From positions 1-64,000 of the forward strand of contig CAIQUS010000093.1 of NCBI GenBank assembly GCA_903875045.1: DNA of 64,000 bases. The letters are read 5' to 3'. Within the stretch, counting starts at the first letter, position 1. Each line of letters opens with the position of its first letter. Under the pieces are notes generated by a model. That model saw only the letters and a program-made list of their open reading frames with translations, was not told the origin of the DNA and ran no database searches. Shown here one piece after another: positions 1 through 64,000 of this stretch. This stretch comes from an uncultured Bacteroidales bacterium (lineage in GTDB: Bacteria > Bacteroidota > Bacteroidia > Bacteroidales > FEN-979). The position numbers were made by a program, and so were the translations under genes.

Positions 1-2
1 AT

Positions 3-203
3 CCAGATGTTCCCCCCGATAATAATGGTTCAGAAAGAGCCATCCGCAATGTCAAAGTGAAACAAAAAATATCTGGACAGTTCAAGGTGTTTAATGCTGC
101 TGAAAACTTTGCCATCCTGAGATCCATTATTGACACTGCCAATAAAAATGGGCAAAAGGTGTTGCCTGCTTTGAATGTCATTGCCGATTATAAATGCGAC
201 TGA
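3..203 (+). CDS. IS66-family transposase, C-terminal fragment cut by window edge
   Basis: This is the last 66 codons of a gene that begins before the window. The fragment reads PDNNGSERAIRNVKVKQKIS and then a run resembling FAILRSIIDTANKNG, which matches the end of the DDE domain of IS66-type transposases, where an N-N-x-x-E-R-A-x-R motif carries the catalytic glutamate. If right, an insertion sequence lies just left of the window. The stop TGA is at 201-203. Only the C-terminus is visible, so completeness and activity cannot be judged. The family call rests on motif memory. Confidence 0.6.
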   Translation, partial: PDVPPDNNGSERAIRNVKVKQKISGQFKVFNAAENFAILRSIIDTANKNGQKVLPALNVIADYKCD

Positions 204-232
204 TTAGTAACAAAACATCAATTGTGAAAACC

Positions 233-2488
233 ATGAAAAAAATCCTGATCAGTTTCATATTCGTTGGCTTCGCACTTTCAACCTTCATGGGCCTTGCCCA
301 GGTGAGCGTCACAAACCTTCCTTCAACGGTAACACCCCAATCGCTGCTGCATATCCATGACAACAATGCCAGCGGCCAGATATTCCAACTTACGAATAAC
401 ACCTCAGGTTATGCATCACCTGCCTATGGGTTTGTAATACAACTTGATCCTGCCTTTAAAACAGTTTTTAGAAACCAATCTGACAACCCGGGTGCCGGCA
501 TCTCCTTCCAAACCAAAACCGGTGGCACTTTGGTGGAACGGTTTACCATCCTCAACAATGGCAATGTTGGTATCGGACACATAAATCCCGGCTATAAACT
601 CGCCATTGGCGGGCAATTCGGGCTGCTGGAGACCGGGGCCTCCCCAACCTTTTTTACAGCATTTCAATCTGCCGATCTTTCGGCCAACCGTCTGTTCACT
701 TTCCCTTCTGATTATGGAGTTTACGGACAGGCATTGACAACCGATGGTTTGGGGAACCTTTCATGGACAAGCAAAGATGCCCCGTTGACTTTTTCAAACG
801 GACTGGCCAGGAGTTCAAATGACATCAAATGGGGAGGTTTCCTCACTGAAAATACCACTATTACCCAGAGCGCGGCTCAAGCCTTAACATTTACGAATGC
901 CGGTACTGGTAATCTTACCTTTAATCTTACCAATACAGGTGATTTTGACATCCAACATGCAGGAACGAGTTCATTTTATGTAAATAATTCAGGACGTGTC
1001 GGCATTGGCACAAACACACCGCTATACCCTGCTGAATTTGTCGCAAATACCGGCGACCAGTCCAACGCACCGGTTTTAAAGGTTGAAAATTACTCTACCA
1101 GTACAATCGGTCAAAACATCGTTGGTATTTGGACGGAAGTTAACAGCCCGAGTACTTCCGGCAACCCGGGTATTGCAATCCAGGCCTATTCCGCCGCAAC
1201 CACAGGCGCCGGTATCGGTGCATGGGGTGAAACCTCTGGTACAACAGGAAGAGGTGTGTTTGGCTGGGCAGATCACTCAAGCGGCGTGAACTATGGTGTT
1301 TATGGCATGACAAGCAGTCCCAATGGGTATGCAGGCTATTTCCAGGGAGGAAAAAATTATTTTCAAGGCAAGGTTGGCATAGGAAACATTAATCCCGATG
1401 AGGAACTGGTGGTTGGAAACAATATAGGGTCAGGGTGGAGTCTTCCTGCAATGACCGTTAGCGGCCCAAGCGGAGGTGCTATTGAGGTAGGTACTGCCAC
1501 ATACAGTATTTCGATGGAAAGTGGCACGGTCTGGAATCATGCCCGGATTGTTTCCAACGGTTCTGGCGGTTTTGCGCAAGGTGACGTCGAATTCGCCGTT
1601 GGGCATATCGGAATCGGAACAGGGGCGCCCACAGCCAAACTTCATACTGTTGCGACGGGTAGTTTAAAAGCCGGATACTTTACAAGTTCAGGAACAGGAC
1701 TCTTATATCCGACATTGTTGAGTGAGAACACCAGTACAGGCGCAGGAGTTTCCGGATATTTCACTTCAGCGGGCACAGATGCAACCTTTGTTCTGGGTCA
1801 GGAGGCAACGGCAACAGGTCCCCTCTTCAAAGCATTCGGGGCCAATGGCGGTGAAGATGAATTCAGGATTGAATCGGACGGTACCACCAAACTTTATAAT
1901 GGCAGCCACGTCCTGACGATCATGCTCGACCCGGCAGAATTCGGCACAGCAGAAGGTGGCCAGATTACCATGTTCAACGGTGTGGGTGAAACTTCCATTG
2001 CCATCGACGGCGATTACAACAATACGGGTTATGGACGCATCTCCACCGGCGAATTAGAGATTACCGGAGGCGCCGACCTGGCTGAGCCTTTTGGGGTAAT
2101 GGATACTGAAAATGTAAAACCAGGGATGGTACTTTCAATCGATCCGGAAAACCCCGGAAAATTAAAAATATCGGCAAAAGAGTATGATCACTGTGTGGCT
2201 GGCATACGGAGCGGTGCCAGCAATGTAAAACCCGGATTGATCCTCCGCCAGAGAGGAACGGAAGCTGATGGTGATCAACTGGTTGCCCTTTCAGGCAGGG
2301 TTTATTGCCTGGTAGATGCTTCTTACGGCGCCATTGAACCAGGTGACTTACTGACAACTTCCTCCACCCCTGGATATGCCAGAAAGGTAACCGACCATGC
2401 CAAAGCCCAGGGGGCTATCATCGGAAAAGCCATGAGCGGTCTTGCTTCAGATAAGGGTCTTGTGCTGGTTCTTGTTACCTTACAATAA
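233..2488 (+). CDS. Secreted surface protein with VGIG repeats and S24-like C-terminal domain
   Basis: A predicted exported protein of 751 residues. I start it at the ATG at 233 because the next 22 residues (MKKILISFIFVGFALSTFMG) are a good signal peptide; an in-frame ATG at 194 would put 13 polar residues in front. The body has several NVGIGxxxPxxKL/F motifs, as in Bacteroidota surface and fibre proteins. The C-terminal 130 residues (ADLAEPF, KPGMVLSID, VALSGRVYC) look like a beta-rich module often placed at the end of such proteins. No enzyme motif is seen. It is followed after 12 bp by another exported protein, so the two are probably co-transcribed. Function unknown; a structural or adhesive role is inferred. 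Confidence 0.7.
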   Translation: MKKILISFIFVGFALSTFMGLAQVSVTNLPSTVTPQSLLHIHDNNASGQIFQLTNNTSGYASPAYGFVIQLDPAFKTVFRNQSDNPGAGISFQTKTGGTLVERFTILNNGNVGIGHINPGYKLAIGGQFGLLETGASPTFFTAFQSADLSANRLFTFPSDYGVYGQALTTDGLGNLSWTSKDAPLTFSNGLARSSNDIKWGGFLTENTTITQSAAQALTFTNAGTGNLTFNLTNTGDFDIQHAGTSSFYVNNSGRVGIGTNTPLYPAEFVANTGDQSNAPVLKVENYSTSTIGQNIVGIWTEVNSPSTSGNPGIAIQAYSAATTGAGIGAWGETSGTTGRGVFGWADHSSGVNYGVYGMTSSPNGYAGYFQGGKNYFQGKVGIGNINPDEELVVGNNIGSGWSLPAMTVSGPSGGAIEVGTATYSISMESGTVWNHARIVSNGSGGFAQGDVEFAVGHIGIGTGAPTAKLHTVATGSLKAGYFTSSGTGLLYPTLLSENTSTGAGVSGYFTSAGTDATFVLGQEATATGPLFKAFGANGGEDEFRIESDGTTKLYNGSHVLTIMLDPAEFGTAEGGQITMFNGVGETSIAIDGDYNNTGYGRISTGELEITGGADLAEPFGVMDTENVKPGMVLSIDPENPGKLKISAKEYDHCVAGIRSGASNVKPGLILRQRGTEADGDQLVALSGRVYCLVDASYGAIEPGDLLTTSSTPGYARKVTDHAKAQGAIIGKAMSGLASDKGLVLVLVTLQ

Positions 2489-2500
2489 ATCCCGGATCCT

Positions 2501-4321
2501 ATGAAAAAACTATTCGTTCTGATCCTTGTGTTGTGTGGCATTTTACTTGGCCATGGTATGCAGGCACAGGATCAACCCATCCATCCGAAAACCGTTCAGA
2601 CCGGGAAATATTATGGACTTTCCAAACCCCTCCGGGATATTCCTCCATTATCCGATCAACAGCTGAAAGTACTGGACACTAAAGAAAAAGATAAAAAGGA
2701 AAAGCTGAATGACTGGCCGGTTCGCACATACCCCTTCGAATCCACCGCACTTCCCAATGGACCGGATCCTGTATGGCAAAAATTTGATGGTACCCCTACA
2801 GGGTTTGAAACAGATGCCCTTGGAGTGAATTTTGAAGGATTATCAGGCTTTCCCGATCCTCCCGATCCTGTTGGCTGCATTGGCCCAAACCACTATATGC
2901 AATCCATCAACTCTGTTTACGCAATTTATAACAGAACCGGGACTTTGCTGGTTGGCCCCAACAACCTGAATACGCTTTTTGGCAATGTTCCGGGAGCCAA
3001 TTGCAACAGCGGAGACCCAATCATTCTGTATGATGATCAGGCAGGCCGTTGGCTTGTCGCTGAATTTTCCATTTGCAGTACAAATGACATGATGCTGATC
3101 GCCATTTCACAAACAAGCGACCCTACAGGCAGTTGGCACCAGTACTCTTTTGATGTCGGGGATAGACCGGATTATATGAAATTCGGGGTGTGGCGTGATG
3201 CGTATTACATGGGAACCAATACCTGGGCCGCCAATAGTAATGATATTTACGCATTTGAACGGTCCAAAATGCTTAATGGAGACCAGACTGCCAAAATGAT
3301 CGGATTTGACAATATTTGGCGGCCGGGAAATTTCATGGGCGTTCAGATTGCTGTGCCAGCCGACAACGACGGGGCTTTTGCCCCGGCTGGCAAACCAGGT
3401 ATCTTTATGATCCTCAATGAAGATGGTTATGCTGGTGGTACTGACCAGCTCTGGATCATGGAATTGGGCGTGAACTGGACCACCCCGTATTTGTCTACTT
3501 TTAACAGAACACAGCAGATCAATGTGGCTGCCTTCAGTGGTGCAATCAATACAGGCTGGAACAACATCGACCAGCCTGGCACTATCCAAAGATTATGCGC
3601 TGTTTCCGACATTGTCATGAATGCGCCTCAATACAGAAATTTTGGGACACACGAAACCATGGTTCTTTGCCACACTGTTGATGCCAGTGGGACCAATATT
3701 GCAGGAATGCGCTGGTATGAACTGAGAAGATTAACCGGTGGAGTCTGGTCTATCAGGCAACAGGGAACTTATGCACCCGACGGCAACTCCCGCTGGATGG
3801 GCAGCATCCACATGAATGCAAAAAAGGAAATTGGCATGGGGTATTCCGTTTCCAGCACCACTGTTTATCCAAGTATCAGGGTATGCGGGCAAAATGCATT
3901 GGAAAATGCGACGGCATCCGGAATTATGAATGTTGCTGAAATGTCTGTATTCAGTGGTTCCTACTCACAAAGCGGAGATAATCGCTGGGGCGATTACACA
4001 GCCTGCTTTATTGACCCTGTGGATGACCGGACCTTCTGGTACACCGGTATGTATGTAGACAATAACAACAAACGCCATACGCGGATTGCCTCCTTTAATA
4101 TATTTCCTTCCAGCATTTATGTCGATCAGGCTGTCGCTGTCAGTGGAAACGGTAGCAGCATCGATCCTGTAAAAACTGTGAGGGAAGCTGTTGATGCTTC
4201 AGGCCAGGGAACTAACATTTGGGTTAAAGGAGGAACATATAATGAAACCAACCCTCTGCTGTTCAAAAATTCCGGAAGAATCTATAAATGGGGAGCGGTA
4301 AGTAATCCTATCATTAAATAA
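2501..4321 (+). CDS. Secreted protein of unknown function with beta-helix-like C-terminus
   Basis: A 606-residue exported protein. The N-terminus (MKKLFVLILVLCGILLGHGM, cleavage near AQA-QD) is a clear signal peptide. The central 450 residues contain PPDPVGCIGPNHY and aromatic WxRP and RWGDY motifs, and read like a secreted beta-propeller-like domain seen in many Bacteroidota hypothetical proteins. The last 60 residues (YVDQAVAVSGNGSS, IWVKGGTYNE) resemble the start of a right-handed beta-helix domain of the DUF1565 kind, but end after about one turn. No T9SS sorting domain is visible. It follows the preceding exported protein by 12 bp and is probably in the same transcript. Confidence 0.6.
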   Translation: MKKLFVLILVLCGILLGHGMQAQDQPIHPKTVQTGKYYGLSKPLRDIPPLSDQQLKVLDTKEKDKKEKLNDWPVRTYPFESTALPNGPDPVWQKFDGTPTGFETDALGVNFEGLSGFPDPPDPVGCIGPNHYMQSINSVYAIYNRTGTLLVGPNNLNTLFGNVPGANCNSGDPIILYDDQAGRWLVAEFSICSTNDMMLIAISQTSDPTGSWHQYSFDVGDRPDYMKFGVWRDAYYMGTNTWAANSNDIYAFERSKMLNGDQTAKMIGFDNIWRPGNFMGVQIAVPADNDGAFAPAGKPGIFMILNEDGYAGGTDQLWIMELGVNWTTPYLSTFNRTQQINVAAFSGAINTGWNNIDQPGTIQRLCAVSDIVMNAPQYRNFGTHETMVLCHTVDASGTNIAGMRWYELRRLTGGVWSIRQQGTYAPDGNSRWMGSIHMNAKKEIGMGYSVSSTTVYPSIRVCGQNALENATASGIMNVAEMSVFSGSYSQSGDNRWGDYTACFIDPVDDRTFWYTGMYVDNNNKRHTRIASFNIFPSSIYVDQAVAVSGNGSSIDPVKTVREAVDASGQGTNIWVKGGTYNETNPLLFKNSGRIYKWGAVSNPIIK

Positions 4322-4381
4322 AACACAAACCCTTTCTCTGGTTCAACGGTAACACAGCGAATTAGAAAAGGGTGTTTCATC

Positions 4382-6223
4382 CTATGGTTGTGGTTTTTTG
4401 CCCAATTGTGATATCACATATCCCCGGTTGTTCAGAAACACTTTATTATTGGACAGCTTTATCGCCTTGTTGAAACACGCCAAGGCTCGCGGGTAATCCT
4501 TTAACCTCATATAGGAAACCCCAATCGCATTCCAAACATCGCCTGTGGTATCAGGTTTGATCTTCATGTGTGTATAAAAATCATCAATGGCTGCCTGGTT
4601 TTGATTGAGAGATTGCTTCAACAATGCACGGTTAGCATAGCCGTTCAGCGAATTCGGGTTTAACTTCAATGCCAGATTCATATCCGCCATGGCCAGGTCA
4701 TACTTACCAATGGCTGTATAGGCTGCCCCCCTGTTTTGAATAGCCTGCTGTTCATCCGGATAGATGGAAAGTGATTGGTTGTAATCAGCAATGGCCTGTT
4801 CATATTTTTTGTCGTAAAACCAGATATCCCCACGGTTTATCAACGCATCCTTTTCGGCTTTGTTCATTTCGATGGCCTTTGTGAACATTTCAAGTGCCTT
4901 ATCATTTTGCCCGTCCCTTTTATAAATTAGTCCGCGATTCGTATAAGCTTTACTGGATGGCACAGCTGTTAGTGCCTGTTCCCACAGCGAGGCGCTGTTT
5001 TTCCAGGTGGATGCCTGCTGAAATGTTAGTATTGTAAGCAGAATTGATATCAGAACCAATAAAGACCAAGCCAATGGGGTTGGTTTACCTGCATGATTAT
5101 CAGCCCATTTCTGAAAATAATGACCTGCCACAAGAAAGAGTCCGATCATGGGGATATAGGCATAACGATCGGCGATAATGGCACTCCCAACCGGATAAAA
5201 TTGCAACACCAGTGCCAGATTAACAAAGTAGAATATTATACCAAAGGTGATCAGCATTCTTTGCCGGAATCCGGTGATGATGAGGACAACAAGTATCAAA
5301 GTAAAAATGGGAGATAAATAATAAATGACCGGCAATGTTTCGTTTATGGCCGGGTATGGATAAAATGTACAGAGGCTTACCGGTAGCAATGCCTTAAAAA
5401 CATACATCATGATTCCGTAAAAACCGAAAAAAAACTTGAAATGAGCAGGGATCATCAATGTATACCTGACAGCTCCGGTTACCGACTGGCCATACAAGGC
5501 AAGCAACCCAAAGATAACTGCAATCAAAAAAAAGGGAATCTTCTCCAGGTAGCTGCGGGTTTCGCCAAGCCTGCTGTAATAATAATCAATTACCAGCAGC
5601 ACCACCGGAAAAATAATGGCGGCGGGTTTTGATAACAGAGACAAAATGAACAATCCCAAAACGGCAGACATTCTTAGCAGCGTTCGTTTCTCAAGGTATT
5701 GCAGATAGGCTATTAAACCAGCGAGGAAAAAGAACGAATAAAGCACATCTTTCCGTTCAGCCACCCATGCAACCGATTCCACATGCAGCGGGTGGATGGC
5801 GAAAAGTAAGGCAGTGACAAAAGCCGTCCACGGTTTTTTCCCGGTAAGCCGAAAAATGAATAAAAATACCAGGAGCACATTCATTAAATGGAGCATCAGA
5901 TTTACAACATGATACGAAGTAGCATCTTTACCTGAAATGGCATAATTGCATGCCAGGGTAAGCATCGTGAGCGGATGGTAATTTCCCTGTACCCTTGCGG
6001 TAACAATTTCGCTGAAGTTGCTGAGCGTTTGAATAGTCAGGTTATTGGTAACATATTCGGTATCGTCCCAATTAACAAAGTCAGCCGTAAAAACAGGGAT
6101 AAAGGGCAGCAAAGCAAGCGATATACATACAATGGGCATCCAGTAATAATGTTTAAACCCACGCGCAGAAGGGTTGACTATGGCAATCTTTTTCTTTTTG
6201 AATTCCTGCTTTTTTGACTTCAT
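4382..6223 (-). CDS. TMTC-like multi-spanning membrane protein with TPR repeats
   Basis: A 613-residue membrane protein. Residues about 25-410 hold roughly 10 hydrophobic segments with the family hallmarks FVNWDDTEYV in the first periplasmic loop and HPLHVESVAWVAERKDVL in a following loop, as in the TMTC/PMT-like glycosyltransferase superfamily. Residues about 425-600 are tetratricopeptide repeats (YTNRGLIYKRDGQNDKALEM, INRGDIWFYDKKYEQAIADY and so on). Such proteins are thought to transfer sugars from lipid carriers, but the bacterial members are not well characterised, so the substrate is unknown. It points away from its left neighbour (convergent, 60 bp apart) and lies 47 bp after the lipoprotein gene on the same strand. 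Confidence 0.75.
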   Translation of the reverse strand: MKSKKQEFKKKKIAIVNPSARGFKHYYWMPIVCISLALLPFIPVFTADFVNWDDTEYVTNNLTIQTLSNFSEIVTARVQGNYHPLTMLTLACNYAISGKDATSYHVVNLMLHLMNVLLVFLFIFRLTGKKPWTAFVTALLFAIHPLHVESVAWVAERKDVLYSFFFLAGLIAYLQYLEKRTLLRMSAVLGLFILSLLSKPAAIIFPVVLLVIDYYYSRLGETRSYLEKIPFFLIAVIFGLLALYGQSVTGAVRYTLMIPAHFKFFFGFYGIMMYVFKALLPVSLCTFYPYPAINETLPVIYYLSPIFTLILVVLIITGFRQRMLITFGIIFYFVNLALVLQFYPVGSAIIADRYAYIPMIGLFLVAGHYFQKWADNHAGKPTPLAWSLLVLISILLTILTFQQASTWKNSASLWEQALTAVPSSKAYTNRGLIYKRDGQNDKALEMFTKAIEMNKAEKDALINRGDIWFYDKKYEQAIADYNQSLSIYPDEQQAIQNRGAAYTAIGKYDLAMADMNLALKLNPNSLNGYANRALLKQSLNQNQAAIDDFYTHMKIKPDTTGDVWNAIGVSYMRLKDYPRALACFNKAIKLSNNKVFLNNRGYVISQLGKKPQP

Positions 6224-6270
6224 AGGGGATTGAGGACTTTGACTTTTTCAGTAAAGAAACTGGCCGAGGA

Positions 6271-7140
6271 TCATTGCTTCCTCAGGTAGATCTTTGAACT
6301 TGCTCCAAGTTGATATTTTCCGGCAAAATTCCCATAATTGACGGATAGTTCCAATCTCTGTGAGCTGTTTATAAAACAGACATTGTTTCCGACAGGCACG
6401 GATGAATAGGTTACTCCCATGGTAATCTCCATTTGGGTTGTATCCGAAATGAGGTCCAGGACAGAACCAATTCCGATATCCGACACCAGGCTGCCAGGGA
6501 TATTTGTAATGCAGTTGCCAAAATTATCCGCAAACAATATCTCCCCTTTTACAGTATCTCCTGAGATCGCAGGCTCCTGAATCTGAAATTTTAGAGGATT
6601 GGTGCAGGCCGATCCGAAATTTGACAGCGGTGTTCCTGAAATCAGGGATAGGATAGCACGTTTATAAAACTCTTCAAAGGAAATATCTTTGGGAAGAGCA
6701 CCCCCAAGTACTACCGGATTTTCGATAAAATAACATTGCGATGTGGGGAAATTGTAGAGAATCCTCGTCGAAAGCATATTATCCGGGGCCATGATAAATT
6801 TATTTCCCGCCTCGAATACGATCCGTTTGCTGGATGCACCTGGCTCCACAATACCAGCAAAGTACGTTCCTGCCGGATAGCTCATCATGGTTGCAGAAAG
6901 CAAATAGGATCCCTGGTAAACATCAAAAGCTTTTGACTGGAATATCTGAACCTGCATGCCCGGATTAGAAGATTTCACTGCACCTAAAATACCAACCATG
7001 ATATCACTGCTCGGATCATTGTCTGTTACGATAACAAGTATTTTTGATGTTTCGGGGTAATAGGCAGTCTCTGTTTTTGTGCAGGCTGTAAACAGCAGGA
7101 TGGAAACCAACAACACTGCAAGGTATACCGGAGTTTTCAT
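6271..7140 (-). CDS. Lipoprotein with SAM hydrolase/hydroxide adenosyltransferase-like fold
   Basis: A 289-residue predicted lipoprotein: the signal peptide ends in the lipobox LLFTAC with Cys20. The rest follows the order of motifs of the DUF62 family (SAM hydroxide adenosyltransferase, chlorinase/fluorinase fold): ILVIVTDNDPSSDIMVGIL near the start where the family has TDFG-x-x-D-x-Y-V-G, AGIVEPGASSKRI for VDPGVG, MAPDNMLST for PDNGLL, and GEILFADNFGNCITNI for VDxFGNxxTNI. The family normally acts in the cytoplasm on S-adenosylmethionine, so an exported copy is odd. The active-site loop TDFG reads TDND. The fold is fairly sure; the reaction is not. Confidence 0.65.
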   Translation of the reverse strand: MKTPVYLAVLLVSILLFTACTKTETAYYPETSKILVIVTDNDPSSDIMVGILGAVKSSNPGMQVQIFQSKAFDVYQGSYLLSATMMSYPAGTYFAGIVEPGASSKRIVFEAGNKFIMAPDNMLSTRILYNFPTSQCYFIENPVVLGGALPKDISFEEFYKRAILSLISGTPLSNFGSACTNPLKFQIQEPAISGDTVKGEILFADNFGNCITNIPGSLVSDIGIGSVLDLISDTTQMEITMGVTYSSVPVGNNVCFINSSQRLELSVNYGNFAGKYQLGASSKIYLRKQ

Positions 7141-7278
7141 GTAGGAGATTTACGGGTTCAATTGAATGGCCTTACAGGAGGCAAATTTAACTAAAAACAA
7201 GCAACATTGCCCCAAGAAAAGCCTCTTCGTGGTTTGACAGCGGTGAACCCTAATACAATCAATTCTGATTTATTATCT

Positions 7279-7286
7279 TATCTTTG
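7279..7286 (+). promoter_or_regulatory. Candidate -7 box of the cold-shock-domain gene
   Basis: TATCTTTG fits the Bacteroidota -7 consensus TAnnTTTG and lies 27 bp before the ATG at 7313. A TTTG -33 element at the usual 19-21 bp distance is not obvious, so this is a partial match. Confidence 0.4.
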
Positions 7287-7312
7287 CAAAACATCTATAA
7301 ATCAAGTTTTAA

Positions 7313-7762
7313 ATGGCGAGTTCACAAGAAACCTACAACAAGAGAGATCAGGAGAAAAAACGATTAAAAAAACGATTAGACAAACAGCAAAAACTCGCCG
7401 ATCGAAAGGCAAACTCCCAGGGCGGTGGTCTGGAGAACATGATTGCCTATGTTGATGAGAACGGGAATATTACAGATACGCCTCCCGATCCCGCCAATAG
7501 AAAAAAGATTGATGCCGGCAGCATCGAAATTGGTGTTCCAAAAAGAGAAATGGTTGAAACCCCGGCAATAAGAAAAGGCAGGGTTGAGTTTTTCAACCAC
7601 TCAAAAGGCTTTGGTTTTATCAAAGAGTCCGACTCCCAGGAAAAATATTTTGTTCATGTGAACAGCCTGACTGAAGAGATCAGGGAAGGCGACATGGTCA
7701 CTTTTGAACTCGAACGCGGGTTTAAAGGGATGAGTGCCATCCGTGTGAATAAGGTAAAATAA
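7313..7762 (+). CDS. Cold-shock-domain RNA-binding protein with basic N-terminal extension
   Basis: A 149-residue protein. Residues about 85-149 are a cold-shock domain with the two RNA-binding motifs: KGFGFI (RNP1) and KYFVHV (RNP2). The first 85 residues are highly charged (KRDQEKKRLKKRLDKQQK) and probably disordered, a layout common in Bacteroidota cold-shock proteins. It probably binds single-stranded RNA and acts as an RNA chaperone. The gene stands alone between a divergently read lipoprotein gene on the left and a convergent gene on the right, and ends directly at a hairpin terminator. Confidence 0.85.
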   Translation: MASSQETYNKRDQEKKRLKKRLDKQQKLADRKANSQGGGLENMIAYVDENGNITDTPPDPANRKKIDAGSIEIGVPKREMVETPAIRKGRVEFFNHSKGFGFIKESDSQEKYFVHVNSLTEEIREGDMVTFELERGFKGMSAIRVNKVK

Positions 7763-7765
7763 AAA

Positions 7766-7793
7766 AGGCTGTCCCGGGATTTAGAGACAGCCT
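7766..7793. terminator. Bidirectional hairpin terminator
   Basis: AGGCTGTC at 7766-7773 pairs with GACAGCCT at 7786-7793 (8 bp, 12-nt loop). A-runs flank it on the left (7761-7766) and right (7795-7801), and TTTTT follows at 7803-7807. It lies between two convergent genes, so it can serve both strands. Confidence 0.8.
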
Positions 7794-7815
7794 CAAAAAA
7801 ACTTTTTACAACTTA

Positions 7816-9057
7816 TTAATTCACCACCAATTTCTGGATTTTCTTACCTGTACCTGATTGAATACTTACAAAATAGGTTCCGGAAGGAAGATTGATGTTG
7901 AAATTTCGCATTCCGATATTATCGGATTTTGAATAGACCATATTTCCCAGAACATCCACAATTGTAAGGTCATAGTTACCAGTCATACTGACTTTAAAAT
8001 TCCCATTGCATGGATTCGGTGAAAGGACCGGGTTCTGCTTTTCCCCGGGATTAATTCCGACAGGTGCATTCACCGTAATATAACCGGGTTTCACCAGGGT
8101 GTCGATCTGACTTCCGCGGTCAACAATCAGCGAAACATCATAGGTACCCACCTGACTGTAAGTAACGGACGGATCCTTATCTGTTGATATTGCCGGTGTG
8201 CCACCAGGGAAAAACCATATGTAGGTTTCGGGTACACCGATATAGCCACCGGTTGTGCCATTGGTAAAGGTGACCGACTGATTCTTGATAATTTGGGTAG
8301 CGCTGGCTGTGAAATCGGGAGTAAGGTCAATGGCCCCTCTTTTAATTCCGTTAAACACTTCCTTGGTTGTTGTGGCATCCTGAACAAATGCAATGAATTC
8401 GCAATCTTCAACGGGCCATGCCGGGTCAAGGGAATAATTCAGCGTAACAATTTCCGTATTGCCTGAGGCAAAAGTGATTGGAGTCCCATTCTGGTTTGGA
8501 ACCATTAACACATTGACATGTTCAAGGTGTGTTTGTCCCTGCCAGTTGATCTGAATATTGGAGACCGTGACCGCATAATGTAATTTGAAGCTGGCCGGAA
8601 CAAGCGTACCAACCTTTGTGACGGTAATGACGGCAGTATAATCGAGACCTGTATGAGTTACATCGATCGACATCTGTATGTTTGCAGGAACAGCGATCCG
8701 TGCCTCGTATTTTGGCAGGTAGGATGGGTACATGCTGGTTGAGTGATTACCCCCGACAACTCCCGACATTCCGTCAAATACAGCAGTCGGGTATCCGGTT
8801 ATTCCATAATAGCTGTTTCTTGCATTGGAGTATTGGTTCGCAAAGGCATCTCCGTTGTGGTTTTCAATAACGGCAACTTTGCAGCCATTTTCCAGGAGGT
8901 CGTCGGCTCCCATCGCTGCACCTGGACAGTAGGTACACCAGGTTCCGGTTCCGATTTCCATTACGACCATATCGCGGGGAACGACCTGGGCAATCATGAA
9001 CAACGGAACTAATAAAAATAATGACAAGCTGAGGGCTTTGTGTAAAATTGTTTTCAT
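7816..9057 (-). CDS. Omp28-like thioredoxin-fold protein with PKD and T9SS sorting domains
   Basis: A 413-residue exported protein. A signal peptide (SLSLFLLVPLFMIAQ) is followed by an Omp28-like, thioredoxin-related domain with GTWCTYCPGA, where C-x-x-C may be redox active, and GYPTAVFDG, the usual cis-proline region. Residues about 255-340 are a PKD domain (YIWFFPGGTPAISTD, VTYSQVGTYDVSLIV). The last 75 residues (LSPNPCNGNFKV, YFVSIQSGTGKKIQKLVV) are a type A T9SS sorting domain, so the protein should pass the outer membrane through the type IX system and be attached to the cell surface or released. It has its own promoter at 9107-9138. Confidence 0.85.
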   Translation of the reverse strand: MKTILHKALSLSLFLLVPLFMIAQVVPRDMVVMEIGTGTWCTYCPGAAMGADDLLENGCKVAVIENHNGDAFANQYSNARNSYYGITGYPTAVFDGMSGVVGGNHSTSMYPSYLPKYEARIAVPANIQMSIDVTHTGLDYTAVITVTKVGTLVPASFKLHYAVTVSNIQINWQGQTHLEHVNVLMVPNQNGTPITFASGNTEIVTLNYSLDPAWPVEDCEFIAFVQDATTTKEVFNGIKRGAIDLTPDFTASATQIIKNQSVTFTNGTTGGYIGVPETYIWFFPGGTPAISTDKDPSVTYSQVGTYDVSLIVDRGSQIDTLVKPGYITVNAPVGINPGEKQNPVLSPNPCNGNFKVSMTGNYDLTIVDVLGNMVYSKSDNIGMRNFNINLPSGTYFVSIQSGTGKKIQKLVVN

Positions 9058-9106
9058 GGGCTTTGGGTTTTTGTTTATAGTAATTGTTACTGATAACTCT
9101 GACTGT

Positions 9107-9138
9107 CAAATATACAACAATTATTATCTCATAACAAA
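9107..9138 (-). promoter_or_regulatory. Promoter of the Omp28-like gene
   Basis: Read on the minus strand, TTTG (9135-9138) is followed after 20 bp by TATATTTG (9107-9114). This is the Bacteroidota sigma-ABfr pattern with ideal spacing, 50 bp upstream of the start codon at 9057. Confidence 0.65.
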
Positions 9139-9213
9139 ATATACCAGCCACATTTATTAATACAATAAAATTCTACTTTCAGGATGTCCCGAAGCCTTAA
9201 ACGTGATGCCTGT

Positions 9214-10293
9214 CTATTTATTAAACCTGTTCAAGCTATTTTGCGTAATTAAATTCCAATGAGGTTTTCCAATAAAACCGGCAAGGTCCTTACTGTCTGT
9301 ATAGGACATTGCTGAAGAAAGATAGTCTTTAAAATTTTCAACCCATCCTGCGATGGTATATTCAACCTGGATCATCCTCGTAACCCCCTCCGACGACCGC
9401 AGTTCATTTCCCAGATGGGCCTGCACCTCCTTTGTACTCATCCCCCGGAATTTCTTATAAAACAGCGAACCCATTTTAAAGGCTGTTTTTACTTCATCGC
9501 TGTATTGATCCACCTGGTCGCCCGGAACGGTATACCCTTCAAACTTTTTATTTGCGGCAAAGGTATTGCCGGCCGATTCCAGTGCTTTATTAAATATGCC
9601 TCCGCACATCACATAATCAGCACCCAGGGCAAGCACTTTAATAATGTCAGCGTATTTCTTAATTCCTCCGTCGGCAACAACTTTAGCGAATTGCATGGAA
9701 TGATTCTCTTTTTCCTGGTGGATATCGTGAATCAGGGATGCCAGCGGATATCCGATCCCGGTGTGCACGGAAGTGCTGCATCCTGAGCCATTACCAATGC
9801 CAACCCTGACAAAATCCGCACCTGCCCTGGATAATTCTATAAATGTATGCGGGTTTGCAACATTGCCAACCATAAGGATCAACTGATCATTGTATTTTTC
9901 CCTGGCCTGAACAACCGCATCCATCAAACGCTGCATGTGACCGTTGGCGATATCGATACAAACACGTATCCTGTTTGAATTTGTCGCTGTCTTTTCTGTA
10001 AGGAACAGTTTCTCAAACTGATCAAGGCTCAACGCAACCCAATCGTTTACCTGCCGGCAATCACTTGCATTGAAGTATTTTGTCTGGGTTCGGGGAATGA
10101 TCGGATAGATTTGATTATCTGTGAATATTCTCCGGTGCTCCAACTCAATAACTGTATCCATCGGAGCTGTGAATAACGGAAGCATGCCATTGTCATCCAA
10201 AACACGTACTGTTTTTCTTGATTGAATACTGCTTTGAACCGCCGGGCTTATCAGTATGTCATCAAAGTCAAATTTCAGGTCGTTTTTATTCAT
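9214..10293 (-). CDS. IMP dehydrogenase/GMP reductase family protein, probable GMP reductase
   Basis: A 359-residue TIM-barrel enzyme of the IMPDH/GMPR family without CBS domains. Seen motifs: FDDILISP at the N-terminus, LFTAPMDTV, DIANGH, LMVGNVANP, the phosphate/cysteine loop GIGNGSGCSTSVHTGIGYP with the expected catalytic Cys172, and VVADGGIKKYADIIKVLALGA (phosphate binding). Length and the lack of CBS domains favour GMP reductase (GMP + NADPH to IMP + NH3) over IMP dehydrogenase. The loop GNGSGCST differs from the usual GPGSxCTT, so the substrate is less sure than the fold. It stands between a PKD/T9SS gene and a histidine kinase, all on the same strand. Confidence 0.75.
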   Translation of the reverse strand: MNKNDLKFDFDDILISPAVQSSIQSRKTVRVLDDNGMLPLFTAPMDTVIELEHRRIFTDNQIYPIIPRTQTKYFNASDCRQVNDWVALSLDQFEKLFLTEKTATNSNRIRVCIDIANGHMQRLMDAVVQAREKYNDQLILMVGNVANPHTFIELSRAGADFVRVGIGNGSGCSTSVHTGIGYPLASLIHDIHQEKENHSMQFAKVVADGGIKKYADIIKVLALGADYVMCGGIFNKALESAGNTFAANKKFEGYTVPGDQVDQYSDEVKTAFKMGSLFYKKFRGMSTKEVQAHLGNELRSSEGVTRMIQVEYTIAGWVENFKDYLSSAMSYTDSKDLAGFIGKPHWNLITQNSLNRFNK

Positions 10294-10338
10294 TTTTCCA
10301 GCGATTTTTTGATGGTCTGGTAATACTTACAGAATGGT

Positions 10339-11661
10339 TTATTTAGGAATTGTAAACAGGAAAGTACTCCCTGCACCAGGTGACGATTCCACCCAAATCT
10401 TACCTCCATGCATTTCAACTATTTTTTTACAGTGTGCCAAACCAATTCCTGTTCCCTTGTATTCACTGTGGTTATGCATGCGTCGGAAAATGACGAAAAT
10501 CTTATCTTTATTTTTTTCGTCAATGCCAATGCCATTGTCTTTTACTGAAAAGAGCCATTCTTTTTTCCGCATCTCGGCCGAAATGGTTATTTCCGGGACC
10601 ATTCCTTTTTTTTGGAACTTGATCGCATTGATAACCAGATTTTGGAACAAGAGTCTCATTTCTGTCTGATAGCCCCTGATTGTAGGTAATTCCTGAGCAG
10701 ATATCCTGGCATGACTGGTTTTTATAGAATCAAATAAATCTGCAAGAGCCTCTTTTACAATTTCATTACAGTCAACTGACACCTTTGAACTCGCTTTCCC
10801 CAGGTAGGAATACTCTGCCAAACCGGTAACCATTTCCTTCATTCTGCCTGCAGAATTGTAAATAAAATCAATGTACTTATCTCCTTCTGCATCCAGTTTC
10901 CCGGCATATTCCTCTTTAATAAGTTGCGCAAAACTTGTGAGTGTACGTAACGGCTCCTGAAGGTCGTGGGAGGCAATGTAAGATAATTGCTCAATCTCCT
11001 TTGTACGAATTTCAAGATTTTTATTGACCTCCTCCAAAACGACCTTTTGCCTGTCAAGTTCCTGATTCATGAAAAAATCACGGCGTGCAAAGTATTCGAT
11101 GTTGTAGGCGGCAAACATTCCGATCAGATTGGCACTGACAAAAAAGAAATTGTTGCTGATGAGTATCATGCTGCCTGCATCTGCATAAAAAACAGCTCCG
11201 ATGTTAAAAATCAGCAGTGTTGTCCAACCTGCAATGGAAGCAAGAAAGAAACGTAGTTTGATAAAAAAATAGCCAGCCGAAAAAATCAACATCATCCCTG
11301 CATAATAAGCATAATTTTCAGGTACCAGCATTGTCATAACGCTTATTCCGCCACCGGCTACAATGAAACTGATGAGAAGCAGGATTTGCCAGATTTTCGA
11401 AAAAAACCTGGTGAACGATAAAAGAATCACGAAGGAAAGCAAAGGCACGACAATATAAAAGCGAATAATATAGAAAAGATTTGCATACTCAGGGACTACA
11501 ATTGAATCGAGGTAACCAAAAGCGCCATAAAGTATTGTTACCATTAAAAAGGCCAGCCTGAACTGAATGATAGAGTCGGCAAAATATTTCTTTAAAAACA
11601 GGATTTCATTCTCCTCGGGAAAAGATAGGGTTATTTTATTAAAAACCATTCTCATGATCAT
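10339..11661 (-). CDS. Membrane sensor histidine kinase
   Basis: A 440-residue kinase. The N-terminal 200 residues hold about six hydrophobic segments and no large periplasmic domain, suggesting a membrane-embedded sensor. A coiled-coil linker (QKVVLEEVNKNLEIRTKEIE) leads to a phytochrome-type HisKA domain with the phosphorylated histidine in SHDLQEPLRTL, then a HATPase domain with NLVINAIKFQ (N box), VKDNGIGID (G1), and GTGIGLAHCKKI (G2). It should autophosphorylate and pass phosphate to a response regulator, but none is adjacent. The signal is unknown. Confidence 0.85.
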   Translation of the reverse strand: MIMRMVFNKITLSFPEENEILFLKKYFADSIIQFRLAFLMVTILYGAFGYLDSIVVPEYANLFYIIRFYIVVPLLSFVILLSFTRFFSKIWQILLLISFIVAGGGISVMTMLVPENYAYYAGMMLIFSAGYFFIKLRFFLASIAGWTTLLIFNIGAVFYADAGSMILISNNFFFVSANLIGMFAAYNIEYFARRDFFMNQELDRQKVVLEEVNKNLEIRTKEIEQLSYIASHDLQEPLRTLTSFAQLIKEEYAGKLDAEGDKYIDFIYNSAGRMKEMVTGLAEYSYLGKASSKVSVDCNEIVKEALADLFDSIKTSHARISAQELPTIRGYQTEMRLLFQNLVINAIKFQKKGMVPEITISAEMRKKEWLFSVKDNGIGIDEKNKDKIFVIFRRMHNHSEYKGTGIGLAHCKKIVEMHGGKIWVESSPGAGSTFLFTIPK

Positions 11662-11850
11662 TCGGAATATTTTCGCTATGAATGAGTAAAAGTAATACTA
11701 TTTTGAATATGCTACTCCGAATAAAAAATCTTTAAATCTCTTATGTTGTTTAGCCTTTCAAGGTAAAATAAGAAAAGGATGTCGGGTTTATCTGTTTTGA
11801 TACCCTGTTTGCCGTTACCACTTTACACAAACTTTTCCAGATATATGTTC

Positions 11851-11858
11851 TATATTTG
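11851..11858 (+). promoter_or_regulatory. Candidate -7 box upstream of eutH
   Basis: TATATTTG fits TAnnTTTG and sits 51 bp before the eutH start. I see no good TTTG at -33. The 247-bp gap 11662-11908 between the kinase and eutH shows no other clear signal; I looked for a cobalamin riboswitch core and did not recognise one. Confidence 0.4.
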
Positions 11859-11908
11859 TATTGGGTGCATTGTTTTAACATTTTTATGTTTTTGTAATTT
11901 CTGAACAA

Positions 11909-12751
11909 ATGAGTATAAATGAAATCATTCTTTATATCATGATGGTTTTCATGGTATTGGGAGCTGTTGATAAAATTTTTGGGAACAGGTTCGATCTTGG
12001 GAGTAAATTTGATGAGGGCTTCATGGCCATGGGTCCTCTGGCGATTGCCATGCTGGGCGTTGTCTCCATAGCTCCTGTCCTTGCCAGGGTACTGGGAGTT
12101 GTCGTAGTGCCGGTTTATACTTTTCTGGGTGCCGATCCTGCCATGTTTGCCACAACGCTCCTTGCCAACGACATGGGTGGATACCCGCTCGCCAAAGCGA
12201 TGGCATTAACGCCACAGGCAGGTTCATTCGCGGGATTGATTCTTGGGGCCATGATGGGGCCAACCATTGTATTTACCATCCCTGTGGCATTAGGTATCAT
12301 CCGGAAGGAAGACCACAAATACCTGGCCTCAGGCATCATGATAGGCATGGTTACCATCCCCCTCGGATGTCTTGCAGGTGGGCTCGCCGCAGGAAATGAT
12401 ATATGGATGATCTTTCACAACCTTGTGCCCATTGTGATGTTTGCATTAGTGATCGCTGCGGGCTTGTGGATTGCACCCGGGAAAATGATCCGGGGATTTA
12501 CAATTTTTGGCAAAGGACTCATGATATTCATTACAATATGCACGGTTTTTATCGTGTTGGAAACACTCACAGGGCTTGTTATTATCCCGGGGATGACCCC
12601 GATATGGGATGGCATGAAAATTATCGGGTCAATTTCAATTGTCCTCATCGGTGCATTCCCCATGGTCGCAGTCATCACCAGGGTCTTTGCAAAGCCACTG
12701 TTGAAACTGGGCGGCCTCATCGGGATGAATGACGCGCTGCTGCCGGCATGA
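11909..12751 (+). CDS. eutH: Ethanolamine permease EutH, N-terminal part before a frameshift
   Basis: The first 280 codons encode most of EutH, a membrane protein that moves ethanolamine into the cell. Family features: NEIILYIMMVFMVLGAVDKI at the start, LLANDMGGYPLAK, and MMGPTIVFTIPVALGI. EutH proteins are near 370-400 residues, but this frame stops at TGA 12749-12751 just after GGLIGMND. The family continues there with an A-rich stretch and MIATLAN, which is present in the next frame. One base appears to be missing near 12734-12738 (GCGCTGCTGCC, where an extra G would keep the frame). Either the gene is disrupted or the read has an error. The partner is eutBC directly downstream. Confidence 0.8.
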   Translation: MSINEIILYIMMVFMVLGAVDKIFGNRFDLGSKFDEGFMAMGPLAIAMLGVVSIAPVLARVLGVVVVPVYTFLGADPAMFATTLLANDMGGYPLAKAMALTPQAGSFAGLILGAMMGPTIVFTIPVALGIIRKEDHKYLASGIMIGMVTIPLGCLAGGLAAGNDIWMIFHNLVPIVMFALVIAAGLWIAPGKMIRGFTIFGKGLMIFITICTVFIVLETLTGLVIIPGMTPIWDGMKIIGSISIVLIGAFPMVAVITRVFAKPLLKLGGLIGMNDALLPA

Positions 12752-13047
12752 TAGCCACCCTGGCCAATGCGATCCCCATGCTTACGATGCTAAAAGATAT
12801 GAACCCGAAAGGGAAAATCATTAATATTGCTTTCGCAGTTAGCGCTGCGTTCATCCTGGGAGACCATCTTGGGTTTACTGCAGGTGTTGAGAAAGAGATG
12901 ATATTCCCGATGATCATCGGGAAATTTACGGGAGGTGTAACGGCCGTTGTCGTTGCAGTATTGATCGGGGACAGGATGACAAAAAGTGAGGGCAAAGAGG
13001 CCATGACCAACCAAACTGAATCGGTAAAAGAGAACAAGGAAGTATAA
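12748..13047 (+). CDS. eutH: EutH, C-terminal part after the frameshift
   Basis: This 99-residue frame continues EutH: MIATLANAIPMLTMLKDM, then AFAVSAAFILGDHLGFTAGV, both typical of the family, then a final hydrophobic helix and a charged tail. It overlaps the first part by four bases (ATGA, 12748-12751), so coupled translation of two half-proteins is formally possible, but a split in the middle of a transporter is unlikely. Joined, the two parts give about 379 residues, the normal EutH length. The stop is 1 bp before the eutBC start, which shows one operon. Confidence 0.75.
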   Translation: MIATLANAIPMLTMLKDMNPKGKIINIAFAVSAAFILGDHLGFTAGVEKEMIFPMIIGKFTGGVTAVVVAVLIGDRMTKSEGKEAMTNQTESVKENKEV

Positions 13048-13048
13048 A

Positions 13049-15169
13049 ATGGATATTGAAAAGTATAAACTTATTTTTGCCAAAGCCAATGAATTCAAGG
13101 AGGGAGACCTCTGTGTTGGCGGAACAACTGACAAAGCAGTAAGGCTGGATGCAAAAAAAGAGATCTCGGCTATGAGAATCTCCGGCATTGCAAAACTCGT
13201 TTTTGTTGAAGATGCCATTACCCAGGCGCTCTCACGCTCTGTCGACAGGAATTTACTGAATGAAATCTCCGGTCTCACCATAGCCGGGATGAAGGACATT
13301 TTACTTGGCTCCGGTTGTAGTGCCTGGGTGAAGAAATATTCACCCGCACTGCCCAGCGAGGTCATTGCTGCGGTAGTTAAGATCATGAGCAATGATGATC
13401 TCTCAAAAGTGTCATGTTCCATCTTTAATGTACTCCCTGGCAAAAATCAGGATAAACAGGTTGCTGTTGGTTCTGCAAACCATTTCGGCAGCCGTATCCA
13501 GCCTAACAGCCCGGGCGATGAGGAAGAAGAAATCCTATTTTCAGTTCTGGAAGGCCTGGCTTACGGATGTGGAGATGTCATTATCGGGTTCAATCCGGCC
13601 AGTGATGATATGGAAACCATTGTGCGGACAGAAAAGATACTCCAATCTATCGTAGAACGCCTGAAGTTGCCCACCCGTTACTGTGTTCTTTCAGATATGG
13701 TCAAGCAATCCACGGCTCGTTCTTTTACCAGGGTCGACGTTGGTTTCCAGAGCCTTGCCGGTACTTCAAAATCACTTGTGGGCATGCTTGGACTTGATGT
13801 GGATGGATTACTTGATTTATCTAAAGGCTTTGACGGTCTTTATTTTGAAACCGGGCAGGGGTCCGAGGTGACCAACGGCGCTGCCGAAGGGGTTGATATG
13901 GTCACGCTTGAGGCACGTTGCTACGGGCTTGCACGGTATTTACAGCAGCAATCCGGTAAAAAATGGATGATCGTGAATGACGTCGCAGGATTCATTGGTC
14001 CCGAAGTATTCAAAACAGGCCCTCAACTGTTAAGGACATGCCTTGAAGATGTGGTAATGGCAAAATTACACGGCCTTACCATGGGACTTGATGTTTGTTC
14101 CACATTCCACATGGGAATCAACCCCGACGAACTGAAGTCACTCACGACGACAATAGTAAAAGTTGCCGCACCGGCCTACCTCATGTCCGTTGCCGGAGAA
14201 GCCGATCCCATGCTTGGCTATCTTACAACTTCCTACCGTGAACACCCGCGACTGAGATCATCCGCGCACAAAGAGATTTCAGGCGCGATGAAGGAGAGGC
14301 TTATGACCCTTGGTGTCACCGCCCCGGATGGAATTGCAGATGGCAACCCTGATAAGACCATAAATTTGTATGCACGGTATATGAACGAAGGAGGGGATAC
14401 CAGGACTGTTGAGGAACTCAGGCTCGAAGGACAAAAGAAAATCAAAACTCTTCAGGAAAAAGGTTGCGACCTAGGGTTTGGTTTCGGACCGGGTTTGTCC
14501 GACCCTCCTCAAATTTCAACCAGAATTGAAACTATTTACAGGCATGCGAGAAACGCAATTTATGCCAGTCTTGATGCCGCTGTAATCCGCGATTGCTGTC
14601 AGCGCCATATCGATGTTGCAACAAATTCCGCAGACAGGGAAGATTATCTCGCCCATCCTGCAACAGGTGAATCGATTGCCGGAAAAGACACCTTTATCCT
14701 CGAAAGACTTCTGGCCGGAAGTGTGACTCCTCCGGAGGTACAGTTTGCAATATCCGACGGACTGAATGCAGATGCGATCAACGAAAACCTCCGGAATTTT
14801 CTTCCGAAATTAAAATGGGAATTAAAGGAATCAGGATTCCTTCTGTCCGACACGGATGTAATCATCAGGAACGGAAGGGTGAGGGCCGGATATCATGTGG
14901 CACAGATTTGCAAACCCGTGATCCTGATCCATCTGATTGGTGAAAGACCCGGAACAGGGTTAAACCAGCTCTCAGTGTATATGACTTATGGGAAAGACCC
15001 TGCCGGGAATTTCCGCTGGAGCCCTCAGATGGACCATTCCTTTACCACGGCGATATGCAGCATACATCCAAAAGGAAAGACAACTGATTCGGCTGTTTCC
15101 GACATCATAAAATGCGTCAGGCGAATGACCGAACTACAATGTTCAGGCGTGTTGCTTGGAAAAGAATAA
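13049..15169 (+). CDS. eutBC: Fused ethanolamine ammonia-lyase, EutB-EutC
   Basis: A 706-residue protein that joins the two subunits of adenosylcobalamin-dependent ethanolamine ammonia-lyase (ethanolamine to acetaldehyde + NH3). Residues 1 to about 450 are EutB: FKEGDLCVGG, DVIIGFNPASDD, VGFQSLAGTSKS, YFETGQGSEVTNGAAEGVD, GLDVCSTFHMGINPDEL. Residues about 520-706 are EutC: TPPEVQFAISDGLNADAI, IIRNGRVRAGYHVAQI, LIGERPGTGLNQLSVYMTYG. The subunits are normally separate genes. eutH is 1 bp upstream; no shell (microcompartment) or reactivase genes are nearby, so this is a minimal, probably nitrogen-scavenging, route that depends on vitamin B12. Confidence 0.9.
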   Translation: MDIEKYKLIFAKANEFKEGDLCVGGTTDKAVRLDAKKEISAMRISGIAKLVFVEDAITQALSRSVDRNLLNEISGLTIAGMKDILLGSGCSAWVKKYSPALPSEVIAAVVKIMSNDDLSKVSCSIFNVLPGKNQDKQVAVGSANHFGSRIQPNSPGDEEEEILFSVLEGLAYGCGDVIIGFNPASDDMETIVRTEKILQSIVERLKLPTRYCVLSDMVKQSTARSFTRVDVGFQSLAGTSKSLVGMLGLDVDGLLDLSKGFDGLYFETGQGSEVTNGAAEGVDMVTLEARCYGLARYLQQQSGKKWMIVNDVAGFIGPEVFKTGPQLLRTCLEDVVMAKLHGLTMGLDVCSTFHMGINPDELKSLTTTIVKVAAPAYLMSVAGEADPMLGYLTTSYREHPRLRSSAHKEISGAMKERLMTLGVTAPDGIADGNPDKTINLYARYMNEGGDTRTVEELRLEGQKKIKTLQEKGCDLGFGFGPGLSDPPQISTRIETIYRHARNAIYASLDAAVIRDCCQRHIDVATNSADREDYLAHPATGESIAGKDTFILERLLAGSVTPPEVQFAISDGLNADAINENLRNFLPKLKWELKESGFLLSDTDVIIRNGRVRAGYHVAQICKPVILIHLIGERPGTGLNQLSVYMTYGKDPAGNFRWSPQMDHSFTTAICSIHPKGKTTDSAVSDIIKCVRRMTELQCSGVLLGKE

Positions 15170-15210
15170 TCCACCTCAGTGGGTTGAGTCTGTCAGGTTC
15201 ACCGCAACAA

Positions 15211-16032
15211 TCATTGTTTAATTAATACGATCACCCGTTCATTGACATTTAAAACTTGAGATCCATTCTGATATTCTCTCCAGGGCTGTTTCCAAAATCG
15301 ATGACCGCAAATTATCAGATTTTTTGGTGAGGTTTCAATAATCTGCCGGATTTTTTCGTTTCCATCAAAATAATCAGCTCCAAAATCAGGGCTTTCATGT
15401 AAAACCATCAAGTCAGGCTGATCATCAAGCATGGTTCTTAAAGTTGTCAGATATTCATCCTCCTCTACTCTGTTTGGTTTTAAATGATTGCCAATGATCC
15501 CGCTGATTCCGGAAATTTTAAAATCATCAATCAATACGGATTCTTTGTGCAAAATTGCAATGTTTTCTTCCTTCCTGAATCGTGGTTCGTCAACTTTATA
15601 TACGCCAATTTTATCGTGATTCCCGTTTACTCCGACAACCCACCTGAAAGCATCTCTGAAACTGGTATATACCTTTCTCACATCACCATACCCACCTCGT
15701 CTGTCAATCGGTGCATATAGATCGCCAGCCAAAATCACCCCTGTCTTTTGATTCGAAATTTTGAATTCTGCTTCGATCAGTGATCTCAAATATTCTGCAA
15801 GATGTTCGCCTAAAAGACCAGTACGCCCATTGGCATCAACATTACCCTGCAGATCAGATGCAAAGATCAATGCATCAATGTTTGTGACCGATTTTTCAAA
15901 AACACCTGTTTGAATTGGCAAATATCGTTCAATGAGTTTATTGCTTCCATCCTCATTTAAATCGTATCGGGGACCTGCACTCTTATATGCAAATGAACCG
16001 ATCGGGTTGTTGTCAACTTGAATTATTTTCAT
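15211..16032 (-). CDS. Calcineurin-like metallophosphoesterase
   Basis: A 273-residue protein from the ATG at 16032; an in-frame ATG at 16119 would add 29 residues of low-complexity sequence and is less likely. It has the metal-binding blocks of the family in order: DALIFASDLQGN, VILAGDLY, VVGVNGNHDKIG, LMVLHESP and LIICGHRFW. The first block is SDLQGN rather than D-x-H, a change found in some subfamilies. It probably hydrolyses a phosphate ester of unknown identity. It is convergent with eutBC and divergent from the retron-linked ATPase gene 250 bp away; a role in the defence cassette is only a guess from position. Confidence 0.75.
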   Translation of the reverse strand: MKIIQVDNNPIGSFAYKSAGPRYDLNEDGSNKLIERYLPIQTGVFEKSVTNIDALIFASDLQGNVDANGRTGLLGEHLAEYLRSLIEAEFKISNQKTGVILAGDLYAPIDRRGGYGDVRKVYTSFRDAFRWVVGVNGNHDKIGVYKVDEPRFRKEENIAILHKESVLIDDFKISGISGIIGNHLKPNRVEEDEYLTTLRTMLDDQPDLMVLHESPDFGADYFDGNEKIRQIIETSPKNLIICGHRFWKQPWREYQNGSQVLNVNERVIVLIKQ

Positions 16033-16281
16033 AAATTTTAGAATAAATCCTGCAAATACCTCATTCCAATTTCCCCCTTTTGATGTTGAAGCGGTCGTTT
16101 CCTGAGAAAAACAGGACATGAAACTCCGTATAATGAATCTGCCATAAAGATATGGATTAATTTTCAGCGGTCCTGACCGGGGAATCCCAGCGAAGGGTAA
16201 TGATATTATTTATTAACAATGGAAAAGCCCGGTTAATATCTCTATACCTTTACATGATTCTAAAACCTGATAAAAAGAACC

Positions 16282-17325
16282 ATGAATGACCTGTTAATCA
16301 GCCTGCAATCAATCATCCGTGATTCACCTGTTGATGATACGGAAATCATCAATCGGTTGAGGAACCTGGTTTTTGAGCATGAAATAAATTCCTGCACGCC
16401 AAATGAATCTAAGGCTTTTTGGGATTTGTACACCAAAAACGTGACCGGATGGCAGGATAATGCCGGTACAAACCAATTAATCAGAAGTGGTTTCAGCAAT
16501 CTGGATGAAGTGATAGGTGGATTTTCCCCTGGTGAATTTGTGGTGATTGGTGGCAGGCCGGCAATGGGAAAGACTCAACTTTGTGTGAATCTGGTTTTAA
16601 ACATATCACATAATCAACCTGTTTTATATTTCACCTTTGACCTGTCGGAATATCTTTTAGTCTGTCGTTTTATATCTGCACTCACCGGCATTGCCGTTAG
16701 CAGGATAATCCAACATGATTTGTCAGGGGACGAAAAACTGGCGGTAACGGAACTGAGTAAAGAGATTCAAAAACACCCCATATTCTTCAATGACAGCTAT
16801 AACAGCTCCATTTCGGCTTTCAAAGCACATTGCACGAGGCAGATTCAGGAGAATGGCATAAAAGTGATTGTTGTGGATTATCTTCAAATGATGAGTTCGC
16901 ACCGGTACAGGAATAGCCGGGAATTGGAGATCAGTTATATCAGCCGGGAACTGAAATCAATCGCAAAGGATAACAATGTTTGTGTCATAGCAACCAGCCA
17001 GTTAAGCCGGGCACCGGAAAAACGTTCCATGACATCCAAACCAATTCTCTCCGACTTAAGGGATAGTGGAGCTATTGAACAGGATGCAGATAAAGTTATT
17101 TTTATTTACCGTCCTGAATACTACGGGATTGATGTTGACGAATCAGGGAACAGTACCGCAGGGTTGACGGAATTAATCGTTGCGAAGAATAGAAATGGAA
17201 GTTTAGGATCAGCAAACCTTAAAAGGAATGCGGTTTTTTCTTCTTTTTCGGACTTTACGGAGTCAACAAATGTGTTTTCATTTTTCCCCGGCAGAATTGA
17301 CGAAATAGATAAGGCACCATTTTAA
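16282..17325 (+). CDS. DnaB C-terminal-domain RecA-like ATPase, first gene of retron cassette
   Basis: A 347-residue protein that consists of the helicase domain of DnaB without the usual N-terminal primase-binding domain. Seen: Walker A GRPAMGKT at residues 91-98, Walker B IKVIVVDYLQ at 191-200, SRELKSIAKDNNVCVIATSQL and LSDLRDSGAIEQDADKVIFIYRPEYY, both DnaB signatures. Replicative DnaB is near 450-500 residues. Its stop is only 12 bp before the a1 repeat of the retron RNA, so the RNA and reverse transcriptase are probably on its transcript. I infer that it is either an effector or an accessory of the retron; a helicase unrelated to the retron is the alternative. Confidence 0.8.
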   Translation: MNDLLISLQSIIRDSPVDDTEIINRLRNLVFEHEINSCTPNESKAFWDLYTKNVTGWQDNAGTNQLIRSGFSNLDEVIGGFSPGEFVVIGGRPAMGKTQLCVNLVLNISHNQPVLYFTFDLSEYLLVCRFISALTGIAVSRIIQHDLSGDEKLAVTELSKEIQKHPIFFNDSYNSSISAFKAHCTRQIQENGIKVIVVDYLQMMSSHRYRNSRELEISYISRELKSIAKDNNVCVIATSQLSRAPEKRSMTSKPILSDLRDSGAIEQDADKVIFIYRPEYYGIDVDESGNSTAGLTELIVAKNRNGSLGSANLKRNAVFSSFSDFTESTNVFSFFPGRIDEIDKAPF

Positions 17326-17337
17326 TCCGATGATATT

Positions 17338-17501
17338 GAGCCGTTGCTTAAAATTATGAGTCATTATGTTTGATTTTGTGGTTGTGTACCTGCAACCCGG
17401 TGGAGAATAGCAGTAATGAACTCTCGCAGTTTACTGCGATGCTCGCTACGCTCCGCTTCTCATAAACAGCGACCTGATAAACAGATAATTGGCAACGGCT
17501 C
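17338..17501 (+). ncRNA. Retron msr-msd RNA
   Basis: Between the ATPase and the reverse transcriptase lie the flanking repeats of a retron RNA. a1 GAGCCGTTGC (17338-17347) is the exact reverse complement of a2 GCAACGGCTC (17492-17501). The stem goes on after a small bulge with AATTAT (17352-17357) pairing ATAATT (17485-17490). The first G after a1 (17358) or G17360 is the expected branch guanosine. Inside are hairpins GGTTG/CAACC (17380-17384 with 17393-17397) in the msr part and TCGCAG-TTTA-CTGCGA (17424-17439) in the msd part, enclosed by GAGAA/TTCTC (17403-17407 with 17457-17461). Ten T bases follow a2, then the reverse transcriptase start at 17515. Boundaries of msr and msd are inferred. 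Confidence 0.8.
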
Positions 17502-17514
17502 TTTTTTTTTTCCT

Positions 17515-18627
17515 ATGAACAGGACAGATGAAATAAGGACATTAGCAATCCGGGAAAAGGAAACAATATGGAACTGGTTCCATGGGAACCATGGTGCCAG
17601 GATTCCCCATAGCCTGAATAAGTTACAGAAACACGAATTAAACACTTTGCTTCTGCTGTCGATTGAGAAACCAGTAGAACTTTGCAGGTTTTTGAGGACT
17701 CCGTTTTTTAGGTTAGAGTACATCATGAATCATCCCTCCTACCAATTTTTCACCATTGAGAAGAAGAAAGGTGGTAACCGGGAGATTTACGCACCCGATC
17801 CTGAATTGAAGAAGATCCAGAAACAATTGAATTATTTTCTCCAGGCGTATTACCTGGCTGTCAAACCAAAGGAAGTTTATGGATTTGTGATCAATCCCCA
17901 CTATTTGGGGGAGTATTGTAATATCGTCGAAAATGCAACCCATCATGTTGGGAAAAAACATCTGCTGAACATTGACCTCAAGGACTTTTTCCCCGGCATC
18001 AGTGCCAACAGGGTAAGAGCTGTTTTCAGGTCAGAAATCTTTGGTTTCAATGACCAAATATCCACTGCATTGACCCTTCTGACAACCTTTCAGGGGAAGT
18101 TACCAATCGGAGCTCCCACATCCCCGGTAATTTCAAACTTTGTATGCCATCAACTTGACACTGAGTTAACCGGATTTTGCCAAATTCACAATCTAACATA
18201 CACCCGTTACGCAGATGACCTGACCTTTTCTTCAAATGATCCAATTATCCCATTGATGATTGAGGGGATTGTGAATCAGATCAGAAACAACCATTTCGAG
18301 ATCAACACCAGGAAAACCCGGTTAACAGCAAACAACCGGAAGCAATCTGTTACAGGGATTACAGTGAATGAAAAAGTAAATGTTGACCGGAAACTATTAA
18401 AGAAAATCAGGGCGATGTCACACGACCTTTCAATGAATGGGATTGTGTCTGCAACCCGTAACCACTTTGATGTGAAGGGAGAAGTTGACCCTAAGTTACA
18501 GGAGAGATTCATGAACCGACTTTGTGGTTATATCAATTTCATAGGACAGGTGAGGGGGAAGAGTGATTTGCTTTATTTGAAAGTTAAATCAGCGTTTCAT
18601 CCGGACCAGAAGGAAAATATCCGGTAA
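17515..18627 (+). CDS. Retron reverse transcriptase
   Basis: A 370-residue reverse transcriptase started at the ATG at 17515; the upstream in-frame ATG at 17416 lies inside the msd hairpin and is rejected. It has the retron-specific signatures: NAxxH in region X (NATHH, residues 140-144) and VTG in region Y (residues 279-281). The catalytic core has IDLKDFFPGI (block with the first Asp), LPIGAPTSPVISNF and YADD (232-235). Retron enzymes use the RNA encoded just upstream to make a branched RNA-DNA (msDNA) and act in phage defence with a partner protein. Partners here would be the ATPase upstream or the phosphatase downstream; neither is a retron effector I recognise. Confidence 0.92.
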   Translation: MNRTDEIRTLAIREKETIWNWFHGNHGARIPHSLNKLQKHELNTLLLLSIEKPVELCRFLRTPFFRLEYIMNHPSYQFFTIEKKKGGNREIYAPDPELKKIQKQLNYFLQAYYLAVKPKEVYGFVINPHYLGEYCNIVENATHHVGKKHLLNIDLKDFFPGISANRVRAVFRSEIFGFNDQISTALTLLTTFQGKLPIGAPTSPVISNFVCHQLDTELTGFCQIHNLTYTRYADDLTFSSNDPIIPLMIEGIVNQIRNNHFEINTRKTRLTANNRKQSVTGITVNEKVNVDRKLLKKIRAMSHDLSMNGIVSATRNHFDVKGEVDPKLQERFMNRLCGYINFIGQVRGKSDLLYLKVKSAFHPDQKENIR

Positions 18628-18684
18628 ACCGGTTTTTCTCAGGTTTTGATCCTTGAAAAACAAAAACAGGTGATATATAAATTT

Positions 18685-19242
18685 ATGTCGCTCGACCATA
18701 CTTCAGGCTCAGTAAATTTTCGGGATGTGGGTGAATTCGTAAACCTGCTTTCTGGGAAGGAATTGATGCGAGAGAAGCGGTTGTTCAGGGGAGGAAAAAC
18801 TGATTTTTGTCTGACCGCCTCAGATATTGAGACCCCCGGAACAATTATCAATTTACGGCAGAGACAGGATACCAGGGATTTTGGAGCCAGGATGATTCAT
18901 TGTCCGGTTTCAAACGATATTGAAAAATACAACACAACGGTTCCGGAAGTAAGGATCTGGCTTCACAGTGTCTTCAGGAAGTTTGAAAATCATGAACTCC
19001 CCATGCCCCTGTTCATTCATTGCCTTTCGGGTAAAGACCGCACGGGAATTGTCATTGGAGTTGTTTTAATAATGTTGAATATCCCACGGGAAATTATCCT
19101 TGAAGAATACCTTCTCAGCGAAGGGGAATTACAAAGAGAATTATTTAACGACGCAATGGAAGGGATCGGAAACCCGGTTGTCTATTTCAGAAAGTTGGAT
19201 GTTCTGAGAATATCAGATAATTTATCCGGTTGGTTTTTATAA
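18685..19242 (+). CDS. Tyrosine/dual-specificity protein phosphatase
   Basis: A 185-residue protein from the ATG at 18685; a TTG at 18646 in frame would add 13 residues. It has the family start SVNFRDVGEFVN and LFRGGKTD, and the catalytic loop HCLSGKDRTG (C113, R119), the C-x5-R signature of cysteine phosphatases. It follows the retron reverse transcriptase by 57 bp on the same strand, so it may be the last part of the retron operon. Substrates could be phosphoproteins, phosphoinositides or RNA 5' ends; the sequence does not say which. Confidence 0.75.
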   Translation: MSLDHTSGSVNFRDVGEFVNLLSGKELMREKRLFRGGKTDFCLTASDIETPGTIINLRQRQDTRDFGARMIHCPVSNDIEKYNTTVPEVRIWLHSVFRKFENHELPMPLFIHCLSGKDRTGIVIGVVLIMLNIPREIILEEYLLSEGELQRELFNDAMEGIGNPVVYFRKLDVLRISDNLSGWFL

Positions 19243-19319
19243 GTAATGGAAAACAACCATATCAGGCGTCCGGATCAGGTGGATTTTAAAATATTTCGAA
19301 CTTATAATCTACATTGAAA

Positions 19320-19574
19320 ATGAAAACAAACAACAAGCCATTGGTCTTTCATTCTATTGGTAATGGCTCAATTGCCATTGGACATAAACCCGGAGGAAAA
19401 ATCTCGTATGACCTTTTGAAACAGCATGGAATTACGACGGGCATGATCACTTATGGATTGTTGCGGTTTTTAGGGAATGATGTTATAACCTCACATCAAA
19501 TTCTGTTAAAATTACGCCAGGTTACTTCCGAGCAGGTTGGTGAGGCGCGGTTAAAGTGGGGTGATATATTTTAA
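19320..19574 (+). CDS. Small protein of unknown function, end of the retron cassette
   Basis: An 84-residue protein from the ATG at 19320. It is not recognised with confidence. The first half (FHSIGNGSIAIGHKPGGK, YDLLKQHGIT) recalls the start of bacterial dual-specificity phosphatases, in which a G-H-x-P-G segment comes before a T-V-x-x-L-L strand, but no catalytic cysteine follows. It could be a truncated phosphatase or a partner of the one 77 bp upstream. The 273 bp to the next gene contain only a 12-bp palindrome (GAGCGATCGCTC, 19737-19748) and that gene's promoter. Confidence 0.5.
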   Translation: MKTNNKPLVFHSIGNGSIAIGHKPGGKISYDLLKQHGITTGMITYGLLRFLGNDVITSHQILLKLRQVTSEQVGEARLKWGDIF

Positions 19575-19793
19575 GGTCCTCTACCAGCCAATAACGATGC
19601 TTGAACACTGCACTGACTTTTCGTCCATGACAATAGGGCGACTGCGACAACTTTAAGTAACATCTCCGGCAATTGTGTACAAGTGGTCAGATGGTCAGGC
19701 TTTTCCATCAGGGGTTTATGATATGCAGCTATTCTTGAGCGATCGCTCATACAGGAAAAATTGTGGCGATGGAATGAAAAGATTAATAACTTA

Positions 19794-19823
19794 TTTGTAT
19801 TTAATCTAAATTAATTATCTTTG
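19794..19823 (+). promoter_or_regulatory. Promoter of the FISUMP-domain surface protein
   Basis: TTTG (19794-19797), 18 bp, then TATCTTTG (19816-19823), a full Bacteroidota-type promoter 24 bp before the start at 19848. Confidence 0.6.
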
Positions 19824-19847
19824 AGGTCGCAATAAATAATTTCACAC

Positions 19848-21056
19848 ATGAAAATAATTTTTATTTTTCTGATATTGTGCTTACTGACAGGCACGTTATC
19901 CAATGCGCAGGTTGGAATTAATTCCGATAACAGCACCCCGGATCCGTCGGCCATGCTTGATGTGAAATCTTCAAACAAAGGGTTGCTGATCCCTCAGGTG
20001 GCCCTGACCGGAACCAACGATGTGACAACCATTGGCCAACCGGCAACAAGTTTGTTGATTTATAATGTATCAAACACCAACGATGTAATCCCTGGTTACC
20101 ATTATTGGAATGGCAGCGCCTGGGTTCGGTTAATCGTTTCTGCCGTTGATATGGGAGTAACAAATTATGTGGCCAAATGGACCTCTGCAGGCACCCATGG
20201 CAATTCTCTGCTCTTTGATACCGGGGATAATTTGGGTATTGGCACTCAAGCACCTTCTGCAAGTGCTGCACTGGATATTACCACTACAACAAAAGGGTTT
20301 TTGCCTCCCCGGATGACCACTGCCCAGCGAAACACGATTGAATTTCCAGCCGAAGGACTGGTTATTTACAATACCGATGAAAAAGTATTGAATGTTTACA
20401 ATGGCATTTCGTGGAATTCCATGACCCCCGTCCCTGCTTTTGTCTGCGGTTTAACCATCACCATCAACCACCTGGTTTCCGGGGGTGTTGCTCCGGTTAA
20501 TAAAACAGCTGCATATAGCACTGTTACGGGAATCCCCGGCGAACCCACGAAATGCTGGATTACCAGCAACCTTGGCGCCGACCACCAGGCAACAGCTGTG
20601 AACGATGCTACCGAAGCTTCAGCAGGCTGGTACTGGCAGTTTAACCTAAAGCAGGGGTACAAGCATGATGGCACCACCCGGACACCCAATACAACCTGGA
20701 TAACTTACATTGGTGAAGATTCCGACTGGATATCTGCCAATGACCCTTGCAGCATCGAGTTAGGCACCACCTGGCATATCCCGACATCCACTGAGTGGTA
20801 TAATGTTGATAATGCAGGCAACTGGGTTTCGTGGAACGGTCCGTGGGGCTCCGGATTAAAAATGCACGCTGCGGGATATTTGCTCTATGGCGGCATTGGT
20901 GCACTTTACTCTCGCGGCGAGGTCGGCGAATACTGGAGTAGCTCACAATATAATATTAATGTCTGCCATACACTGGAATTCACCAATGGGTGGAGCGATA
21001 TGGGTGCATACTTCAGGGCTTATGGCCTTTCCGTGCGCTGCGTTCAAAATAACTGA
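19848..21056 (+). CDS. Secreted FISUMP-domain surface protein
   Basis: A 402-residue exported protein with signal peptide (IFIFLILCLLTGTLSNAQ). The first third has the S-A-M-L-D-V-K-S-S-N-K-G-L-L-I-P block and VGIG-type repeats found at the start of many Bacteroidota surface proteins, with a second copy (SAALDITTTTKGFLPPRM) near residue 140. The C-terminal 200 residues (CWITSNLGADHQA, TWHIPTSTEWYNVDN, GEYWSSSQYN, YGLSVRCVQ) are a FISUMP domain (Fibrobacter succinogenes major paralogous domain), probably a carbohydrate- or surface-related module. It is followed after 58 bp by a gene with the same N-terminal block. Confidence 0.8.
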   Translation: MKIIFIFLILCLLTGTLSNAQVGINSDNSTPDPSAMLDVKSSNKGLLIPQVALTGTNDVTTIGQPATSLLIYNVSNTNDVIPGYHYWNGSAWVRLIVSAVDMGVTNYVAKWTSAGTHGNSLLFDTGDNLGIGTQAPSASAALDITTTTKGFLPPRMTTAQRNTIEFPAEGLVIYNTDEKVLNVYNGISWNSMTPVPAFVCGLTITINHLVSGGVAPVNKTAAYSTVTGIPGEPTKCWITSNLGADHQATAVNDATEASAGWYWQFNLKQGYKHDGTTRTPNTTWITYIGEDSDWISANDPCSIELGTTWHIPTSTEWYNVDNAGNWVSWNGPWGSGLKMHAAGYLLYGGIGALYSRGEVGEYWSSSQYNINVCHTLEFTNGWSDMGAYFRAYGLSVRCVQNN

Positions 21057-21114
21057 TTCAATTGCCTCAGACATATCTAATTTAATTTAATTTCAACCAG
21101 TTAAATTCACAATC

Positions 21115-24100
21115 ATGAGATATTCCATTTTATTTATACTTTTCCTGTTGTTATCCGGTGTCATAAACAATGCTGAAGCACAAGGCGTCGCCATCAATAA
21201 CAACGGCGCAGCCCCAAATTCCAGTGCAATGCTTGAGGTGACCGCTTCAGACAAAGGAATACTGATCCCCAGGGTGACACTGACAGGAACAACGGATGAT
21301 TCAACCATCCAGGAACCTGCTTTAAGCCTTCTTGTTTACAATACTGCAACAACAGAAGATGTGACTCCCGGCTTTTACTACTGGAGTGGGACAAAGTGGC
21401 AGCGGCTTGCAACCATAGGTTCTCCGGGGGATGCCTGGGGTGTAAAAGGCAATTCAGGGCTGGACCCGGTTGCCAATTTTATCGGGACCACTGATAACAT
21501 ACCCCTCAACTTCAGGGTCAATAACCAGCCAGCCGGAAAAATTGATGATTTCAGAAACTCAGTCTACCTTGGAACTTATGCTGGCTCAGCAGCAGCCAAT
21601 TTTGGAATAAACAACACTTTTGTTGGTGATTCAGCCGGCAGGAACAATACAACCGGAACAGACAATGCATATTTTGGATTTCGTTCCGGATCCCTATCCT
21701 CCAATAGTTTTGCCAATTCATTCTTTGGAACTTTTTCCGGTGAGAACAGCAGTTCCGGCGGGGGATTAAATACCTTCATCGGTTATGCAGCCGGAGCAAA
21801 TTCTCCCGTATCCGGCAGCACAGCGGTGGGTTTTCTCTCGGGAATCAGCAACACAGGGAGCCAGTCCGTATTTGTTGGCGCTTTCAGTGGTCAAAGCAAT
21901 GCAGCCCAGGGGAATACATTTGTAGGCTATCAATCGGGGATTGCAAACTCACTTGGTACCGGCAACGCATTTTTTGGATTTGAATCAGGTTTTACCAACA
22001 ATGGCGGAAACAACAATTCTATCTTCGGTTTTCAAGCCGCCAAGCAACAGGATTCTGCGAGTAACGGTTCCTTCTTTGGCTATCAGGCCGGCATGAACAA
22101 TCACGATGGGGAAGGAAATTCCTATTTTGGCGCCAATGCCGGAAAGCAAAATGTCAATGGCAGGGACAATTCTTTATTTGGTAAAGATGCAGGTCTTTTT
22201 AATGTAGGCTTATTAAATTCTTTCTTTGGTTCTGAAGCCGGTCGTGCCACCAACCTGGGGAGTAGCAATTCCTTTTTCGGGTACCAGAGCGGCCTTTCGA
22301 ACACCAATGGTTTTGAAAATGCTTTTTTTGGAAAAAATACCGGGACATTTAGCACAACTGCCTCCAACAATGCCTTTTTCGGAACAGCTGCAGGCCATTT
22401 GAATACAACAGGATCAGCAAATACATTTATTGGCAATTATGCCGGGTTATCAAATGAAGCAGGTAGTTTCAATACTTTGCTGGGACACATGGCTGATGTG
22501 ACCCTTGGGCTCACCAATGCCACTGCCATAGGTGCTTTTGCAAAAGCGGGCGCCAGCAATACCATGATTTTAGGTTCTGTAACCGGTATCAATGGCGCCA
22601 CATCGACAGTGAACGTTGGGATCGGGACAATCAATCCCTCTGAACGGCTTGAAGTTGCCGGGAAAACCAGGACTACCAACCTGCAGGTCACAACCGGCGC
22701 TGGTGCAGGCCGTGTTTTACAGGGTGATGCGCTGGGAAACGCCACATGGGTGAACTCCACAAGCCTCGCCATCACGGAGGCTGACCCCCAGGTTTCGTCG
22801 TCGGTATCAAGCATGATGCCGAAATGGAACGGAACCGCACTGGTTGACGGAATCATCATGGATGATGGTACGAACATCGGCATCGGAAAAACGCCTGCTG
22901 AAAAACTGGATGTTAACGGCAAGACGAAAACCTCCAATTTACAAGTAACAACGGGCGCTGCTGCTGGTCGCGTTTTGCAGGGTGATGCCCTGGGAAATGC
23001 CACGTGGGTGACCTCCACGAGCCTCGCGATTACAGAAGCTGACCCCCAGGTTTCATCCTCAGTTTCGAACATGATGCCGAAATGGAACGGAACCACCCTG
23101 GTCGACGGTATTATCCTGGATGACGGGGTAAACATCGGCATTGGCAAAACACCTGCTGAAAAACTGGATGTGAACGGCAAGACGAAAACCACCACATTTC
23201 AGATGACCAGCGGTTCAACCAACGGACACGTTCTGCAAAGTGATGCTCTTGGCAACGGAACCTGGGTGGCTTCAACGAGCCTTGCGGTCACGGAAGCAGA
23301 TCCCCAGGTGTCATCCACCGTTACAGGAATGGTGCCCAAATGGAACGGAACCACCCTGGCCGATGGGATCATCCTGGATGACGGGGTAAACATCGGCATA
23401 GGCAAAACACCTGCTGAAAAACTGGATGTGAACGGCAAGACGAAAACCACCACTTTACAGGTGACAAGCGGGGCCGCGGCAGGTGCCTACCTGAAAAGTG
23501 ATGCAACTGGCACCGGTACCTGGGATGTGATCACCCCGGCTGAGGTAAATGCATGGGGGTTGACGGGCAATGCAGGAACCAGTGCGACCGTAAATTTTAT
23601 TGGAACAACCGATGCAGCGCCTTTGGCATTCAAGGTGGCCAATCAAAAAGCAGGGAAAATTGATCCGACATTTAGAAACATATCCTTGGGGATTGGAGCC
23701 GGCGATGCACTGGCATCAACAGTATTGTCAGAAAATTCATTCTTCGGTTATAAGGCTGGTTTTTTAACGACCATCGGACGATTCAACTCCTTTTATGGTG
23801 CCTATGCAGGACATATCAATGTTACCGGAGCGGAGAATTGTTTTTTTGGTTATGAAGCAGGTAAGGATAATAACGACGGTACGAATAATTGTTACTATGG
23901 TAATTTTTCCGGGAAGGGCATTTCTGGTAATGCAAATTCATTTTTTGGATGGGGTGCAGGTACCAGCTTTTTAGCTACAGGGGGACTCAATGTATTTATT
24001 GGTGCCAATTCCGGGAACAGTATATCATCAGGTTCAGCAAACACGCTTATTGGTACAAACACCAGTTTAACCATTGGCACCCTTGAAAATGCCACGGCTG

Positions 24101-24858
24101 TTGGCTCCCGTGCCATGGTGGGTGCCTCCAATGCGTTGGTGTTGGGAGGTATCAGCGGCTTTAATGGCGCAACTGCCGATGTGAACGTGGGCATCGGAAC
24201 ATTTTCGCCCGACACAAAACTCGAAGTAGCGGGCAGCAACGGGGTCACATCCCGGCTCACCTCCCTGAATGGCAGTGATGTGGTTTTCGACTTTAAACGC
24301 ACCGGAAGCGATTGGAGGATCAAGAATTCAACGGGGCTTCTTTATATCGGACAGAGCAGTGATGACCTCGCCACCGTTGTGGAGGTTATCCGGTTAGGGG
24401 GGGCATCTTTAACCCCTGCCACCGACAATTTTGTCACCCTGGGAAGTACATCCCTTCGCTGGACACAGGTGTGTGCAGTAAATGGTACCATTAACACTTC
24501 CGATGAGCGGCTCAAAAAAGATGTTACCGGCCTCGGTTATGGACTGGACGCCCTGATGATGCTGAACCCGGTGACTTTCAGGTGGAAAGACGGGAACATT
24601 GACAATGGTTCGAAACACATTGGTTTTTTGGCACAGGACCTGCAGAAAGTTCTGCCGGAAGTAGTTGTTGACCATGAATGGAAAGAAGGGGCTGAAAGCA
24701 GTAAAAGGGAATGGACCACAACGTCAACCCTTGGAGTCAATTATGCCGAAATGACTCCGGTTCTTGTAAAGGCTGTTCAGGAACAACAGCAGATGATCGA
24801 ACAGTTGCAAAAGGAAATCGCAGCCCTGAAGTTGGAAATCAACAAGCTAAATCATTAA
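21115..24858 (+). CDS. Giant secreted fibre-like protein with FFG repeats and S74 chaperone domain
   Basis: A 1247-residue exported protein with signal peptide (ILFILFLLLSGVINNAEA). After the SSAMLEVTASDKGILIPRV block come about 15 repeats of the type NSFFGYQAG, reminiscent of beta-helical trimeric adhesin heads. Residues about 517-780 are three near-identical 86-residue tandem repeats. A second, shorter FFG array follows. The last 130 residues (TSDERLKKDVTGLGYGLDAL, HIGFLAQDLQKVLPEVV, LGVNYAEMTPVLVKAVQE) are a peptidase S74 intramolecular chaperone, which helps trimeric fibres fold and then cleaves itself off at the serine of TSDERLK. A trimeric surface adhesin is inferred. A coiled coil ends the protein. 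Confidence 0.8.
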   Translation: MRYSILFILFLLLSGVINNAEAQGVAINNNGAAPNSSAMLEVTASDKGILIPRVTLTGTTDDSTIQEPALSLLVYNTATTEDVTPGFYYWSGTKWQRLATIGSPGDAWGVKGNSGLDPVANFIGTTDNIPLNFRVNNQPAGKIDDFRNSVYLGTYAGSAAANFGINNTFVGDSAGRNNTTGTDNAYFGFRSGSLSSNSFANSFFGTFSGENSSSGGGLNTFIGYAAGANSPVSGSTAVGFLSGISNTGSQSVFVGAFSGQSNAAQGNTFVGYQSGIANSLGTGNAFFGFESGFTNNGGNNNSIFGFQAAKQQDSASNGSFFGYQAGMNNHDGEGNSYFGANAGKQNVNGRDNSLFGKDAGLFNVGLLNSFFGSEAGRATNLGSSNSFFGYQSGLSNTNGFENAFFGKNTGTFSTTASNNAFFGTAAGHLNTTGSANTFIGNYAGLSNEAGSFNTLLGHMADVTLGLTNATAIGAFAKAGASNTMILGSVTGINGATSTVNVGIGTINPSERLEVAGKTRTTNLQVTTGAGAGRVLQGDALGNATWVNSTSLAITEADPQVSSSVSSMMPKWNGTALVDGIIMDDGTNIGIGKTPAEKLDVNGKTKTSNLQVTTGAAAGRVLQGDALGNATWVTSTSLAITEADPQVSSSVSNMMPKWNGTTLVDGIILDDGVNIGIGKTPAEKLDVNGKTKTTTFQMTSGSTNGHVLQSDALGNGTWVASTSLAVTEADPQVSSTVTGMVPKWNGTTLADGIILDDGVNIGIGKTPAEKLDVNGKTKTTTLQVTSGAAAGAYLKSDATGTGTWDVITPAEVNAWGLTGNAGTSATVNFIGTTDAAPLAFKVANQKAGKIDPTFRNISLGIGAGDALASTVLSENSFFGYKAGFLTTIGRFNSFYGAYAGHINVTGAENCFFGYEAGKDNNDGTNNCYYGNFSGKGISGNANSFFGWGAGTSFLATGGLNVFIGANSGNSISSGSANTLIGTNTSLTIGTLENATAVGSRAMVGASNALVLGGISGFNGATADVNVGIGTFSPDTKLEVAGSNGVTSRLTSLNGSDVVFDFKRTGSDWRIKNSTGLLYIGQSSDDLATVVEVIRLGGASLTPATDNFVTLGSTSLRWTQVCAVNGTINTSDERLKKDVTGLGYGLDALMMLNPVTFRWKDGNIDNGSKHIGFLAQDLQKVLPEVVVDHEWKEGAESSKREWTTTSTLGVNYAEMTPVLVKAVQEQQQMIEQLQKEIAALKLEINKLNH
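22663..23436 (+). repeat. Three 258-bp in-frame tandem repeats inside the fibre gene
   Basis: Copies start at 22663, 22921 and 23179 and have an exact period of 258 bp (86 codons). Each contains LQVTTGAxAGRVLQGDALGN or a variant, ITEADPQVSSSV, MMPKWNGT and GIGKTPAEKLDVNGKT. A partial fourth copy follows at 23437. Near-identity at DNA level suggests recent duplication and a site where copy number can change. Confidence 0.9.
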
Positions 24859-25138
24859 TCTATTCCAAATGGACAAGGTCATACAATAAGGTTATTCAGA
24901 TATTCCATATTCATATTGGCGCCGGCTTTAATGAAACCCACCTGCTCCACTGAGCCGTCCTTATATGATTTATCCTGATCATAAAGTGTGGAACCCAAAG
25001 ACAAGATGAATATCAATAGAAATTGACCGAACAACATTTCGATAGAATCCTGAAGAGAAATCTTTGAATTTCATCACATGAGGAAGTGCGAACCATTTTG
25101 TATTTTTGTTTGTTATAATCCTTTCAATTCATAAGGCC

Positions 25139-26131
25139 ATGAAAACTATCAAACTTGTTGGTTTCATTGTAATGCTTTCATATTTCAGCGGGCAGGCACA
25201 GATCAACCTTGTCGGTGCGGGTATCAATACCGGCACCGGAAATATTGATATTTTAAAATGGCAGGCATTTGATTCTGCTTCGGTGACGCCTTATCCAACC
25301 ATGTTCGTAGGTTATTATATGGCATCTTCATTATTCGATGCCTATAACAGCAATTATTACCTGACCGGCGTTACCCCGGATTCAAGCGCGCTGCTTACAT
25401 TCAATACCATTGCTAATAATGCCAGCCTGCATCCGTTCAGTTCGTATTCCAACATATCAGAAATTGACATGAGCACAGGGAAAATTTACACCCTCAGATC
25501 AGATTCGATTGGCTATATCAGCGTGAATGAATATAACATCAACACAGGAACGGACAGTTTGCTGGGTGTAATCAGCGAACCAGGGTTGTATGGCATCGTT
25601 ATAGATGCCATTGGGTTCGATTCCAACCACGGAATCATATATTATGTCGGATTTGATGGCAGTTCAACCTATTGTCTGTTTAGTATTCCGGTTAGAAACC
25701 CTGTCTTTTCCTGGGCAAAGAAAACACTTCTCACCACTGCTGCCGGCAACAACTTTTCCAGTGTGAATTATGACAATGGCCACAACATTCTTTACGCTTT
25801 AAATGCCGAATTTGATTCGGCCAATAATTACACCGGCAACAAGGTGGTTGAAATTGATTATGTAACCGGTGATGTAGTTCCACGAGGCCTGCTGGCAGGA
25901 TTCCCCGCGTTCGTGATGGGGTCGTCATCGTTCGACCAGAATTCAGGAAGTTTTTTACTGGTGGGATTTGACACCAATTTTGTGGAACGGATGATCATTT
26001 TCAACACCAACACCAACACCTACGAAACAGGATTTGTCCCCGGTAATGTTTCAGAAATTGTATGTGATAATTACGCATTTGCACAAAGTGCTTATGGAAC
26101 TGTGTCTATTGATAAAAAAGATATTACAGGT
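25139..26131 (+). pseudogene. T9SS secreted protein gene, 5' part, cut by the prophage
   Basis: The first 331 codons of an exported protein: signal peptide (KLVGFIVMLSYFSGQAQ), then a beta-rich, possibly propeller-like region (EIDMSTGKIYTLRSD, VSIDKKDITG). The frame runs 48 codons into the prophage before a stop, giving a chimeric end. The missing C-terminus is found at 61071-61298 in the same phase. Joining them gives VSIDKKDITG-LSIFPNPATS, a normal linker into a T9SS sorting domain, and a 406-residue protein. TATTTTTG at 25101-25108 may be its -7 box; otherwise the 280-bp gap before it shows nothing clear. Confidence 0.8.
26126..26131. repeat. Target-site duplication, left copy
   Basis: ACAGGT at the left junction, repeated at 61065-61070. 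The shared string is TTACAGGT if two host-or-phage bases are included. Mu makes 5-bp duplications, so one of the six bases may be chance identity. Confidence 0.65.
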
Positions 26132-26140
26132 ATAATTCGC

Positions 26141-26181
26141 AAAACGAATTGTATGAAATTTCAAAACGAATTGTATAAAAT
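26141..26181 (+). repeat. Two end-binding sites for the transposase (Mu-right end)
   Basis: AAAACGAATTGTATGAAAT (26141-26159) and AAAACGAATTGTATAAAAT (26163-26181) differ at one base and are spaced by exactly 22 bp, two helical turns, as MuA sites R1 and R2 are. They lie 9 bp inside the junction and end about 40 bp from the last phage gene. Confidence 0.7.
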
Positions 26182-26222
26182 AAAAACACACTTGCCTTCC
26201 GGAAATGAGCACAATCAAATGA

Positions 26223-26486
26223 TTATTGGCTCTCTGGGTTTGGGTCTGGTTTGGCCACTGGTAAACCAGGTTTCTTGAAATACTCTGATGTGATCATGCC
26301 ATATCCAACCAGGATGATCGTAAAAACAGCCCAGAACATTTCACTGTTTACAACGGCTCCATTGGTGCTTTTAATGACCATATAGGTGAGCAGGCAAAAT
26401 GCCCAATAAAAGCCTGCCCTTTTTGAACTTGCTGCCCCTTTCTGATCTTCCAGCAATCCAGCCGCCCATTTAAAAAATACATTCAT
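26223..26486 (-). CDS. Small two-helix membrane protein, possible holin
   Basis: An 87-residue protein with two hydrophobic segments (residues about 25-42, FYWAFCLLTYMVIKS; and 50-68, MFWAVFTIILVGYGMIT) and a charged, proline-rich tail. It is the last gene of the leftward late operon, 91 bp from the phage end. Size, topology and place fit a holin, which would open the inner membrane at lysis, but other small phage membrane proteins look alike. Overlaps the preceding gene by 4 bp. Confidence 0.5.
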   Translation of the reverse strand: MNVFFKWAAGLLEDQKGAASSKRAGFYWAFCLLTYMVIKSTNGAVVNSEMFWAVFTIILVGYGMITSEYFKKPGLPVAKPDPNPESQ

Positions 26487-26692
26487 GTTGTTACGTTATT
26501 AATTTCGTTTTGTAAAAAATCTCCAACCACTGTGATCAGATCCTGGTAATCGGCCAATCGTGCCCATTGAACTAAATTCGGTTCTAATTTGTTTTCAGCG
26601 CAATACGTTACACGCCTTAACAGGTCGGGAAAGTCAGATAAGTCTGTCCAACTTTCGAGGGTTTCAATAATTCTGGATTCGAGGTCTGTCAT
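26483..26692 (-). CDS. Small acidic phage protein of unknown function
   Basis: A 69-residue, mostly helical, acidic protein (ESRIIETLESWTDLSDFPDL). Not recognised. It sits between a secreted protein and the holin-like gene, with a 4-bp overlap with the latter, so they are translated together. Confidence 0.55.
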   Translation of the reverse strand: MTDLESRIIETLESWTDLSDFPDLLRRVTYCAENKLEPNLVQWARLADYQDLITVVGDFLQNEINNVTT

Positions 26693-26693
26693 A

Positions 26694-27317
26694 TCAGTAA
26701 TTGTTTACTCCGTTAACACGCATTAAATCCGTTTTCGTCACTCCATTCATTTTTTTAACCGTGGTCTGAGTTACCCGGTTAACCGCCTTAATGGAAGATC
26801 GGATATAGGCATGGAAATAAGACATTGGTGTTATTGTCGTGTTTGTTATAATAATATTTTGACCTGCTACAATTATAACCCTACCCTCCAAAATGTTATA
26901 ATTATTAATTGTCATCGTTTTCGGGGCATTATAGCATTTTCTGTCCATTTCAAAAGAATTCTCCAAGTTGCTTGCATATCGCATTATCCCAACGTTTATG
27001 TTTATAACATTAGTCGGCAATGGCCCTCCTGTCGTTCCTGTGGAATTTTGCAGCTGTACGTAAAATGTGCTTGCTGTTAGTGCAGGGGGTTGATAGCTGG
27101 CGTTTGTTTCACCGCTAATGTCTGTGTAAGTACCGGAATAGCTCGGGGCAGATTTCCATTGATAAGTTGGGGAAGTTCCATTTGGCGGGGTACTGGTTAA
27201 CTTTGCAGGCATACAGGTTGTGCAGGTCTCTTGGATTGCTGAAATCGTACCTGGTACGAGGGTCTGGTTCTTTCCCGGCAGGGAAATAGCAAGCAATAAA
27301 ATCATTAAATATCTCAT
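26694..27317 (-). CDS. Exported phage protein with Ig-like domain
   Basis: A 207-residue protein with a short signal peptide (YLMILLLAISLPGKNQ). Residues about 35-105 (PTYQWKSAPSYSGTYTDISG, FYVQLQNSTG) follow the pattern of bacterial immunoglobulin-like domains. The C-terminus has a repeated NGV motif (KKMNGVTKTDLMRVNGVNNY). It lies between the dockerin-containing protein and small late genes. It may be an accessory to the exported fibre-like protein beside it. Function not known. Confidence 0.55.
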   Translation of the reverse strand: MRYLMILLLAISLPGKNQTLVPGTISAIQETCTTCMPAKLTSTPPNGTSPTYQWKSAPSYSGTYTDISGETNASYQPPALTASTFYVQLQNSTGTTGGPLPTNVININVGIMRYASNLENSFEMDRKCYNAPKTMTINNYNILEGRVIIVAGQNIIITNTTITPMSYFHAYIRSSIKAVNRVTQTTVKKMNGVTKTDLMRVNGVNNY

Positions 27318-27318
27318 G

Positions 27319-29220
27319 TTACTGATGTTCTACAGAGTTAATATTTCCAAAAAAGTACATGGTTGACGATGACAGCGCAACTCCTACCGGCATGATCACA
27401 TTGTTTGCCCCGGCAGGCGCTGACTGGGTCAAGGTAGCGCCTGAATAACCGCTGGTTGAAACATAGATCAACCCGCCAACTGTCCAACTCCAGGTAGCAT
27501 CTTTAATACTTCCTTTGGTGAGCCAGTTCCCTGATCCGTTGGCAGCAATTGAAGCCTCTGCACAAACGGCCATGGCGTACCGGCAATTAGAGATCGTATC
27601 TGCTTTGCAAAATTGAGCCTTGCCTGAAGTGTTAATATAAACCACATCACCAATGGCTGAAGCTGCGTTGGCCGTTAACGGAACAACATCACCACTGACT
27701 GAATGATCTGTGCCGGGTATAGCGGTTGATTTGATTGTGCCTGAAATAAACACAGTGGCCTTAACGGTATCAACTATACTTGTTTGTATCCCGGTCCCAA
27801 GTGTCCAGGAACCTGCTGGTAAATCAACATATTCGATTTCTTTGTTTGCATTAAGTTTGAGGTATTTATTGGTGGTTCCCTTGTTATGCCTAACTTTGGT
27901 CATATTAATATCAAATCTATTATTCTCGGGATCGACGATTATCTGCTCATTAACACGGCCTTCAAGAGTTGTATTATCACCTATCCATATTGGATTACTT
28001 CTTCTTACCCCCCCTGAATTGCGAACGGCATAGGCAGTGATATAATTGACATTTCCGGTATCTTTCACCATTTGGAAATAATTCTGGAAATTAGTTTGGT
28101 AACCATAATAAGATGCTGAATTTCCGGAAAGATAAAGTGAATTTTGGTTGGAGGTTCCACTTGGATATACGATCATAGAATTTGCACGAAATTGTCCATC
28201 AAGTGTTAATGGTCTTGTGAATGATGCTGTTTTATAAGGCGGTGTACCATTATAAGCGAAGAAATAAGGATAACCGGGATCAGAAACCAATTTGTCGGGG
28301 TAGGGAATATATTTAGTACCATCCCAAGAAAGAATATTACTTGCGGGTGTAACTGTAGCTGGTAAAGTTTGCCAACTCTTATCACCCCGCCAATATTGTA
28401 AAGTTGTTCCTGTACTTATGGCAGGTTCCTTCGCGTTCCACTCATTAGAATTTCCACCGGTGGCTTTGATTTTAGCGTCAATGGTTAACTCATGCTCCGC
28501 TGATCTGTACATTGATATTACAGAATCGGGGTTAGTTTCGTAAACGGTTTGCATACCCCAATCATTTAATAAACCGCCAAAATACAATTTGTAATATAAT
28601 GGTATTCTCATACTACCTCCGACTTCTACATTCATTGTGTCAGAAGCATTATATCTATATGATTCTGCTGTTGGGCACTTGTAACTTAAACGGACTGATT
28701 TTCCCACAGAATACAAGGTTTGTTTGGCATTTAATACTGCATCTGCCTGTGTCCCTATTCCGCCAATCATTTGGGCTATTCCATAAATATCTCCGTAATC
28801 ATACCTGCCGTTACCATTATAATCTGCTCTGGTTCTCTGTTCATTAGTCATTTGAGTTGCCCCTCTTAGGTCGTTTCTGATAATTGTTTTATCACCTGCA
28901 TCGAGTTCACCATCATCATTAACATCTCCACTCCCGGCAGCGATATATGCACCATAGGGCATTACCACATTATTACTGCCTTTGGGGATGATTATACCTG
29001 AAGGGGTGATCCTCCAGGGGATGCTGTCGCTGCCTTGATCAAGCTGCATGGTGCCCCAATATAAATGCCCTTCGATATTTTTGAGATGAAGAGGGATTGC
29101 GGTTGATCCGGCTGGCATGTAAATGTCGGGGGTCGTTACCTTGCTGAATGAACCCGGGTTTTGGCTGAACACAATTTCGGTAACCAGAACCAAACACAAT
29201 GTTGCAATTAGATTTTTCAT
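27319..29220 (-). CDS. Exported fibre-like phage protein with dockerin-type calcium motifs
   Basis: A 633-residue protein with a signal peptide (NLIATLCLVLVTEIVFSQ). Residues about 97-155 hold two dockerin-type F-hand motifs: GDVNDDGELDAGDKTIIRND and ADYNGNGRYDYGDIYGIAQM, each with the D-x-N/D-x-D/N-G-x-x-D calcium loop. The middle is rich in beta strands; the last 125 residues (SGDVVPLTANAASAIGDVVY, WTVGGLIYVSTSGYSGATL) resemble a capsid-decoration or fibre-tip module and the end of the host protein at 233-2488. Its place, after the baseplate genes, is where tail fibres lie. A signal peptide on a tail fibre is unusual, so it might be secreted from the lysogen. Confidence 0.65.
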   Translation of the reverse strand: MKNLIATLCLVLVTEIVFSQNPGSFSKVTTPDIYMPAGSTAIPLHLKNIEGHLYWGTMQLDQGSDSIPWRITPSGIIIPKGSNNVVMPYGAYIAAGSGDVNDDGELDAGDKTIIRNDLRGATQMTNEQRTRADYNGNGRYDYGDIYGIAQMIGGIGTQADAVLNAKQTLYSVGKSVRLSYKCPTAESYRYNASDTMNVEVGGSMRIPLYYKLYFGGLLNDWGMQTVYETNPDSVISMYRSAEHELTIDAKIKATGGNSNEWNAKEPAISTGTTLQYWRGDKSWQTLPATVTPASNILSWDGTKYIPYPDKLVSDPGYPYFFAYNGTPPYKTASFTRPLTLDGQFRANSMIVYPSGTSNQNSLYLSGNSASYYGYQTNFQNYFQMVKDTGNVNYITAYAVRNSGGVRRSNPIWIGDNTTLEGRVNEQIIVDPENNRFDINMTKVRHNKGTTNKYLKLNANKEIEYVDLPAGSWTLGTGIQTSIVDTVKATVFISGTIKSTAIPGTDHSVSGDVVPLTANAASAIGDVVYINTSGKAQFCKADTISNCRYAMAVCAEASIAANGSGNWLTKGSIKDATWSWTVGGLIYVSTSGYSGATLTQSAPAGANNVIMPVGVALSSSTMYFFGNINSVEHQ

Positions 29221-29640
29221 TTAAAATAGTTTTTCAATGTTTATCGATAAATTGATTGTTGCCCCGTTCCAGTCGCCGCTGGACACATGAAGGCTGGTCA
29301 ACAGGGCAAAAGGAATATTCAGGGTTAATGTGAGCAGTGCATTTGCTTCGATAGCCTCATTCATCAACTCCTTTGAAGTGTCGGCAGTGGTGATAATGAC
29401 CGACACCGGGTTCGCCGTTGTATTTTCAATTGTAATGGTCTTCAAAAGATATTTAACCGGTATTACATAGTTAAGCAGCACATCGTGCGAAATGTTCTCG
29501 GCTGTGAAATTGAAAGGGACCGTGACGGTTTTAGAAATCCAGTTCGCCCCGTCAAACCACATAAAATCACCTGCAGCATTACCCGGGGGCAATGATCCGT
29601 TTCCTGCAAGCAGATTGATCAATGTGGTTGTACCGTCCAT
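29221..29640 (-). CDS. Tail-associated beta-rich protein of unknown function
   Basis: A 139-residue protein, beta-rich, without signal peptide. The start (LPPGNAAGDFMWFDGANWIS) resembles the S-x-G-x-x-x-W segments of fibre and surface proteins, and the stop touches the start codon of the exported fibre-like gene. Probably a fibre or fibre-connector component; not recognised. Confidence 0.5.
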   Translation of the reverse strand: MDGTTTLINLLAGNGSLPPGNAAGDFMWFDGANWISKTVTVPFNFTAENISHDVLLNYVIPVKYLLKTITIENTTANPVSVIITTADTSKELMNEAIEANALLTLTLNIPFALLTSLHVSSGDWNGATINLSINIEKLF

Positions 29641-29645
29641 AACGC

Positions 29646-30485
29646 TTAAAGTGTGATCACAACATAATAAATGTGAAATTTAATGTTAGCGGATCCTGTA
29701 TTCAGCGCTGTACCGGATGACAGTTGGACATGAACAGAATTATTAACATACATTTCAGATGGCTCCGGCAACATGTCCTGCATTTTGGAGGTAGCGGATT
29801 CAATAAAGTTGTTCGGAAACGATCCAATATGTGCATGTAATTCATCAGTGAGATACATCACATCAAGGTTCTGGACCCCTACATTTACTGTCGATGTAGG
29901 GACTATCCATGCGGAAATCGATACGACCTTGATCGCAGTACCGGCTCCTTGCGCTGTTACCAGTGTCCGGGCATTGTGCAATTCGCTGACAGCATAAGTA
30001 ACAGTGGCATATTTGAGCAGCTGTGCTGCTGGTGCCGGAACATGGGATACAACCTCCTGTGTGACCATTGAAAGAAGATTTAAAGCCGGGAAAGGGATGC
30101 CACCGGGGGGACAGCTTGATGCAAGTTCTACAGCGTATTGCCGGGATTCATATACATCATGATCAGAGAGGTCTTTGAATGTGCGCAACTCTGTGGTGGT
30201 GATGTCCGGTACCAGGTACAACGACTGTGTTTCCGTGTAGCCTGACAGAAATGCCGCCGGAACATAGAACAGTTCATTGTCAATGAAGAGTATCCCTGCG
30301 GTTACACTCATTGTTCCATCCCCGGCTGTCGGGACCAGTCCGGTGATGATACATGTGCCTGTGTGTCCCATCAGCCCGGTTACGATAGCGCCAAGGGCTT
30401 CTTTTGTCTTATTCTGTATGAACTCCCAATCTTCGGGGCGCAATGGCTGGCCTATGCCAGTGGTTACTGCTAATAATTTATCCAT
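29646..30485 (-). CDS. Probable tail fibre or baseplate-distal structural protein
   Basis: A 279-residue protein. QPLRPEDWEFIQNKTKEALG near the N-terminus and the beta-rich middle (AGDGTMSVTAGILFIDNELF) look like the collar/attachment part of a fibre in Bacteroidota Mu-like phages. It lies directly after the gp47/gp48-like baseplate genes, where Mu has its fibre gene. The family is not known to me by name. Confidence 0.5.
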   Translation of the reverse strand: MDKLLAVTTGIGQPLRPEDWEFIQNKTKEALGAIVTGLMGHTGTCIITGLVPTAGDGTMSVTAGILFIDNELFYVPAAFLSGYTETQSLYLVPDITTTELRTFKDLSDHDVYESRQYAVELASSCPPGGIPFPALNLLSMVTQEVVSHVPAPAAQLLKYATVTYAVSELHNARTLVTAQGAGTAIKVVSISAWIVPTSTVNVGVQNLDVMYLTDELHAHIGSFPNNFIESATSKMQDMLPEPSEMYVNNSVHVQLSSGTALNTGSANIKFHIYYVVITL

Positions 30486-30486
30486 G

Positions 30487-30945
30487 TTATATCAATTGAA
30501 TTATGAACGATTTTCCTACCATCTTGAATTTTTGAACATACGCGGCAATTGCATTGCATTCAGCCTCTAATGCACCGGGGACTTCAACCACAAAATCAAT
30601 ATTGATGGTAACATTGTTTGCATAACAGTAGTTATTAGGTTCTACCGCGTAAAAGTCATCATCACCCGATGGGGGGCTGTGATAGAAACACCACGGACCA
30701 AGCTGGTGGCCATCAACGATGGTTATTTCAGGTGAGCTATACAGGTCGCGGAGATACTTTTCCAGATAACATATCTGCGGGGTCATCCTGGCATCGCGCA
30801 ATGACAGGATACGAAAGGCACGCAACCGGTCGAGGATATCACTTAAGTAGCTCAGGTAAACTTTTACCCAGGCTATAAAGCCAACTTTGCGCTTGGCGAA
30901 TGGCAGAAGGATCTGCCCGATTTTATACAGCGAGAATTCCCACAT
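30487..30945 (-). CDS. Baseplate wedge protein, gp48-like by position
   Basis: A 152-residue protein with an alpha-helical first half (QILLPFAKRKVGFIAWVKVY) and beta second half (NNVTINIDFVVEVPGALEAE). Its start overlaps the end of the gp47-like gene by 1 bp. In Mu the gene after gp47 is gp48, a tail/baseplate protein of similar size. Assignment is by synteny only. Confidence 0.5.
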   Translation of the reverse strand: MWEFSLYKIGQILLPFAKRKVGFIAWVKVYLSYLSDILDRLRAFRILSLRDARMTPQICYLEKYLRDLYSSPEITIVDGHQLGPWCFYHSPPSGDDDFYAVEPNNYCYANNVTINIDFVVEVPGALEAECNAIAAYVQKFKMVGKSFIIQLI

Positions 30946-31841
30946 TATTCTTCAACATTTACAACTGTTTTGTCGACGTAAACGAAGCTTGATGCATCGA
31001 TGTCAATTTCAAAATGTCCGGCAACGCTGTTCACAAACATGTCTACCTCGGAATAGGTTCCACCTGCAGGCCGGTGCCAGGCGTGTTCGAGTTTTACATC
31101 CACAACGCCTTCAGCTGCCTGGATGGCATCGACAAGTTTTGACATACGTAAAATGCCATCAAACTCAAGTGCATTGCCAAAAGAGGCAATCGCATCTGAA
31201 ATAGGAAATACGCTACTGTCCCTGAGCAGGCTGTTGTTGCTTCTCAGTACCATCCTGTCGCGGATGATCCGTATGTTTACCCGTAATTGATCGGCAGCAA
31301 GGCTTTTAATCTCCAACTTGGTACCGGCATCGCGCCAGGCATTCCAGAACGCACTAAAAGCATTCTTTTCATCGGTGGTAAGTGCAGTTTTGGCCCCTCC
31401 AACCTCTTTGGCAACTTTCAAAATTACTTTCCCGTTGAACTCCTGTGCCGATGCATATTTTATGATCCGTGCATCAGGGTCATACACAGCATACGAATAC
31501 TGGTAATCGGCCCATACGAGTTCGTGGCCATACTGATACTTTTTACTCTCTTCGGCATACCAGCGCAGGGTATGAGGACGTTTGGCAGCCATAATGGCAT
31601 CAATGGTCATAACCAGTTTGTCGTACAACGTTTCAATGGTCCAGCTTCCAACCGCGAACACGTAAAGAAACAGCCTCCAAATCGCAACTTTGGAAGTACT
31701 CCGTAGATCAGCCAGCAGCTGATCCGCATTGTCCATGACATAAGAAGGGTTTTGAGGATCCACCACCCAATCGTGCAGCTCCTGCATGTCGGCCTTGGTC
31801 GTTGCCATGGCGTTGTATATTTCAGCGATCGTTCGTGCCAT
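30945..31841 (-). CDS. Baseplate J-like protein, gp47-like
   Basis: A 298-residue protein. TIAEIYNAMATTKADM at the start, an SKVAIWRLFLYVFAVGSWTI helix, and the C-terminal pattern AAEGVVDVKLEHAWHRPAGG match the Bacteroidota version of the baseplate J (gp47) family, which forms the wedge of the contractile tail baseplate. Neighbours on both sides overlap by 1 bp. Confidence comes from pattern and gene order rather than from a conserved catalytic motif. Confidence 0.6.
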   Translation of the reverse strand: MARTIAEIYNAMATTKADMQELHDWVVDPQNPSYVMDNADQLLADLRSTSKVAIWRLFLYVFAVGSWTIETLYDKLVMTIDAIMAAKRPHTLRWYAEESKKYQYGHELVWADYQYSYAVYDPDARIIKYASAQEFNGKVILKVAKEVGGAKTALTTDEKNAFSAFWNAWRDAGTKLEIKSLAADQLRVNIRIIRDRMVLRSNNSLLRDSSVFPISDAIASFGNALEFDGILRMSKLVDAIQAAEGVVDVKLEHAWHRPAGGTYSEVDMFVNSVAGHFEIDIDASSFVYVDKTVVNVEE

Positions 31842-32458
31842 TATAGTACTTTCCAGATTATTTGATGAATAATTCCTTTTGATGGTGCATCCAGGTAAAC
31901 ACAGGCGCGAACATAATTTGTCAGCAACCCGATGATGTTGTAGGTGTGAATTTCCACGTCCGGATCCAAATACACCATTGACCAGGGAACATGGCTGAAG
32001 TTTATTCCATCGAGGCTCTGGTCGATGTACATCTTCACTTTTTGTGACCAGTCGAGCGCTGGATCATGCGACAGGTCGCCATCGCCAAGGCCGGTGTAGT
32101 TGATCTGCACGGTGAGCCGTTCACGAAGGTTGTAGAGCCTTACCCGGTTGAACTCACAATCACCGTTCACCAGGTCGTATTCTAAGTTTTGTACGACCAT
32201 AATAAGATCCTTCTCCGAAAGTTGTACTTCCTCCCCCATGCCCGACACAGGGTTGATCACGTTGCGCGAAAAGTAATCGGCAACCAGGTTATTTACAACC
32301 AGGGTGGGTTTGTTAACCCTGGTACCTGCCGGTACTTCCAGATCGAGCTGCAACTCCGGGTTTGCCTCCAACAGGTCAAACACGCCCGCAATCGACCCCA
32401 TTTCCTGTAAGGCAATGTCGAATACGGTTTGACCAGATTGAGCAGTTACGGATTCCAT
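31841..32458 (-). CDS. Tail protein with LysM-like N-terminal domain, long paralog
   Basis: A 205-residue protein. Its first 70 residues (SGQTVFDIALQEMGSIAGVF, DLLEANPELQLDLEV, ADYFSRNVINPVSG) match the separate 76-residue protein encoded next to it; the order T-V-F-D-I-A, N-P, L-x-V-P-A-G-T recalls LysM and phage gpX tail modules. The remaining 130 residues are beta-rich (RLTVQINYTGLGDGDLS). Probably part of the baseplate hub or a peptidoglycan-binding tail piece. Confidence 0.55.
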   Translation of the reverse strand: MESVTAQSGQTVFDIALQEMGSIAGVFDLLEANPELQLDLEVPAGTRVNKPTLVVNNLVADYFSRNVINPVSGMGEEVQLSEKDLIMVVQNLEYDLVNGDCEFNRVRLYNLRERLTVQINYTGLGDGDLSHDPALDWSQKVKMYIDQSLDGINFSHVPWSMVYLDPDVEIHTYNIIGLLTNYVRACVYLDAPSKGIIHQIIWKVL

Positions 32459-32479
32459 TTTTTCAGCCCTTGTTGTAAT

Positions 32480-32710
32480 TCATTCAACCACATCCGACAC
32501 CGGGGTGATCCCGTTGCGCGAATAGTATTCTGCCACACGCAGATCAATGACCGGTGTTGGCTTTTTTACATTGGTACCGACAGATACCGCCATATCCAAC
32601 TGTAACCCCGGATTGGCTTCCAGCAGGTCAAACACCCCCTCAATCGAACCAAGTTCCTGAAGGGAAATGTCGAAGATGGTTTGTCCGAATTGTGCTGTTA
32701 TTGATTTCAT
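32480..32710 (-). CDS. LysM-like tail protein, short paralog
   Basis: A 76-residue protein that aligns along its whole length with the first 76 residues of the neighbour at 31841-32458: FGQTIFDISLQELGSIEGVF against SGQTVFDIALQEMGSIAGVF, and VAEYYSRNGITPVSD against VADYFSRNVINPVSG. A tandem duplication in which one copy gained, or the other lost, a C-terminal domain. The LysM/gpX-like module may bind peptidoglycan or the tail tip. It overlaps the gp46-like gene by 1 bp. Confidence 0.6.
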   Translation of the reverse strand: MKSITAQFGQTIFDISLQELGSIEGVFDLLEANPGLQLDMAVSVGTNVKKPTPVIDLRVAEYYSRNGITPVSDVVE

Positions 32711-33000
32711 TAATAATTTGCCTTTATGTTTAATGGATCAGATGATTTTAACTGTGAAACATTCAAACCATCGCCCACAAACTGGATGCGTATTTTACGC
32801 AACATTTCAGCGGGGTCTTCATCGTTTAAAAAGCCCTGTAAACCAACCCCGACAGTGGGTGCCTGTTTATATTCACCTTCTCCGGCTTCCAACAGGTCGG
32901 CCTGGTGCTGAAGCGTTGAATCACCAATAACGAAATCGCCATTTTTGCAGGCGATATCACCGGTATCCTGGTCGTACAATATGTCGGTTACTAAGGCCAT
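32710..33000 (-). CDS. gp46-like baseplate protein (GPW/gp25-related role)
   Basis: A 96-residue protein: DTGDIACKNGDFVIGDSTLQ, then GEYKQAPTVGVGLQGFL and a RKIRIQFVGDGLNV segment. This is the pattern of the small baseplate protein at the gp46 place in Bacteroidota Mu-like phages, which replaces gp25/GPW. It starts 2 bp after the stop of the frame at 33003-33245. Confidence 0.65.
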   Translation of the reverse strand: MALVTDILYDQDTGDIACKNGDFVIGDSTLQHQADLLEAGEGEYKQAPTVGVGLQGFLNDEDPAEMLRKIRIQFVGDGLNVSQLKSSDPLNIKANY

Positions 33001-33002
33001 GT

Positions 33003-33245
33003 TTAACTTATCGTTCCTGTTCCTGTTGCGGTGGTTACCCCTGTTTGAGCTGTGGCGCTCCCGGCTGTTGCAACCGGGATCCCGGTTGCCACTGTCACCG
33101 TAGCTGTTTTCACAAATGTTTCGATGAGTGTGCTCAACTGTTCGGCAAATTCACGTAACACGGTTCGGTTTTTTTCATCATTTCCTGCATCAGTGATGAA
33201 ATTCCTTGTTTCAGCGGTGATTTTTGCAATGCCATTTAAATCTAT
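33003..33245 (-). CDS. -1 frame extension of the gp45-like spike, no start codon of its own
   Basis: This frame encodes 80 residues (IDLNGIAKITAETRNFITD, then REFAEQLSTLIETFVKTA and a T/A/G-rich end) and fills the gap between the gp45-like and gp46-like genes. Between the preceding in-frame stop and the protein there is no ATG, GTG or TTG; the first candidate, a GTG, lies 24 codons in. It enters exactly at the slippery heptamer T-TTA-AAA (33245-33251, minus strand) that directly precedes the gp45 stop TAG. I infer a -1 ribosomal frameshift that makes a longer gp45. Initiation at a rare codon (ATA, ATT) is the alternative. Confidence 0.55.
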   Translation of the reverse strand: MDLNGIAKITAETRNFITDAGNDEKNRTVLREFAEQLSTLIETFVKTATVTVATGIPVATAGSATAQTGVTTATGTGTIS

Positions 33246-33745
33246 TTTAAAAGCGATTGATAATCCATTTTAAACTTTTCAATTGCCGCGATGGTCGGAG
33301 GCAAGGGTGTTCCGGAGGGGCCGTTGGGCGTACTGACTGTAAGTTTGGAAATGATATCGGAAACCGAAGCAAAGAGCTTTGTCAGGCTGGTCGTATTGTT
33401 CTTGATGTTCACCTTCTTTGCCACACTGTCAATTTCAACTACCAGGCCATCCTGGTCATATTTTATCAGTTCAACCTCATCGGCTTTGATGATTGCCAGG
33501 TCGCGAAGTTTCCCCTGGCTCAAATCGGCAACGATGACCATGCTGCCAACCTTTGGTTTGATCAAAAGTTTTCCCGGGTCAATGATGCTGAATAATTTTA
33601 CTTCACTTAGCTCCAGCGTTCCATACATGACACTGCAGTCCTTATCGCTCACCTTTGTCACGGTAGCAATAAAGAATGGCTGTCCCAGGTCATTTAACCC
33701 GGAGATGTCGCGAATGCGCTGCCGTATTTCCCTCAGGTCGCTCAT
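33242..33745 (-). CDS. Baseplate spike protein, gp45/gpV-like
   Basis: A 167-residue protein with an OB-fold-like start (ATVTKVSDKDCSVMYGTLEL, KVGSMVIVADLSQG), a beta stretch (VEIDSVAKKVNIKNNTTSL) and the ending TVSTPNGPSGTPLPPTIAAI that is usual for gp45 proteins of Bacteroidota Mu-like phages. It should form the trimeric spike that pierces the outer membrane. Its last codons are TTA AAA TAG, a slippery site (see 33003-33245). Overlaps the gp44-like gene by 4 bp. Confidence 0.65.
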   Translation of the reverse strand: MSDLREIRQRIRDISGLNDLGQPFFIATVTKVSDKDCSVMYGTLELSEVKLFSIIDPGKLLIKPKVGSMVIVADLSQGKLRDLAIIKADEVELIKYDQDGLVVEIDSVAKKVNIKNNTTSLTKLFASVSDIISKLTVSTPNGPSGTPLPPTIAAIEKFKMDYQSLLK

Positions 33746-34689
33746 ATCTTCATGCCTACAGTTACCTTACGCTGGCCACCGGCGCTGCTGATGGTTGTCT
33801 CAACCTCGAGCACGTAATAGTCACCGTTTTTAAATTCATAATCTTTATCTTCGATGGTTGCTTTATAACCTGCATCACAATACGGGATCAGCCAGCCGGT
33901 CAAACTTCCGGAGTACCCGGTATAGCTTTTAACTTTAAGCTGCTCCTTGGCCAGTGACTGCAGGGTTGCCTTATCACTGACACCATCAATTTTAATATTT
34001 ACCTGGTCTCCACCGGTTGCTCCGGCTGACTCCCGGATAACTTTTCCATCTTTGCCTTTACCTTCCACAATCACTTCCACAACCCTGTCCCTGGCATCCT
34101 TATACTCAAGTTCACTTTTTTCAATATTATCCTGAAAGGAATATTTCACCTTCCCGGTGATCTCCTGGTACTGAGGATGCACCTGCAGCACCTTACCTTT
34201 GATGTAAACATTTGCCTTGCTTTCTTCCTGTATTTTTTTCAGGATATCATATCCGGTATTTCCACGAATAACGAACTTGTCATACTTGAACGAATAGTCG
34301 CAGTTCAGGGTGAATTCTCCAACCTGTGAGCAGATATAACTGAGGATATCCTTAACATCCGGAGAAACAAATTCTTTGTCGGCAACAGGTTTTCTGAATT
34401 GAAATACAGCATCCTCACAGTTGAGTTTGATCGCGCCGCCATCGGTGGAGATGCTTTCGAGGTAGCCTTCAAATTCGGTTACAAGTTCACCATCGTATCC
34501 TGCCTGGATCAGCACGGTGTCACCTCTTTTGATGTTGCTTTCAATTTCAATGGCCTTATTGAAACATGTACCTGGCAATACAATTTCGGCTGTATCGCTC
34601 AACTGCTCAACACTGCGAACGATCTTCACACTGTCAAGCATCATAAGCTTATACTTTCCAACTGTTATCTTCCAGGTGATATCGTACAT
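33742..34689 (-). CDS. Baseplate hub protein, gp44/gpD-like
   Basis: A 315-residue protein. IVRSVEQLSDTAEIVLPGTC and SNIKRGDTVLIQAGYDGEL are the first beta barrel of the gpD/gp44 (VgrG-like) hub; YDILKKIQEESKANVYIKGK matches the second. It should connect the tail tube to the spike. Genes on each side overlap by 1 and 4 bp. Assignment is by motif pattern and synteny. Confidence 0.65.
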   Translation of the reverse strand: MYDITWKITVGKYKLMMLDSVKIVRSVEQLSDTAEIVLPGTCFNKAIEIESNIKRGDTVLIQAGYDGELVTEFEGYLESISTDGGAIKLNCEDAVFQFRKPVADKEFVSPDVKDILSYICSQVGEFTLNCDYSFKYDKFVIRGNTGYDILKKIQEESKANVYIKGKVLQVHPQYQEITGKVKYSFQDNIEKSELEYKDARDRVVEVIVEGKGKDGKVIRESAGATGGDQVNIKIDGVSDKATLQSLAKEQLKVKSYTGYSGSLTGWLIPYCDAGYKATIEDKDYEFKNGDYYVLEVETTISSAGGQRKVTVGMKI

Positions 34690-35240
34690 TATTTATCCTC
34701 GATTAAAAGTTTAAAAGCATCATCACTGTATGCTTTGATTTCAAATGCCTGGTTGTTTGTGCCTTTTGTGAAAGGGAGGTCAAAGCTCTCAATGGCGATC
34801 GTGTCAATATCTCGATCATTAAGCAGTGTGCAAAACACTTCAACGGCCCTATGTTGTTTGAAAAATGCCCGCACCTGGTCAACTTCTTTCGGGTAGGTAT
34901 CGTCATCACTGATAAACACCCCTGATATGGTGATATCAACATCATCCTCGGTCCAGTGTTCTTTGACAGATCCACGCTTGGTTCCTTTTGACACAGTGCG
35001 CCTGGTGATCACATTTTTGAAACCAAGTGTGATTACCGGGTCAATGGGAAACTTAAAATCGGTTAGCCCTTTGCATTTGAATGTTAAGGGGTATTGGTGC
35101 TGCACCTGAAAAATGCTATTAGTTTCTCCTGCATAATCAAGCGAATTCCTCTCTTTATCATAAGCAACAATAACAACCTTGTCCTTTGCATAAAAAGGGG
35201 GCAGGTTGAATCCGGATGCGTATGTTGGGTTTATGTCCAT
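34689..35240 (-). CDS. Tail protein of the DUF6046 type
   Basis: A 183-residue protein encoded between the tape measure and the hub. IDPVITLGFKNVITRRTVSK, GSVKEHWTEDDVDITISG and the end KAYSDDAFKLLIEDK fit the DUF6046 family of Bacteroidota phages, which fills the place of LysM/baseplate-initiator proteins. Likely a tail-tip protein; family name from memory. Confidence 0.55.
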   Translation of the reverse strand: MDINPTYASGFNLPPFYAKDKVVIVAYDKERNSLDYAGETNSIFQVQHQYPLTFKCKGLTDFKFPIDPVITLGFKNVITRRTVSKGTKRGSVKEHWTEDDVDITISGVFISDDDTYPKEVDQVRAFFKQHRAVEVFCTLLNDRDIDTIAIESFDLPFTKGTNNQAFEIKAYSDDAFKLLIEDK

Positions 35241-35243
35241 TGC

Positions 35244-37241
35244 TTATGCTGTTGATTGTGCCATGCCGAGTACTCGCATCATGATCTGGGTGATTTGCTT
35301 TTCAAGGTCACCACGGTTTTCTTTCATCCCGCCGCTGAAGACGATGTTTTCAACCATATTCTTCAGTTTAATATTTACGGAAGTGTTTCGTGCGCCACCG
35401 GAGGCAATGGCATCGGTGGTTGCTTTGATCTTATCGTCTTTGACCGGTTTTTCAGGGGTTGCAGCACCAGGAGTTACAGGAGGTTTGATATAAGATTTAT
35501 CTGTGGCCCCTAAAAAACCAAATTCCTGAGTTTTCGTGTCCGGTGCACTAACAAAAGGTGAATATGATGTTTTAGGCATGGATCCGATAACCAACCCGGC
35601 CTTTTGTTGTGCAAGGTTGAGTTGGTAGTCTTTTTTTACTCCGCCAACCAGATCAGCACTGGCAGAAATGGCATTCTTTACCGCATTGTATCCGCTTAAA
35701 TCGGCAACACCTTGTTTAGCGGTTTCCCATGCCCCGCTAAAATCGCCTGTAAATAGTTTGTAGATAGCTGATCCCATGGCACCGAGCCCGCTGATGATCC
35801 CTTTGATGCGATCAAGTACGAATTCCTTAAGGATACCGCCAAAACCCTTGATGGTGTCCCATACAGTCAGAATAACAGCCCTGAAGCCTTCAAATTTATT
35901 CCAGGCGTAGACAACTCCTGTTGTTAGTGCAGCAATAGCAAGTACTACCCATACAATTGGATTAGCGGCCATTGCAGCGTTCAATAGCCACTGGGCAATA
36001 GCCAAACCCTTAAGTGCTAGGGATACAGCGCCATGCCAAAAAGCTTGTACTTTATCAAGTGCTATGTTTAAGGATTGCTGAATTGATGCGCGCTTCATCC
36101 ACAAGGTAACAACCTCATACGCGAGGGCAACTGCTCCTACCGCTCCTGCCAATACCCATGCCCATGTACTTCCATCCTGAAGAGATTTAAGAAATTTTCC
36201 AAGTGGATTCAACACTAAACTCAATCCATTGAGCAAAAGTGAAAGCATATCAAGAGCAGGCTGCATTAAGGGTTGAATGAGCGAAAATGCCTGAAGGGCT
36301 TTTCCTTTAAAATTATCCAGAACCGTACTTAATTGCCCTCCAATAGTTTTGCTCATTTTATCACTCATGCCATAAAACAGTCCGCCAGCACTTGTAGCAG
36401 TCTTAAAAGCATTTGAGACCATGTCGGCAGAGATTGCCCCTTTTTCCATTTTGATTTTCAATGCTGCCATCGACTCCCCTGTAGTTCGAGATATTTCCTT
36501 CAGTGGGTTAAATCCCGCATTAATCATTTGCAGAAGATCCTGGCCTTGGAGTTTTCCTGCAGAACTAACCTGCGAAAAAGCAAGAGTAAGTGAATTCATT
36601 TTATCAGCATTGCCCATGGCGATATCACCAATCATAGCGATATTTGGCATAATAGACTCTGCTGAAATACCAAATTGAAGCATCATTTTCGATGCATTCT
36701 GAATTTCTTGCTTGCCGTAGGGAGTTTTGTCGGAGTAATCAGTTAGCTGTTTTAGCATCTCTGCTGATTTCTGCTGACTTCCAAGCAATACATCAAATGA
36801 AGCTTTTGTTTGCTCTGCCTCCATGCCGATTTTGATGATTCCGGCAATTGCACCTGCACCAGCAACAATCGGGTTTGTAAGAAAATCAGATCCCGGCATG
36901 GCTTGGAAAGCATCTTTCATTGCAGTTTTAAACTTGCTACCATTTATGGTTTCGAGTTTAGAAACATTCTTTTCAAGTTTCTTGATTTCCGAATTGTAAG
37001 TGCGAATTGCTCTAAGATTCGATTCTGGAATAAGATCGCGTTCATTTTTCAATAGCGCCAACTTATCGCGAAGCGAACTAACAGAACGCCCCATCCCGGT
37101 CATTACTTCCTGAACCTTTACTGCCTGGGTCTGTAGTTTTGAAAATCTTTCAAGGGCAACATTAGAATTAACACCGATCTGTTGTAACTTTGCTGATAAC
37201 TTATCCTGCAAACTCAGGGTATATTCTAAAATGTTGGCCAT
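35244..37241 (-). CDS. Tail tape measure protein
   Basis: A 665-residue protein that sets tail length. The first 150 residues are coiled coil (EYTLSLQDKLSAKLQQIGVN), followed by the TP901-like core (ASFDVLLGSQQKSAEMLKQL, QLTDYSDKTPYGKQEIQNAS, MNSLTLAFSQVSSAGKLQGQ). Three or four hydrophobic helices lie at residues about 365-470 (WAWVLAGAVGAVALAYEVV). It is short for a tape measure, predicting a tail of roughly 100 nm by the usual rule. It follows the chaperone with a gap of 209 bp on this strand. Confidence 0.85.
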   Translation of the reverse strand: MANILEYTLSLQDKLSAKLQQIGVNSNVALERFSKLQTQAVKVQEVMTGMGRSVSSLRDKLALLKNERDLIPESNLRAIRTYNSEIKKLEKNVSKLETINGSKFKTAMKDAFQAMPGSDFLTNPIVAGAGAIAGIIKIGMEAEQTKASFDVLLGSQQKSAEMLKQLTDYSDKTPYGKQEIQNASKMMLQFGISAESIMPNIAMIGDIAMGNADKMNSLTLAFSQVSSAGKLQGQDLLQMINAGFNPLKEISRTTGESMAALKIKMEKGAISADMVSNAFKTATSAGGLFYGMSDKMSKTIGGQLSTVLDNFKGKALQAFSLIQPLMQPALDMLSLLLNGLSLVLNPLGKFLKSLQDGSTWAWVLAGAVGAVALAYEVVTLWMKRASIQQSLNIALDKVQAFWHGAVSLALKGLAIAQWLLNAAMAANPIVWVVLAIAALTTGVVYAWNKFEGFRAVILTVWDTIKGFGGILKEFVLDRIKGIISGLGAMGSAIYKLFTGDFSGAWETAKQGVADLSGYNAVKNAISASADLVGGVKKDYQLNLAQQKAGLVIGSMPKTSYSPFVSAPDTKTQEFGFLGATDKSYIKPPVTPGAATPEKPVKDDKIKATTDAIASGGARNTSVNIKLKNMVENIVFSGGMKENRGDLEKQITQIMMRVLGMAQSTA

Positions 37242-37449
37242 GATAAGTCTAATTGTATTGATTTACATTATATTCGGATTATTTTGTATCGCAATTTTTG
37301 TCGTAAAATTTGGCCTGCGAATTTTGACTTTACCAACCAGGTTATATCAATTAATCATTTCAAATGGAGTCAACGGCCGTGATGCTGCAATATTTGTGTC
37401 GATTATAATTGTTACCGGGGCTTTATTCGGGCTGTTGATTTCTTTATAA
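37240..37449 (+). CDS. Small membrane protein on the opposite strand in the tail operon
   Basis: A 69-residue protein (72 from the ATG at 37231) with two strong hydrophobic segments (ISLIVLIYIIFGLFCIAIFV and AAIFVSIIIVTGALFGLLIS) separated by a basic loop. It fits exactly into the 209-bp gap between the tape measure start and the end of the chaperone -1 frame, where the minus strand has no coding frame. Being antisense to late transcription, it may be expressed in the lysogen, for example for superinfection exclusion. Not recognised; could be chance. Confidence 0.45.
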   Translation: MISLIVLIYIIFGLFCIAIFVVKFGLRILTLPTRLYQLIISNGVNGRDAAIFVSIIIVTGALFGLLISL

Positions 37450-37450
37450 A

Positions 37451-37612
37451 TCAGGTAGCAGATTCTTTCTTTCTTACCCACTCCAATTCTTTCAACCTCA
37501 TAGCCCAATCTGCATCACTTAAGCTGTCGGGATCTGCGATATGCAGATAGTATCTTAATTGGGCATTGATGATTCTGACATAATCAGAATCATCAACCCC
37601 GGCAGCTTCTAA
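37451..37612 (-). CDS. -1 frame extension of the tail assembly chaperone (gpGT-like)
   Basis: This 53-residue frame (LEAAGVDDSDYVRIINAQLR, then SDADWAMRLKELEWVRKKES) has no start codon near its beginning and lies in -1 relative to the chaperone gene at 37609-37920. The zero frame ends AAT TTT TAG; the heptamer A-AAT-TTT (37612-37618, minus strand) allows both tRNAs to slip back by one base. This is the classic arrangement of gpG/gpGT in lambda and of its Mu counterpart. The fusion would have 156 residues. Confidence 0.8.
   Translation of the reverse strand, partial: LEAAGVDDSDYVRIINAQLRYYLHIADPDSLSDADWAMRLKELEWVRKKESAT
37566..37596 (-). promoter_or_regulatory. Hairpin downstream of the chaperone slippery site
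   Basis: TTGATGATTCTGA pairs with TCAGAATCATCAA: a perfect 13-bp stem with a 5-nt loop (37566-37578 and 37584-37596). It begins 15 nt after the slippery heptamer, somewhat farther than the common 5-9 nt, and is a likely stimulator of frameshifting. Confidence 0.6.
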
Positions 37613-37920
37613 AAATTTACGAGTTCGGCCTCTTTGACCTGAATAAGGTCGGACAGCTTCGACGATGCCGCTAAGAATAGATCGTCATCAGTTTTAATAG
37701 CCTCACTACCTCCAATAAAACAATTATTGAGCATTGCCTCATTAAACTTCATTGGGTCTGTTTTCCCTGCTACGGATGCGAATCCGAGAATCTTGCGATC
37801 AGGTTTTTTCAAATAACAGATGTGGCCATCCACAATAATTCCGAATATCTGACCATGTTTATCTTTCCACTCCTGAATCTGCGCTGGAGTAACTTCTCCA
37901 ATTAATGATGTTTTTTTCAT
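37609..37920 (-). CDS. Tail assembly chaperone, short form (gpG-like)
   Basis: A 103-residue protein (SLIGEVTPAQIQEWKDKHGQ, IVDGHICYLKKPDRKILGFA, FNEAMLNNCFIGGSEAI) encoded between the tail tube and tape measure, the standard place for the chaperone that coats the tape measure. Its last codons AAT TTT TAG contain a -1 slippery site; see 37451-37612. The short product is expected in excess, the long fusion at low level. Confidence 0.75.
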   Translation of the reverse strand: MKKTSLIGEVTPAQIQEWKDKHGQIFGIIVDGHICYLKKPDRKILGFASVAGKTDPMKFNEAMLNNCFIGGSEAIKTDDDLFLAASSKLSDLIQVKEAELVNF

Positions 37921-37923
37921 GTG

Positions 37924-38340
37924 TTAGGGTTTTTGGTTTTCAATTCTCAGGCAGATAAATGGAAGGGATACCTCCATGAACTTATCGCCTTGTTTCATCT
38001 CCTTGGCGTCCTCGGTGAACTCCAGTCCCCTGATCTTATCAACGATCAGCGTGTCGCCGTTAGAAGCATTGCCATAAGCTACAACTGCATCCAGGCGCAA
38101 TCCCAGGACACTGCCAGAGGTTGATGCCTTACGAAGGGTTTCCAGTTCGCTCTGCAGCAGGGAGATTTCACCCTCGTAACCAATGTTGCCCTTCTGGATA
38201 TGCAAGGGCTGATTGCCCTTGCCGTAAACCAGTTCCTTTTCCTGCTTCGAGGTATATTTCACCCCACGGAAGCCGGTAATTATGCGCCCGCCCAATTCCA
38301 GGGTAAGGTCTGCAAATTCATATTGCCGTGAATCGAACAT
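37924..38340 (-). CDS. Tail tube protein
   Basis: A 138-residue protein (QYEFADLTLELGGRIITGFR, GNIGYEGEISLLQSELETLR). In Bacteroidota contractile phages this pattern marks the tube protein, the inner cylinder inside the sheath. It lies between sheath and chaperone as expected. Confidence 0.75.
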   Translation of the reverse strand: MFDSRQYEFADLTLELGGRIITGFRGVKYTSKQEKELVYGKGNQPLHIQKGNIGYEGEISLLQSELETLRKASTSGSVLGLRLDAVVAYGNASNGDTLIVDKIRGLEFTEDAKEMKQGDKFMEVSLPFICLRIENQKP

Positions 38341-38352
38341 GTGTGATTGATT

Positions 38353-39567
38353 TTATGATGTTAAGGTTTTGAATCCGAGTTTTACATCAATGTATTTGGC
38401 ATAGCCGAAGGGCTTTACCTTCACTACTACATTGAGCTGGTTTGTGCTCACCAGGTTCTGCGTATGATCAATATAGCAGCTCACACCGGTGTCGTTCTGG
38501 TCGCCAGGATTGTTGCCAAGCTCCCCGTTGACGGTCATACTGTTGATAATGGCATTTTCAACCTTTGTTTCAATGCTTTTCGCTTTTGTAGCAGCGATGG
38601 TTCCGTCGTCATTGACAGGAATCTCATCCAGCAATTCGTTCAACAGTGTGTCGTAAGCGATACGATAAGCCTTGTCAACCGTTCGGCGGGCGGTGAGTGT
38701 ATGGTAATCATCAGTTGGCAAAGTGCACAGGTGATCATCTGAAAAGAAGTAACCAGTGCGCCCAACAAAGTTGCGCAGGGTTATGTATCCCTTATCGTGA
38801 ACAGATCCCGGATCGGCCTGCTCAACAGTCTTATCCTTAAGATAGGCTGTGAGTGTAGCAAGAGCGCCATCTTTTACACGTCCGATGTTGCGCTGAACGG
38901 GGATAGATGCAATTCTACCGGCAAGTAACCCCATACAGGCATTGTCTGAACTGATTACCGTATCACCAATAAGAATTCCAACCCGGTTTTTTGTGAGCGT
39001 ACCCTGATCTGTAAGGTTCGCGGGAACACCGGTATAAGCACGACCTTCGATCATAACGAACAAAGGAGCCATCAGGGTAGTTGCAGCCCATTCAGCCAGG
39101 GTTTGAGCGGCCAGTACTGCAGCGGCAACATCAGAATCAATACCGGCAGTGACTACAGGAGTATATCCACCTGCAGGGGTACGTGCAACAATCAACCCAC
39201 GCAAACGGCCATTTGCTGCAAGTACAAGGGCTTTCCCATTTGCCGCGATAGTACTGTCAACCATCTGTGCAAGTGTAACTGTATTGGCAAATGCCATCAG
39301 CCATACTTCAGTACCCTCTTCCGCTTCAGCATAAAAATCACTGAAGATTTTCACGATGTTCGGATTGTTGGCCACTGTGATACCGTAGGTCGTTTCCAGT
39401 TCAGCAAATGATTTGATGATGTAGGGTGTAAGAAGGGCAAACTTGCTTGCTACAATAGCGCCGGTGCAAAGAATTCCGAGCACCCCGTCCGGGCTCGGTA
39501 AAACCGATCCGAGAGCGCCGTTTTCGAAGGCTATTTTAACTCGTGGTAATCCGGTAGGTGTCGCCAT
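38353..39567 (-). CDS. Tail sheath protein
   Basis: A 404-residue protein. GLPRVKIAFENGALGSVLPS at the start, YTPVVTAGIDSDVAAAVLAA, and the C-terminal block GYITLRNFVGRTGYFFSDDH with KAYRIAYDTLLNELLDEIPV match the gpL/DUF2586-type sheath of contractile tails. It should polymerise around the tube and contract at infection. This places the phage among myoviruses. Confidence 0.85.
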   Translation of the reverse strand: MATPTGLPRVKIAFENGALGSVLPSPDGVLGILCTGAIVASKFALLTPYIIKSFAELETTYGITVANNPNIVKIFSDFYAEAEEGTEVWLMAFANTVTLAQMVDSTIAANGKALVLAANGRLRGLIVARTPAGGYTPVVTAGIDSDVAAAVLAAQTLAEWAATTLMAPLFVMIEGRAYTGVPANLTDQGTLTKNRVGILIGDTVISSDNACMGLLAGRIASIPVQRNIGRVKDGALATLTAYLKDKTVEQADPGSVHDKGYITLRNFVGRTGYFFSDDHLCTLPTDDYHTLTARRTVDKAYRIAYDTLLNELLDEIPVNDDGTIAATKAKSIETKVENAIINSMTVNGELGNNPGDQNDTGVSCYIDHTQNLVSTNQLNVVVKVKPFGYAKYIDVKLGFKTLTS

Positions 39568-39798
39568 TTATACCTCCTCGCGTTTAATGGTTACGATATC
39601 TTCAACACCAAGATTTACAGCATGAGCTTTGGCATTATAAAGCTCGATAAAACAGCTTCCATCAGAGGTGAAATACAATTCCGATGCATCGTGTGTTTCG
39701 AACACTGTTTTGGCACGTTCAGCCAGTGTTGGCGTGAAGTTATCAGTTTTATCTTTTCCCGTTGAATCCTGGTCCACCGGTATAACTTTCTTTGTCAT
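39568..39798 (-). CDS. Small phage protein before the sheath gene
   Basis: A 76-residue protein started at the ATG at 39798, which overlaps the preceding stop as ATGA; a longer reading from 39876 would run through the spanin gene. ELYFTSDGSCFIELYNAKAH and VEDIVTIKREEV are beta-like. Not recognised; its place corresponds to Mu gp38/gp39-type small tail proteins. Confidence 0.6.
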   Translation of the reverse strand: MTKKVIPVDQDSTGKDKTDNFTPTLAERAKTVFETHDASELYFTSDGSCFIELYNAKAHAVNLGVEDIVTIKREEV

Positions 39799-40313
39799 AA
39801 CAATCTTTTTTTGATGTTTAAATAGACGATAAGTACGAATATTAAAAGGGAACCAGCCATCACCAGCCAGGCCCATAACGGAACCCTGAATATGATTTTA
39901 ACCTCTTTGTCAGATGCAACACTGCTGCTTGTTTTCTGCTTAAGTGCATTTTTCAGCCGGTATATTTCCCGGTCCCGATTCACCAGGACATTGAACAAGG
40001 AGTCGCATGATGCTGTTACCTGGATTCCTCCGGGTTTTCTTTCGAATTTCAATGTTGCACGCCCTTGTTTTTGAGACATGGGAGCCGGATCAGCCAGGTG
40101 TGCAGTATCTGCAACCCAATTGTTGGGGATGAATATTGATACCGAATCATAAGGGGTTCTGATCGTATCGAGGGTGACAGTTTCATTAACCGAAATACTG
40201 TCCTGGCTAAAAGAGACTAACTGCTCATGTGAAGCCACTGAGGTTACCCTGGTGGAATGACACCCTGAGAACAGCAGTATGAAACCAAATAACAATCCAA
40301 GGTTCATTTTCAT
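39795..40313 (-). CDS. Candidate unimolecular spanin (lipoprotein with C-terminal membrane helix)
   Basis: A 172-residue protein with a lipoprotein signal (GLLFGFILLFSGC, Cys18) and, at the other end, a transmembrane helix (residues about 146-166, LWAWLVMAGSLLIFVLIVYL) followed by a basic tail. Between them are about 125 residues long enough to cross the periplasm, including a helical segment (DREIYRLKNALKQK). Outer-membrane lipid anchor plus inner-membrane helix in one protein is the definition of a u-spanin, which fuses the two membranes in the last step of lysis. Next to a small one-helix membrane protein gene. Confidence 0.65.
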   Translation of the reverse strand: MKMNLGLLFGFILLFSGCHSTRVTSVASHEQLVSFSQDSISVNETVTLDTIRTPYDSVSIFIPNNWVADTAHLADPAPMSQKQGRATLKFERKPGGIQVTASCDSLFNVLVNRDREIYRLKNALKQKTSSSVASDKEVKIIFRVPLWAWLVMAGSLLIFVLIVYLNIKKRLL

Positions 40314-40314
40314 A

Positions 40315-40587
40315 TTATGCCTCCTTGCAGTAGCTGCAACTATCCTGTTTACGCTCTACCTTTCTAAGCCTGTCGGCGTGATCATTAATCCTTCGTTCAT
40401 GCTGCCTCACTTCTGTATCTACAAGCTCCAGTTTGCCATCATGGATTAGTCCTTTTTCGCCGATCAACTTAATGTTCACATTCATTTCCTTCATTTCCGT
40501 GAGCAACCGTTGTAAAAAAAAGCCGATTACGACAAGGGCAATCCCTATTATTCCACTGGTCAACCAGGTCTCAAATTCGTTCATCAT
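40315..40587 (-). CDS. Small membrane protein with coiled coil, lysis-related
   Basis: A 90-residue protein with one N-terminal hydrophobic helix (SGIIGIALVVIGFFLQRLLT) and a charged coiled-coil tail ending in CSYC. Single-helix proteins with this layout lie in the lysis groups of many phages and may be holin-like or spanin-like. It comes 1 bp before the u-spanin gene. No lysozyme or amidase is adjacent. Confidence 0.5.
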   Translation of the reverse strand: MMNEFETWLTSGIIGIALVVIGFFLQRLLTEMKEMNVNIKLIGEKGLIHDGKLELVDTEVRQHERRINDHADRLRKVERKQDSCSYCKEA

Positions 40588-40663
40588 CAGGCGGTGTAAA
40601 TAAAAGAGCTTACTTTGAACGGACTCATTTCAGCTCTCTTTCGCTTCGCGGGGGTTGGTTATA

Positions 40664-41689
40664 CTATAATATTTTGGAATAAATCGCGGCATAGTACTTT
40701 GAACGCAGCGACTTGGCCAGAAAGCGCATCTGGAAGTTGATCAGGTCACCTTTCCATTCAGGATCCTTATATCTGGCAAACACATCGACAGTTCCAACGG
40801 CTTTCATCACTTCATCCTTATGGAAAGCAAACGATGAAACAACGTCGGTTCCAGCGACAGGCGTTGCAGCCCAGGCAGTCTTTACTCCGGTTGCTGAAAT
40901 AAAGGATGGTGTAATCGAAGTGCGGTAAAGTTTAAAGCCAAAGAGCAGGTTTGTCTGGAGAACACCTCTGTAGGTGGCGATATCTGCCTCAATCAGGTTT
41001 GCCTCATGGTAAGGGTTCAGCACCAGTATGCGGCCTTCCTGGGGTACGTCAAGCTGGTCGAACAACAGTTTTAAAGACAGCACATCTGCAAATGTCATTT
41101 TCCTTCCGGAGTTTCCATTGGTAACGCCGGTGCAGGCGAATACCGGAGTGTTGGCCGTAGTGCTTGCCGGAGCATAGTTCCAGGCTGCAAGTTTTGTAGC
41201 CATGCGCAAAATCTCTTGTTTATGCCCGTAAACCACAGATGACATTTTATCATAAGCAGCTTCCATTTCCTCAATGTTACGCACCACAGTTGTAGTAGTG
41301 TCAATCGTTCTGAGCGGAAGATTTAACGCAGTATCAGTCCTGGCAGCGGGAGCAGACGGCACACCGGTGGAGAATGTTGTATCAAGGACTGCTGTGGGAG
41401 TGGCTCCGGCTTCGGCCAGATTGATGGTGTTAGAATCTACCAGGTAACTCATGTCCCTGGCTTCGTTTAGGAATGAATTATCAGGATAAAAGCCCTCCAT
41501 GATAATATCAGTCCAGATTTCCTTTTGAAGTCCGGACATCAAAACCGGGCCATTGCCGGAAAAGGAAAGTAACGTGCCTGCCACCAGGGATGCCCCTGCA
41601 GCAAACACGGTTGGCACTCCGACCAACACTGCAATGAATAATGCAACCATAAGATTAAATAACAGGCTGCCAACATTAAACTTCTTCAT
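40664..41689 (-). CDS. Major capsid protein with hydrophobic N-terminus
   Basis: A 341-residue protein. QKEIWTDIIMEGFYPDNSFL, then a central region (TALNLPLRTIDTTTTVVRNI, DVPQEGRILVLNPYHEANLI) and the end NFQMRFLAKSLRSKYYAAIY match the capsid protein of Bacteroidota Mu-like phages. The first 45 residues (NLMVALFIAVLVGVPTVFAA) are strongly hydrophobic like a signal or membrane helix; similar proteins share this. They may guide assembly on the membrane or be trimmed by the protease. Follows the protease/scaffold gene by 41 bp. Confidence 0.8.
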   Translation of the reverse strand: MKKFNVGSLLFNLMVALFIAVLVGVPTVFAAGASLVAGTLLSFSGNGPVLMSGLQKEIWTDIIMEGFYPDNSFLNEARDMSYLVDSNTINLAEAGATPTAVLDTTFSTGVPSAPAARTDTALNLPLRTIDTTTTVVRNIEEMEAAYDKMSSVVYGHKQEILRMATKLAAWNYAPASTTANTPVFACTGVTNGNSGRKMTFADVLSLKLLFDQLDVPQEGRILVLNPYHEANLIEADIATYRGVLQTNLLFGFKLYRTSITPSFISATGVKTAWAATPVAGTDVVSSFAFHKDEVMKAVGTVDVFARYKDPEWKGDLINFQMRFLAKSLRSKYYAAIYSKIL

Positions 41690-41730
41690 TTTCTTTTTGA
41701 TTTTAGGTTAATAATGTATGGTTGGTTCGA

Positions 41731-42660
41731 TTAACGTTTCGACTTATAAGCAGCCTTCAATTCGGCAAACTCAGTCGGGTTTTCGCGCTGCAGTTTCGCC
41801 AGGCCAATGGAATCTTCCTTTGCCCATTTGAGATAGTCCCAACCTTGGCGGTCGGCTGCCACTGATTTGGGGTTTTTGATTTTGTCGCTGAAGGTTTGCT
41901 TGGCAGGCAAGGTGTCAATCAGGTCTTTTGCCTGTTTGAAATCGGTGGCGGCAAGTTTTTCAAAACTCTCGCGCCTGTCGGCAGTGAGTTTGCCCTCTTT
42001 GATGGCACCGTCAACCAGTTCTTTCGCCCTGGTTTCGTTGAACTTTTTCAGCTCTGTAACCGCCTCGTCACGCGATGCAGCCAGGGCCATGATAGCGGAA
42101 TTCAGCGCTGTCGGGTCGATTTCCTTTGAAACCTTCAGACAGGTGGCCGCTTCGGCGGTTAACATGATTTTGTCCATGGAATTGTTGTTGTTTTTATGAA
42201 TGATTGAATCAATTGATAATTTAATAGCCTCTTTGCTGGTGATCAGTTCACCTTTATCGTTGTAAAGTCTCAGACAGGTCTGCCCTGAGGGGACCGGCGC
42301 CAGGGAGGCTTCCATCAGTTCCCACCTGGTCACGGCTGGCACGAGCCCTAAACCGGGTATGTTTTTAAGTTCTGCATCCTGGATATGTAAGCCCATGGAT
42401 GAACCCTTTAAAAATCCGCGATCAACCTTCCCGGAAAGTTTCATTGCCTCAGGATCCTCGGTGTCGAATACCTCATCGGCGATAAGTTTACTTCCTTCAA
42501 CCCGCAGGTTTTCCCAGCGACCGATGAGCTGCTCCTGTTCATGCAGGTAGAGCATCACAGGGTTGTCCTTGAAACGCTCAAAACTGCCTCCGACATTCAG
42601 CACCAGGAACCCGTAAGAGTTCAGCCTGCTTTCATCGTTTAACACAAATCCCTTCGCCAT
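41731..42660 (-). CDS. Prohead protease fused to scaffold-like region
   Basis: A 309-residue protein started at the ATG at 42660; an upstream ATG at 42780 would run through the promoter and palindromes and is rejected. Residues 1-150 resemble the caudoviral (HK97-type) prohead protease: NSYGFLVLNVGGSFERFKDN, VMLYLHEQEQLIGRWENLRV, GFLKGSSMGLH (histidine and serine plausible as catalytic). The rest is helical and charged (AIMALAASRDEAVTELKKFN), typical of an attached scaffold. First gene of the leftward late operon, with its promoter at 42684-42715. Confidence 0.75.
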   Translation of the reverse strand: MAKGFVLNDESRLNSYGFLVLNVGGSFERFKDNPVMLYLHEQEQLIGRWENLRVEGSKLIADEVFDTEDPEAMKLSGKVDRGFLKGSSMGLHIQDAELKNIPGLGLVPAVTRWELMEASLAPVPSGQTCLRLYNDKGELITSKEAIKLSIDSIIHKNNNNSMDKIMLTAEAATCLKVSKEIDPTALNSAIMALAASRDEAVTELKKFNETRAKELVDGAIKEGKLTADRRESFEKLAATDFKQAKDLIDTLPAKQTFSDKIKNPKSVAADRQGWDYLKWAKEDSIGLAKLQRENPTEFAELKAAYKSKR

Positions 42661-42683
42661 GGTCTTTATTTCATTAATTGCGG

Positions 42684-42715
42684 CAAACATACATTCACAG
42701 ATCACGAATTCCAAA
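42684..42715 (-). promoter_or_regulatory. Leftward late promoter
   Basis: On the minus strand, TTTG (42712-42715), 20 bp, then TATGTTTG (42684-42691), a match to TAnnTTTG. It lies 23 bp before the protease start and reads the capsid, tail and fibre genes. Its -33 box is 3 bp from the first palindrome. Confidence 0.65.
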
Positions 42716-42718
42716 AAA

Positions 42719-42758
42719 CCTTTCAAGGGTTGAAAGGTTCCTTTCAAGGGTTGAAAGG
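42719..42758. promoter_or_regulatory. Two identical palindromes between the divergent late promoters
   Basis: CCTTTCAAGGGTTGAAAGG occurs at 42719-42737 and again at 42740-42758. Each is an 8-3-8 inverted repeat and the two are 21 bp apart, two turns of the helix. They sit exactly between the -33 boxes of the leftward and rightward late promoters, 3 bp from each. This is the arrangement expected for a shared site of a late activator (functional counterpart of Mu C or Mor) or of a repressor. A hairpin terminator pair is the alternative. Confidence 0.65.
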
Positions 42759-42761
42759 TTT

Positions 42762-42793
42762 TTTGCTTTTTCATCTTCAATCCATCATTTTTG
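42762..42793 (+). promoter_or_regulatory. Rightward late promoter
   Basis: TTTG (42762-42765), 20 bp, then CATTTTTG (42786-42793), one base off TAnnTTTG. It lies 10 bp before the small terminase ATG. The imperfect -7 box fits a promoter that needs an activator at the palindromes beside it. Confidence 0.5.
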
Positions 42794-42803
42794 TAAAAAA
42801 ACT

Positions 42804-43283
42804 ATGGCCGCTAAAAAGGGAAAGCCGCGTATCAATACCCGTAGCCCTGAAAAATACGAATATGCATACCTGCTATTCATGCAAACAGTCCCCGCGCAGG
42901 ATATCTGTAAACGTGTAGGCATATCAGCCCCAACGCTCAAATCATGGAAAGACAGCGGCGGCTGGGAAGGGAAAAGGGCAACCCGTACCATTTCAATGGA
43001 TGACCTGATGCAGAAAGCCCTGCAGCGCATCAATGACATGCTCGACAATGAAGTGGACTTCTCTGCAGATGCCTTTGCCAAAGCGGTCAAACAACTCAAG
43101 GAACTCAAAACATCCAACACGGTTGATGATGACATCAATTGTTTTATGTCGTTCCAGGACTTTCTCATCCAGCAACGGGCAACTCACCGTGAACTCACCG
43201 ATGAGTTTATAAAGGGCATCACCAGATACCAGGACATTTATATCCAATTTCGTTTAGGCAATGGCAAACTTCCGGGGAAATAA
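42804..43283 (+). CDS. Small terminase subunit, gp27/DUF1804-like
   Basis: A 159-residue protein from the ATG at 42804; the in-frame ATG at 42678 would include the promoter region and is rejected. An HTH follows the start (EYAYLLFMQTVPAQDICKRV, GISAPTLKSWKDSGGWEGKR), as in Mu gp27. It should bind phage DNA and recruit the large terminase. Overlaps the next gene by 23 bp. Confidence 0.75.
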   Translation: MAAKKGKPRINTRSPEKYEYAYLLFMQTVPAQDICKRVGISAPTLKSWKDSGGWEGKRATRTISMDDLMQKALQRINDMLDNEVDFSADAFAKAVKQLKELKTSNTVDDDINCFMSFQDFLIQQRATHRELTDEFIKGITRYQDIYIQFRLGNGKLPGK

Positions 43284-44772
43284 GGAGCTGCAGCTGCGCT
43301 GGCAACAGCGTATCGAATGGATCCAAGGGCAGTCATTCACCATATCCGACTCCCCGCAGGAGCGTGATCAGCGTGTTGAACGCGCACGTAAAGACTATTC
43401 CTTTTTCGTAATGACATACTTTCCACTGCTGGCACCAAAGAAATGCGGTAAGTTTCAACTGGATGCTGCCAATTATCTCAAGGCAAACGGTGAAACAAAA
43501 GCTTTGTTTGAATGGGCACGCGGCCATGCCAAAAGTTCTCATCTGTCGCTGATGATCCCGCTGTGGTTAAAAATACAGCAGCCCCGAAAGCTCCATGTCA
43601 TGGTACTGGTGTCCAAGAGTGAAGACATGGCCATAAGGCTGCTTTCTGACCTTCAGGCGGAGTTGCAGTACAACCAGGCGTTCATCCATGACTTTGGCCC
43701 ACAAATGCGGTCAGGCAGTTGGGCTGAAGGCGAATTTCATACCACTGACGGTAGTTTGTTCGTGGCCGTGGGACGTGGCCAAAGTCCGCGTGGTTTGAAA
43801 GATCGCGGCAAACGGCCTGATTATATCGTGGTTGATGATATTGACGATGATGAGTTGATCCGCAACCCACGCCGGGTAGGCGAAGCCCTTGACTGGACTC
43901 TCTCTGCTTTGTCCGAAACAATGGAAATGGGACGTGGCAGGTTTGTGATGGTTGGCAATCGCATCGGCAAAGACAGCATCCTGAGCCGGTTCGCCACACG
44001 CCCGGGTGTGCACCACACGATCGTGAATGCCCTGGATAAACATGGCCTTCCGAGCTGGAGCGAAAACTACACTCCGGAGGAGATCCGGATTAGGCGTGAA
44101 TTCATTGGAGAGCGCCGGTTTCAGAAGGAATATATGAACAACCCTATCAACGAGGGCAGTGTATTCCAGAAGAAACATATCCAATACGGTCCGATGCTCG
44201 ACCTGAAATTTTACAAAACCCTGATTTGCTACACCGACCCGAGTTTTAAAAGCTCAGCAACTGCAGACTTCAAGGCAACCATCCTGATCGGGAAAACCCC
44301 GGAAGGGCACTTTCATGTGATCAAAGCCTTTGCTGATCAAACATCGGTGATGCAGATGGTATCCTGGCATTACTCGATCATGGAGCATGTAAACGGGAAA
44401 GTACCGGTGCTGTATTATATGGAAAGCAATTTCCTGCAGGAGCTGCTTCTTGATGAATTCAAGAAAGCCGGGAACATCAGCGGCCAGCAGATCCCCATCC
44501 GGGGCGATGCACGTAAAAAACCCGACAAATTTGCCAGGGTAGAAGCCATGCAGCCCATTTTTGAACGTGGGTTGATTACCATGAATGAAAAGGAGAAGGA
44601 TACCCCCGGGATGATGGTACTGGAGGAGCAGTTGCTTATGTTCGAGAAGGGCAGCAAGAGCCACGACGATGCTCCCGATGCCCTTGAGGGGGCGATATGG
44701 CTGCTGTCACAAAGAACCCGTGCATCAAATGCGCAATACATGGTAGGTAAACGTGAAAACCGTCACTATTAA
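43261..44772 (+). CDS. Large terminase subunit, gp28-like
   Basis: A 503-residue packaging motor with an ATPase and a nuclease domain. A variant Walker A is seen in ARGHAKSSH, Walker B in DYIVVDDIDDDEL, and nuclease aspartates in ICYTDPSFKSSATADFKATI and KSHDDAPDALEGAIWLL. It pumps DNA into the head and cuts at headful packaging, as in Mu. Confidence 0.9.
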   Translation: MANFRGNKELQLRWQQRIEWIQGQSFTISDSPQERDQRVERARKDYSFFVMTYFPLLAPKKCGKFQLDAANYLKANGETKALFEWARGHAKSSHLSLMIPLWLKIQQPRKLHVMVLVSKSEDMAIRLLSDLQAELQYNQAFIHDFGPQMRSGSWAEGEFHTTDGSLFVAVGRGQSPRGLKDRGKRPDYIVVDDIDDDELIRNPRRVGEALDWTLSALSETMEMGRGRFVMVGNRIGKDSILSRFATRPGVHHTIVNALDKHGLPSWSENYTPEEIRIRREFIGERRFQKEYMNNPINEGSVFQKKHIQYGPMLDLKFYKTLICYTDPSFKSSATADFKATILIGKTPEGHFHVIKAFADQTSVMQMVSWHYSIMEHVNGKVPVLYYMESNFLQELLLDEFKKAGNISGQQIPIRGDARKKPDKFARVEAMQPIFERGLITMNEKEKDTPGMMVLEEQLLMFEKGSKSHDDAPDALEGAIWLLSQRTRASNAQYMVGKRENRHY

Positions 44773-44781
44773 AACCGAAAT

Positions 44782-45036
44782 ATGATTTTACAGATTTTCA
44801 ATTACACCATTGACCTGAAAAAAAAGTGGTTTGAATTCAGATTGAAGATGGCCATCAGGGAAGCCAACCGAAACGCACGGCTGTTTAATAAAAAATATAT
44901 GGTGGTTGTGTTTAGCGGCAAACCCTTGGTTTATCAGAAATCTCAAGTAAAAGGCCTGATCAAACGCCGTGTATTTTTTAAAAAAGGGGTGAAAATTGAA
45001 CATATTGAAAAAAGGGCCTATTACACAACAACATAA
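44782..45036 (+). CDS. Small basic phage protein of unknown function
   Basis: An 84-residue, strongly basic protein (MAIREANRNARLFNKKYMVV, VFFKKGVKIEHIEKRAYYTT). It lies between the terminase and gp36-like genes, 9 and 6 bp away. The pattern is common in Bacteroidota Mu-like phages, but the function is not known to me. Confidence 0.6.
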   Translation: MILQIFNYTIDLKKKWFEFRLKMAIREANRNARLFNKKYMVVVFSGKPLVYQKSQVKGLIKRRVFFKKGVKIEHIEKRAYYTTT

Positions 45037-45042
45037 CCAGCT

Positions 45043-45513
45043 ATGTTTTTAGAACAAACAGAACTTAAATCTGCGCTGTATGAATATCAGCTCAGTGAGA
45101 TCACAGAGTCAGATCCGGATATTGTCGCTATGGCCATATCGGCTGCCGTTGAAGAGATGAAAAGCTATCTGTCACCAAATAATCAGGTGCGATGGAATGA
45201 CGGCAGAACCAGGTATGATATCGTTGGCATTTTTGCAGCAACCGGAACCGAGCGTAACCCGCTTATCCTTGAGCTGTGTAAAAGCATGGCTGTTTATTAC
45301 ATCTGCCGGTTGTCAAACGTGGACATCATTGAGGAAAAGTTGCAGAAGCGATACGATCGGGCGATTGACTGGCTCGAAAAGGTATCTGGCACCGGAAAGT
45401 CAGCCGGTGCGCCTGCATTGAACCCCGAATTGCCGGTACTTATCATTGACCCGGAAAGCGACCAGGCTTTATCCTTTCGGTTTGGTAGCCGGGAGAAGTT
45501 TAATCATGAATGA
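45043..45513 (+). CDS. gp36-like head-tail protein (DUF1320)
   Basis: A 156-residue protein that begins with a helical region (SDPDIVAMAISAAVEEMKSY) and a KSMAVYYICRL helix with DRAIDWLEKVSGTGKSAGAP, a pattern of Mu gp36 (DUF1320), a neck or connector component. In Mu, gp36 is located farther from the terminase, so the order has changed. Confidence 0.65.
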   Translation: MFLEQTELKSALYEYQLSEITESDPDIVAMAISAAVEEMKSYLSPNNQVRWNDGRTRYDIVGIFAATGTERNPLILELCKSMAVYYICRLSNVDIIEEKLQKRYDRAIDWLEKVSGTGKSAGAPALNPELPVLIIDPESDQALSFRFGSREKFNHE

Positions 45514-45551
45514 AACATCATTGAAATGTCATTTAATCTCATCTACAACCA

Positions 45552-46763
45552 ATGACCACAAACAAAAAGGCACGCACAGCCGTCAACCTTAAAAGCGCTG
45601 CCACAAGTCAGCAAATTGCTAAAAACCGCAAGGATGGTTATTTTGCTAAAATCGCACCAAAGGCCATCAGTCAGACGCGCAGCGACATTGCCATCTGGAA
45701 GGCAGCGCTAAGGCAAGCCATGCTGATTGACAATCCGAAAAGATATAAGTTACACAACCTATACAAGGACATTCAGTTTGACTCACTGCTCACCTCGCAG
45801 ATTGAAAACCGGAAAATGCAGACCCTTGGAGCATCCTTTACCTTGAAGGACCAGAGCGGAAATATCAATGAGGAAGTAACCGCACTAATCAAATCATCAC
45901 GGTTTTATTATGACCTGGTGAAAAATATGCTCGATGCTGTGTATGCTGGCACTACGGTGGTCGAATTCATATCTGATGCCAATGGCCTGCGCGTGATCAC
46001 ACTCCCGCGCAACAACATCCAACCCGAAAAGGGGGTTCTGCTTTTTGATGAAACTGCAGATAGCGGCATTGATTTCCGGGTTGCAAAGGAATATGGCACA
46101 TGGTTATTAGAGTTTGGTGAACCGACTGATTTCGGACTGCTCAATAAAACCATTCCGCATGTTCTGTTTAAGAGGTTCGCCCAAAGCTGCTGGAGTGAAC
46201 TTTGCGAAATTTACGGGATACCTCCCAGGGTAATGACAACCAATACCGGGGATCCGGTGATGCTTACCAGGGCAGAGTCGATGATGCGCGATATGGGCGC
46301 TGCCGCCTGGTTCATTATCGATGAAACTGAAAAGTTTGAGTTCGCCAAAGGATCTGACACCAACGGTGATGTTTACAGCAACCTGATCAGGCTTTGCAAT
46401 AACGAAATGTCGCTGCTGATCAGCGGGGCGGTTATAGGCCAGGATACAAAAAACGGCAACGAGAGCAAAGAGACCATATCCATCAGCATGTACCACAATC
46501 TGGTGAATGCTGATAAAAGGATGGTTGAAGGTTACTTTAACTCGGTGGTACTTCCGGCACTGTTCCTCATTGGGGCTATTCCCGATGGTTTATTGTTTGA
46601 ATTCGCCCCCCAGGAGGATATCTCAGCACTGTGGAAGATGACCAACGAAGCCATGCAGTACATGGATGTGGACCCGGAGTGGGTTAAAAACAAGTTCGGT
46701 ATTGAAGTACTTGGAACGAAAACACAAACCCCGGGAAAGGCAGCCTTAAGTTTTTTCGACTAA
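45552..46763 (+). CDS. Portal protein, DUF935/gp29-like
   Basis: A 403-residue portal that forms the DNA gate of the head. Seen: RKMQTLGASFTLKDQSG, FAQSCWSELCEIYGIPPRVM, AAAWFIIDETEKFEFAKGSD and LISGAVIGQDTKNGNESKET, all typical of the DUF935 family. The frame ends AGT TTT TTC GAC TAA: the T-TTT-TTC heptamer at 46751-46757 is followed by a hairpin, and the next gene continues in -1. Confidence 0.9.
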   Translation: MTTNKKARTAVNLKSAATSQQIAKNRKDGYFAKIAPKAISQTRSDIAIWKAALRQAMLIDNPKRYKLHNLYKDIQFDSLLTSQIENRKMQTLGASFTLKDQSGNINEEVTALIKSSRFYYDLVKNMLDAVYAGTTVVEFISDANGLRVITLPRNNIQPEKGVLLFDETADSGIDFRVAKEYGTWLLEFGEPTDFGLLNKTIPHVLFKRFAQSCWSELCEIYGIPPRVMTTNTGDPVMLTRAESMMRDMGAAAWFIIDETEKFEFAKGSDTNGDVYSNLIRLCNNEMSLLISGAVIGQDTKNGNESKETISISMYHNLVNADKRMVEGYFNSVVLPALFLIGAIPDGLLFEFAPQEDISALWKMTNEAMQYMDVDPEWVKNKFGIEVLGTKTQTPGKAALSFFD

Positions 46764-46779
46764 GCCCCTTTGAGGGGCT
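46751..46779 (+). promoter_or_regulatory. Candidate -1 frameshift signal at the end of the portal gene
   Basis: Heptamer T-TTT-TTC (46751-46757), a 5-nt spacer, then AGCCCCT-TTG-AGGGGCT (46763-46779), a 7-bp stem with a 3-nt loop. The zero-frame stop TAA (46761-46763) lies between them. The -1 frame is open and runs into the MuF head protein. Spacing and order are those of a textbook -1 frameshift site. Confidence 0.55.
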
Positions 46780-46798
46780 GCACAGTCATCTCAGCCAT

Positions 46799-48121
46799 TT
46801 GTACCATGTCGGTTGCAGTTGCCATCCGGTACAACTTGCTGCAGGCAGCCAGGACACTCCACGGTTCAACAAGAAGATATTCGATGCCGCTACCAGGCAC
46901 GTTTACAACAAAAAGGAGTACAATTCAGGCATGCTCAAGGATAAGGCCATGAAGGCGCTATTAGCCGAAACAAACAGGGCGCTGGGCAATGCTGTTGATC
47001 ATGGACTCAAGGGAAATATGCCCCCGGCTGAAATGGTCAGTAAACTGCAAAATGATGTGTTCGTTTTCTCTGCCTGTAAAACGCATATTGAACTCAAAGA
47101 GGTTGGCGCTAAACTGATCGATGAGAATGGCAAGATCAGGAGTTATCAGAAATTCAGCCAGGAGGTGGAAGCCATTCATAAGCAATACAATGAGAACTAC
47201 CTTCAGGCGGAATACATCTTTGCCATTTCTTCTGCCGAGATGGCTGCCAAATGGAACCAGTTTACGCAGGATGGCGACCGGTACAACCTCCAGTACCGAA
47301 CTGCCCAGGATGACCGGGTGAGGGATGCACATGCAAAACTGGCAGGTACCACCCTGCCCGTTACCGATCCTTTCTGGGATTCATATTTCCCGCCCAACGG
47401 ATGGCGCTGCAGGTGTACCACCGTTCAGGTACTGAAGGAAAAGTACCCGGTAGATAATTCCACTGAAGCGATCAAGAATGCCGATGCTGCCACAGTTCAG
47501 ATAGATTCAAAAGGCCGGAACCGGGGTGAGATGTTCCGGTTCAATCCTGGGAAGCAACAAGTGATCTTCCCACCGAACCATCCGTATTACAAAGTAAAGC
47601 AAGGAATTTCATCAATTGTCAATTCACTGATCAAAGACAATAGTATGTCCGGTTTTGAAACGGTAAAATCGTTTGATAATGGAGGGGAAGTCGCCGTTCA
47701 TGATTTGGTTAACAGAAAGGCTGGAGACTATCAGGATGTACTAACGATCTGCACTCATTTTGCAAAGGGAGGCAGTAAAACAAAGATATTGCCTCAGGTA
47801 CACTTCAAAAATCCCTTATATAAAAGTCTCTATGGAGATTTGATTGGGACACCTTTTGAAAACAAGTGTCCTGATTTTAAAGTTGAAAATCATTTTTATG
47901 AATATGAGAGTCATTCACGCCCTTTTAAACCAAATAAGGTCCGCAAGATGATATCCCGTGGCATTGAACAATCATCAAGAATCGTAATTGATAATTCTGA
48001 TGGTGCAACGGATAACTACATTTTGAAAACAATTAAAAACCGGCTAAGGGAGGGACAATTAATAAATGAGGTTTGGCTTTTTGAAAAAGGCATGATTAGG
48101 AGCCTCTATAAAAGACGATAA
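46799..48121 (+). CDS. MuF-type minor head protein with C-terminal nuclease-like domain
   Basis: A 440-residue reading from TTG 46799; the frame is open back through the portal end, so the true start is uncertain (TTG, CTG 46778, or fusion to the portal by frameshift). An N-terminal cysteine/histidine cluster (HVGCSCHPVQL) precedes a helical region and the MuF core: AQDDRVRDAHAKLAGTTLPV, FPPNGWRCRCTTVQVLKEKY. The last 130 residues depart from gp30: CPDFKVENHFYEYESHSRP, then RMISRGIEQ-like and IVIDNSDG segments, resembling the BECR/CdiA-type RNase toxin domains found at the ends of MuF proteins. It may be injected with DNA. No immunity gene is evident. Confidence 0.75.
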   Translation: MYHVGCSCHPVQLAAGSQDTPRFNKKIFDAATRHVYNKKEYNSGMLKDKAMKALLAETNRALGNAVDHGLKGNMPPAEMVSKLQNDVFVFSACKTHIELKEVGAKLIDENGKIRSYQKFSQEVEAIHKQYNENYLQAEYIFAISSAEMAAKWNQFTQDGDRYNLQYRTAQDDRVRDAHAKLAGTTLPVTDPFWDSYFPPNGWRCRCTTVQVLKEKYPVDNSTEAIKNADAATVQIDSKGRNRGEMFRFNPGKQQVIFPPNHPYYKVKQGISSIVNSLIKDNSMSGFETVKSFDNGGEVAVHDLVNRKAGDYQDVLTICTHFAKGGSKTKILPQVHFKNPLYKSLYGDLIGTPFENKCPDFKVENHFYEYESHSRPFKPNKVRKMISRGIEQSSRIVIDNSDGATDNYILKTIKNRLREGQLINEVWLFEKGMIRSLYKRR

Positions 48122-48133
48122 CCCCACATTGCT

Positions 48134-48181
48134 GTGAGGTCTCGCGGGAGCCGAATCCGCAGAATCGACCCCACAAATATA
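48134..48181 (-). promoter_or_regulatory. Antisense -7-like box and hairpin after the MuF gene
   Basis: On the minus strand TATATTTG (48174-48181) is followed at once by GTGGGGTC (48167-48174) that can pair, with one G-U, with GACCTCAC (48134-48141). No TTTG -33 is visible at the right distance. It may start an RNA antisense to the nuclease-like end of the MuF gene, or be a leftover from acquisition of that domain. The 111 bp to the next gene hold nothing else. Confidence 0.3.
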
Positions 48182-48232
48182 CAACCATTTTGCCCGATTT
48201 TTACATACGCTTTAAACTATTTTTAAACGGCA

Positions 48233-48781
48233 ATGAAACACCAGTTCCTGCATAACTTCATAACCGATCTCAAGGTTGAGCTGCTTGATGAGTTTGATAA
48301 GAACTTTGAGCGCAAGGCATTCTTTGATCAGCCCTGGGAAAACACAAAGATGCCCAACCGGCGCGGCTCGCTGATGATGCGCTCCGGAGCACTGCGCAGA
48401 AGCATCAGGGCGACCTCCAATGATACCTCTATCCGGTTTATGTCATCATTGCCTTACGCAGAAATACATAATGAGGGTGGCGTGATCACGGTAACTGAGA
48501 AAATGAAGAAGTACTTCTGGGCCATGTACTACAAAAACTCTAATGCCATCCGGTACGATGTGAAAACCAAATCGGCTGTTTACGATGCCAGGGCACAAAA
48601 ACTGACAAGGGAAGCTGCGTTTTGGAAGAAGATGGCCCTAAAAAAGGTTGGCAGCAAAATCAAGGTTGAGCAGCGGCAGTTTATCGGTCCTCACCGCGAA
48701 GTTGACCAGTGTGTTGAACGGGTGTTCGACCGAAGTATGAAAGAATTTGAAGAGTTCATTTACAAAACCCTGAAAAAATGA
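48233..48781 (+). CDS. Virion morphogenesis protein, gp31/gpG-like
   Basis: A 182-residue protein with the hallmark of the phage virion-morphogenesis (tail completion) family: a basic start, RRGSLMMRSGALRRSIRATS, then LPYAEIHNEGGVITVTEKMK, and the C-terminal QRQFIGPHREVDQCVERVF. It takes part in head completion or head-tail joining. Overlaps the next gene by 4 bp. Confidence 0.75.
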   Translation: MKHQFLHNFITDLKVELLDEFDKNFERKAFFDQPWENTKMPNRRGSLMMRSGALRRSIRATSNDTSIRFMSSLPYAEIHNEGGVITVTEKMKKYFWAMYYKNSNAIRYDVKTKSAVYDARAQKLTREAAFWKKMALKKVGSKIKVEQRQFIGPHREVDQCVERVFDRSMKEFEEFIYKTLKK

Positions 48782-49281
48782 AAACGCTTATTGCAGATTT
48801 GAAAACCCGCCTGGCCACTGTACCCGCGATCAAATATCTTGATGAAGATTGGGGACAATTGGACTACTACAGTCCAAACCAACCGGTAAAGTGGCCGTGT
48901 GTGATCATCGATATTAACCAGGCAGTCTGGAGCAACCAGGGAGAGCATGTACAGATCGGCCTTGCTCAGGTATCTATCCGGGTGGCCGACATGAAGCTGT
49001 CAAATACCAACGTGATGGCCCCGCTTGCACAACGCGCTGCAGCTGCATCAATCTTCGACCTGCTCGCAGCCATCAACCATGTGCTGCATGGCTGGACTGC
49101 CGGTTCGGCCAATGGCCCGCTCACCCGCACCCTCACGCGCAGGGTGAACCGTGACGATGGGATCCGTGAATTTGAAATGCTTTACTCCGTTCAGCTTATC
49201 GACACCTCGGCAAAAATCGAGTTTGATACCATTGAGGTTCCGCCCAGGATAACCGTAACCATAAAAAAACCCACCGGTTAG
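48778..49281 (+). CDS. Tail terminator-like protein, gp37-like
   Basis: A 167-residue protein (NQPVKWPCVIIDINQAVWSN, GLAQVSIRVADMKLSNTN, RDDGIREFEMLYSVQLID) fitting the small alpha/beta tail terminator or neck family found at the Mu gp37 place. Last gene of the rightward late operon; its stop codon TAG lies in the loop of the terminator hairpin. Confidence 0.6.
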   Translation: MKTLIADLKTRLATVPAIKYLDEDWGQLDYYSPNQPVKWPCVIIDINQAVWSNQGEHVQIGLAQVSIRVADMKLSNTNVMAPLAQRAAAASIFDLLAAINHVLHGWTAGSANGPLTRTLTRRVNRDDGIREFEMLYSVQLIDTSAKIEFDTIEVPPRITVTIKKPTG

Positions 49282-49290
49282 GGTGGGTTT
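49267..49290. terminator. Terminator at the end of the rightward late operon
   Basis: AAACCCACC (49267-49275) pairs with GGTGGGTTT (49282-49290), 9 bp with a 6-nt loop, with a run of A before it and T bases after it. It can end rightward late and leftward antirepressor transcripts that converge here. Confidence 0.85.
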
Positions 49291-49313
49291 TGTGGTCGAA
49301 ATTAACTCAGGGG

Positions 49314-49484
49314 TTAATTCATTGAAAAATCATATTTCCAAACAGCCGGAATAACAGGACGAATATCAATCTTTTTTATCTCCATTAATTTTTCATAGGC
49401 CGCCATCTGCCTCTCAAGCGCCCAGGTAAAGCGAGCAAGGTCTTTTTTATCCCAGTCCATAAATTCATTTTTGTCACATTTCAT
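49314..49484 (-). CDS. Small protein downstream of the antirepressor
   Basis: A 56-residue protein (MKCDKNEFMDWDKKDLARFT, WALERQMAAYEKLMEIKKID). Its ATG overlaps the antirepressor stop as ATGA, so the two are translationally coupled. Acidic and helical; not recognised. Confidence 0.6.
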   Translation of the reverse strand: MKCDKNEFMDWDKKDLARFTWALERQMAAYEKLMEIKKIDIRPVIPAVWKYDFSMN

Positions 49485-50323
49485 ACCCCGGCTCCTTTCA
49501 TCAGTTTATCAATGATAGATAGAACATGAGCCGGTTTCTGCTTAAATAATTTCACTGCGTCAATAATAGACAGTATTTCATCACTGGTAAAGTGGTAAGT
49601 ATAAGTCGTTGCGCCTTCGCCTTTTTCAATACGGAATAGGTCACGATAAAGTGTCGCAATTTTCTCATAACGAATTTCCAGTGTTGTGCGTTTGAGTAAA
49701 GCTTCAATCCACTGCATGTTGGCGAACCACAGTGACACTTTACCATCCTGAATCTTCATACAGTTTTTTGCACCGTAAGCTTCAGCATAGGTTGATCCGC
49801 TTCCCCCATTGTAACCCAAAAACTTCATGATCCCACTCATCGAATAATATAGAACACCGTTGGAATAGTACCCTTTTACGGTCATGGAACCAAGTTTAGC
49901 AATGAATATCTGGTTTTCGGCATGTGCTGCACTATCAGAAATGGTCTTCTGTTCCATAGCATTTTTCATTGCTTTATGAAAAACAGTTCTGTAAACGTCA
50001 AAAACTGCTTTTACCTTTTTTGCAACGAAGAATTCCATGCACTCAACTGAAAGCATAAAAATTTCAGTCGGACGGCCTCCTTTTGGGTTTTCCGCATTTT
50101 TGCGTAAAACCTGATAATCATCATCTTCCATAAATGATGACTTCAAAACCCTAACGGCTTCTTCTTTTCGCTTATAGGCGAGTGGCCATACTTCATCAAG
50201 ATTGACTGGAAACTCTTTACCAGATTGATTTAATTCTAAGATTTTTAGAAAATAGGTTTTCATATGTTCCGGAGCGGAACCTTGGTGCAGGCTCATGGCC
50301 TGATTAACTTCTGCTGTTGTCAT
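49481..50323 (-). CDS. Phage antirepressor-type protein (AntA/AntB or Rha-like N-terminus)
   Basis: A 280-residue protein started at ATG 50323; a longer frame open from 50410 runs through the structured leader and its N-terminal residues are leader sequence, so I reject it. Residues about 30-120 (NLDEVWPLAYKRKEEAVRVL, DDYQVLRKNAENPKGGRPTE, MLSVECMEFFVAKKVKAVFD) follow the AntA/AntB antirepressor pattern. The second half (YYSNGVLYYSMSGIMKFLGY) may be a second DNA-binding module. Antirepressors switch the phage by binding repressors. Its own promoter and leader lie upstream; it is convergent with the rightward late genes. Confidence 0.65.
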   Translation of the reverse strand: MTTAEVNQAMSLHQGSAPEHMKTYFLKILELNQSGKEFPVNLDEVWPLAYKRKEEAVRVLKSSFMEDDDYQVLRKNAENPKGGRPTEIFMLSVECMEFFVAKKVKAVFDVYRTVFHKAMKNAMEQKTISDSAAHAENQIFIAKLGSMTVKGYYSNGVLYYSMSGIMKFLGYNGGSGSTYAEAYGAKNCMKIQDGKVSLWFANMQWIEALLKRTTLEIRYEKIATLYRDLFRIEKGEGATTYTYHFTSDEILSIIDAVKLFKQKPAHVLSIIDKLMKGAGV

Positions 50324-50342
50324 AGCACAGTTGTTTTTATGG

Positions 50343-50423
50343 CGAAGCCCCGGTGGGGTGTGACAACACTGATCAGGGATCAGGCTCCAGGTTGTTACCA
50401 ACTCTGACACCCTCGGGGCTTCG
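50343..50423 (-). ncRNA. Structured leader RNA of the antirepressor gene
   Basis: Between the promoter at 50469-50501 and the ATG at 50323 the minus-strand RNA can form a closed multi-branch structure. Outer stem: CGAAGCCCCG pairs CGGGGCTTCG (50414-50423 with 50343-50352, 10 bp), prolonged by GGGTGT/ACACCC (50407-50412 with 50356-50361). Inside are GTTG-GTAA-CAAC (50391-50402), a hairpin with a GNRA tetraloop, and TGATC-CCT-GATCA (50370-50382). The structure ends 20 nt before the start codon. It has no T-run, so it is not a terminator. A cis-acting control element is inferred. Confidence 0.6.
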
Positions 50424-50468
50424 TTTCGTTTGTTTGTAGGGAATTACCCCTGATAGTGTTGTCGGGGG

Positions 50469-50501
50469 CAAATATACAACAGAAAACAATAATCTGACAA
50501 A
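50469..50501 (-). promoter_or_regulatory. Promoter of the antirepressor transcript
   Basis: On the minus strand, TTTG (50498-50501), 21 bp, then TATATTTG (50469-50476). Just downstream is GACAACACTATCAGG (50449-50463), whose inverted near-copy CCTGATCAGTGTTGTC is read on the same strand at 50362-50377. The pair may be an operator or a switch in the leader fold. Confidence 0.6.
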
Positions 50502-50522
50502 GAGCGATTAAATTTTATTAAC

Positions 50523-50744
50523 TCATGATTGTTTACAAGGCTGATCTTTCTCCTGTTCGGCCTTTAATTGTCGGATAATAGGAATTGAAAGGTAAGTATA
50601 GAGTGTGGTAAGACTGATATGATACTTCGGCCTGATGAAGTTCCGGTAAACAAAAGCCGTGGAGATGCCTGGTTTCTTTTCCTGACAATACAACTCAACG
50701 ATTTCTTTCATCTGTTTAAGTTTGTTTCTCCGGTTATAGGCCAT
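50523..50744 (-). CDS. Small basic HTH-like phage protein, possible late regulator
   Basis: A 73-residue protein from ATG 50744. It is basic (AYNRRNKLKQMKEIVELYCQ) and has a helix-turn-helix-like stretch (FVYRNFIRPKYHISLTTLYT). It is the last gene of the leftward early/middle operon, the place where Mu has its late-gene activators Mor and C. This makes it a candidate for the factor that binds the palindromes at 42719-42758, but that is inference. Confidence 0.5.
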   Translation of the reverse strand: MAYNRRNKLKQMKEIVELYCQEKKPGISTAFVYRNFIRPKYHISLTTLYTYLSIPIIRQLKAEQEKDQPCKQS

Positions 50745-50745
50745 G

Positions 50746-51126
50746 TTACGCAGTTTGATGAACGATTTCGCTGACGATGAATTCTCCGAGGTTTTTTTCG
50801 TAAGGCCATGCACTCAGATTGATCTCCACCAGCATGGCCTCCATTGCCCAGGCTTGAGCCATGTCGAGCGATAACTTAACGGTTGGTTTGATGGAAAGCA
50901 TCTTTTTGCGTACACGGTTTTCGTAGATTGCCCACAAAAGGTAAAAGATCGCCTTGCTATCAATGTCGAATAATCGCAAGTTGGCAAGGTATCTGCTCAT
51001 GATCCTGCCCAGGGCAGCAAGCTGCTCCCTGCTCAGGTTGATCTCCACCTTCTTCATCACCATGGCCACCTCAATCATGCGGCCTCTGGTTTGATCTTCC
51101 TGCTGCTGTCTGGTCAGTTGTCCCAT
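50746..51126 (-). CDS. Early phage protein of unknown function
   Basis: A 126-residue, helical protein (MKKVEINLSREQLAALGRIM, FDIDSKAIFYLLWAIYENRV, LDMAQAWAMEAMLVEINLSA). Not recognised. It overlaps the gene before it by 13 bp and precedes the small HTH-like gene by 1 bp, so it belongs to the same operon. Confidence 0.6.
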   Translation of the reverse strand: MGQLTRQQQEDQTRGRMIEVAMVMKKVEINLSREQLAALGRIMSRYLANLRLFDIDSKAIFYLLWAIYENRVRKKMLSIKPTVKLSLDMAQAWAMEAMLVEINLSAWPYEKNLGEFIVSEIVHQTA

Positions 51127-51524
51127 AACTCCGCGTTTAAATAGGTTTCAGCGTACTTTTTAGCGGTATCCGGTAATATGTTCGACTCGTACTTAGAAAT
51201 GAACCTGAAGGCGCGTACCTGGTTTGCTTTGCTCATTTTATTCCATCCGGACAGGGCCTTCTTTTTTGAACTCCGGATCTTCTCATCATACCGGTTCCAG
51301 AACATTTCAAAGGTTACTTCCTGGTTGATTTCGGTAATGGTTACAGTGCCTGATTTGAGTTTGTCAAGTTCGATGATCTCGCGGGGCATGTTTTTGAGAA
51401 TGTAAACCTGCTGTTTTTCGGAAAGATCGGCATGGATCCCATAACCCTCGAGCAGGGTGTTGTCATTGAAAATAAATTCAATGTATCCGGTAAATGATGA
51501 CGATGTAAGTTGAAAGATTTTCAT
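51114..51524 (-). CDS. Early phage protein with replication-type C-terminal helix bundle
   Basis: A 136-residue protein. The second half (FEMFWNRYDEKIRSSKKKAL, GWNKMSKANQVRAFRFISKY, AKKYAETYLNAELWDN) follows the F-W-x-x-Y-x-K ... Y-L-N ... W pattern that ends many phage replication-associated proteins. The first half is beta-like. Role unknown; overlaps neighbours by 4 and 13 bp. Confidence 0.55.
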   Translation of the reverse strand: MKIFQLTSSSFTGYIEFIFNDNTLLEGYGIHADLSEKQQVYILKNMPREIIELDKLKSGTVTITEINQEVTFEMFWNRYDEKIRSSKKKALSGWNKMSKANQVRAFRFISKYESNILPDTAKKYAETYLNAELWDN

Positions 51525-51976
51525 TGTGGTGGTGTTTTTGGTGTTGATAGTACATTGGTTGTCATGTTCTCAAATTGTTTCACCAGGCGTTGAAGCTCGG
51601 AATAGGTGTAGTCGTTCATGGGTTTGTGCAGATATCCGTATTTGATCATCCAACTGTTGAGACGCGGCCAGTCGATTTCATGTTTTCCCCTTGTCTGGCT
51701 CCAGATCACCCAGCCGACGTTGTAACAGAGCGACAAAATACGTCGCCGCATCTGCTGGCCTTTGTAATCCACTCCGGAGTGAGTCGGACCATGTTCCTTG
51801 CGGGTCATTTTCTCCAGGTGTTTGATCAGCTCATCCGCCTCGAGGTCGCTCAGCTCAGCGCTGTTGTTTGTACGGCCATCGGTAAAGCTGCTTACCAGGT
51901 CGCGGCGGTATTTATCCGTTCCGGTTTCGTGGAACAGGCCATAAAGGCGGCGGTGACGTCCGATTGTGTGGTTCAT
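51521..51976 (-). CDS. GemA/gp16-like protein (DUF1018)
   Basis: A 151-residue protein from the ATG at 51976. RHRRLYGLFHETGTDKYRRD, SDLEADELIKHLEKMTRKEH and RRRILSLCYNVGWVIWSQTR fit the DUF1018 family, which includes Mu GemA (gp16), a protein that alters host gene expression and DNA relaxation. It lies in the corresponding part of the early operon. Confidence 0.75.
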   Translation of the reverse strand: MNHTIGRHRRLYGLFHETGTDKYRRDLVSSFTDGRTNNSAELSDLEADELIKHLEKMTRKEHGPTHSGVDYKGQQMRRRILSLCYNVGWVIWSQTRGKHEIDWPRLNSWMIKYGYLHKPMNDYTYSELQRLVKQFENMTTNVLSTPKTPPQ

Positions 51977-51980
51977 GGCT

Positions 51981-52199
51981 TTATTCGTCTTTTTTATAAC
52001 GTTGTGGATCCATTTCAACGATTACGTCGATTTTATTGTCAGCATTTGCCTTAGCGATATACCAATTGGTTCCGAAATGTGTCCAGCCTCCATTGCGGGT
52101 TGCCTTGGCAATCTTCCAGCAGCTCTTTCTCGTTTCGTATTGCGAGCGAAGGACTGTCACGCCCTTTCTTACTAACTCAGCACGTTCTATTTTGTCCAT
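51981..52199 (-). CDS. Small early phage protein of unknown function
   Basis: A 72-residue protein from ATG 52199; the upstream ATG at 52223 would overlap the HD-hydrolase gene. RKGVTVLRSQYETRKSCWKI and GGWTHFGTNWYIAKANADNK read as a compact alpha/beta protein. Not recognised. 4 bp before GemA-like. Confidence 0.55.
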   Translation of the reverse strand: MDKIERAELVRKGVTVLRSQYETRKSCWKIAKATRNGGWTHFGTNWYIAKANADNKIDVIVEMDPQRYKKDE

Positions 52200-52201
52200 A
52201 A

Positions 52202-52813
52202 TCAGCGTATATAACAACCACAACCACCCTGATCTTCATCGTGCCGTTTATCAGGCGTAATTTCGTTCTCCGGCACCAACTTTTTACATACAAAACAATG
52301 GTTTCCATTCTCTGGAGCATTGTTGGAAGTAAGAATATCCATGATCCCAAGAAAGGCGTGTTTTGCCTCGCGCGGGGTCATGGTTGACACGCGCTCGGCG
52401 GTTACAATATTGACCCACTCCCAGCGCAGGGCGTATTCGTCGGCTTCTTTGACGGCGGTTGACAAAGGAAACTGAAACCCGAACTTGCGGCTGATCACAA
52501 CCATGAGTTCAAACTCCACATCGAAATAGTTCTTCAGGCGATGCTTTACCGGACGCGTTACATCGGAGATATAAGCTTCGCTGGCATCGTGAAGCATGGC
52601 TGCAAGTTTATCCTCGCGGCTTTGCACCATGTTTTGAACGAAAATGCTGTGTTCTGCCACGGAATAGTACTTCATGGTATGGCCGTTCCAGCGGCAAAGG
52701 TTACTCAGGGAGTGGGCGATATCGACCAGGGTGATCTGATCCGGATCAGGGTTGAACGGGTCGATCATTTTACCCATGAATGTGCGGACTTCTTTTGCTG
52801 TAGTTAGTTCCAT
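52202..52813 (-). CDS. HD-domain phosphohydrolase, YfbR-like
   Basis: A 203-residue protein with the HD metal-binding layout: RWNGHTMKYYSVAEHSIFV (first His), AAMLHDASEAYISDVTRPVK (HD motif), and EADEYALRWEW (last Asp). The pattern is that of YfbR-type 5'-deoxynucleotidases, which act on dNMPs. A phage could use it to change nucleotide pools. An added tail holds CFVCKK and GGCGCY, a possible zinc site. It is encoded in the early operon between the zinc-ribbon gene and GemA-like. Confidence 0.75.
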   Translation of the reverse strand: MELTTAKEVRTFMGKMIDPFNPDPDQITLVDIAHSLSNLCRWNGHTMKYYSVAEHSIFVQNMVQSREDKLAAMLHDASEAYISDVTRPVKHRLKNYFDVEFELMVVISRKFGFQFPLSTAVKEADEYALRWEWVNIVTAERVSTMTPREAKHAFLGIMDILTSNNAPENGNHCFVCKKLVPENEITPDKRHDEDQGGCGCYIR

Positions 52814-52825
52814 TGCTGATTCTTT

Positions 52826-53572
52826 TTAATACATTCCTCCAAAGTTGTCTTTCTGTATGTAGTGCCTCTCCGGCAAAAACTTCTTCACCTTGCGGATTTT
52901 TTCGGCTTTTTCATCAGAGAGCAATATGGCAACCGGAGGTATTGCATCAGGTGCAGTTTTTATTGCATCAGGTGCAACATTCTTTGCATCAGGTGCAGCA
53001 TCCTTTACTGCTTTGTTCTTACGAACTTCACGCCATTCGATCATGTAGCAGCGTTTGCTGCAAAAATTGCTATCTCCGTGCTTTGGGGTAAACAGCGCCC
53101 CGCACTGGTGGCAATGTTTCTGCGAAACTTCGGGCGTTGGCTCAATCTCAGCCTGAATTGCTTCTGAAGGTAGTTCTATGGGGGTGGGCTGATCAACAAC
53201 CGGCTTTTGGTTATGCCTGTCATACCAATCCTTCATATAACACGACTTGGAACAGAAAGGTTTTATCTGTTTTGGAACAGGTACATACTGAGTTCCACAA
53301 GTCATACAATGCTTGTATTCTATCCTGCCATCAATTGGAACCGGCTCAGGGAGCGGGTCCATCACTGGCTCAGGTTGTGCAGTTACTTGTACAATTGGCA
53401 TTGGGCCCATCGGGGTTAACATTATTTCACGTGCCGGTACCTCGACATCGTGCGGATGATGAACCGGCTCAAATGATTCGAGGATGGCCTGAACCTGGTG
53501 TCCACCGGAGAGGGAGCGAAGTACCTCCTGCATTTCACTGAAGGTTCCGTTGATGATGATTTGCATTTCCAT
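52826..53572 (-). CDS. Early phage protein with two zinc-ribbon modules and APDA repeats
   Basis: A 248-residue protein with two copies of C-x2-C ... F-C-S-K-x-C: HCMTCGTQYVPVPKQ with FCSKSCYMKDWYDRH, and HCHQCGALFTPKHGD with FCSKRCYMIEWREVR. Both resemble FPG/treble-clef zinc fingers that bind nucleic acid. The linkers are proline- and acid-rich. Near the end, APDA repeats are encoded by GCATCAGGTGCA (complementary strand) at 52944, 52965 and 52986, a 21-bp period. Function unknown; nucleic-acid binding is inferred. Confidence 0.6.
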   Translation of the reverse strand: MEMQIIINGTFSEMQEVLRSLSGGHQVQAILESFEPVHHPHDVEVPAREIMLTPMGPMPIVQVTAQPEPVMDPLPEPVPIDGRIEYKHCMTCGTQYVPVPKQIKPFCSKSCYMKDWYDRHNQKPVVDQPTPIELPSEAIQAEIEPTPEVSQKHCHQCGALFTPKHGDSNFCSKRCYMIEWREVRKNKAVKDAAPDAKNVAPDAIKTAPDAIPPVAILLSDEKAEKIRKVKKFLPERHYIQKDNFGGMY

Positions 53573-53593
53573 GGTTAGGTGTTTTAAAAGTGT

Positions 53594-54208
53594 TTAAAGC
53601 GCTGAGAAATTGAGCTCAATCAATTCATAACTGCCATCCGCGTCACGTTCCCAAATGCGGAAGTACGTTTTCGATCCCGGTTTGCGGATCCCGTCGCTTA
53701 ATATGTTGATGGCTTCCTGAAACAGTGGGTGGCTGATCTTGGTGCGATACTTCATCAGCTGCATGACTTTCTTTGCATCAATCCGGCCACGGGAGGTTGA
53801 AAAAGCATCAGTAACCAGGTTCTTTAAGAATTCGATCTTGCTGTCAATGCTTTCATCCAGAAAGGCATCAAGTTTCTCCTTGGATGCCTGGATGGCCAGA
53901 TCGTCAAAGTCGATGCGTTCACTGATACTCACTTCGATCTTGATCGACCGGTCGAAGTTGAACCATGTGAAGTTTCCCTTGCCATCGGTTTTGGCTTTGT
54001 ACTCTTCCATGGCCTTCTTGTAAACGTCGCCGCAAAGGCGTTCCATCAGGTCTTTAAATTCCTGCAACTTCTTGTTTACTGCCCTGGCATCCTTTGCCAG
54101 AATAGCTGCATTGCGCTCTTTCAACCGAAGCCCGGGGGTAATATACTCAACCGGAACGGTGGTGCCTGATTCATCTGTCCAGGACTTGTCTTTAACTTTC
54201 TGTATCAT
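53594..54208 (-). CDS. DUF3164 protein
   Basis: A 204-residue protein. SWTDESGTTVPVEYITPGLR at the start, then a coiled-coil middle and a C-terminus with GRIDAKKVMQLMKYRTKISH and FQEAINILSDGIRKPGSKTY, are typical of DUF3164, a family fixed in the early region of Mu-like phages. Function not established. Confidence 0.8.
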   Translation of the reverse strand: MIQKVKDKSWTDESGTTVPVEYITPGLRLKERNAAILAKDARAVNKKLQEFKDLMERLCGDVYKKAMEEYKAKTDGKGNFTWFNFDRSIKIEVSISERIDFDDLAIQASKEKLDAFLDESIDSKIEFLKNLVTDAFSTSRGRIDAKKVMQLMKYRTKISHPLFQEAINILSDGIRKPGSKTYFRIWERDADGSYELIELNFSAL

Positions 54209-54227
54209 TTAATTGGTGTTTAAAGGG

Positions 54228-54650
54228 TTAATAATTCTCGTTTTTTGTTGTGATTTTGTGCATGATTTCGCGACCGGCAACCTCATAGCTGCTGTGGATC
54301 TTCTCGTACACGATCTCGTCGGGAAATTTGTCGATGCTTGTATGAAGTTTCTCATACCGGTTGCGCAATTCTTTCTGAACATCCTCGCGCCCCTGGTTCC
54401 CGGCGTACTTGTACCAGAACACTTCATCAATGAGTGTCCATTGCTGTTTCCACCAGCCCCAGAACAGCGGTTCCCTGAGCCAGAGGGTTAACCAATCTTC
54501 ACTCATGCCCATGGATTTCATGTAGTCAACAGCAATGTCGAAGATCATGGCATTCATCTGATCATCGGTATAGCCGGTGAGCAGCATTACCTTTGCGCGC
54601 ATGGATGCGGAGCGGTTCAGGTTGACGGTTTTTATCGTTTCCTTATTCAT
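54228..54650 (-). CDS. Early phage protein of unknown function
   Basis: A 140-residue protein, aromatic-rich in the middle (LREPLFWGWWKQQWTLIDEV, FWYKYAGNQGREDVQKELRN). Overlaps the AAA ATPase gene by 8 bp. Not recognised. Confidence 0.6.
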   Translation of the reverse strand: MNKETIKTVNLNRSASMRAKVMLLTGYTDDQMNAMIFDIAVDYMKSMGMSEDWLTLWLREPLFWGWWKQQWTLIDEVFWYKYAGNQGREDVQKELRNRYEKLHTSIDKFPDEIVYEKIHSSYEVAGREIMHKITTKNENY

Positions 54651-55281
54651 TGTCGATGGTTTTTGGATGCGTTAACTTAAAGGCGCCTTCATCCCATATC
54701 ATGTAAGGCTCACCACCACCATAACGGGAGGCGGCAAAAGCCTGGAACCCTTCAACCCATATTTTCACATTGGCATCGAAGCGGATTGAACGGGCAACAC
54801 GGCCAGCGGGCTGTGATCCCTCAGCATGACTGACCAGGATAAAAAGCTTTGTGCGAAACCGGCTCCGGAGTGTCCGGTAATCGGAATATGTGAGACCGGT
54901 GTACTGAATTGAATCGATGATAACCACATCAGGACTTTTCTTTTTTGCCAACCGGTCCATCAGTTCCGTCACTGGCTCTTTGTCCAGCAGAACGAACCGG
55001 CGCGACACTTCCTGAATGTTGCAATCTTCGATCGCGTTGCGCAGTGAAAGGGATACACCCTCTTCCAGGGAATCATAAGCCACTTTGCGCCCGAGTGTGG
55101 CCAGGTATTTTGCAAGCTGCAGGGCAAAGCGTGTTTTCCCATTGCCTGAGTTGCCCCAAATGATCCACGCGCCTGAAGGTTCCGGACAGCCGATGGCATC
55201 AAGCCACTGCCCGGTAAATTCCAGACTCCGGAGATTTGTCCGGTAGAGTTGTTGGATGGATATGGCGCGTTGTATCAGCAT
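54643..55281 (-). CDS. RecA-like P-loop ATPase
   Basis: A 212-residue ATPase with Walker A GNSGNGKT (residues about 43-50) and Walker B DVVIIDSIQY, and a RecA/DnaB-type core (GRKVAYDSLEEGVSLSLRNA, LFILVSHAEGSQPAGRVARS). It follows the MuB-like gene by 2 bp and might serve phage replication or target DNA handling. Its precise role is unknown. Confidence 0.75.
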   Translation of the reverse strand: MLIQRAISIQQLYRTNLRSLEFTGQWLDAIGCPEPSGAWIIWGNSGNGKTRFALQLAKYLATLGRKVAYDSLEEGVSLSLRNAIEDCNIQEVSRRFVLLDKEPVTELMDRLAKKKSPDVVIIDSIQYTGLTYSDYRTLRSRFRTKLFILVSHAEGSQPAGRVARSIRFDANVKIWVEGFQAFAASRYGGGEPYMIWDEGAFKLTHPKTIDNE

Positions 55282-55283
55282 GA

Positions 55284-56162
55284 TTAACCTATCTTGCGGA
55301 GTTCGTCGGCAATGCGCCTGAGTGAGTAATCGGTACGGGCAAGGAGTTTCTGGATGTCGATGTTGCTTCCTTCAGGTGCATTGGCCTTGATGATCAATGC
55401 GGCATGAACGGTTATGAACTTGCGCAGTTCGTCGGCAGTATCGGGCGATGTTTTTTGAAACCTCGAACCATACCTGCTGAACATTTCTGTATATCCTGGG
55501 GTCTCATTGTTGATTGATTTTTTGATGGTCGCACGAAGGCCATCCGCGCCCATCATGTACCATCCGCAGCATCCCTCGGTAGCATTCCAAAGCGCTTTCA
55601 ACTCCTTGAAGGCGTCTCTTTTCAAATCCCCTGCCTCATCGATAATAATTAACGGGGTGGGCGACAGGGAGCGCAGATAAAACACCAAATCCGCGCGCAC
55701 ATTGCTGTATTTCCCTGAATGCCCTACCCCGAATTCCTTTGCAATGAAGCGGACAAGCTCCTGTTTTACCGTAACCTGGCTGCAATCGACATAGATCGCA
55801 TTCTTGTGTGATCGCACGTAAGCCCGCGCGGAGAAGGTTTTTCCAACACCGGCAATATCGCATAACAACCTACTGGCGGCATGCTCCTGGCAAAACAGAA
55901 GTTGATCGGTGATGAATTCATACACCGGAGTGCGGGCAATATTCCACTGCGGGCGGTTGCCAATCTGAATCTCCAGGAGACGGGCCAGCGAAAGCCAGTT
56001 CTGGTCGGAGAGCACCCGGTCGTGGTCGCCGTTCTTGATCCTGCTGTATTGCGCGTGGTTGATGCCGATCGATACGGCAAACTTGGCGTCGCTTCCGGCA
56101 AAATTGTTGCGCCGATCTACGAGGGCGGCAACGATGCGATGTTGAATTTCAGTTGTGATCAT
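55284..56162 (-). CDS. MuB-like transposition ATPase
   Basis: A 292-residue AAA+ protein. An N-terminal HTH (FAVSIGINHAQYSRIKNGDH) is followed by Walker A DIAGVGKT (102-109), Walker B PLIIIDEAGD (170-179) and TADELRKFITVHAA in the lid. As MuB, it should bind DNA as an ATP-dependent filament, choose target sites and stimulate the transposase. It lies downstream of the transposase gene, separated by one small gene. Confidence 0.85.
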   Translation of the reverse strand: MITTEIQHRIVAALVDRRNNFAGSDAKFAVSIGINHAQYSRIKNGDHDRVLSDQNWLSLARLLEIQIGNRPQWNIARTPVYEFITDQLLFCQEHAASRLLCDIAGVGKTFSARAYVRSHKNAIYVDCSQVTVKQELVRFIAKEFGVGHSGKYSNVRADLVFYLRSLSPTPLIIIDEAGDLKRDAFKELKALWNATEGCCGWYMMGADGLRATIKKSINNETPGYTEMFSRYGSRFQKTSPDTADELRKFITVHAALIIKANAPEGSNIDIQKLLARTDYSLRRIADELRKIG

Positions 56163-56180
56163 GGTGTTTTGGTGTTTTGT

Positions 56181-56561
56181 TTAAAGAAGTTCAATATGTG
56201 TTAAGTGGTTATGTTCATTTCGATAAATTCTTACTATTTTCTTTTTTTCAAATCGCAGTAACAATGCTGCTAATTCAGTAATTTTATGTTTAAACCTAAG
56301 CTTTCGCACAACCTCACTTGATAAATCAATTTTCTTACTCCCATATTTTACTTTCAACTCTTCAATAAACCTGATTGATTTTGCCTTAAAATATTTTAAA
56401 TTTTCTGCCCCAATATCACTGTCGCTAATGATTGTGGTTTTTTGTTCGTGTTTTTTAATAGTCGCGTATGCGACATATGCATTATGAATTTCGTCTCGAA
56501 TTAAATGACGTAACTCATCAACTGTAATTTCCTCAATGTGCAATTGCTTTTGTGTTATCAT
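56181..56561 (-). CDS. Small AT-rich gene between the transposase and MuB-like genes
   Basis: A 126-residue basic protein (EEITVDELRHLIRDEIHNAY, YFKAKSIRFIEELKVKYGSK). Base composition is visibly more AT-rich than its neighbours, suggesting a late insertion of this gene into the operon. In Mu, A and B are adjacent. Not recognised. Confidence 0.6.
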   Translation of the reverse strand: MITQKQLHIEEITVDELRHLIRDEIHNAYVAYATIKKHEQKTTIISDSDIGAENLKYFKAKSIRFIEELKVKYGSKKIDLSSEVVRKLRFKHKITELAALLLRFEKKKIVRIYRNEHNHLTHIELL

Positions 56562-56578
56562 ATCTGGTGTTTTTAGGT

Positions 56579-58633
56579 TTAAAATTCTCTTCTGCTTTTT
56601 GAAAGGTATTCCTCACTGGTAAAGTAGCGTGTGTCATCCTCAAGTTCCTGGTAAAAATCAACCGACTTTGCCTCAGGTACCACCAACATTTCCGGAACTA
56701 TATTTTCAATCAGTCCTGGGTCGGGTTTGCTGATGTCCAGTTTGCGAGTAATCTTCTCCTGAATACCTTGACCTGCTACTTTGAAAAAATGTGATTTACG
56801 TTTTGCCTGGTTGGTACGGATCCGCTCATCATTATCAGTGCGTTCCATTTTCGCTTCATTGTATCGCTCGCTCTTGGTGGCCTTCGTTATAAATGTTTCT
56901 CCCTGATAGAGGTAAACCTCGCCAATGTTGCTATCAAGATCAGGGACATAGTATGCTTCCACGCTGTAATTGTGGGGCCGCAGCCGGGAGATATTGCCCA
57001 GGGTGTCTATAACATACTTTTCGTACATCACCGTGGCGAAGTCGTTGTTGCGGATAGAAGTTTCGGTGCGCAGGCCCAGGTACCTGAATAGCTTATGTTT
57101 CTGAGGACGTCCTAAATCCGGATTCATATTCTCGACCAGGACCTGCCACCGTGTTTTGCCAGGGTATAACTTCTGGTTGGGGTGTAATGAATGATTGTAT
57201 TCCATATTGATTGCCTGATCTTCGGCAATTAAAGTCTCAAGAGGAATGTGTTCCTGTTCATACATTTCTCCTTTACCTGCCTTCAATGTTTTATATGCCC
57301 CCTTCTGGAAAAAACGACCTACTCCCTTTTGCTTGCGTTTTTCTACATGGTACTTCTTGAAGTGAATAAAGTGCTCAGCCCTTTTCGACTGCGGAGAACC
57401 GGGCTGGCAAAAGGTCACATGTAAAAACATAGCGTTGAGTTCTGCCGTCAGTTCCTTCATTAAATGGTTTTCAACTTCCACTTCGCCAGGCCACATCAAC
57501 CCATGTTCGTTGGCATTGCGATACATCTGCCTGAAACAATTCCAAATCATTTCATGATCTGGCTTGTTAAGCGAGTACACACACGATAGCACAACCTGAG
57601 AAGTAACATCGAAGGCCATGTAAGTATGAACCCATTTGTCGTCACTTGTTTTGCGCGGCAGATCGCGGTCGTCCATGGTAATCTTGCTAAGCGAAAACAA
57701 TGGAGAGTGGCGATGGTTCATTGGGGTCATCTTTGTTTCGTAATCAATTCTGTTATTACGAAACTTGTTAATGATCATAGCATTGGCCGGATTGTTGATT
57801 ATGTTCCATACAGTGGATCGGCTGATGATGATATATGTTCCCCGCTTCTGGTCAAAGAAATCTTCTCTGTCGTATATCAGTCCGGTAGCCTTGTCAACGA
57901 TCTGTAAGGATCCCGCAAGAAACTGCAGGTAATCATCATAAACCCATGAACCGAAAGGAAGGTTTTGTTGGCAAAACAAAGAGATGACCAACCTCTCAAC
58001 CGCATCGTTCACTTTTTTGGCATTGGCGTTCTGATTTCCCTTATGAATAAGGTGGAAGTAACCATGCTCCATGTAATGTTTGTATTTGTCGTGCAGGCGC
58101 AGCGGATGCGTTGGAAGGGTGTGGGGATATCGACTGCTGTCGATCGCGTTGGTGGCATCGCTGATCAGATCCCAAATGCCGGAGGTCTTTTTGCTCAGTC
58201 GTTTGTTGCGACCTTTGAGTTCGGTGAAATATTTCCCGATCGCGTTTAAGATGGTGGCGTTGGCATTGTATTCCACCTGCCGGTCATGTTTGATGTTGGT
58301 GTCGTCGTCGAAAAGGAATTCGCTGAAGTACTTCGATGCCTGGTGATCCGGCTCAATGAGTTCCTGCAACCGGTTGCGCCTGGAGTATTGCTTTACATCG
58401 CCGTACTTCTCGAAGACCCGTTGTTTGATGTCGGTGCGCAGCTGGTCGTAGTTGAGCAGCGCCGGGCATCCCTGGCCGCCACCCTTGCGGATCCGCACGT
58501 GGGGGAATCTGGTAACATAATGATCGTAAGCTGCGACACTCATCACCGGTCTTTCCTTCAGGCTGTCGCTGTTGGGGTTGCCGCTGGTGAGGTCGGGCTT
58601 GCTTAGGCAGAATATGTTGTTGAAGATTTCCAA
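56579..58633 (-). CDS. MuA-like DDE transposase
   Basis: A 684-residue transposase that integrates and replicates the phage by transposition. The N-terminal third holds DNA-binding parts. The RNase H-like core contains ITMDDRD (D321/D322) and MAFDVTSQ (D342), an acidic run PGEVEVENHLM (383-392) and RAEHFIHFKKY (E420), which give the D, D/E and E positions. A beta-barrel (Mu-C-like) region follows (HNYSVEAYYVPDLDSNIGEV). Residue roles are assigned by spacing, not by alignment. The end binding sites proposed for it are at 26141-26181 and 61034-61055. Confidence 0.9.
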   Translation of the reverse strand: MEIFNNIFCLSKPDLTSGNPNSDSLKERPVMSVAAYDHYVTRFPHVRIRKGGGQGCPALLNYDQLRTDIKQRVFEKYGDVKQYSRRNRLQELIEPDHQASKYFSEFLFDDDTNIKHDRQVEYNANATILNAIGKYFTELKGRNKRLSKKTSGIWDLISDATNAIDSSRYPHTLPTHPLRLHDKYKHYMEHGYFHLIHKGNQNANAKKVNDAVERLVISLFCQQNLPFGSWVYDDYLQFLAGSLQIVDKATGLIYDREDFFDQKRGTYIIISRSTVWNIINNPANAMIINKFRNNRIDYETKMTPMNHRHSPLFSLSKITMDDRDLPRKTSDDKWVHTYMAFDVTSQVVLSCVYSLNKPDHEMIWNCFRQMYRNANEHGLMWPGEVEVENHLMKELTAELNAMFLHVTFCQPGSPQSKRAEHFIHFKKYHVEKRKQKGVGRFFQKGAYKTLKAGKGEMYEQEHIPLETLIAEDQAINMEYNHSLHPNQKLYPGKTRWQVLVENMNPDLGRPQKHKLFRYLGLRTETSIRNNDFATVMYEKYVIDTLGNISRLRPHNYSVEAYYVPDLDSNIGEVYLYQGETFITKATKSERYNEAKMERTDNDERIRTNQAKRKSHFFKVAGQGIQEKITRKLDISKPDPGLIENIVPEMLVVPEAKSVDFYQELEDDTRYFTSEEYLSKSRREF

Positions 58634-58640
58634 GTGCGAT

Positions 58641-58661
58641 TTACGAATTACGAATTACGAT
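58641..58661. repeat. TTACGAA heptamer, three tandem copies
   Basis: TTACGAA, TTACGAA, TTACGAT directly before the transposase start codon (58633). A leader repeat that may affect translation or be a binding site; similar short repeats are common between Bacteroidota genes. Confidence 0.5.
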
Positions 58662-58752
58662 TTTGATCCCGGAGGCTGATCCGATCAGCCAGCTACTTGC
58701 TTTTTTCCGGGAAGTGCTTACATTTACGTCGTCAAACCTAAAATGAAGCAGT

Positions 58753-58923
58753 ATGGATAAGAAACTTTTAAAACAGATCATTGCACAACAGGTTGTTATT
58801 CTTCAACGGTTAGAAAAACTTGAGCATGAAGTCAGGGGTGGTAGCCGCCTTGCCGCACCACAGGCATATGTAGATGAATTGATCCGGAGTGCAGAAAGGA
58901 TTGTTGATCATATAGAGATCTGA
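58753..58923 (+). CDS. Small coiled-coil protein, first of two with a shared leader
   Basis: A 56-residue protein (MDKKLLKQIIAQQVVILQRL, EKLEHEVRGGS, AYVDELIRSAERIVDHIEI), helical and probably coiled-coil. Read against the early operon. Its upstream sequence GTCGTCAAACCT (58728-58739) and the following AAATGAA-GCAGTATG recur before the gene at 59189. Not recognised. Confidence 0.5.
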   Translation: MDKKLLKQIIAQQVVILQRLEKLEHEVRGGSRLAAPQAYVDELIRSAERIVDHIEI

Positions 58924-59078
58924 AAAAGATCATATTCCTTAATCCCGTACTTAGCCGGAGTGTGTAGGATTTTCTTGTAAAACAGAATTCCAAGAAACCT
59001 ATATTCTATGGTTGTTCCAACCACAGCAGATCCTGTATTGGTGGAAGTAATAATTGGCTCAATTGTCTTTGTTATCAT
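58908..59078 (-). CDS. Small early protein before the transposase gene
   Basis: A 56-residue frame from ATG 59078 (TNTGSAVVGTTIEYRFLGIL, HTPAKYGIKEYDLFQISI). It is in the direction of the early operon, and its end overlaps the end of the small gene on the other strand by 16 bp. The composition looks coding, but the length is small. Confidence 0.4.
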   Translation of the reverse strand: MITKTIEPIITSTNTGSAVVGTTIEYRFLGILFYKKILHTPAKYGIKEYDLFQISI

Positions 59079-59188
59079 GGCATTGGGTTTATGAAATGGT
59101 TGAATCTTTGGGAAGTGAATCATATGCGTTAGTGTCGCTCATAATTATCAATTATATTAGTGTCGTCAAACCTTTAAATGAATGCAGT

Positions 59189-59416
59189 ATGAAAGATGAT
59201 GTAAAAGAACTGTTGTATTTTGCGGTACAGAAAGCAATTACAGCCCATGCAATGGCAATGGCCATAAGGGATATCGTTTTAACAGAGGAACAGAGGAAAC
59301 TCATTCCGGCGAAATTTGAGAAGTATGCGATGATTGAGGGAGATCTGTTGTTTCAGCAACTGGGTATAAAACTTGATATATCGTCTCTCGAATCCCAGTC
59401 TGAAGGTCCATCTTAA
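59189..59416 (+). CDS. Small helical protein, second with the shared leader
   Basis: A 75-residue protein (KDDVKELLYFAVQKAITAHA, RDIVLTEEQRKLIPAKFEKY) from ATG 59189. Leader GTCGTCAAACCT (59162-59173) matches that of the gene at 58753. Its 3' half overlaps the minus-strand gene 59301-59615 by 116 bp, so the two mRNAs would be antisense to each other. Confidence 0.5.
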   Translation: MKDDVKELLYFAVQKAITAHAMAMAIRDIVLTEEQRKLIPAKFEKYAMIEGDLLFQQLGIKLDISSLESQSEGPS

Positions 59417-59615
59417 ACATCAATTCTTTCAAAGCAGATGTGTCCAATTCGTATTTATCTGCCAGATACCTATCGCAGAGGAGGCGAATAAATATCAGGG
59501 CATTCTTTTTTTTGAGCAACTTTAGTTCCTGTTCTCTTGAGGTTGATTGCCGGCTGAGTTCGCTGACGATCCATTGAATTTCTGCCGTTATATCGACAAT
59601 AGTTTGATTGAACAT
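59301..59615 (-). CDS. Early phage protein of unknown function
   Basis: A 104-residue protein (DITAEIQWIVSELSRQSTSR, LKLLKKKNALIFIRLLCDRY) read 12 bp after the Ner-like gene in the early operon. Helical; a regulator or coiled-coil protein is possible. Not recognised. Confidence 0.55.
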   Translation of the reverse strand: MFNQTIVDITAEIQWIVSELSRQSTSREQELKLLKKKNALIFIRLLCDRYLADKYELDTSALKELMFKMDLQTGIRETIYQVLYPVAETTDLPQSSHTSQISPE

Positions 59616-59627
59616 GGTGTTGGTGTT

Positions 59628-59897
59628 TTAATTGGTGGATGGATCTGTTGATTGATTAATTTGACGAAATTTGTCAACATTAATACTGGCGAGAAGGACA
59701 GCCATCTTTTCTATCGCTACATTTTTTCGATTTCCAGCGCACCAGCAGCGTACATACCTTATGGTATAGCCGGTTTTTTTGGCAATTATCTCTTTGTCCT
59801 CCCATGATAGATGTTTAGCAACAACTCTCTGGTCTGGATAGTCATAAGTGTAATCAGAAGGTTTCTTATATTCAGTGCCTATTTTAGGACGTCCCAT
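59628..59897 (-). CDS. Ner-like HTH regulator, first early gene
   Basis: An 89-residue protein with a predicted HTH (KEIIAKKTGYTIRYVRCWCA, GNRKNVAIEKMAVLL) and a basic start. It is the first gene of the leftward early operon, divergent from the repressor, the place of Ner in Mu. It probably turns down early and repressor transcription during lytic growth. The name is by place and size. Confidence 0.65.
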   Translation of the reverse strand: MGRPKIGTEYKKPSDYTYDYPDQRVVAKHLSWEDKEIIAKKTGYTIRYVRCWCAGNRKNVAIEKMAVLLASINVDKFRQINQSTDPSTN

Positions 59898-59906
59898 GTT
59901 TATTTA

Positions 59907-59938
59907 TTTGACTTTTGATTTTTATCGCTATATCTTTG
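59907..59938 (+). promoter_or_regulatory. Repressor promoter
   Basis: TTTG (59907-59910), 20 bp, then TATCTTTG (59931-59938), 72 bp before the repressor ATG. Full match to the Bacteroidota pattern. Confidence 0.65.
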
Positions 59939-59951
59939 CCAATCAACGCAG

Positions 59952-59983
59952 CAAATATAATACAATCATATTGGATATTCCAA
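59952..59983 (-). promoter_or_regulatory. Early (Ner/transposase) promoter overlapping an operator
   Basis: On the minus strand TATATTTG (59952-59959) lies about 21 bp after a TTG (59981-59983). The -33 part is inside the palindrome TTGGATATTCCAA, so a bound repressor would block it. Confidence 0.55.
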
Positions 59984-59994
59984 GCAAATTGGAT
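59971..59994. promoter_or_regulatory. Repressor operators
   Basis: TTGGATATTCCAA (59971-59983) is a perfect 5-3-5 palindrome; a further half site TTGGAT is at 59989-59994. They lie between the divergent repressor and early promoters. A similar arrangement, TCCAATTTCTTTGGA, is found inside the repressor gene near 60161-60175. Confidence 0.55.
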
Positions 59995-60010
59995 TTATTT
60001 TACAAAATAA

Positions 60011-60424
60011 ATGGATTTTAGTAGTAACATAAAGTATTTGAGGAAGTTAAAAAAGTTAAATCAGGAGGATTTAGGTGTTAAATTGGGCGTATCTAATACA
60101 ACAATATCAAATTGGGAGAAAGAAGTTGCCACCCCAGACCTTAATACAGCCTTATTAATATCCAATTTCTTTGGAATATCAGTCAATGATTTATTTTCAA
60201 AAGACTTAACGAAAATAGACACCTCCGACATTGAATCACGGAACTTAGCCGATTATATTTCGAAGAATCAATGTGATCTCTGTAATCAGAAAGATCAAAC
60301 GATAATTGCCCTGAAGGAAGGAAATGCCGCTCTGAAAGAAATGGCGGAATATTACAAGATGAAAAATTTAGAGGTAGACCATGTTAAACCTGCTAAAAAA
60401 TCACCTTATCAGCAAACAGGATAA
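60011..60424 (+). CDS. Xre-family phage repressor
   Basis: A 137-residue protein. Residues 5-60 are an Xre HTH: IKYLRKLKKLNQEDLGVKLG, VSNTTISNWEKEVATPDLNT, FFGISVNDLF. The second half has CDLCNQKDQ and a coiled coil for dimer formation. It is divergent from the Ner-like gene and stands at the early end of the prophage, so it should keep the lysogenic state, the role of Mu c, although it is not of the same family. Confidence 0.8.
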   Translation: MDFSSNIKYLRKLKKLNQEDLGVKLGVSNTTISNWEKEVATPDLNTALLISNFFGISVNDLFSKDLTKIDTSDIESRNLADYISKNQCDLCNQKDQTIIALKEGNAALKEMAEYYKMKNLEVDHVKPAKKSPYQQTG

Positions 60425-60541
60425 TTAAAATGTGGCCGTACCCTCCCCAGGCAGACAAATTGCTCCTTTTTTTCGCCCACACACACGTTTTTCAACAGAT
60501 TTCAAACGACTATTCTGCTGTATGTGATGTAATTCAGCCTG

Positions 60542-60646
60542 TTACATCGTTATTAGTTCGTTTAGTTTGCTGAAAGCAGGGGCATTAACCCCCCTGTAAT
60601 ACTTCATATTGTACTGTTTTTTGATACATTTTGAGCAGTAAGCCAT
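60542..60646 (-). CDS. Possible 34-residue protein with CxxC
   Basis: MAYCSKCIKKQYNMKYYRGV, then NAPAFSKLNELITM. A C-x-x-C with basic surroundings suggests a small zinc-knuckle-like peptide. It is convergent with the repressor. No promoter is evident; it could be chance. Confidence 0.3.
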   Translation of the reverse strand: MAYCSKCIKKQYNMKYYRGVNAPAFSKLNELITM

Positions 60647-60675
60647 ATTTTAGAGGTCGTTTTTTTTTGGTTTAT

Positions 60676-60709
60676 GACCATCCTCGTGACCATCCTCTCG
60701 ACCATCCTC
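60676..60709. repeat. Three iterons GACCATCCTC
   Basis: Exact copies at 60676-60685, 60688-60697 and 60700-60709, a 12-bp period. They lie 250 bp after the repressor, near the phage end. They may bind the repressor, transposase or a host factor (counterpart of the Mu enhancer/operators), or encode T-I-L-V/S repeats in a 28-codon frame starting at 60674. Confidence 0.5.
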
Positions 60710-60764
60710 TCACCTTTTGTCACGAAATTACCCCATCACCACGACAAACGATGGCACTAAAAAA

Positions 60765-60782
60765 GGCCCCTGTGGGAGGGCC
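60765..60782 (-). terminator. Leftward terminator near the phage end
   Basis: On the minus strand GGCCC (60778-60782), 8-nt loop, GGGCC (60765-60769), then six T bases (60759-60764). It would stop host transcription entering the early region. Confidence 0.55.
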
Positions 60783-60946
60783 AGTACTGGAGGCATGATC
60801 AGATGTATAAAAATGCGCCGAGATACCGATTAACAGCCTTTTTAGCTATATTTGCGGGGGTGATTAAACCTTATTACAATGCCGGTTAAACTTCATTGCA
60901 AACAGCCAGCGTTAACCAGGGCAAAAATGCAACCATAATAGAAGGT

Positions 60947-60964
60947 AATGAAACCATTCGTATT
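60947..60964 (-). repeat. Possible second transposase site, early end
   Basis: Minus strand AATACGAATGGTTTCATT resembles AAAACGAATTGTATGAAA of the other end in 12 of the first 16 bases. It is about 91 bp inside the first site, comparable to the L1-L2 distance in Mu. Confidence 0.35.
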
Positions 60965-61033
60965 GAACCGGCGTTTTATGTATTATCTCTGTAACCTGCA
61001 TTTACGTAGGGATTATCGGCAAATTTTTATTTA

Positions 61034-61055
61034 GAAGCTTTATGCAGTTTGATTT
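61034..61055 (-). repeat. Transposase end site at the Mu-left end
   Basis: Read on the minus strand from 61055, AAATCAAACTGCATAAAG then CTTC agrees with the site at 26141-26162 in 15 of 22 bases, and six of the seven differences are transitions. It begins 9 bp inside the junction, as the site at the other end does. Confidence 0.6.
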
Positions 61056-61064
61056 GGGGGCCTT

Positions 61065-61070
61065 ACAGGT
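61065..61070. repeat. Target-site duplication, right copy
   Basis: ACAGGT, the same as at 26126-26131, and in the same codon phase of the split host gene. Confidence 0.65.
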
Positions 61071-61298
61071 CTATCCATCTTTCCCAACCCGGCAACAAGC
61101 AAATTTACCCTGAAGATAAAAAGCCCTGCAGACAAATTTACCTTTAGATTATACAATATAAATGGCAGGGAATGCTTCTCCGGGGAAATTCACAACCCGG
61201 AAACTGAAATCTCAACTGAATTTCTGGAGAAAGGGGCCTATTTTGTCACCATACAGAATCATAAGGTTTTACAAACACACAAGTTAATTATTCAGTAA
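61071..61298 (+). pseudogene. T9SS secreted protein gene, 3' part with sorting domain
   Basis: The last 75 codons of the gene cut at 26131: LSIFPNPATSKFTLKIKSPA, then FRLYNINGREC and GAYFVTIQNHKVLQTHKLII before the stop. This is a complete type A T9SS sorting domain that lacks a start; in the same frame upstream a TGA occurs in phage DNA at 61050-61052. Separated from its first part, the product cannot be exported in the lysogen. The 238 bp after it have a TACTTTTG (61416-61423) that may be the -7 box of the next gene. Confidence 0.8.
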
Positions 61299-61536
61299 TT
61301 CTATGATTCTTTGGCGCTGGCAACATGGATACAAAACCAAAAACCGACGGTAAAAAGCGACCCTGAGATCCCATCATCTGTATCTTTCTGGTCGGGATCA
61401 TTACGTTTTTTAATCTACTTTTGCAGTAAAACCGGGATGCTGCATGGATTGGGTCAATGATTTATTCCGGAAGGAAAAAGCAGCACATTGCAGCACCTCA
61501 GCTAAAATTCAAAATGGGCGATAAACATCATTTTCT

Positions 61537-62139
61537 ATGTCAAAGCGAATACTTATTCTGTTTGCACATCCACGGTTTGAGAAATCCCTCAACAACTCTT
61601 TGCTGGTAAACCAAATACCAGCATCCCCTCATTTCACTTTTCGTGATTTATATGAGCTGTACCCCGATTTCAACATTGATGTGGATTATGAGAAAAAACT
61701 TTTGGAGCAACACGATGTAATAATCTGGCAGCATCCCTTTTATTGGTACAGTGCTCCTCCCCTTTTAAAACAATGGATTGACATGGTTCTGGAGTTTGGC
61801 TGGGCCTATGGTCCCGGCGGAACGAACCTGCAGGGGAAGTTGGTATTCAACACGATCACAGCAGGCGGTCAGCGGTCGGCTTACAACAAAGATGGTTATA
61901 ACCGGTTTACAATAAAGGAGTTGCTTGCACCTTTCGAACAAACTGCCCGGCTCTGTAAAATGTCCTACCTGCCCCCGTTTGCTTTGCATGGCACGCACCG
62001 GTTAACCAAAGAGGAGGCCATCGAAACCGCTGGTCAATACAGGAGGTTGCTTGAATCCCTGGAGAGTGGTCATATTCCGGTTGATCAAATGCAATCCTTC
62101 TCCTATCTAAACGATTGGGTCATCAACGAAAACCTATAA
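61537..62139 (+). CDS. KefF-like NAD(P)H quinone oxidoreductase
   Basis: A 200-residue flavodoxin-fold protein: RILILFAHPRFEKSLNNSLL (FMN-binding start), FRDLYELYPDFNIDVDYEKK, IIWQHPFYWYSAPPLLKQWI, GWAYGPGGTNLQGK and ITAGGQRSAYNKDGYNRFTI are the family signatures. In E. coli KefF activates the KefC potassium efflux system and reduces quinones. It is followed after 10 bp by a Kef-type antiporter gene, which supports the role. Confidence 0.9.
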   Translation: MSKRILILFAHPRFEKSLNNSLLVNQIPASPHFTFRDLYELYPDFNIDVDYEKKLLEQHDVIIWQHPFYWYSAPPLLKQWIDMVLEFGWAYGPGGTNLQGKLVFNTITAGGQRSAYNKDGYNRFTIKELLAPFEQTARLCKMSYLPPFALHGTHRLTKEEAIETAGQYRRLLESLESGHIPVDQMQSFSYLNDWVINENL

Positions 62140-62149
62140 CTGCACACAA

Positions 62150-64000
62150 ATGGACTTTTTATCACAGGCATTGATATATCTGGCAGCTGCAGTGGTATGT
62201 GTTCCCATAGCGAAAAGGCTTGGCATGGGATCGGTACTTGGTTACCTTTTTGCAGGCATCCTGATCGGCCCGTTTATTCTTGGGTTTATCGGTAAAGAAG
62301 GACAGGACATCATGCACTTCGCCGAATTCGGAGTAGTGATGATGCTTTTTCTCATCGGCCTTGAACTGGAACCCTCCCATTTCTGGCGCTTGCGCAAATC
62401 GATTCTCGGATTAGGGTCATTGCAATTAGGGCTGACAACTGTAATCCTGTTCATGATCCTGATTACCGGATTCAGGTGGCAGGAAGCCATGGCCATTGCG
62501 CTGGCGCTGTCCATGTCATCAACAGCCATCGCCCTTCAGACAATCAAAGAGAAAGGTTTGTCACAAACTGTTTCAGGACAAGCATCGTTTTCCGTTTTGC
62601 TCTTCCAGGATATCGCAGTCATTCCTATTCTTGCGATTCTGCCTTTGCTCGCGGTGCATGGAACCAGCATCTCTGAATCGGGACATCAAACCTTCATCGA
62701 TCAGTTCCCAGGCTGGTTGCAGGCCATTTCGCTGTTCCTTGCCGTGGGCATCATTTATGCTGCCGGCAGGTTCCTGATTGTTCCGATGCTTCGGTTAATC
62801 GCAAAGACACAACTGCGCGAATTATTTACTGCCTCCGCCCTCTTCCTTATTGTTGCCATCGCCATGCTGATGCAACTGGTGGGGTTGAGCCCTGCCCTGG
62901 GCGCCTTCCTCGCCGGGGTGGTTCTGGCAAACAGCGAATACCGCCATGAACTTGAAAGCGACCTCCAGCCTTTCAAAGGGTTATTGCTGGGCCTCTTCTT
63001 CATTGGTGTTGGCGTTTCCATCAATTTCGAACTGATTGGTTCTCAGCCCTGGCTCATTGCAGGTCTGGTGATAATCGTGATGGCCGTAAAGGCAGCCGTT
63101 CTTTTCTTCACTGGCCGGATTTTCAAACTCACCAATGATCAGAACCTGCTTTATACCTTTGCCCTGTCCCAGGTGGGAGAATTCGCTTTCGTCATGTTCT
63201 CATTCACCGGCCAATTGAAAATTATCACCCCTGAGTGGATGAGTACCATGATGGCTGTAACTGCCATCACCATGACCATCACCCCTTTGTTGTTGCTGTT
63301 GAATGAAAAAGTTATTGATCCCCGGTTTGGTGTTAAGGAAAAACCCATAGATCGGGAAGCAGATCAAATTGAGGTGCATAATTCAGTAATCATTGCCGGT
63401 TTCGGTCATTTCGGAAGTACCATCGGGCGTTTTTTACGTGCCAACGGCGTAGAAGCCACCATCCTCGACAATGATTCCAACCGCGTGGAATTACTGCGGA
63501 AAATGGGTTTTAAGGTGTACTATGGTGATGCAACCCGACTCGACCTGTTGAAATCGGCAGGGGCGGATGATGCGAAGATCCTCATCGCTGCAATCGATTC
63601 GCCGGAAACAAACATGGAACTGGTAACCACCGCCAGAAAATATTTTCCTGATCTAAGACTCATGGTTCGTGCCAAAAGCAGGATGGATGCTTATGATTTG
63701 ATGGACATTGGCCTGCAGGACATTTACCGTGAAAGCCTGCATACTTCGGTGAAAATGGCCGTGGATGTATTGACAAGCCTCGGTCAAAGGAGCTATACTG
63801 TAACACGGCAGGGGCAGAAATTCCTTCAGTACGATGAAGAGGCACTCATCAGGATGGCCGAATTGCGGCACGACCAGAAACAATACATACTTCAGGCCCG
63901 CGAAAATTTCAGGATGCAGGAAGAACTGCTGTCACAGGACCTGAGGCAGAACCTGTCGGAGAATGACCATGCCTGGGACAGTGAGGAGATAAGAGAGGGG
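62150..64000 (+). CDS. Kef-type K+/H+ antiporter with RCK domain, cut by window end
   Basis: 617 codons are present and no stop is reached. Residues 1-380 form about 12 membrane helices of the CPA2 family (VPIAKRLGMGSVLGYLFAGI, FGVVMMLFLIGLELEPSHFW, SMSSTAIALQTIKEKGLSQT, LGAFLAGVVLANSEYRHELE). Residues about 405-520 are an RCK/TrkA-N domain with the Rossmann motif VIIAGFGHFGSTIG and ATILDNDSNRVELLRKMG. A charged tail follows. With the KefF-like protein it should export K+ in exchange for H+ when glutathione adducts or electrophiles are sensed. Probably only a few residues are missing. Confidence 0.9.
   Translation, partial: MDFLSQALIYLAAAVVCVPIAKRLGMGSVLGYLFAGILIGPFILGFIGKEGQDIMHFAEFGVVMMLFLIGLELEPSHFWRLRKSILGLGSLQLGLTTVILFMILITGFRWQEAMAIALALSMSSTAIALQTIKEKGLSQTVSGQASFSVLLFQDIAVIPILAILPLLAVHGTSISESGHQTFIDQFPGWLQAISLFLAVGIIYAAGRFLIVPMLRLIAKTQLRELFTASALFLIVAIAMLMQLVGLSPALGAFLAGVVLANSEYRHELESDLQPFKGLLLGLFFIGVGVSINFELIGSQPWLIAGLVIIVMAVKAAVLFFTGRIFKLTNDQNLLYTFALSQVGEFAFVMFSFTGQLKIITPEWMSTMMAVTAITMTITPLLLLLNEKVIDPRFGVKEKPIDREADQIEVHNSVIIAGFGHFGSTIGRFLRANGVEATILDNDSNRVELLRKMGFKVYYGDATRLDLLKSAGADDAKILIAAIDSPETNMELVTTARKYFPDLRLMVRAKSRMDAYDLMDIGLQDIYRESLHTSVKMAVDVLTSLGQRSYTVTRQGQKFLQYDEEALIRMAELRHDQKQYILQARENFRMQEELLSQDLRQNLSENDHAWDSEEIREG

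What the first reader, a model, noticed from the sequence alone, without database searches (positions are those of the whole stretch)
17338..18627. Complete retron: msr-msd RNA with perfect a1/a2 repeat and its reverse transcriptase
Seen: 10-bp a1/a2 inverted repeat (17338-17347 and 17492-17501) prolonged by a 6-bp stem, internal hairpins, a T10 run, and 13 bp later a reverse transcriptase with NAxxH (140-144), YADD (232-235) and VTG (279-281). Known: these are retron hallmarks. The RNA is short (about 164 nt).
Basis: partly seen in the sequence, partly recalled or inferred. Interest (0 to 1): 0.85.

Follow-up and report, generated by a model that had tools for sequence, protein, structure and literature searches.

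The report
Retron with a replicative-helicase-like partner
A bacterial retron (an RNA plus a reverse transcriptase that make a small DNA, usually for phage defence) whose constant third partner is a cut-down copy of the replication helicase DnaB, which suggests a defence that acts on DNA replication.

Summary
The RNA (17338-17501) and RT (17515-18627) are real: retron motifs, best HMM and fold matches to retron RTs, and covariation, mainly in a1/a2 and the msd stem. Directly upstream, 12 nt from a1, is a 347-aa DnaB-like ATPase (16282-17325) with the DnaB linker/RecA domain but no N-terminal domain. In 35 related loci the RT is present in 35 and the DnaB-like gene in 34 (the exception is a contig that starts inside the RT); no other gene cluster recurs in more than 6. 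A covariance model of the RNA finds 33 of 35 such loci and none of 47 other RT loci. RT and DnaB-like distances correlate (r 0.83). None of 33 DnaB-like proteins matches a retron effector model in PADLOC-DB. A second, distant lineage (2 loci) pairs another short DnaB_C ATPase with a retron-type RT. Best reading: an undescribed tripartite retron type with a replicative-helicase-derived effector. That it poisons replication is untested inference. Its acidic PF tail looks SSB-like, but host DnaBs share it.

The parts
16282..17325 (+). DnaB-like ATPase (347 aa): linker helix and RecA-type helicase domain, no DnaB N-terminal domain; putative retron effector
   Evidence: Pfam DnaB_C E 4.9e-76; present in 34 of 35 loci, directly upstream on the same strand in 32 of 33 of the closest genome-contig loci; AlphaFold model pLDDT 86 matches DnaB
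17338..17501 (+). retron RNA (msr-msd), a1 to a2
   Evidence: covariance model R1 hit 17334-17504, 156 bits (the window was one of its 19 training sequences); covariation
17338..17347 (+). a1 repeat
   Evidence: pairs with 17492-17501, helix 1 (98.4% of cells paired)
17492..17501 (+). a2 repeat
17352..17357 (+). inner extension of the a1 side, AATTAT, pairing with 17485-17490
   Evidence: helix 2; 5 of 6 pairs never vary, so little covariation evidence
17485..17490 (+). inner extension of the a2 side, ATAATT
17358..17358 (+). candidate priming (branch) G in TTATG
   Evidence: inference: G invariant in the 19 aligned RNAs just inside the stem, the position described for retrons in passages of PMC6868368
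17380..17397 (+). conserved msr hairpin GGTTG...CAACC
   Evidence: helix 4, 97.9% of cells paired, 1 of 5 pairs with a change on both sides
17424..17472 (+). msd hairpin; arms 17424-17433 and 17463-17472, one A-A mismatch in the window
   Evidence: helix 5, 8 of 10 pairs with changes on both sides, 86.6% of cells paired; per-locus stems
17502..17511 (+). T10 run after a2; terminator-like 3' end of the RNA (inference)
   Evidence: longest T-run of 3-10 soon after a2 in 33 of 33 loci, without a background control
17515..18627 (+). retron reverse transcriptase (370 aa)

Best explanation
A three-part retron of an undescribed type: DnaB-like effector, then the msr-msd RNA, then the RT, on one strand. 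Shown: the three parts, their order, their co-conservation, the RNA structure by covariation, purifying selection on both genes, and an RT tree that allows one clade. Inferred: the RT primes from G17358, copies the msd (about 17400-17484) and makes a branched RNA-DNA with a hairpin; the RT-msDNA complex holds the DnaB-like protein in check; a phage signal on the msDNA frees it; the freed protein, a RecA-type motor of the DnaB kind without the N-terminal domain of full-length DnaB, engages replication forks or DnaB and its partners, stops replication and aborts the infection.
For: Co-conservation: RT 35 of 35, DnaB-like 34 of 35, next cluster 6 of 35; 32 of 33 closest genome-contig loci. RNA: R1 hits 33 of 35 DnaB-linked sources at E up to 0.0022 (14 outside training) and 0 of 47 others at E up to 1; 16 of 34 pairs with changes on both sides (7.7 in shuffles), covariation 0.190 against 0.082 shuffled. 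RNA 87.8% identical between window and L021 against 69.0 and 66.5% for the two genes. dN/dS 0.05-0.21 in six pairs of loci. RT and DnaB-like distances r 0.83 over 33 loci, 0 of 2000 permutations as high. Holding the 35 RTs as one clade gives a higher likelihood, p-AU 0.93. Second pairing in L116 and L135. Walker A Lys in 32 of 33, Walker B Asp in 32 of 33.
Against: No experiment: no msDNA, toxicity or phage data. The residue aligned with the catalytic Glu of DnaB (role by recall) is Asp in 27 of 33, so the motor may be slow. Three members keep the N-terminal domain (L113, L114, L134), so its loss cannot be essential. The AGC-type priming contexts listed for known retrons are absent. L134's RNA is only a weak hit (E 0.25). 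One covariation measure, further pair types, does not stand out (26 against 23.5; 50 of 500 shuffles reach it), and helix 3 has no pair changed on both sides. Defence-gene neighbours are scattered and have no control. No relative was confirmed in viral contigs. The distance correlation may reflect shared descent alone.
Confidence: 0.6

Rival explanations
1. The DnaB-like protein is part of the retron but not the toxin: an ATPase that loads on, remodels or senses the msDNA fork, or couples it to the host replisome, with the effect carried by another activity.
For: ATP-site residues are kept; in retron Eco8 ATP-binding residues are needed for defence although no ATPase activity was detected (PMC12887533 passages); no nuclease or other toxic domain shows in Pfam.
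Against: No other gene cluster recurs in more than 6 of 35 loci, so no alternative toxin is seen nearby; some of these contigs have short flanks.
Confidence: 0.25
2. The system serves host replication or repair rather than phage defence.
For: A replication-protein relative with intact motor motifs; present in varied genomic settings.
Against: Patchy: in the order sample 11 of 393 genomes have an RT match at E 1e-40 or better, and of these only G000, G671 and G742 showed the DnaB-like gene (G000); the RNA is in 2 of 61 relatives. That is not a housekeeping distribution.
Confidence: 0.1
3. The DnaB-like gene is a chance neighbour, such as a phage replication gene left beside the retron.
For: A Mu-like prophage lies about 8 kb downstream.
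Against: 34 of 35 loci, whose other neighbours mostly differ; correlated distances; purifying selection; host DnaBs with the L159 row form one side of a branch, support 74.
Confidence: 0.02
4. The tyrosine-phosphatase-like gene downstream (18685-19242) is the effector.
For: It follows the RT by 57 nt on the same strand; Pfam Y_phosphatase3 E 1.1e-19.
Against: No relative of it in the RT loci L002-L083; in G014 it sits beside the phosphoesterase gene with no retron between them.
Confidence: 0.01

Closest known systems
Retron Eco2 (Ec67), type I-C, RT-Toprim fusion
   Same: Closest solved RT by sequence and fold; RT part of the I-C model is the best PADLOC match; complementary ends, a short RNA stem-loop and one long msd hairpin (PMC12405507 passages)
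   Different: Effector is a fused Toprim domain there; here the RT is unfused and the partner is a separate DnaB-like gene upstream
Retron types XI (RT-protease) and XII (RT-TIR)
   Same: RT domains score nearly as well as I-C
   Different: Those effectors are fused to the RT; no such fusion here
Retron Eco8 (OLD ATPase-Toprim effector; type I-B by recall)
   Same: Separate effector with an ATPase domain; trigger linked to DNA replication, phage SSB (PMC12887533 passages)
   Different: ABC-type ATPase with a nuclease domain, not a RecA/DnaB motor; RT only distantly similar
Replicative DNA helicase DnaB
   Same: DnaB_C domain, linker helix, acidic PF tail shared with host DnaBs
   Different: No N-terminal domain in the window's protein, below the DnaB family cut-off (264.5 against 385.25 bits), Glu to Asp at the catalytic position in 27 of 33
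CRISPR-associated retron-like RTs of Bacteroidota
   Same: Fall in the same 46-row RT group, support 98
   Different: 5 of 5 scanned neighbours are Cas1 (11 such RTs in all); no DnaB-like gene found by them; no R1 hit in the 6 of 11 loci given

Membership tests
Retron | RT with NAxxH, YADD and VTG motifs | tested here: met
   N140, A141, H144, A233, D234, D235, V279, T280 and G281 invariant in 32 RTs including the window's, Y232 nearly so; motif definitions from passages of PMC6868368 and PMC12405507
Retron | RT groups with retron RTs, not group II or DGR RTs | tested here: met
   by HMM score and fold, not by a tree with those outgroups; below the curated cut-offs of the NCBIfam retron models
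Retron | Non-coding RNA with complementary ends (a1/a2) beside the RT | tested here: met
Retron | msr hairpin(s) and a long msd hairpin | tested here: met
   Helices 4 and 5
Retron | Priming G in an AGC-like context (TAGC, CAGA, CAGC, GAGC, ACGC) | tested here: not met
   The conserved context is TTATG. The list of contexts is from passages of PMC6868368, which also name a validated retron, Sen1, without an apparent priming G; so this is a property of most, not all, validated retrons
Retron | Branched RNA-DNA (msDNA) produced | not testable with these tools
   Needs an experiment
Known retron types as modelled in PADLOC-DB 2.0.0 | An effector of a modelled type, fused or adjacent | tested here: not met
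   33 DnaB-like proteins at E 0.001: only mad8, Nhi and PDC-S73 models match; the RT matches I-C, XI and XII models over the RT part only
Replicative DnaB | DnaB_C domain | tested here: met
Replicative DnaB | N-terminal domain and family score cut-off | tested here: not met
   P0002 264.5 of 385.25 bits; no PF00772 match in P0002; PF00772 is present in L113, L114 and L134

The most novel reading that the evidence does not exclude
A new retron type, perhaps assembled twice, in which a stripped replicative helicase is the effector: the msDNA imitates a fork or primer that the DnaB-like ring binds, and on phage attack the freed ring invades or blocks replisomes, so that the cell shuts down DNA replication itself.
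Probability: 0.35. Interest if true: 0.85.

Novelty: new variant of a known kind. Interest (0 to 1): 0.7.

Why it matters
[quoted passage not shown] A partner derived from the replicative helicase would add a defence that targets the replication fork, give a natural helicase variant to study, and supply a new RNA family with strong covariation for msDNA production. It is directly testable: the parts are small and can be cloned into laboratory E. coli, and at least one isolate record (Flavobacterium branchiophilum NBRC 15030, L091) carries all three.

Tried and rejected
SSB-mimic tail: 28 of 33 DnaB-like proteins end in PF with acidic residues before it and the host SSB ends EDDLPF. I first took this for an SSB mimic special to the retron. 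The control went against it: 21 of 25 closed host DnaB frames also end in PF. The tail is kept, but probably inherited.

Tyrosine phosphatase as effector, and the phosphoesterase upstream as a part: rejected. In G014 both genes adjoin without a retron but in a different arrangement, so it is not a clean empty site.

Viral contigs with P0001, A1 and A7 and genome contigs with P0001 alone: no confirmed relatives; the pattern method reaches near relatives only. Plasmid DNA search: no match. Protein searches gave 55 phage records and 216 plasmid records, all under 60% identity; I did not inspect their neighbourhoods. Rfam: nothing at gathering score in the window, five sub-threshold hits in 17250-17560.

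Papers: six searches listed nothing on a DnaB-like retron effector. I saw listings with the starts of abstracts, and passages of PMC12548924, PMC13405049, PMC6868368, PMC12405507 and PMC12887533; no paper was read whole. Not held: the 2020 retron classification by DOI (29) and PMC12475279. So 'not in print' is limited to this library.

The RT tree first placed 11 RTs of the Cas1-linked kind inside the DnaB-linked group; the tree with the 35 held together was better, which does not prove a clade. RNAalifold alone drew a1/a2, the msr hairpin, half of the msd stem and a 2-bp stem; helices 2 and 3 were named by me. L113, L114 and L134 are long or divergent rows. Dropped rows: one search left out L090 (truncated) and L093/L095 (same contigs as L069/L070); alignment A10 left out L090 and L103; one search skipped L116, L135 and L134; one search used a leftover filter and its list was not used. 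The 'Rhizobium' title of L104 may be a mixed bin, since its nearest rows are Flavobacteriia (inference).

Full report
Observation. a1 GAGCCGTTGC at 17338-17347 pairs perfectly with 17492-17501; the 6-bp extension is 17352-17357 with 17485-17490; T10 follows at 17502-17511; the RT starts at 17515 and is 370 aa with NAxxH, YADD and VTG at the stated residues. The RNA folds better than all 200 shuffles, z -5.23.

The RT is a retron RT. PADLOC retron RT models score up to 319 bits, best RT-Toprim I-C, then RT-protease XI and RT-TIR XII, over the RT part only. NCBIfam retron models score 208-260 bits against 49 for group II intron RT, though below those models' own cut-offs. The nearest solved sequences are retron Ec67 and Ec86. 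The AlphaFold model (pLDDT 90) matches retrons Eco2, Ec86, Eco7 and others first, then DRT2, group II and DGR RTs. Motif residues are invariant, Y232 nearly so, in 32 RTs including this one.

The missing part. Upstream, with 12 nt between its stop and a1, lies a 347-aa protein with Pfam DnaB_C at E 4.9e-76. The RT of G002 (64% identical) has the same gene and RNA, and different flanks. G671 and G742, in other families of the order, have them too. A genome-contig scan with the four-RT alignment returned 80 loci, the best of 473. Of these 80, 33 have RT scores over 280 bits, and 32 of the 33 carry the DnaB-like gene directly upstream on the same strand; the other, L103, starts inside the RT. Of the remaining 47, two (L116, L135) have a weaker DnaB-like gene upstream, L135 with a further match downstream, and one (L159) has DnaB-like matches downstream only. 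Clustering the ORFs of 80 aa or more of 35 non-redundant loci gives RT in 35, DnaB-like in 34, and no other cluster in more than 6; some contigs have short flanks. Hosts named in titles are mostly Bacteroidota, including Flavobacterium branchiophilum NBRC 15030, plus an Ignavibacteria and a Verrucomicrobia bin and one bin titled Rhizobium.

The RNA. On 19 aligned RNAs, 34 pairs in 5 helices give 93.6% paired cells (29.5-48.8% when slid), 16 pairs with changes on both sides (7.7 in shuffles) and covariation 0.190 (0.082 in shuffles, 0.026-0.046 slid); a1/a2 has 6 of 10 pairs changed on both sides, the msd stem 8 of 10, helices 2, 3 and 4 have 1, 0 and 1. A fifth measure, further pair types, is not above shuffles (26 against 23.5). 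The structure was drawn partly from the window, which favours it over slid versions. A covariance model from these 19 searched over 82 sources, 35 of them DnaB-linked, finds 33 loci at E up to 0.0022, 14 of them not in training, in the gap between DnaB-like gene and RT (ends overlap a gene by a few bases in some); L134 scores E 0.25 and an antisense hit in L095 E 0.7; L103 lacks the region; none of the 47 others is hit. In 33 loci a1 and a2 pair over 9-14 contiguous positions, mean 11.2, against 8.8 for a1 with another locus's a2; L101 does not exceed its cross mean, L091 does by 0.1, and L086, L089, L104 and L106 by less than 1. The msd hairpin differs widely in sequence yet a stem is found there in most loci; in several (the window among them) the simple script picked another stem. 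Among 61 relatives the RNA occurs once each in G000 and G002 only.

Selection and history. dN/dS is 0.05-0.17 for the DnaB-like gene and 0.09-0.21 for the RT in six pairs, with synonymous sites near saturation for window against L021. The RNA is 87.8% identical in that pair (144 of 164), the genes 69.0 and 66.5%. RT and DnaB-like distances correlate at 0.83 over 33 loci, 0 of 2000 permutations as high; shared descent alone can give this. The 35 DnaB-linked RTs can be one clade (p-AU 0.93, better likelihood, quick trees); with 11 further RTs they form a supported group (98). Of those 11, five neighbours were scanned and all five are Cas1; the rest were judged by eye. In the DnaB tree, 24 host DnaBs and one L159 protein form one side of a branch (support 74); L111-L114 lie nearest them, and L134 is a very long branch. 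L113, L114 and L134 still have the DnaB N-terminal domain. This fits capture of a DnaB followed by trimming (inference).

The DnaB-like protein. The model (pLDDT 86) matches E. coli DnaB with DnaG and the DnaB-substrate complex 4esv best. Walker A Lys is kept in 32 of 33 and Walker B Asp in 32 of 33. The residue aligned with position 241 of the 2r6a/4esv protein (catalytic Glu by recall) is Asp in 27, Glu in 5 and Gly in 1. The residue I take for the arginine finger (recall) is Arg in 26 of 33. The acidic PF tail is shared with host DnaBs.

A second lineage. L116 (Bacilli) and L135 (Tenericutes) have a 246-262-aa DnaB_C protein (E 4.7e-43 and 1.9e-43), a conserved intergenic stretch and a retron-type RT away from the main group; model R1 does not hit them. 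With two loci this is a lead, not a result.

Mechanism. By analogy with retrons in which RT-msDNA restrains an effector until a phage signal arrives (listing and passages), the DnaB-like protein is the likely effector, acting on replication. No step of this was tested. Priming would differ from the described AGC-like contexts, since the conserved context is TTATG.

Novelty. No PADLOC retron effector model matches any of 33 DnaB-like proteins, NCBIfam gives helicase, RadA and KaiC models for the two DnaB-like proteins scanned, and six paper searches list nothing similar, with the main classification paper not held. Flanks of 28 loci (134 proteins) include some defence-like matches such as type I methyltransferase, SoFic and MADS proteins, each in 2-3 proteins among the 25 families shown of 226, with no control set.

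Noticed in passing
L116:4945-6805 and L135:3076-5066: A second, distant retron-type lineage with its own short DnaB_C ATPase upstream of a conserved intergenic RNA-like stretch and the RT.
   Followed up: partly
G000:C244, L022:1564-2694: The window's own genome has a second retron-like RT beside a Cas1 gene; similar RTs of Bacteroidota group next to the DnaB-linked retrons.
   Followed up: partly
window about 26200-58633: Mu-like prophage: transposase, transposition protein, portal, terminase, tail sheath, tape measure and baseplate genes. The retron lies outside it.
   Followed up: partly
L102:3195-4537 and L104:2-1609: A second RT-like frame lies a few kb upstream of the DnaB-linked retron in two related loci.
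   Followed up: no
window 15211-16119 and 18685-19242: The phosphoesterase and tyrosine-phosphatase genes either side of the retron are adjacent, in another arrangement and without the retron, in G014:C85.
   Followed up: partly
L104 against L107: The DnaB-like proteins are 83.5% identical but the RTs only 62.4%, a far larger gap than in the other five pairs compared; could mean swapping or faster change of the sensor half.
   Followed up: no
host DnaB loci L164-L187 and L189: Replicative DnaBs of these Bacteroidota mostly end in an acidic SSB-like PF tail (21 of 25 closed frames).
   Followed up: partly
window 11909-15169: EutH beside a fused EutB-EutC ethanolamine ammonia-lyase of 706 aa.
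   Followed up: no
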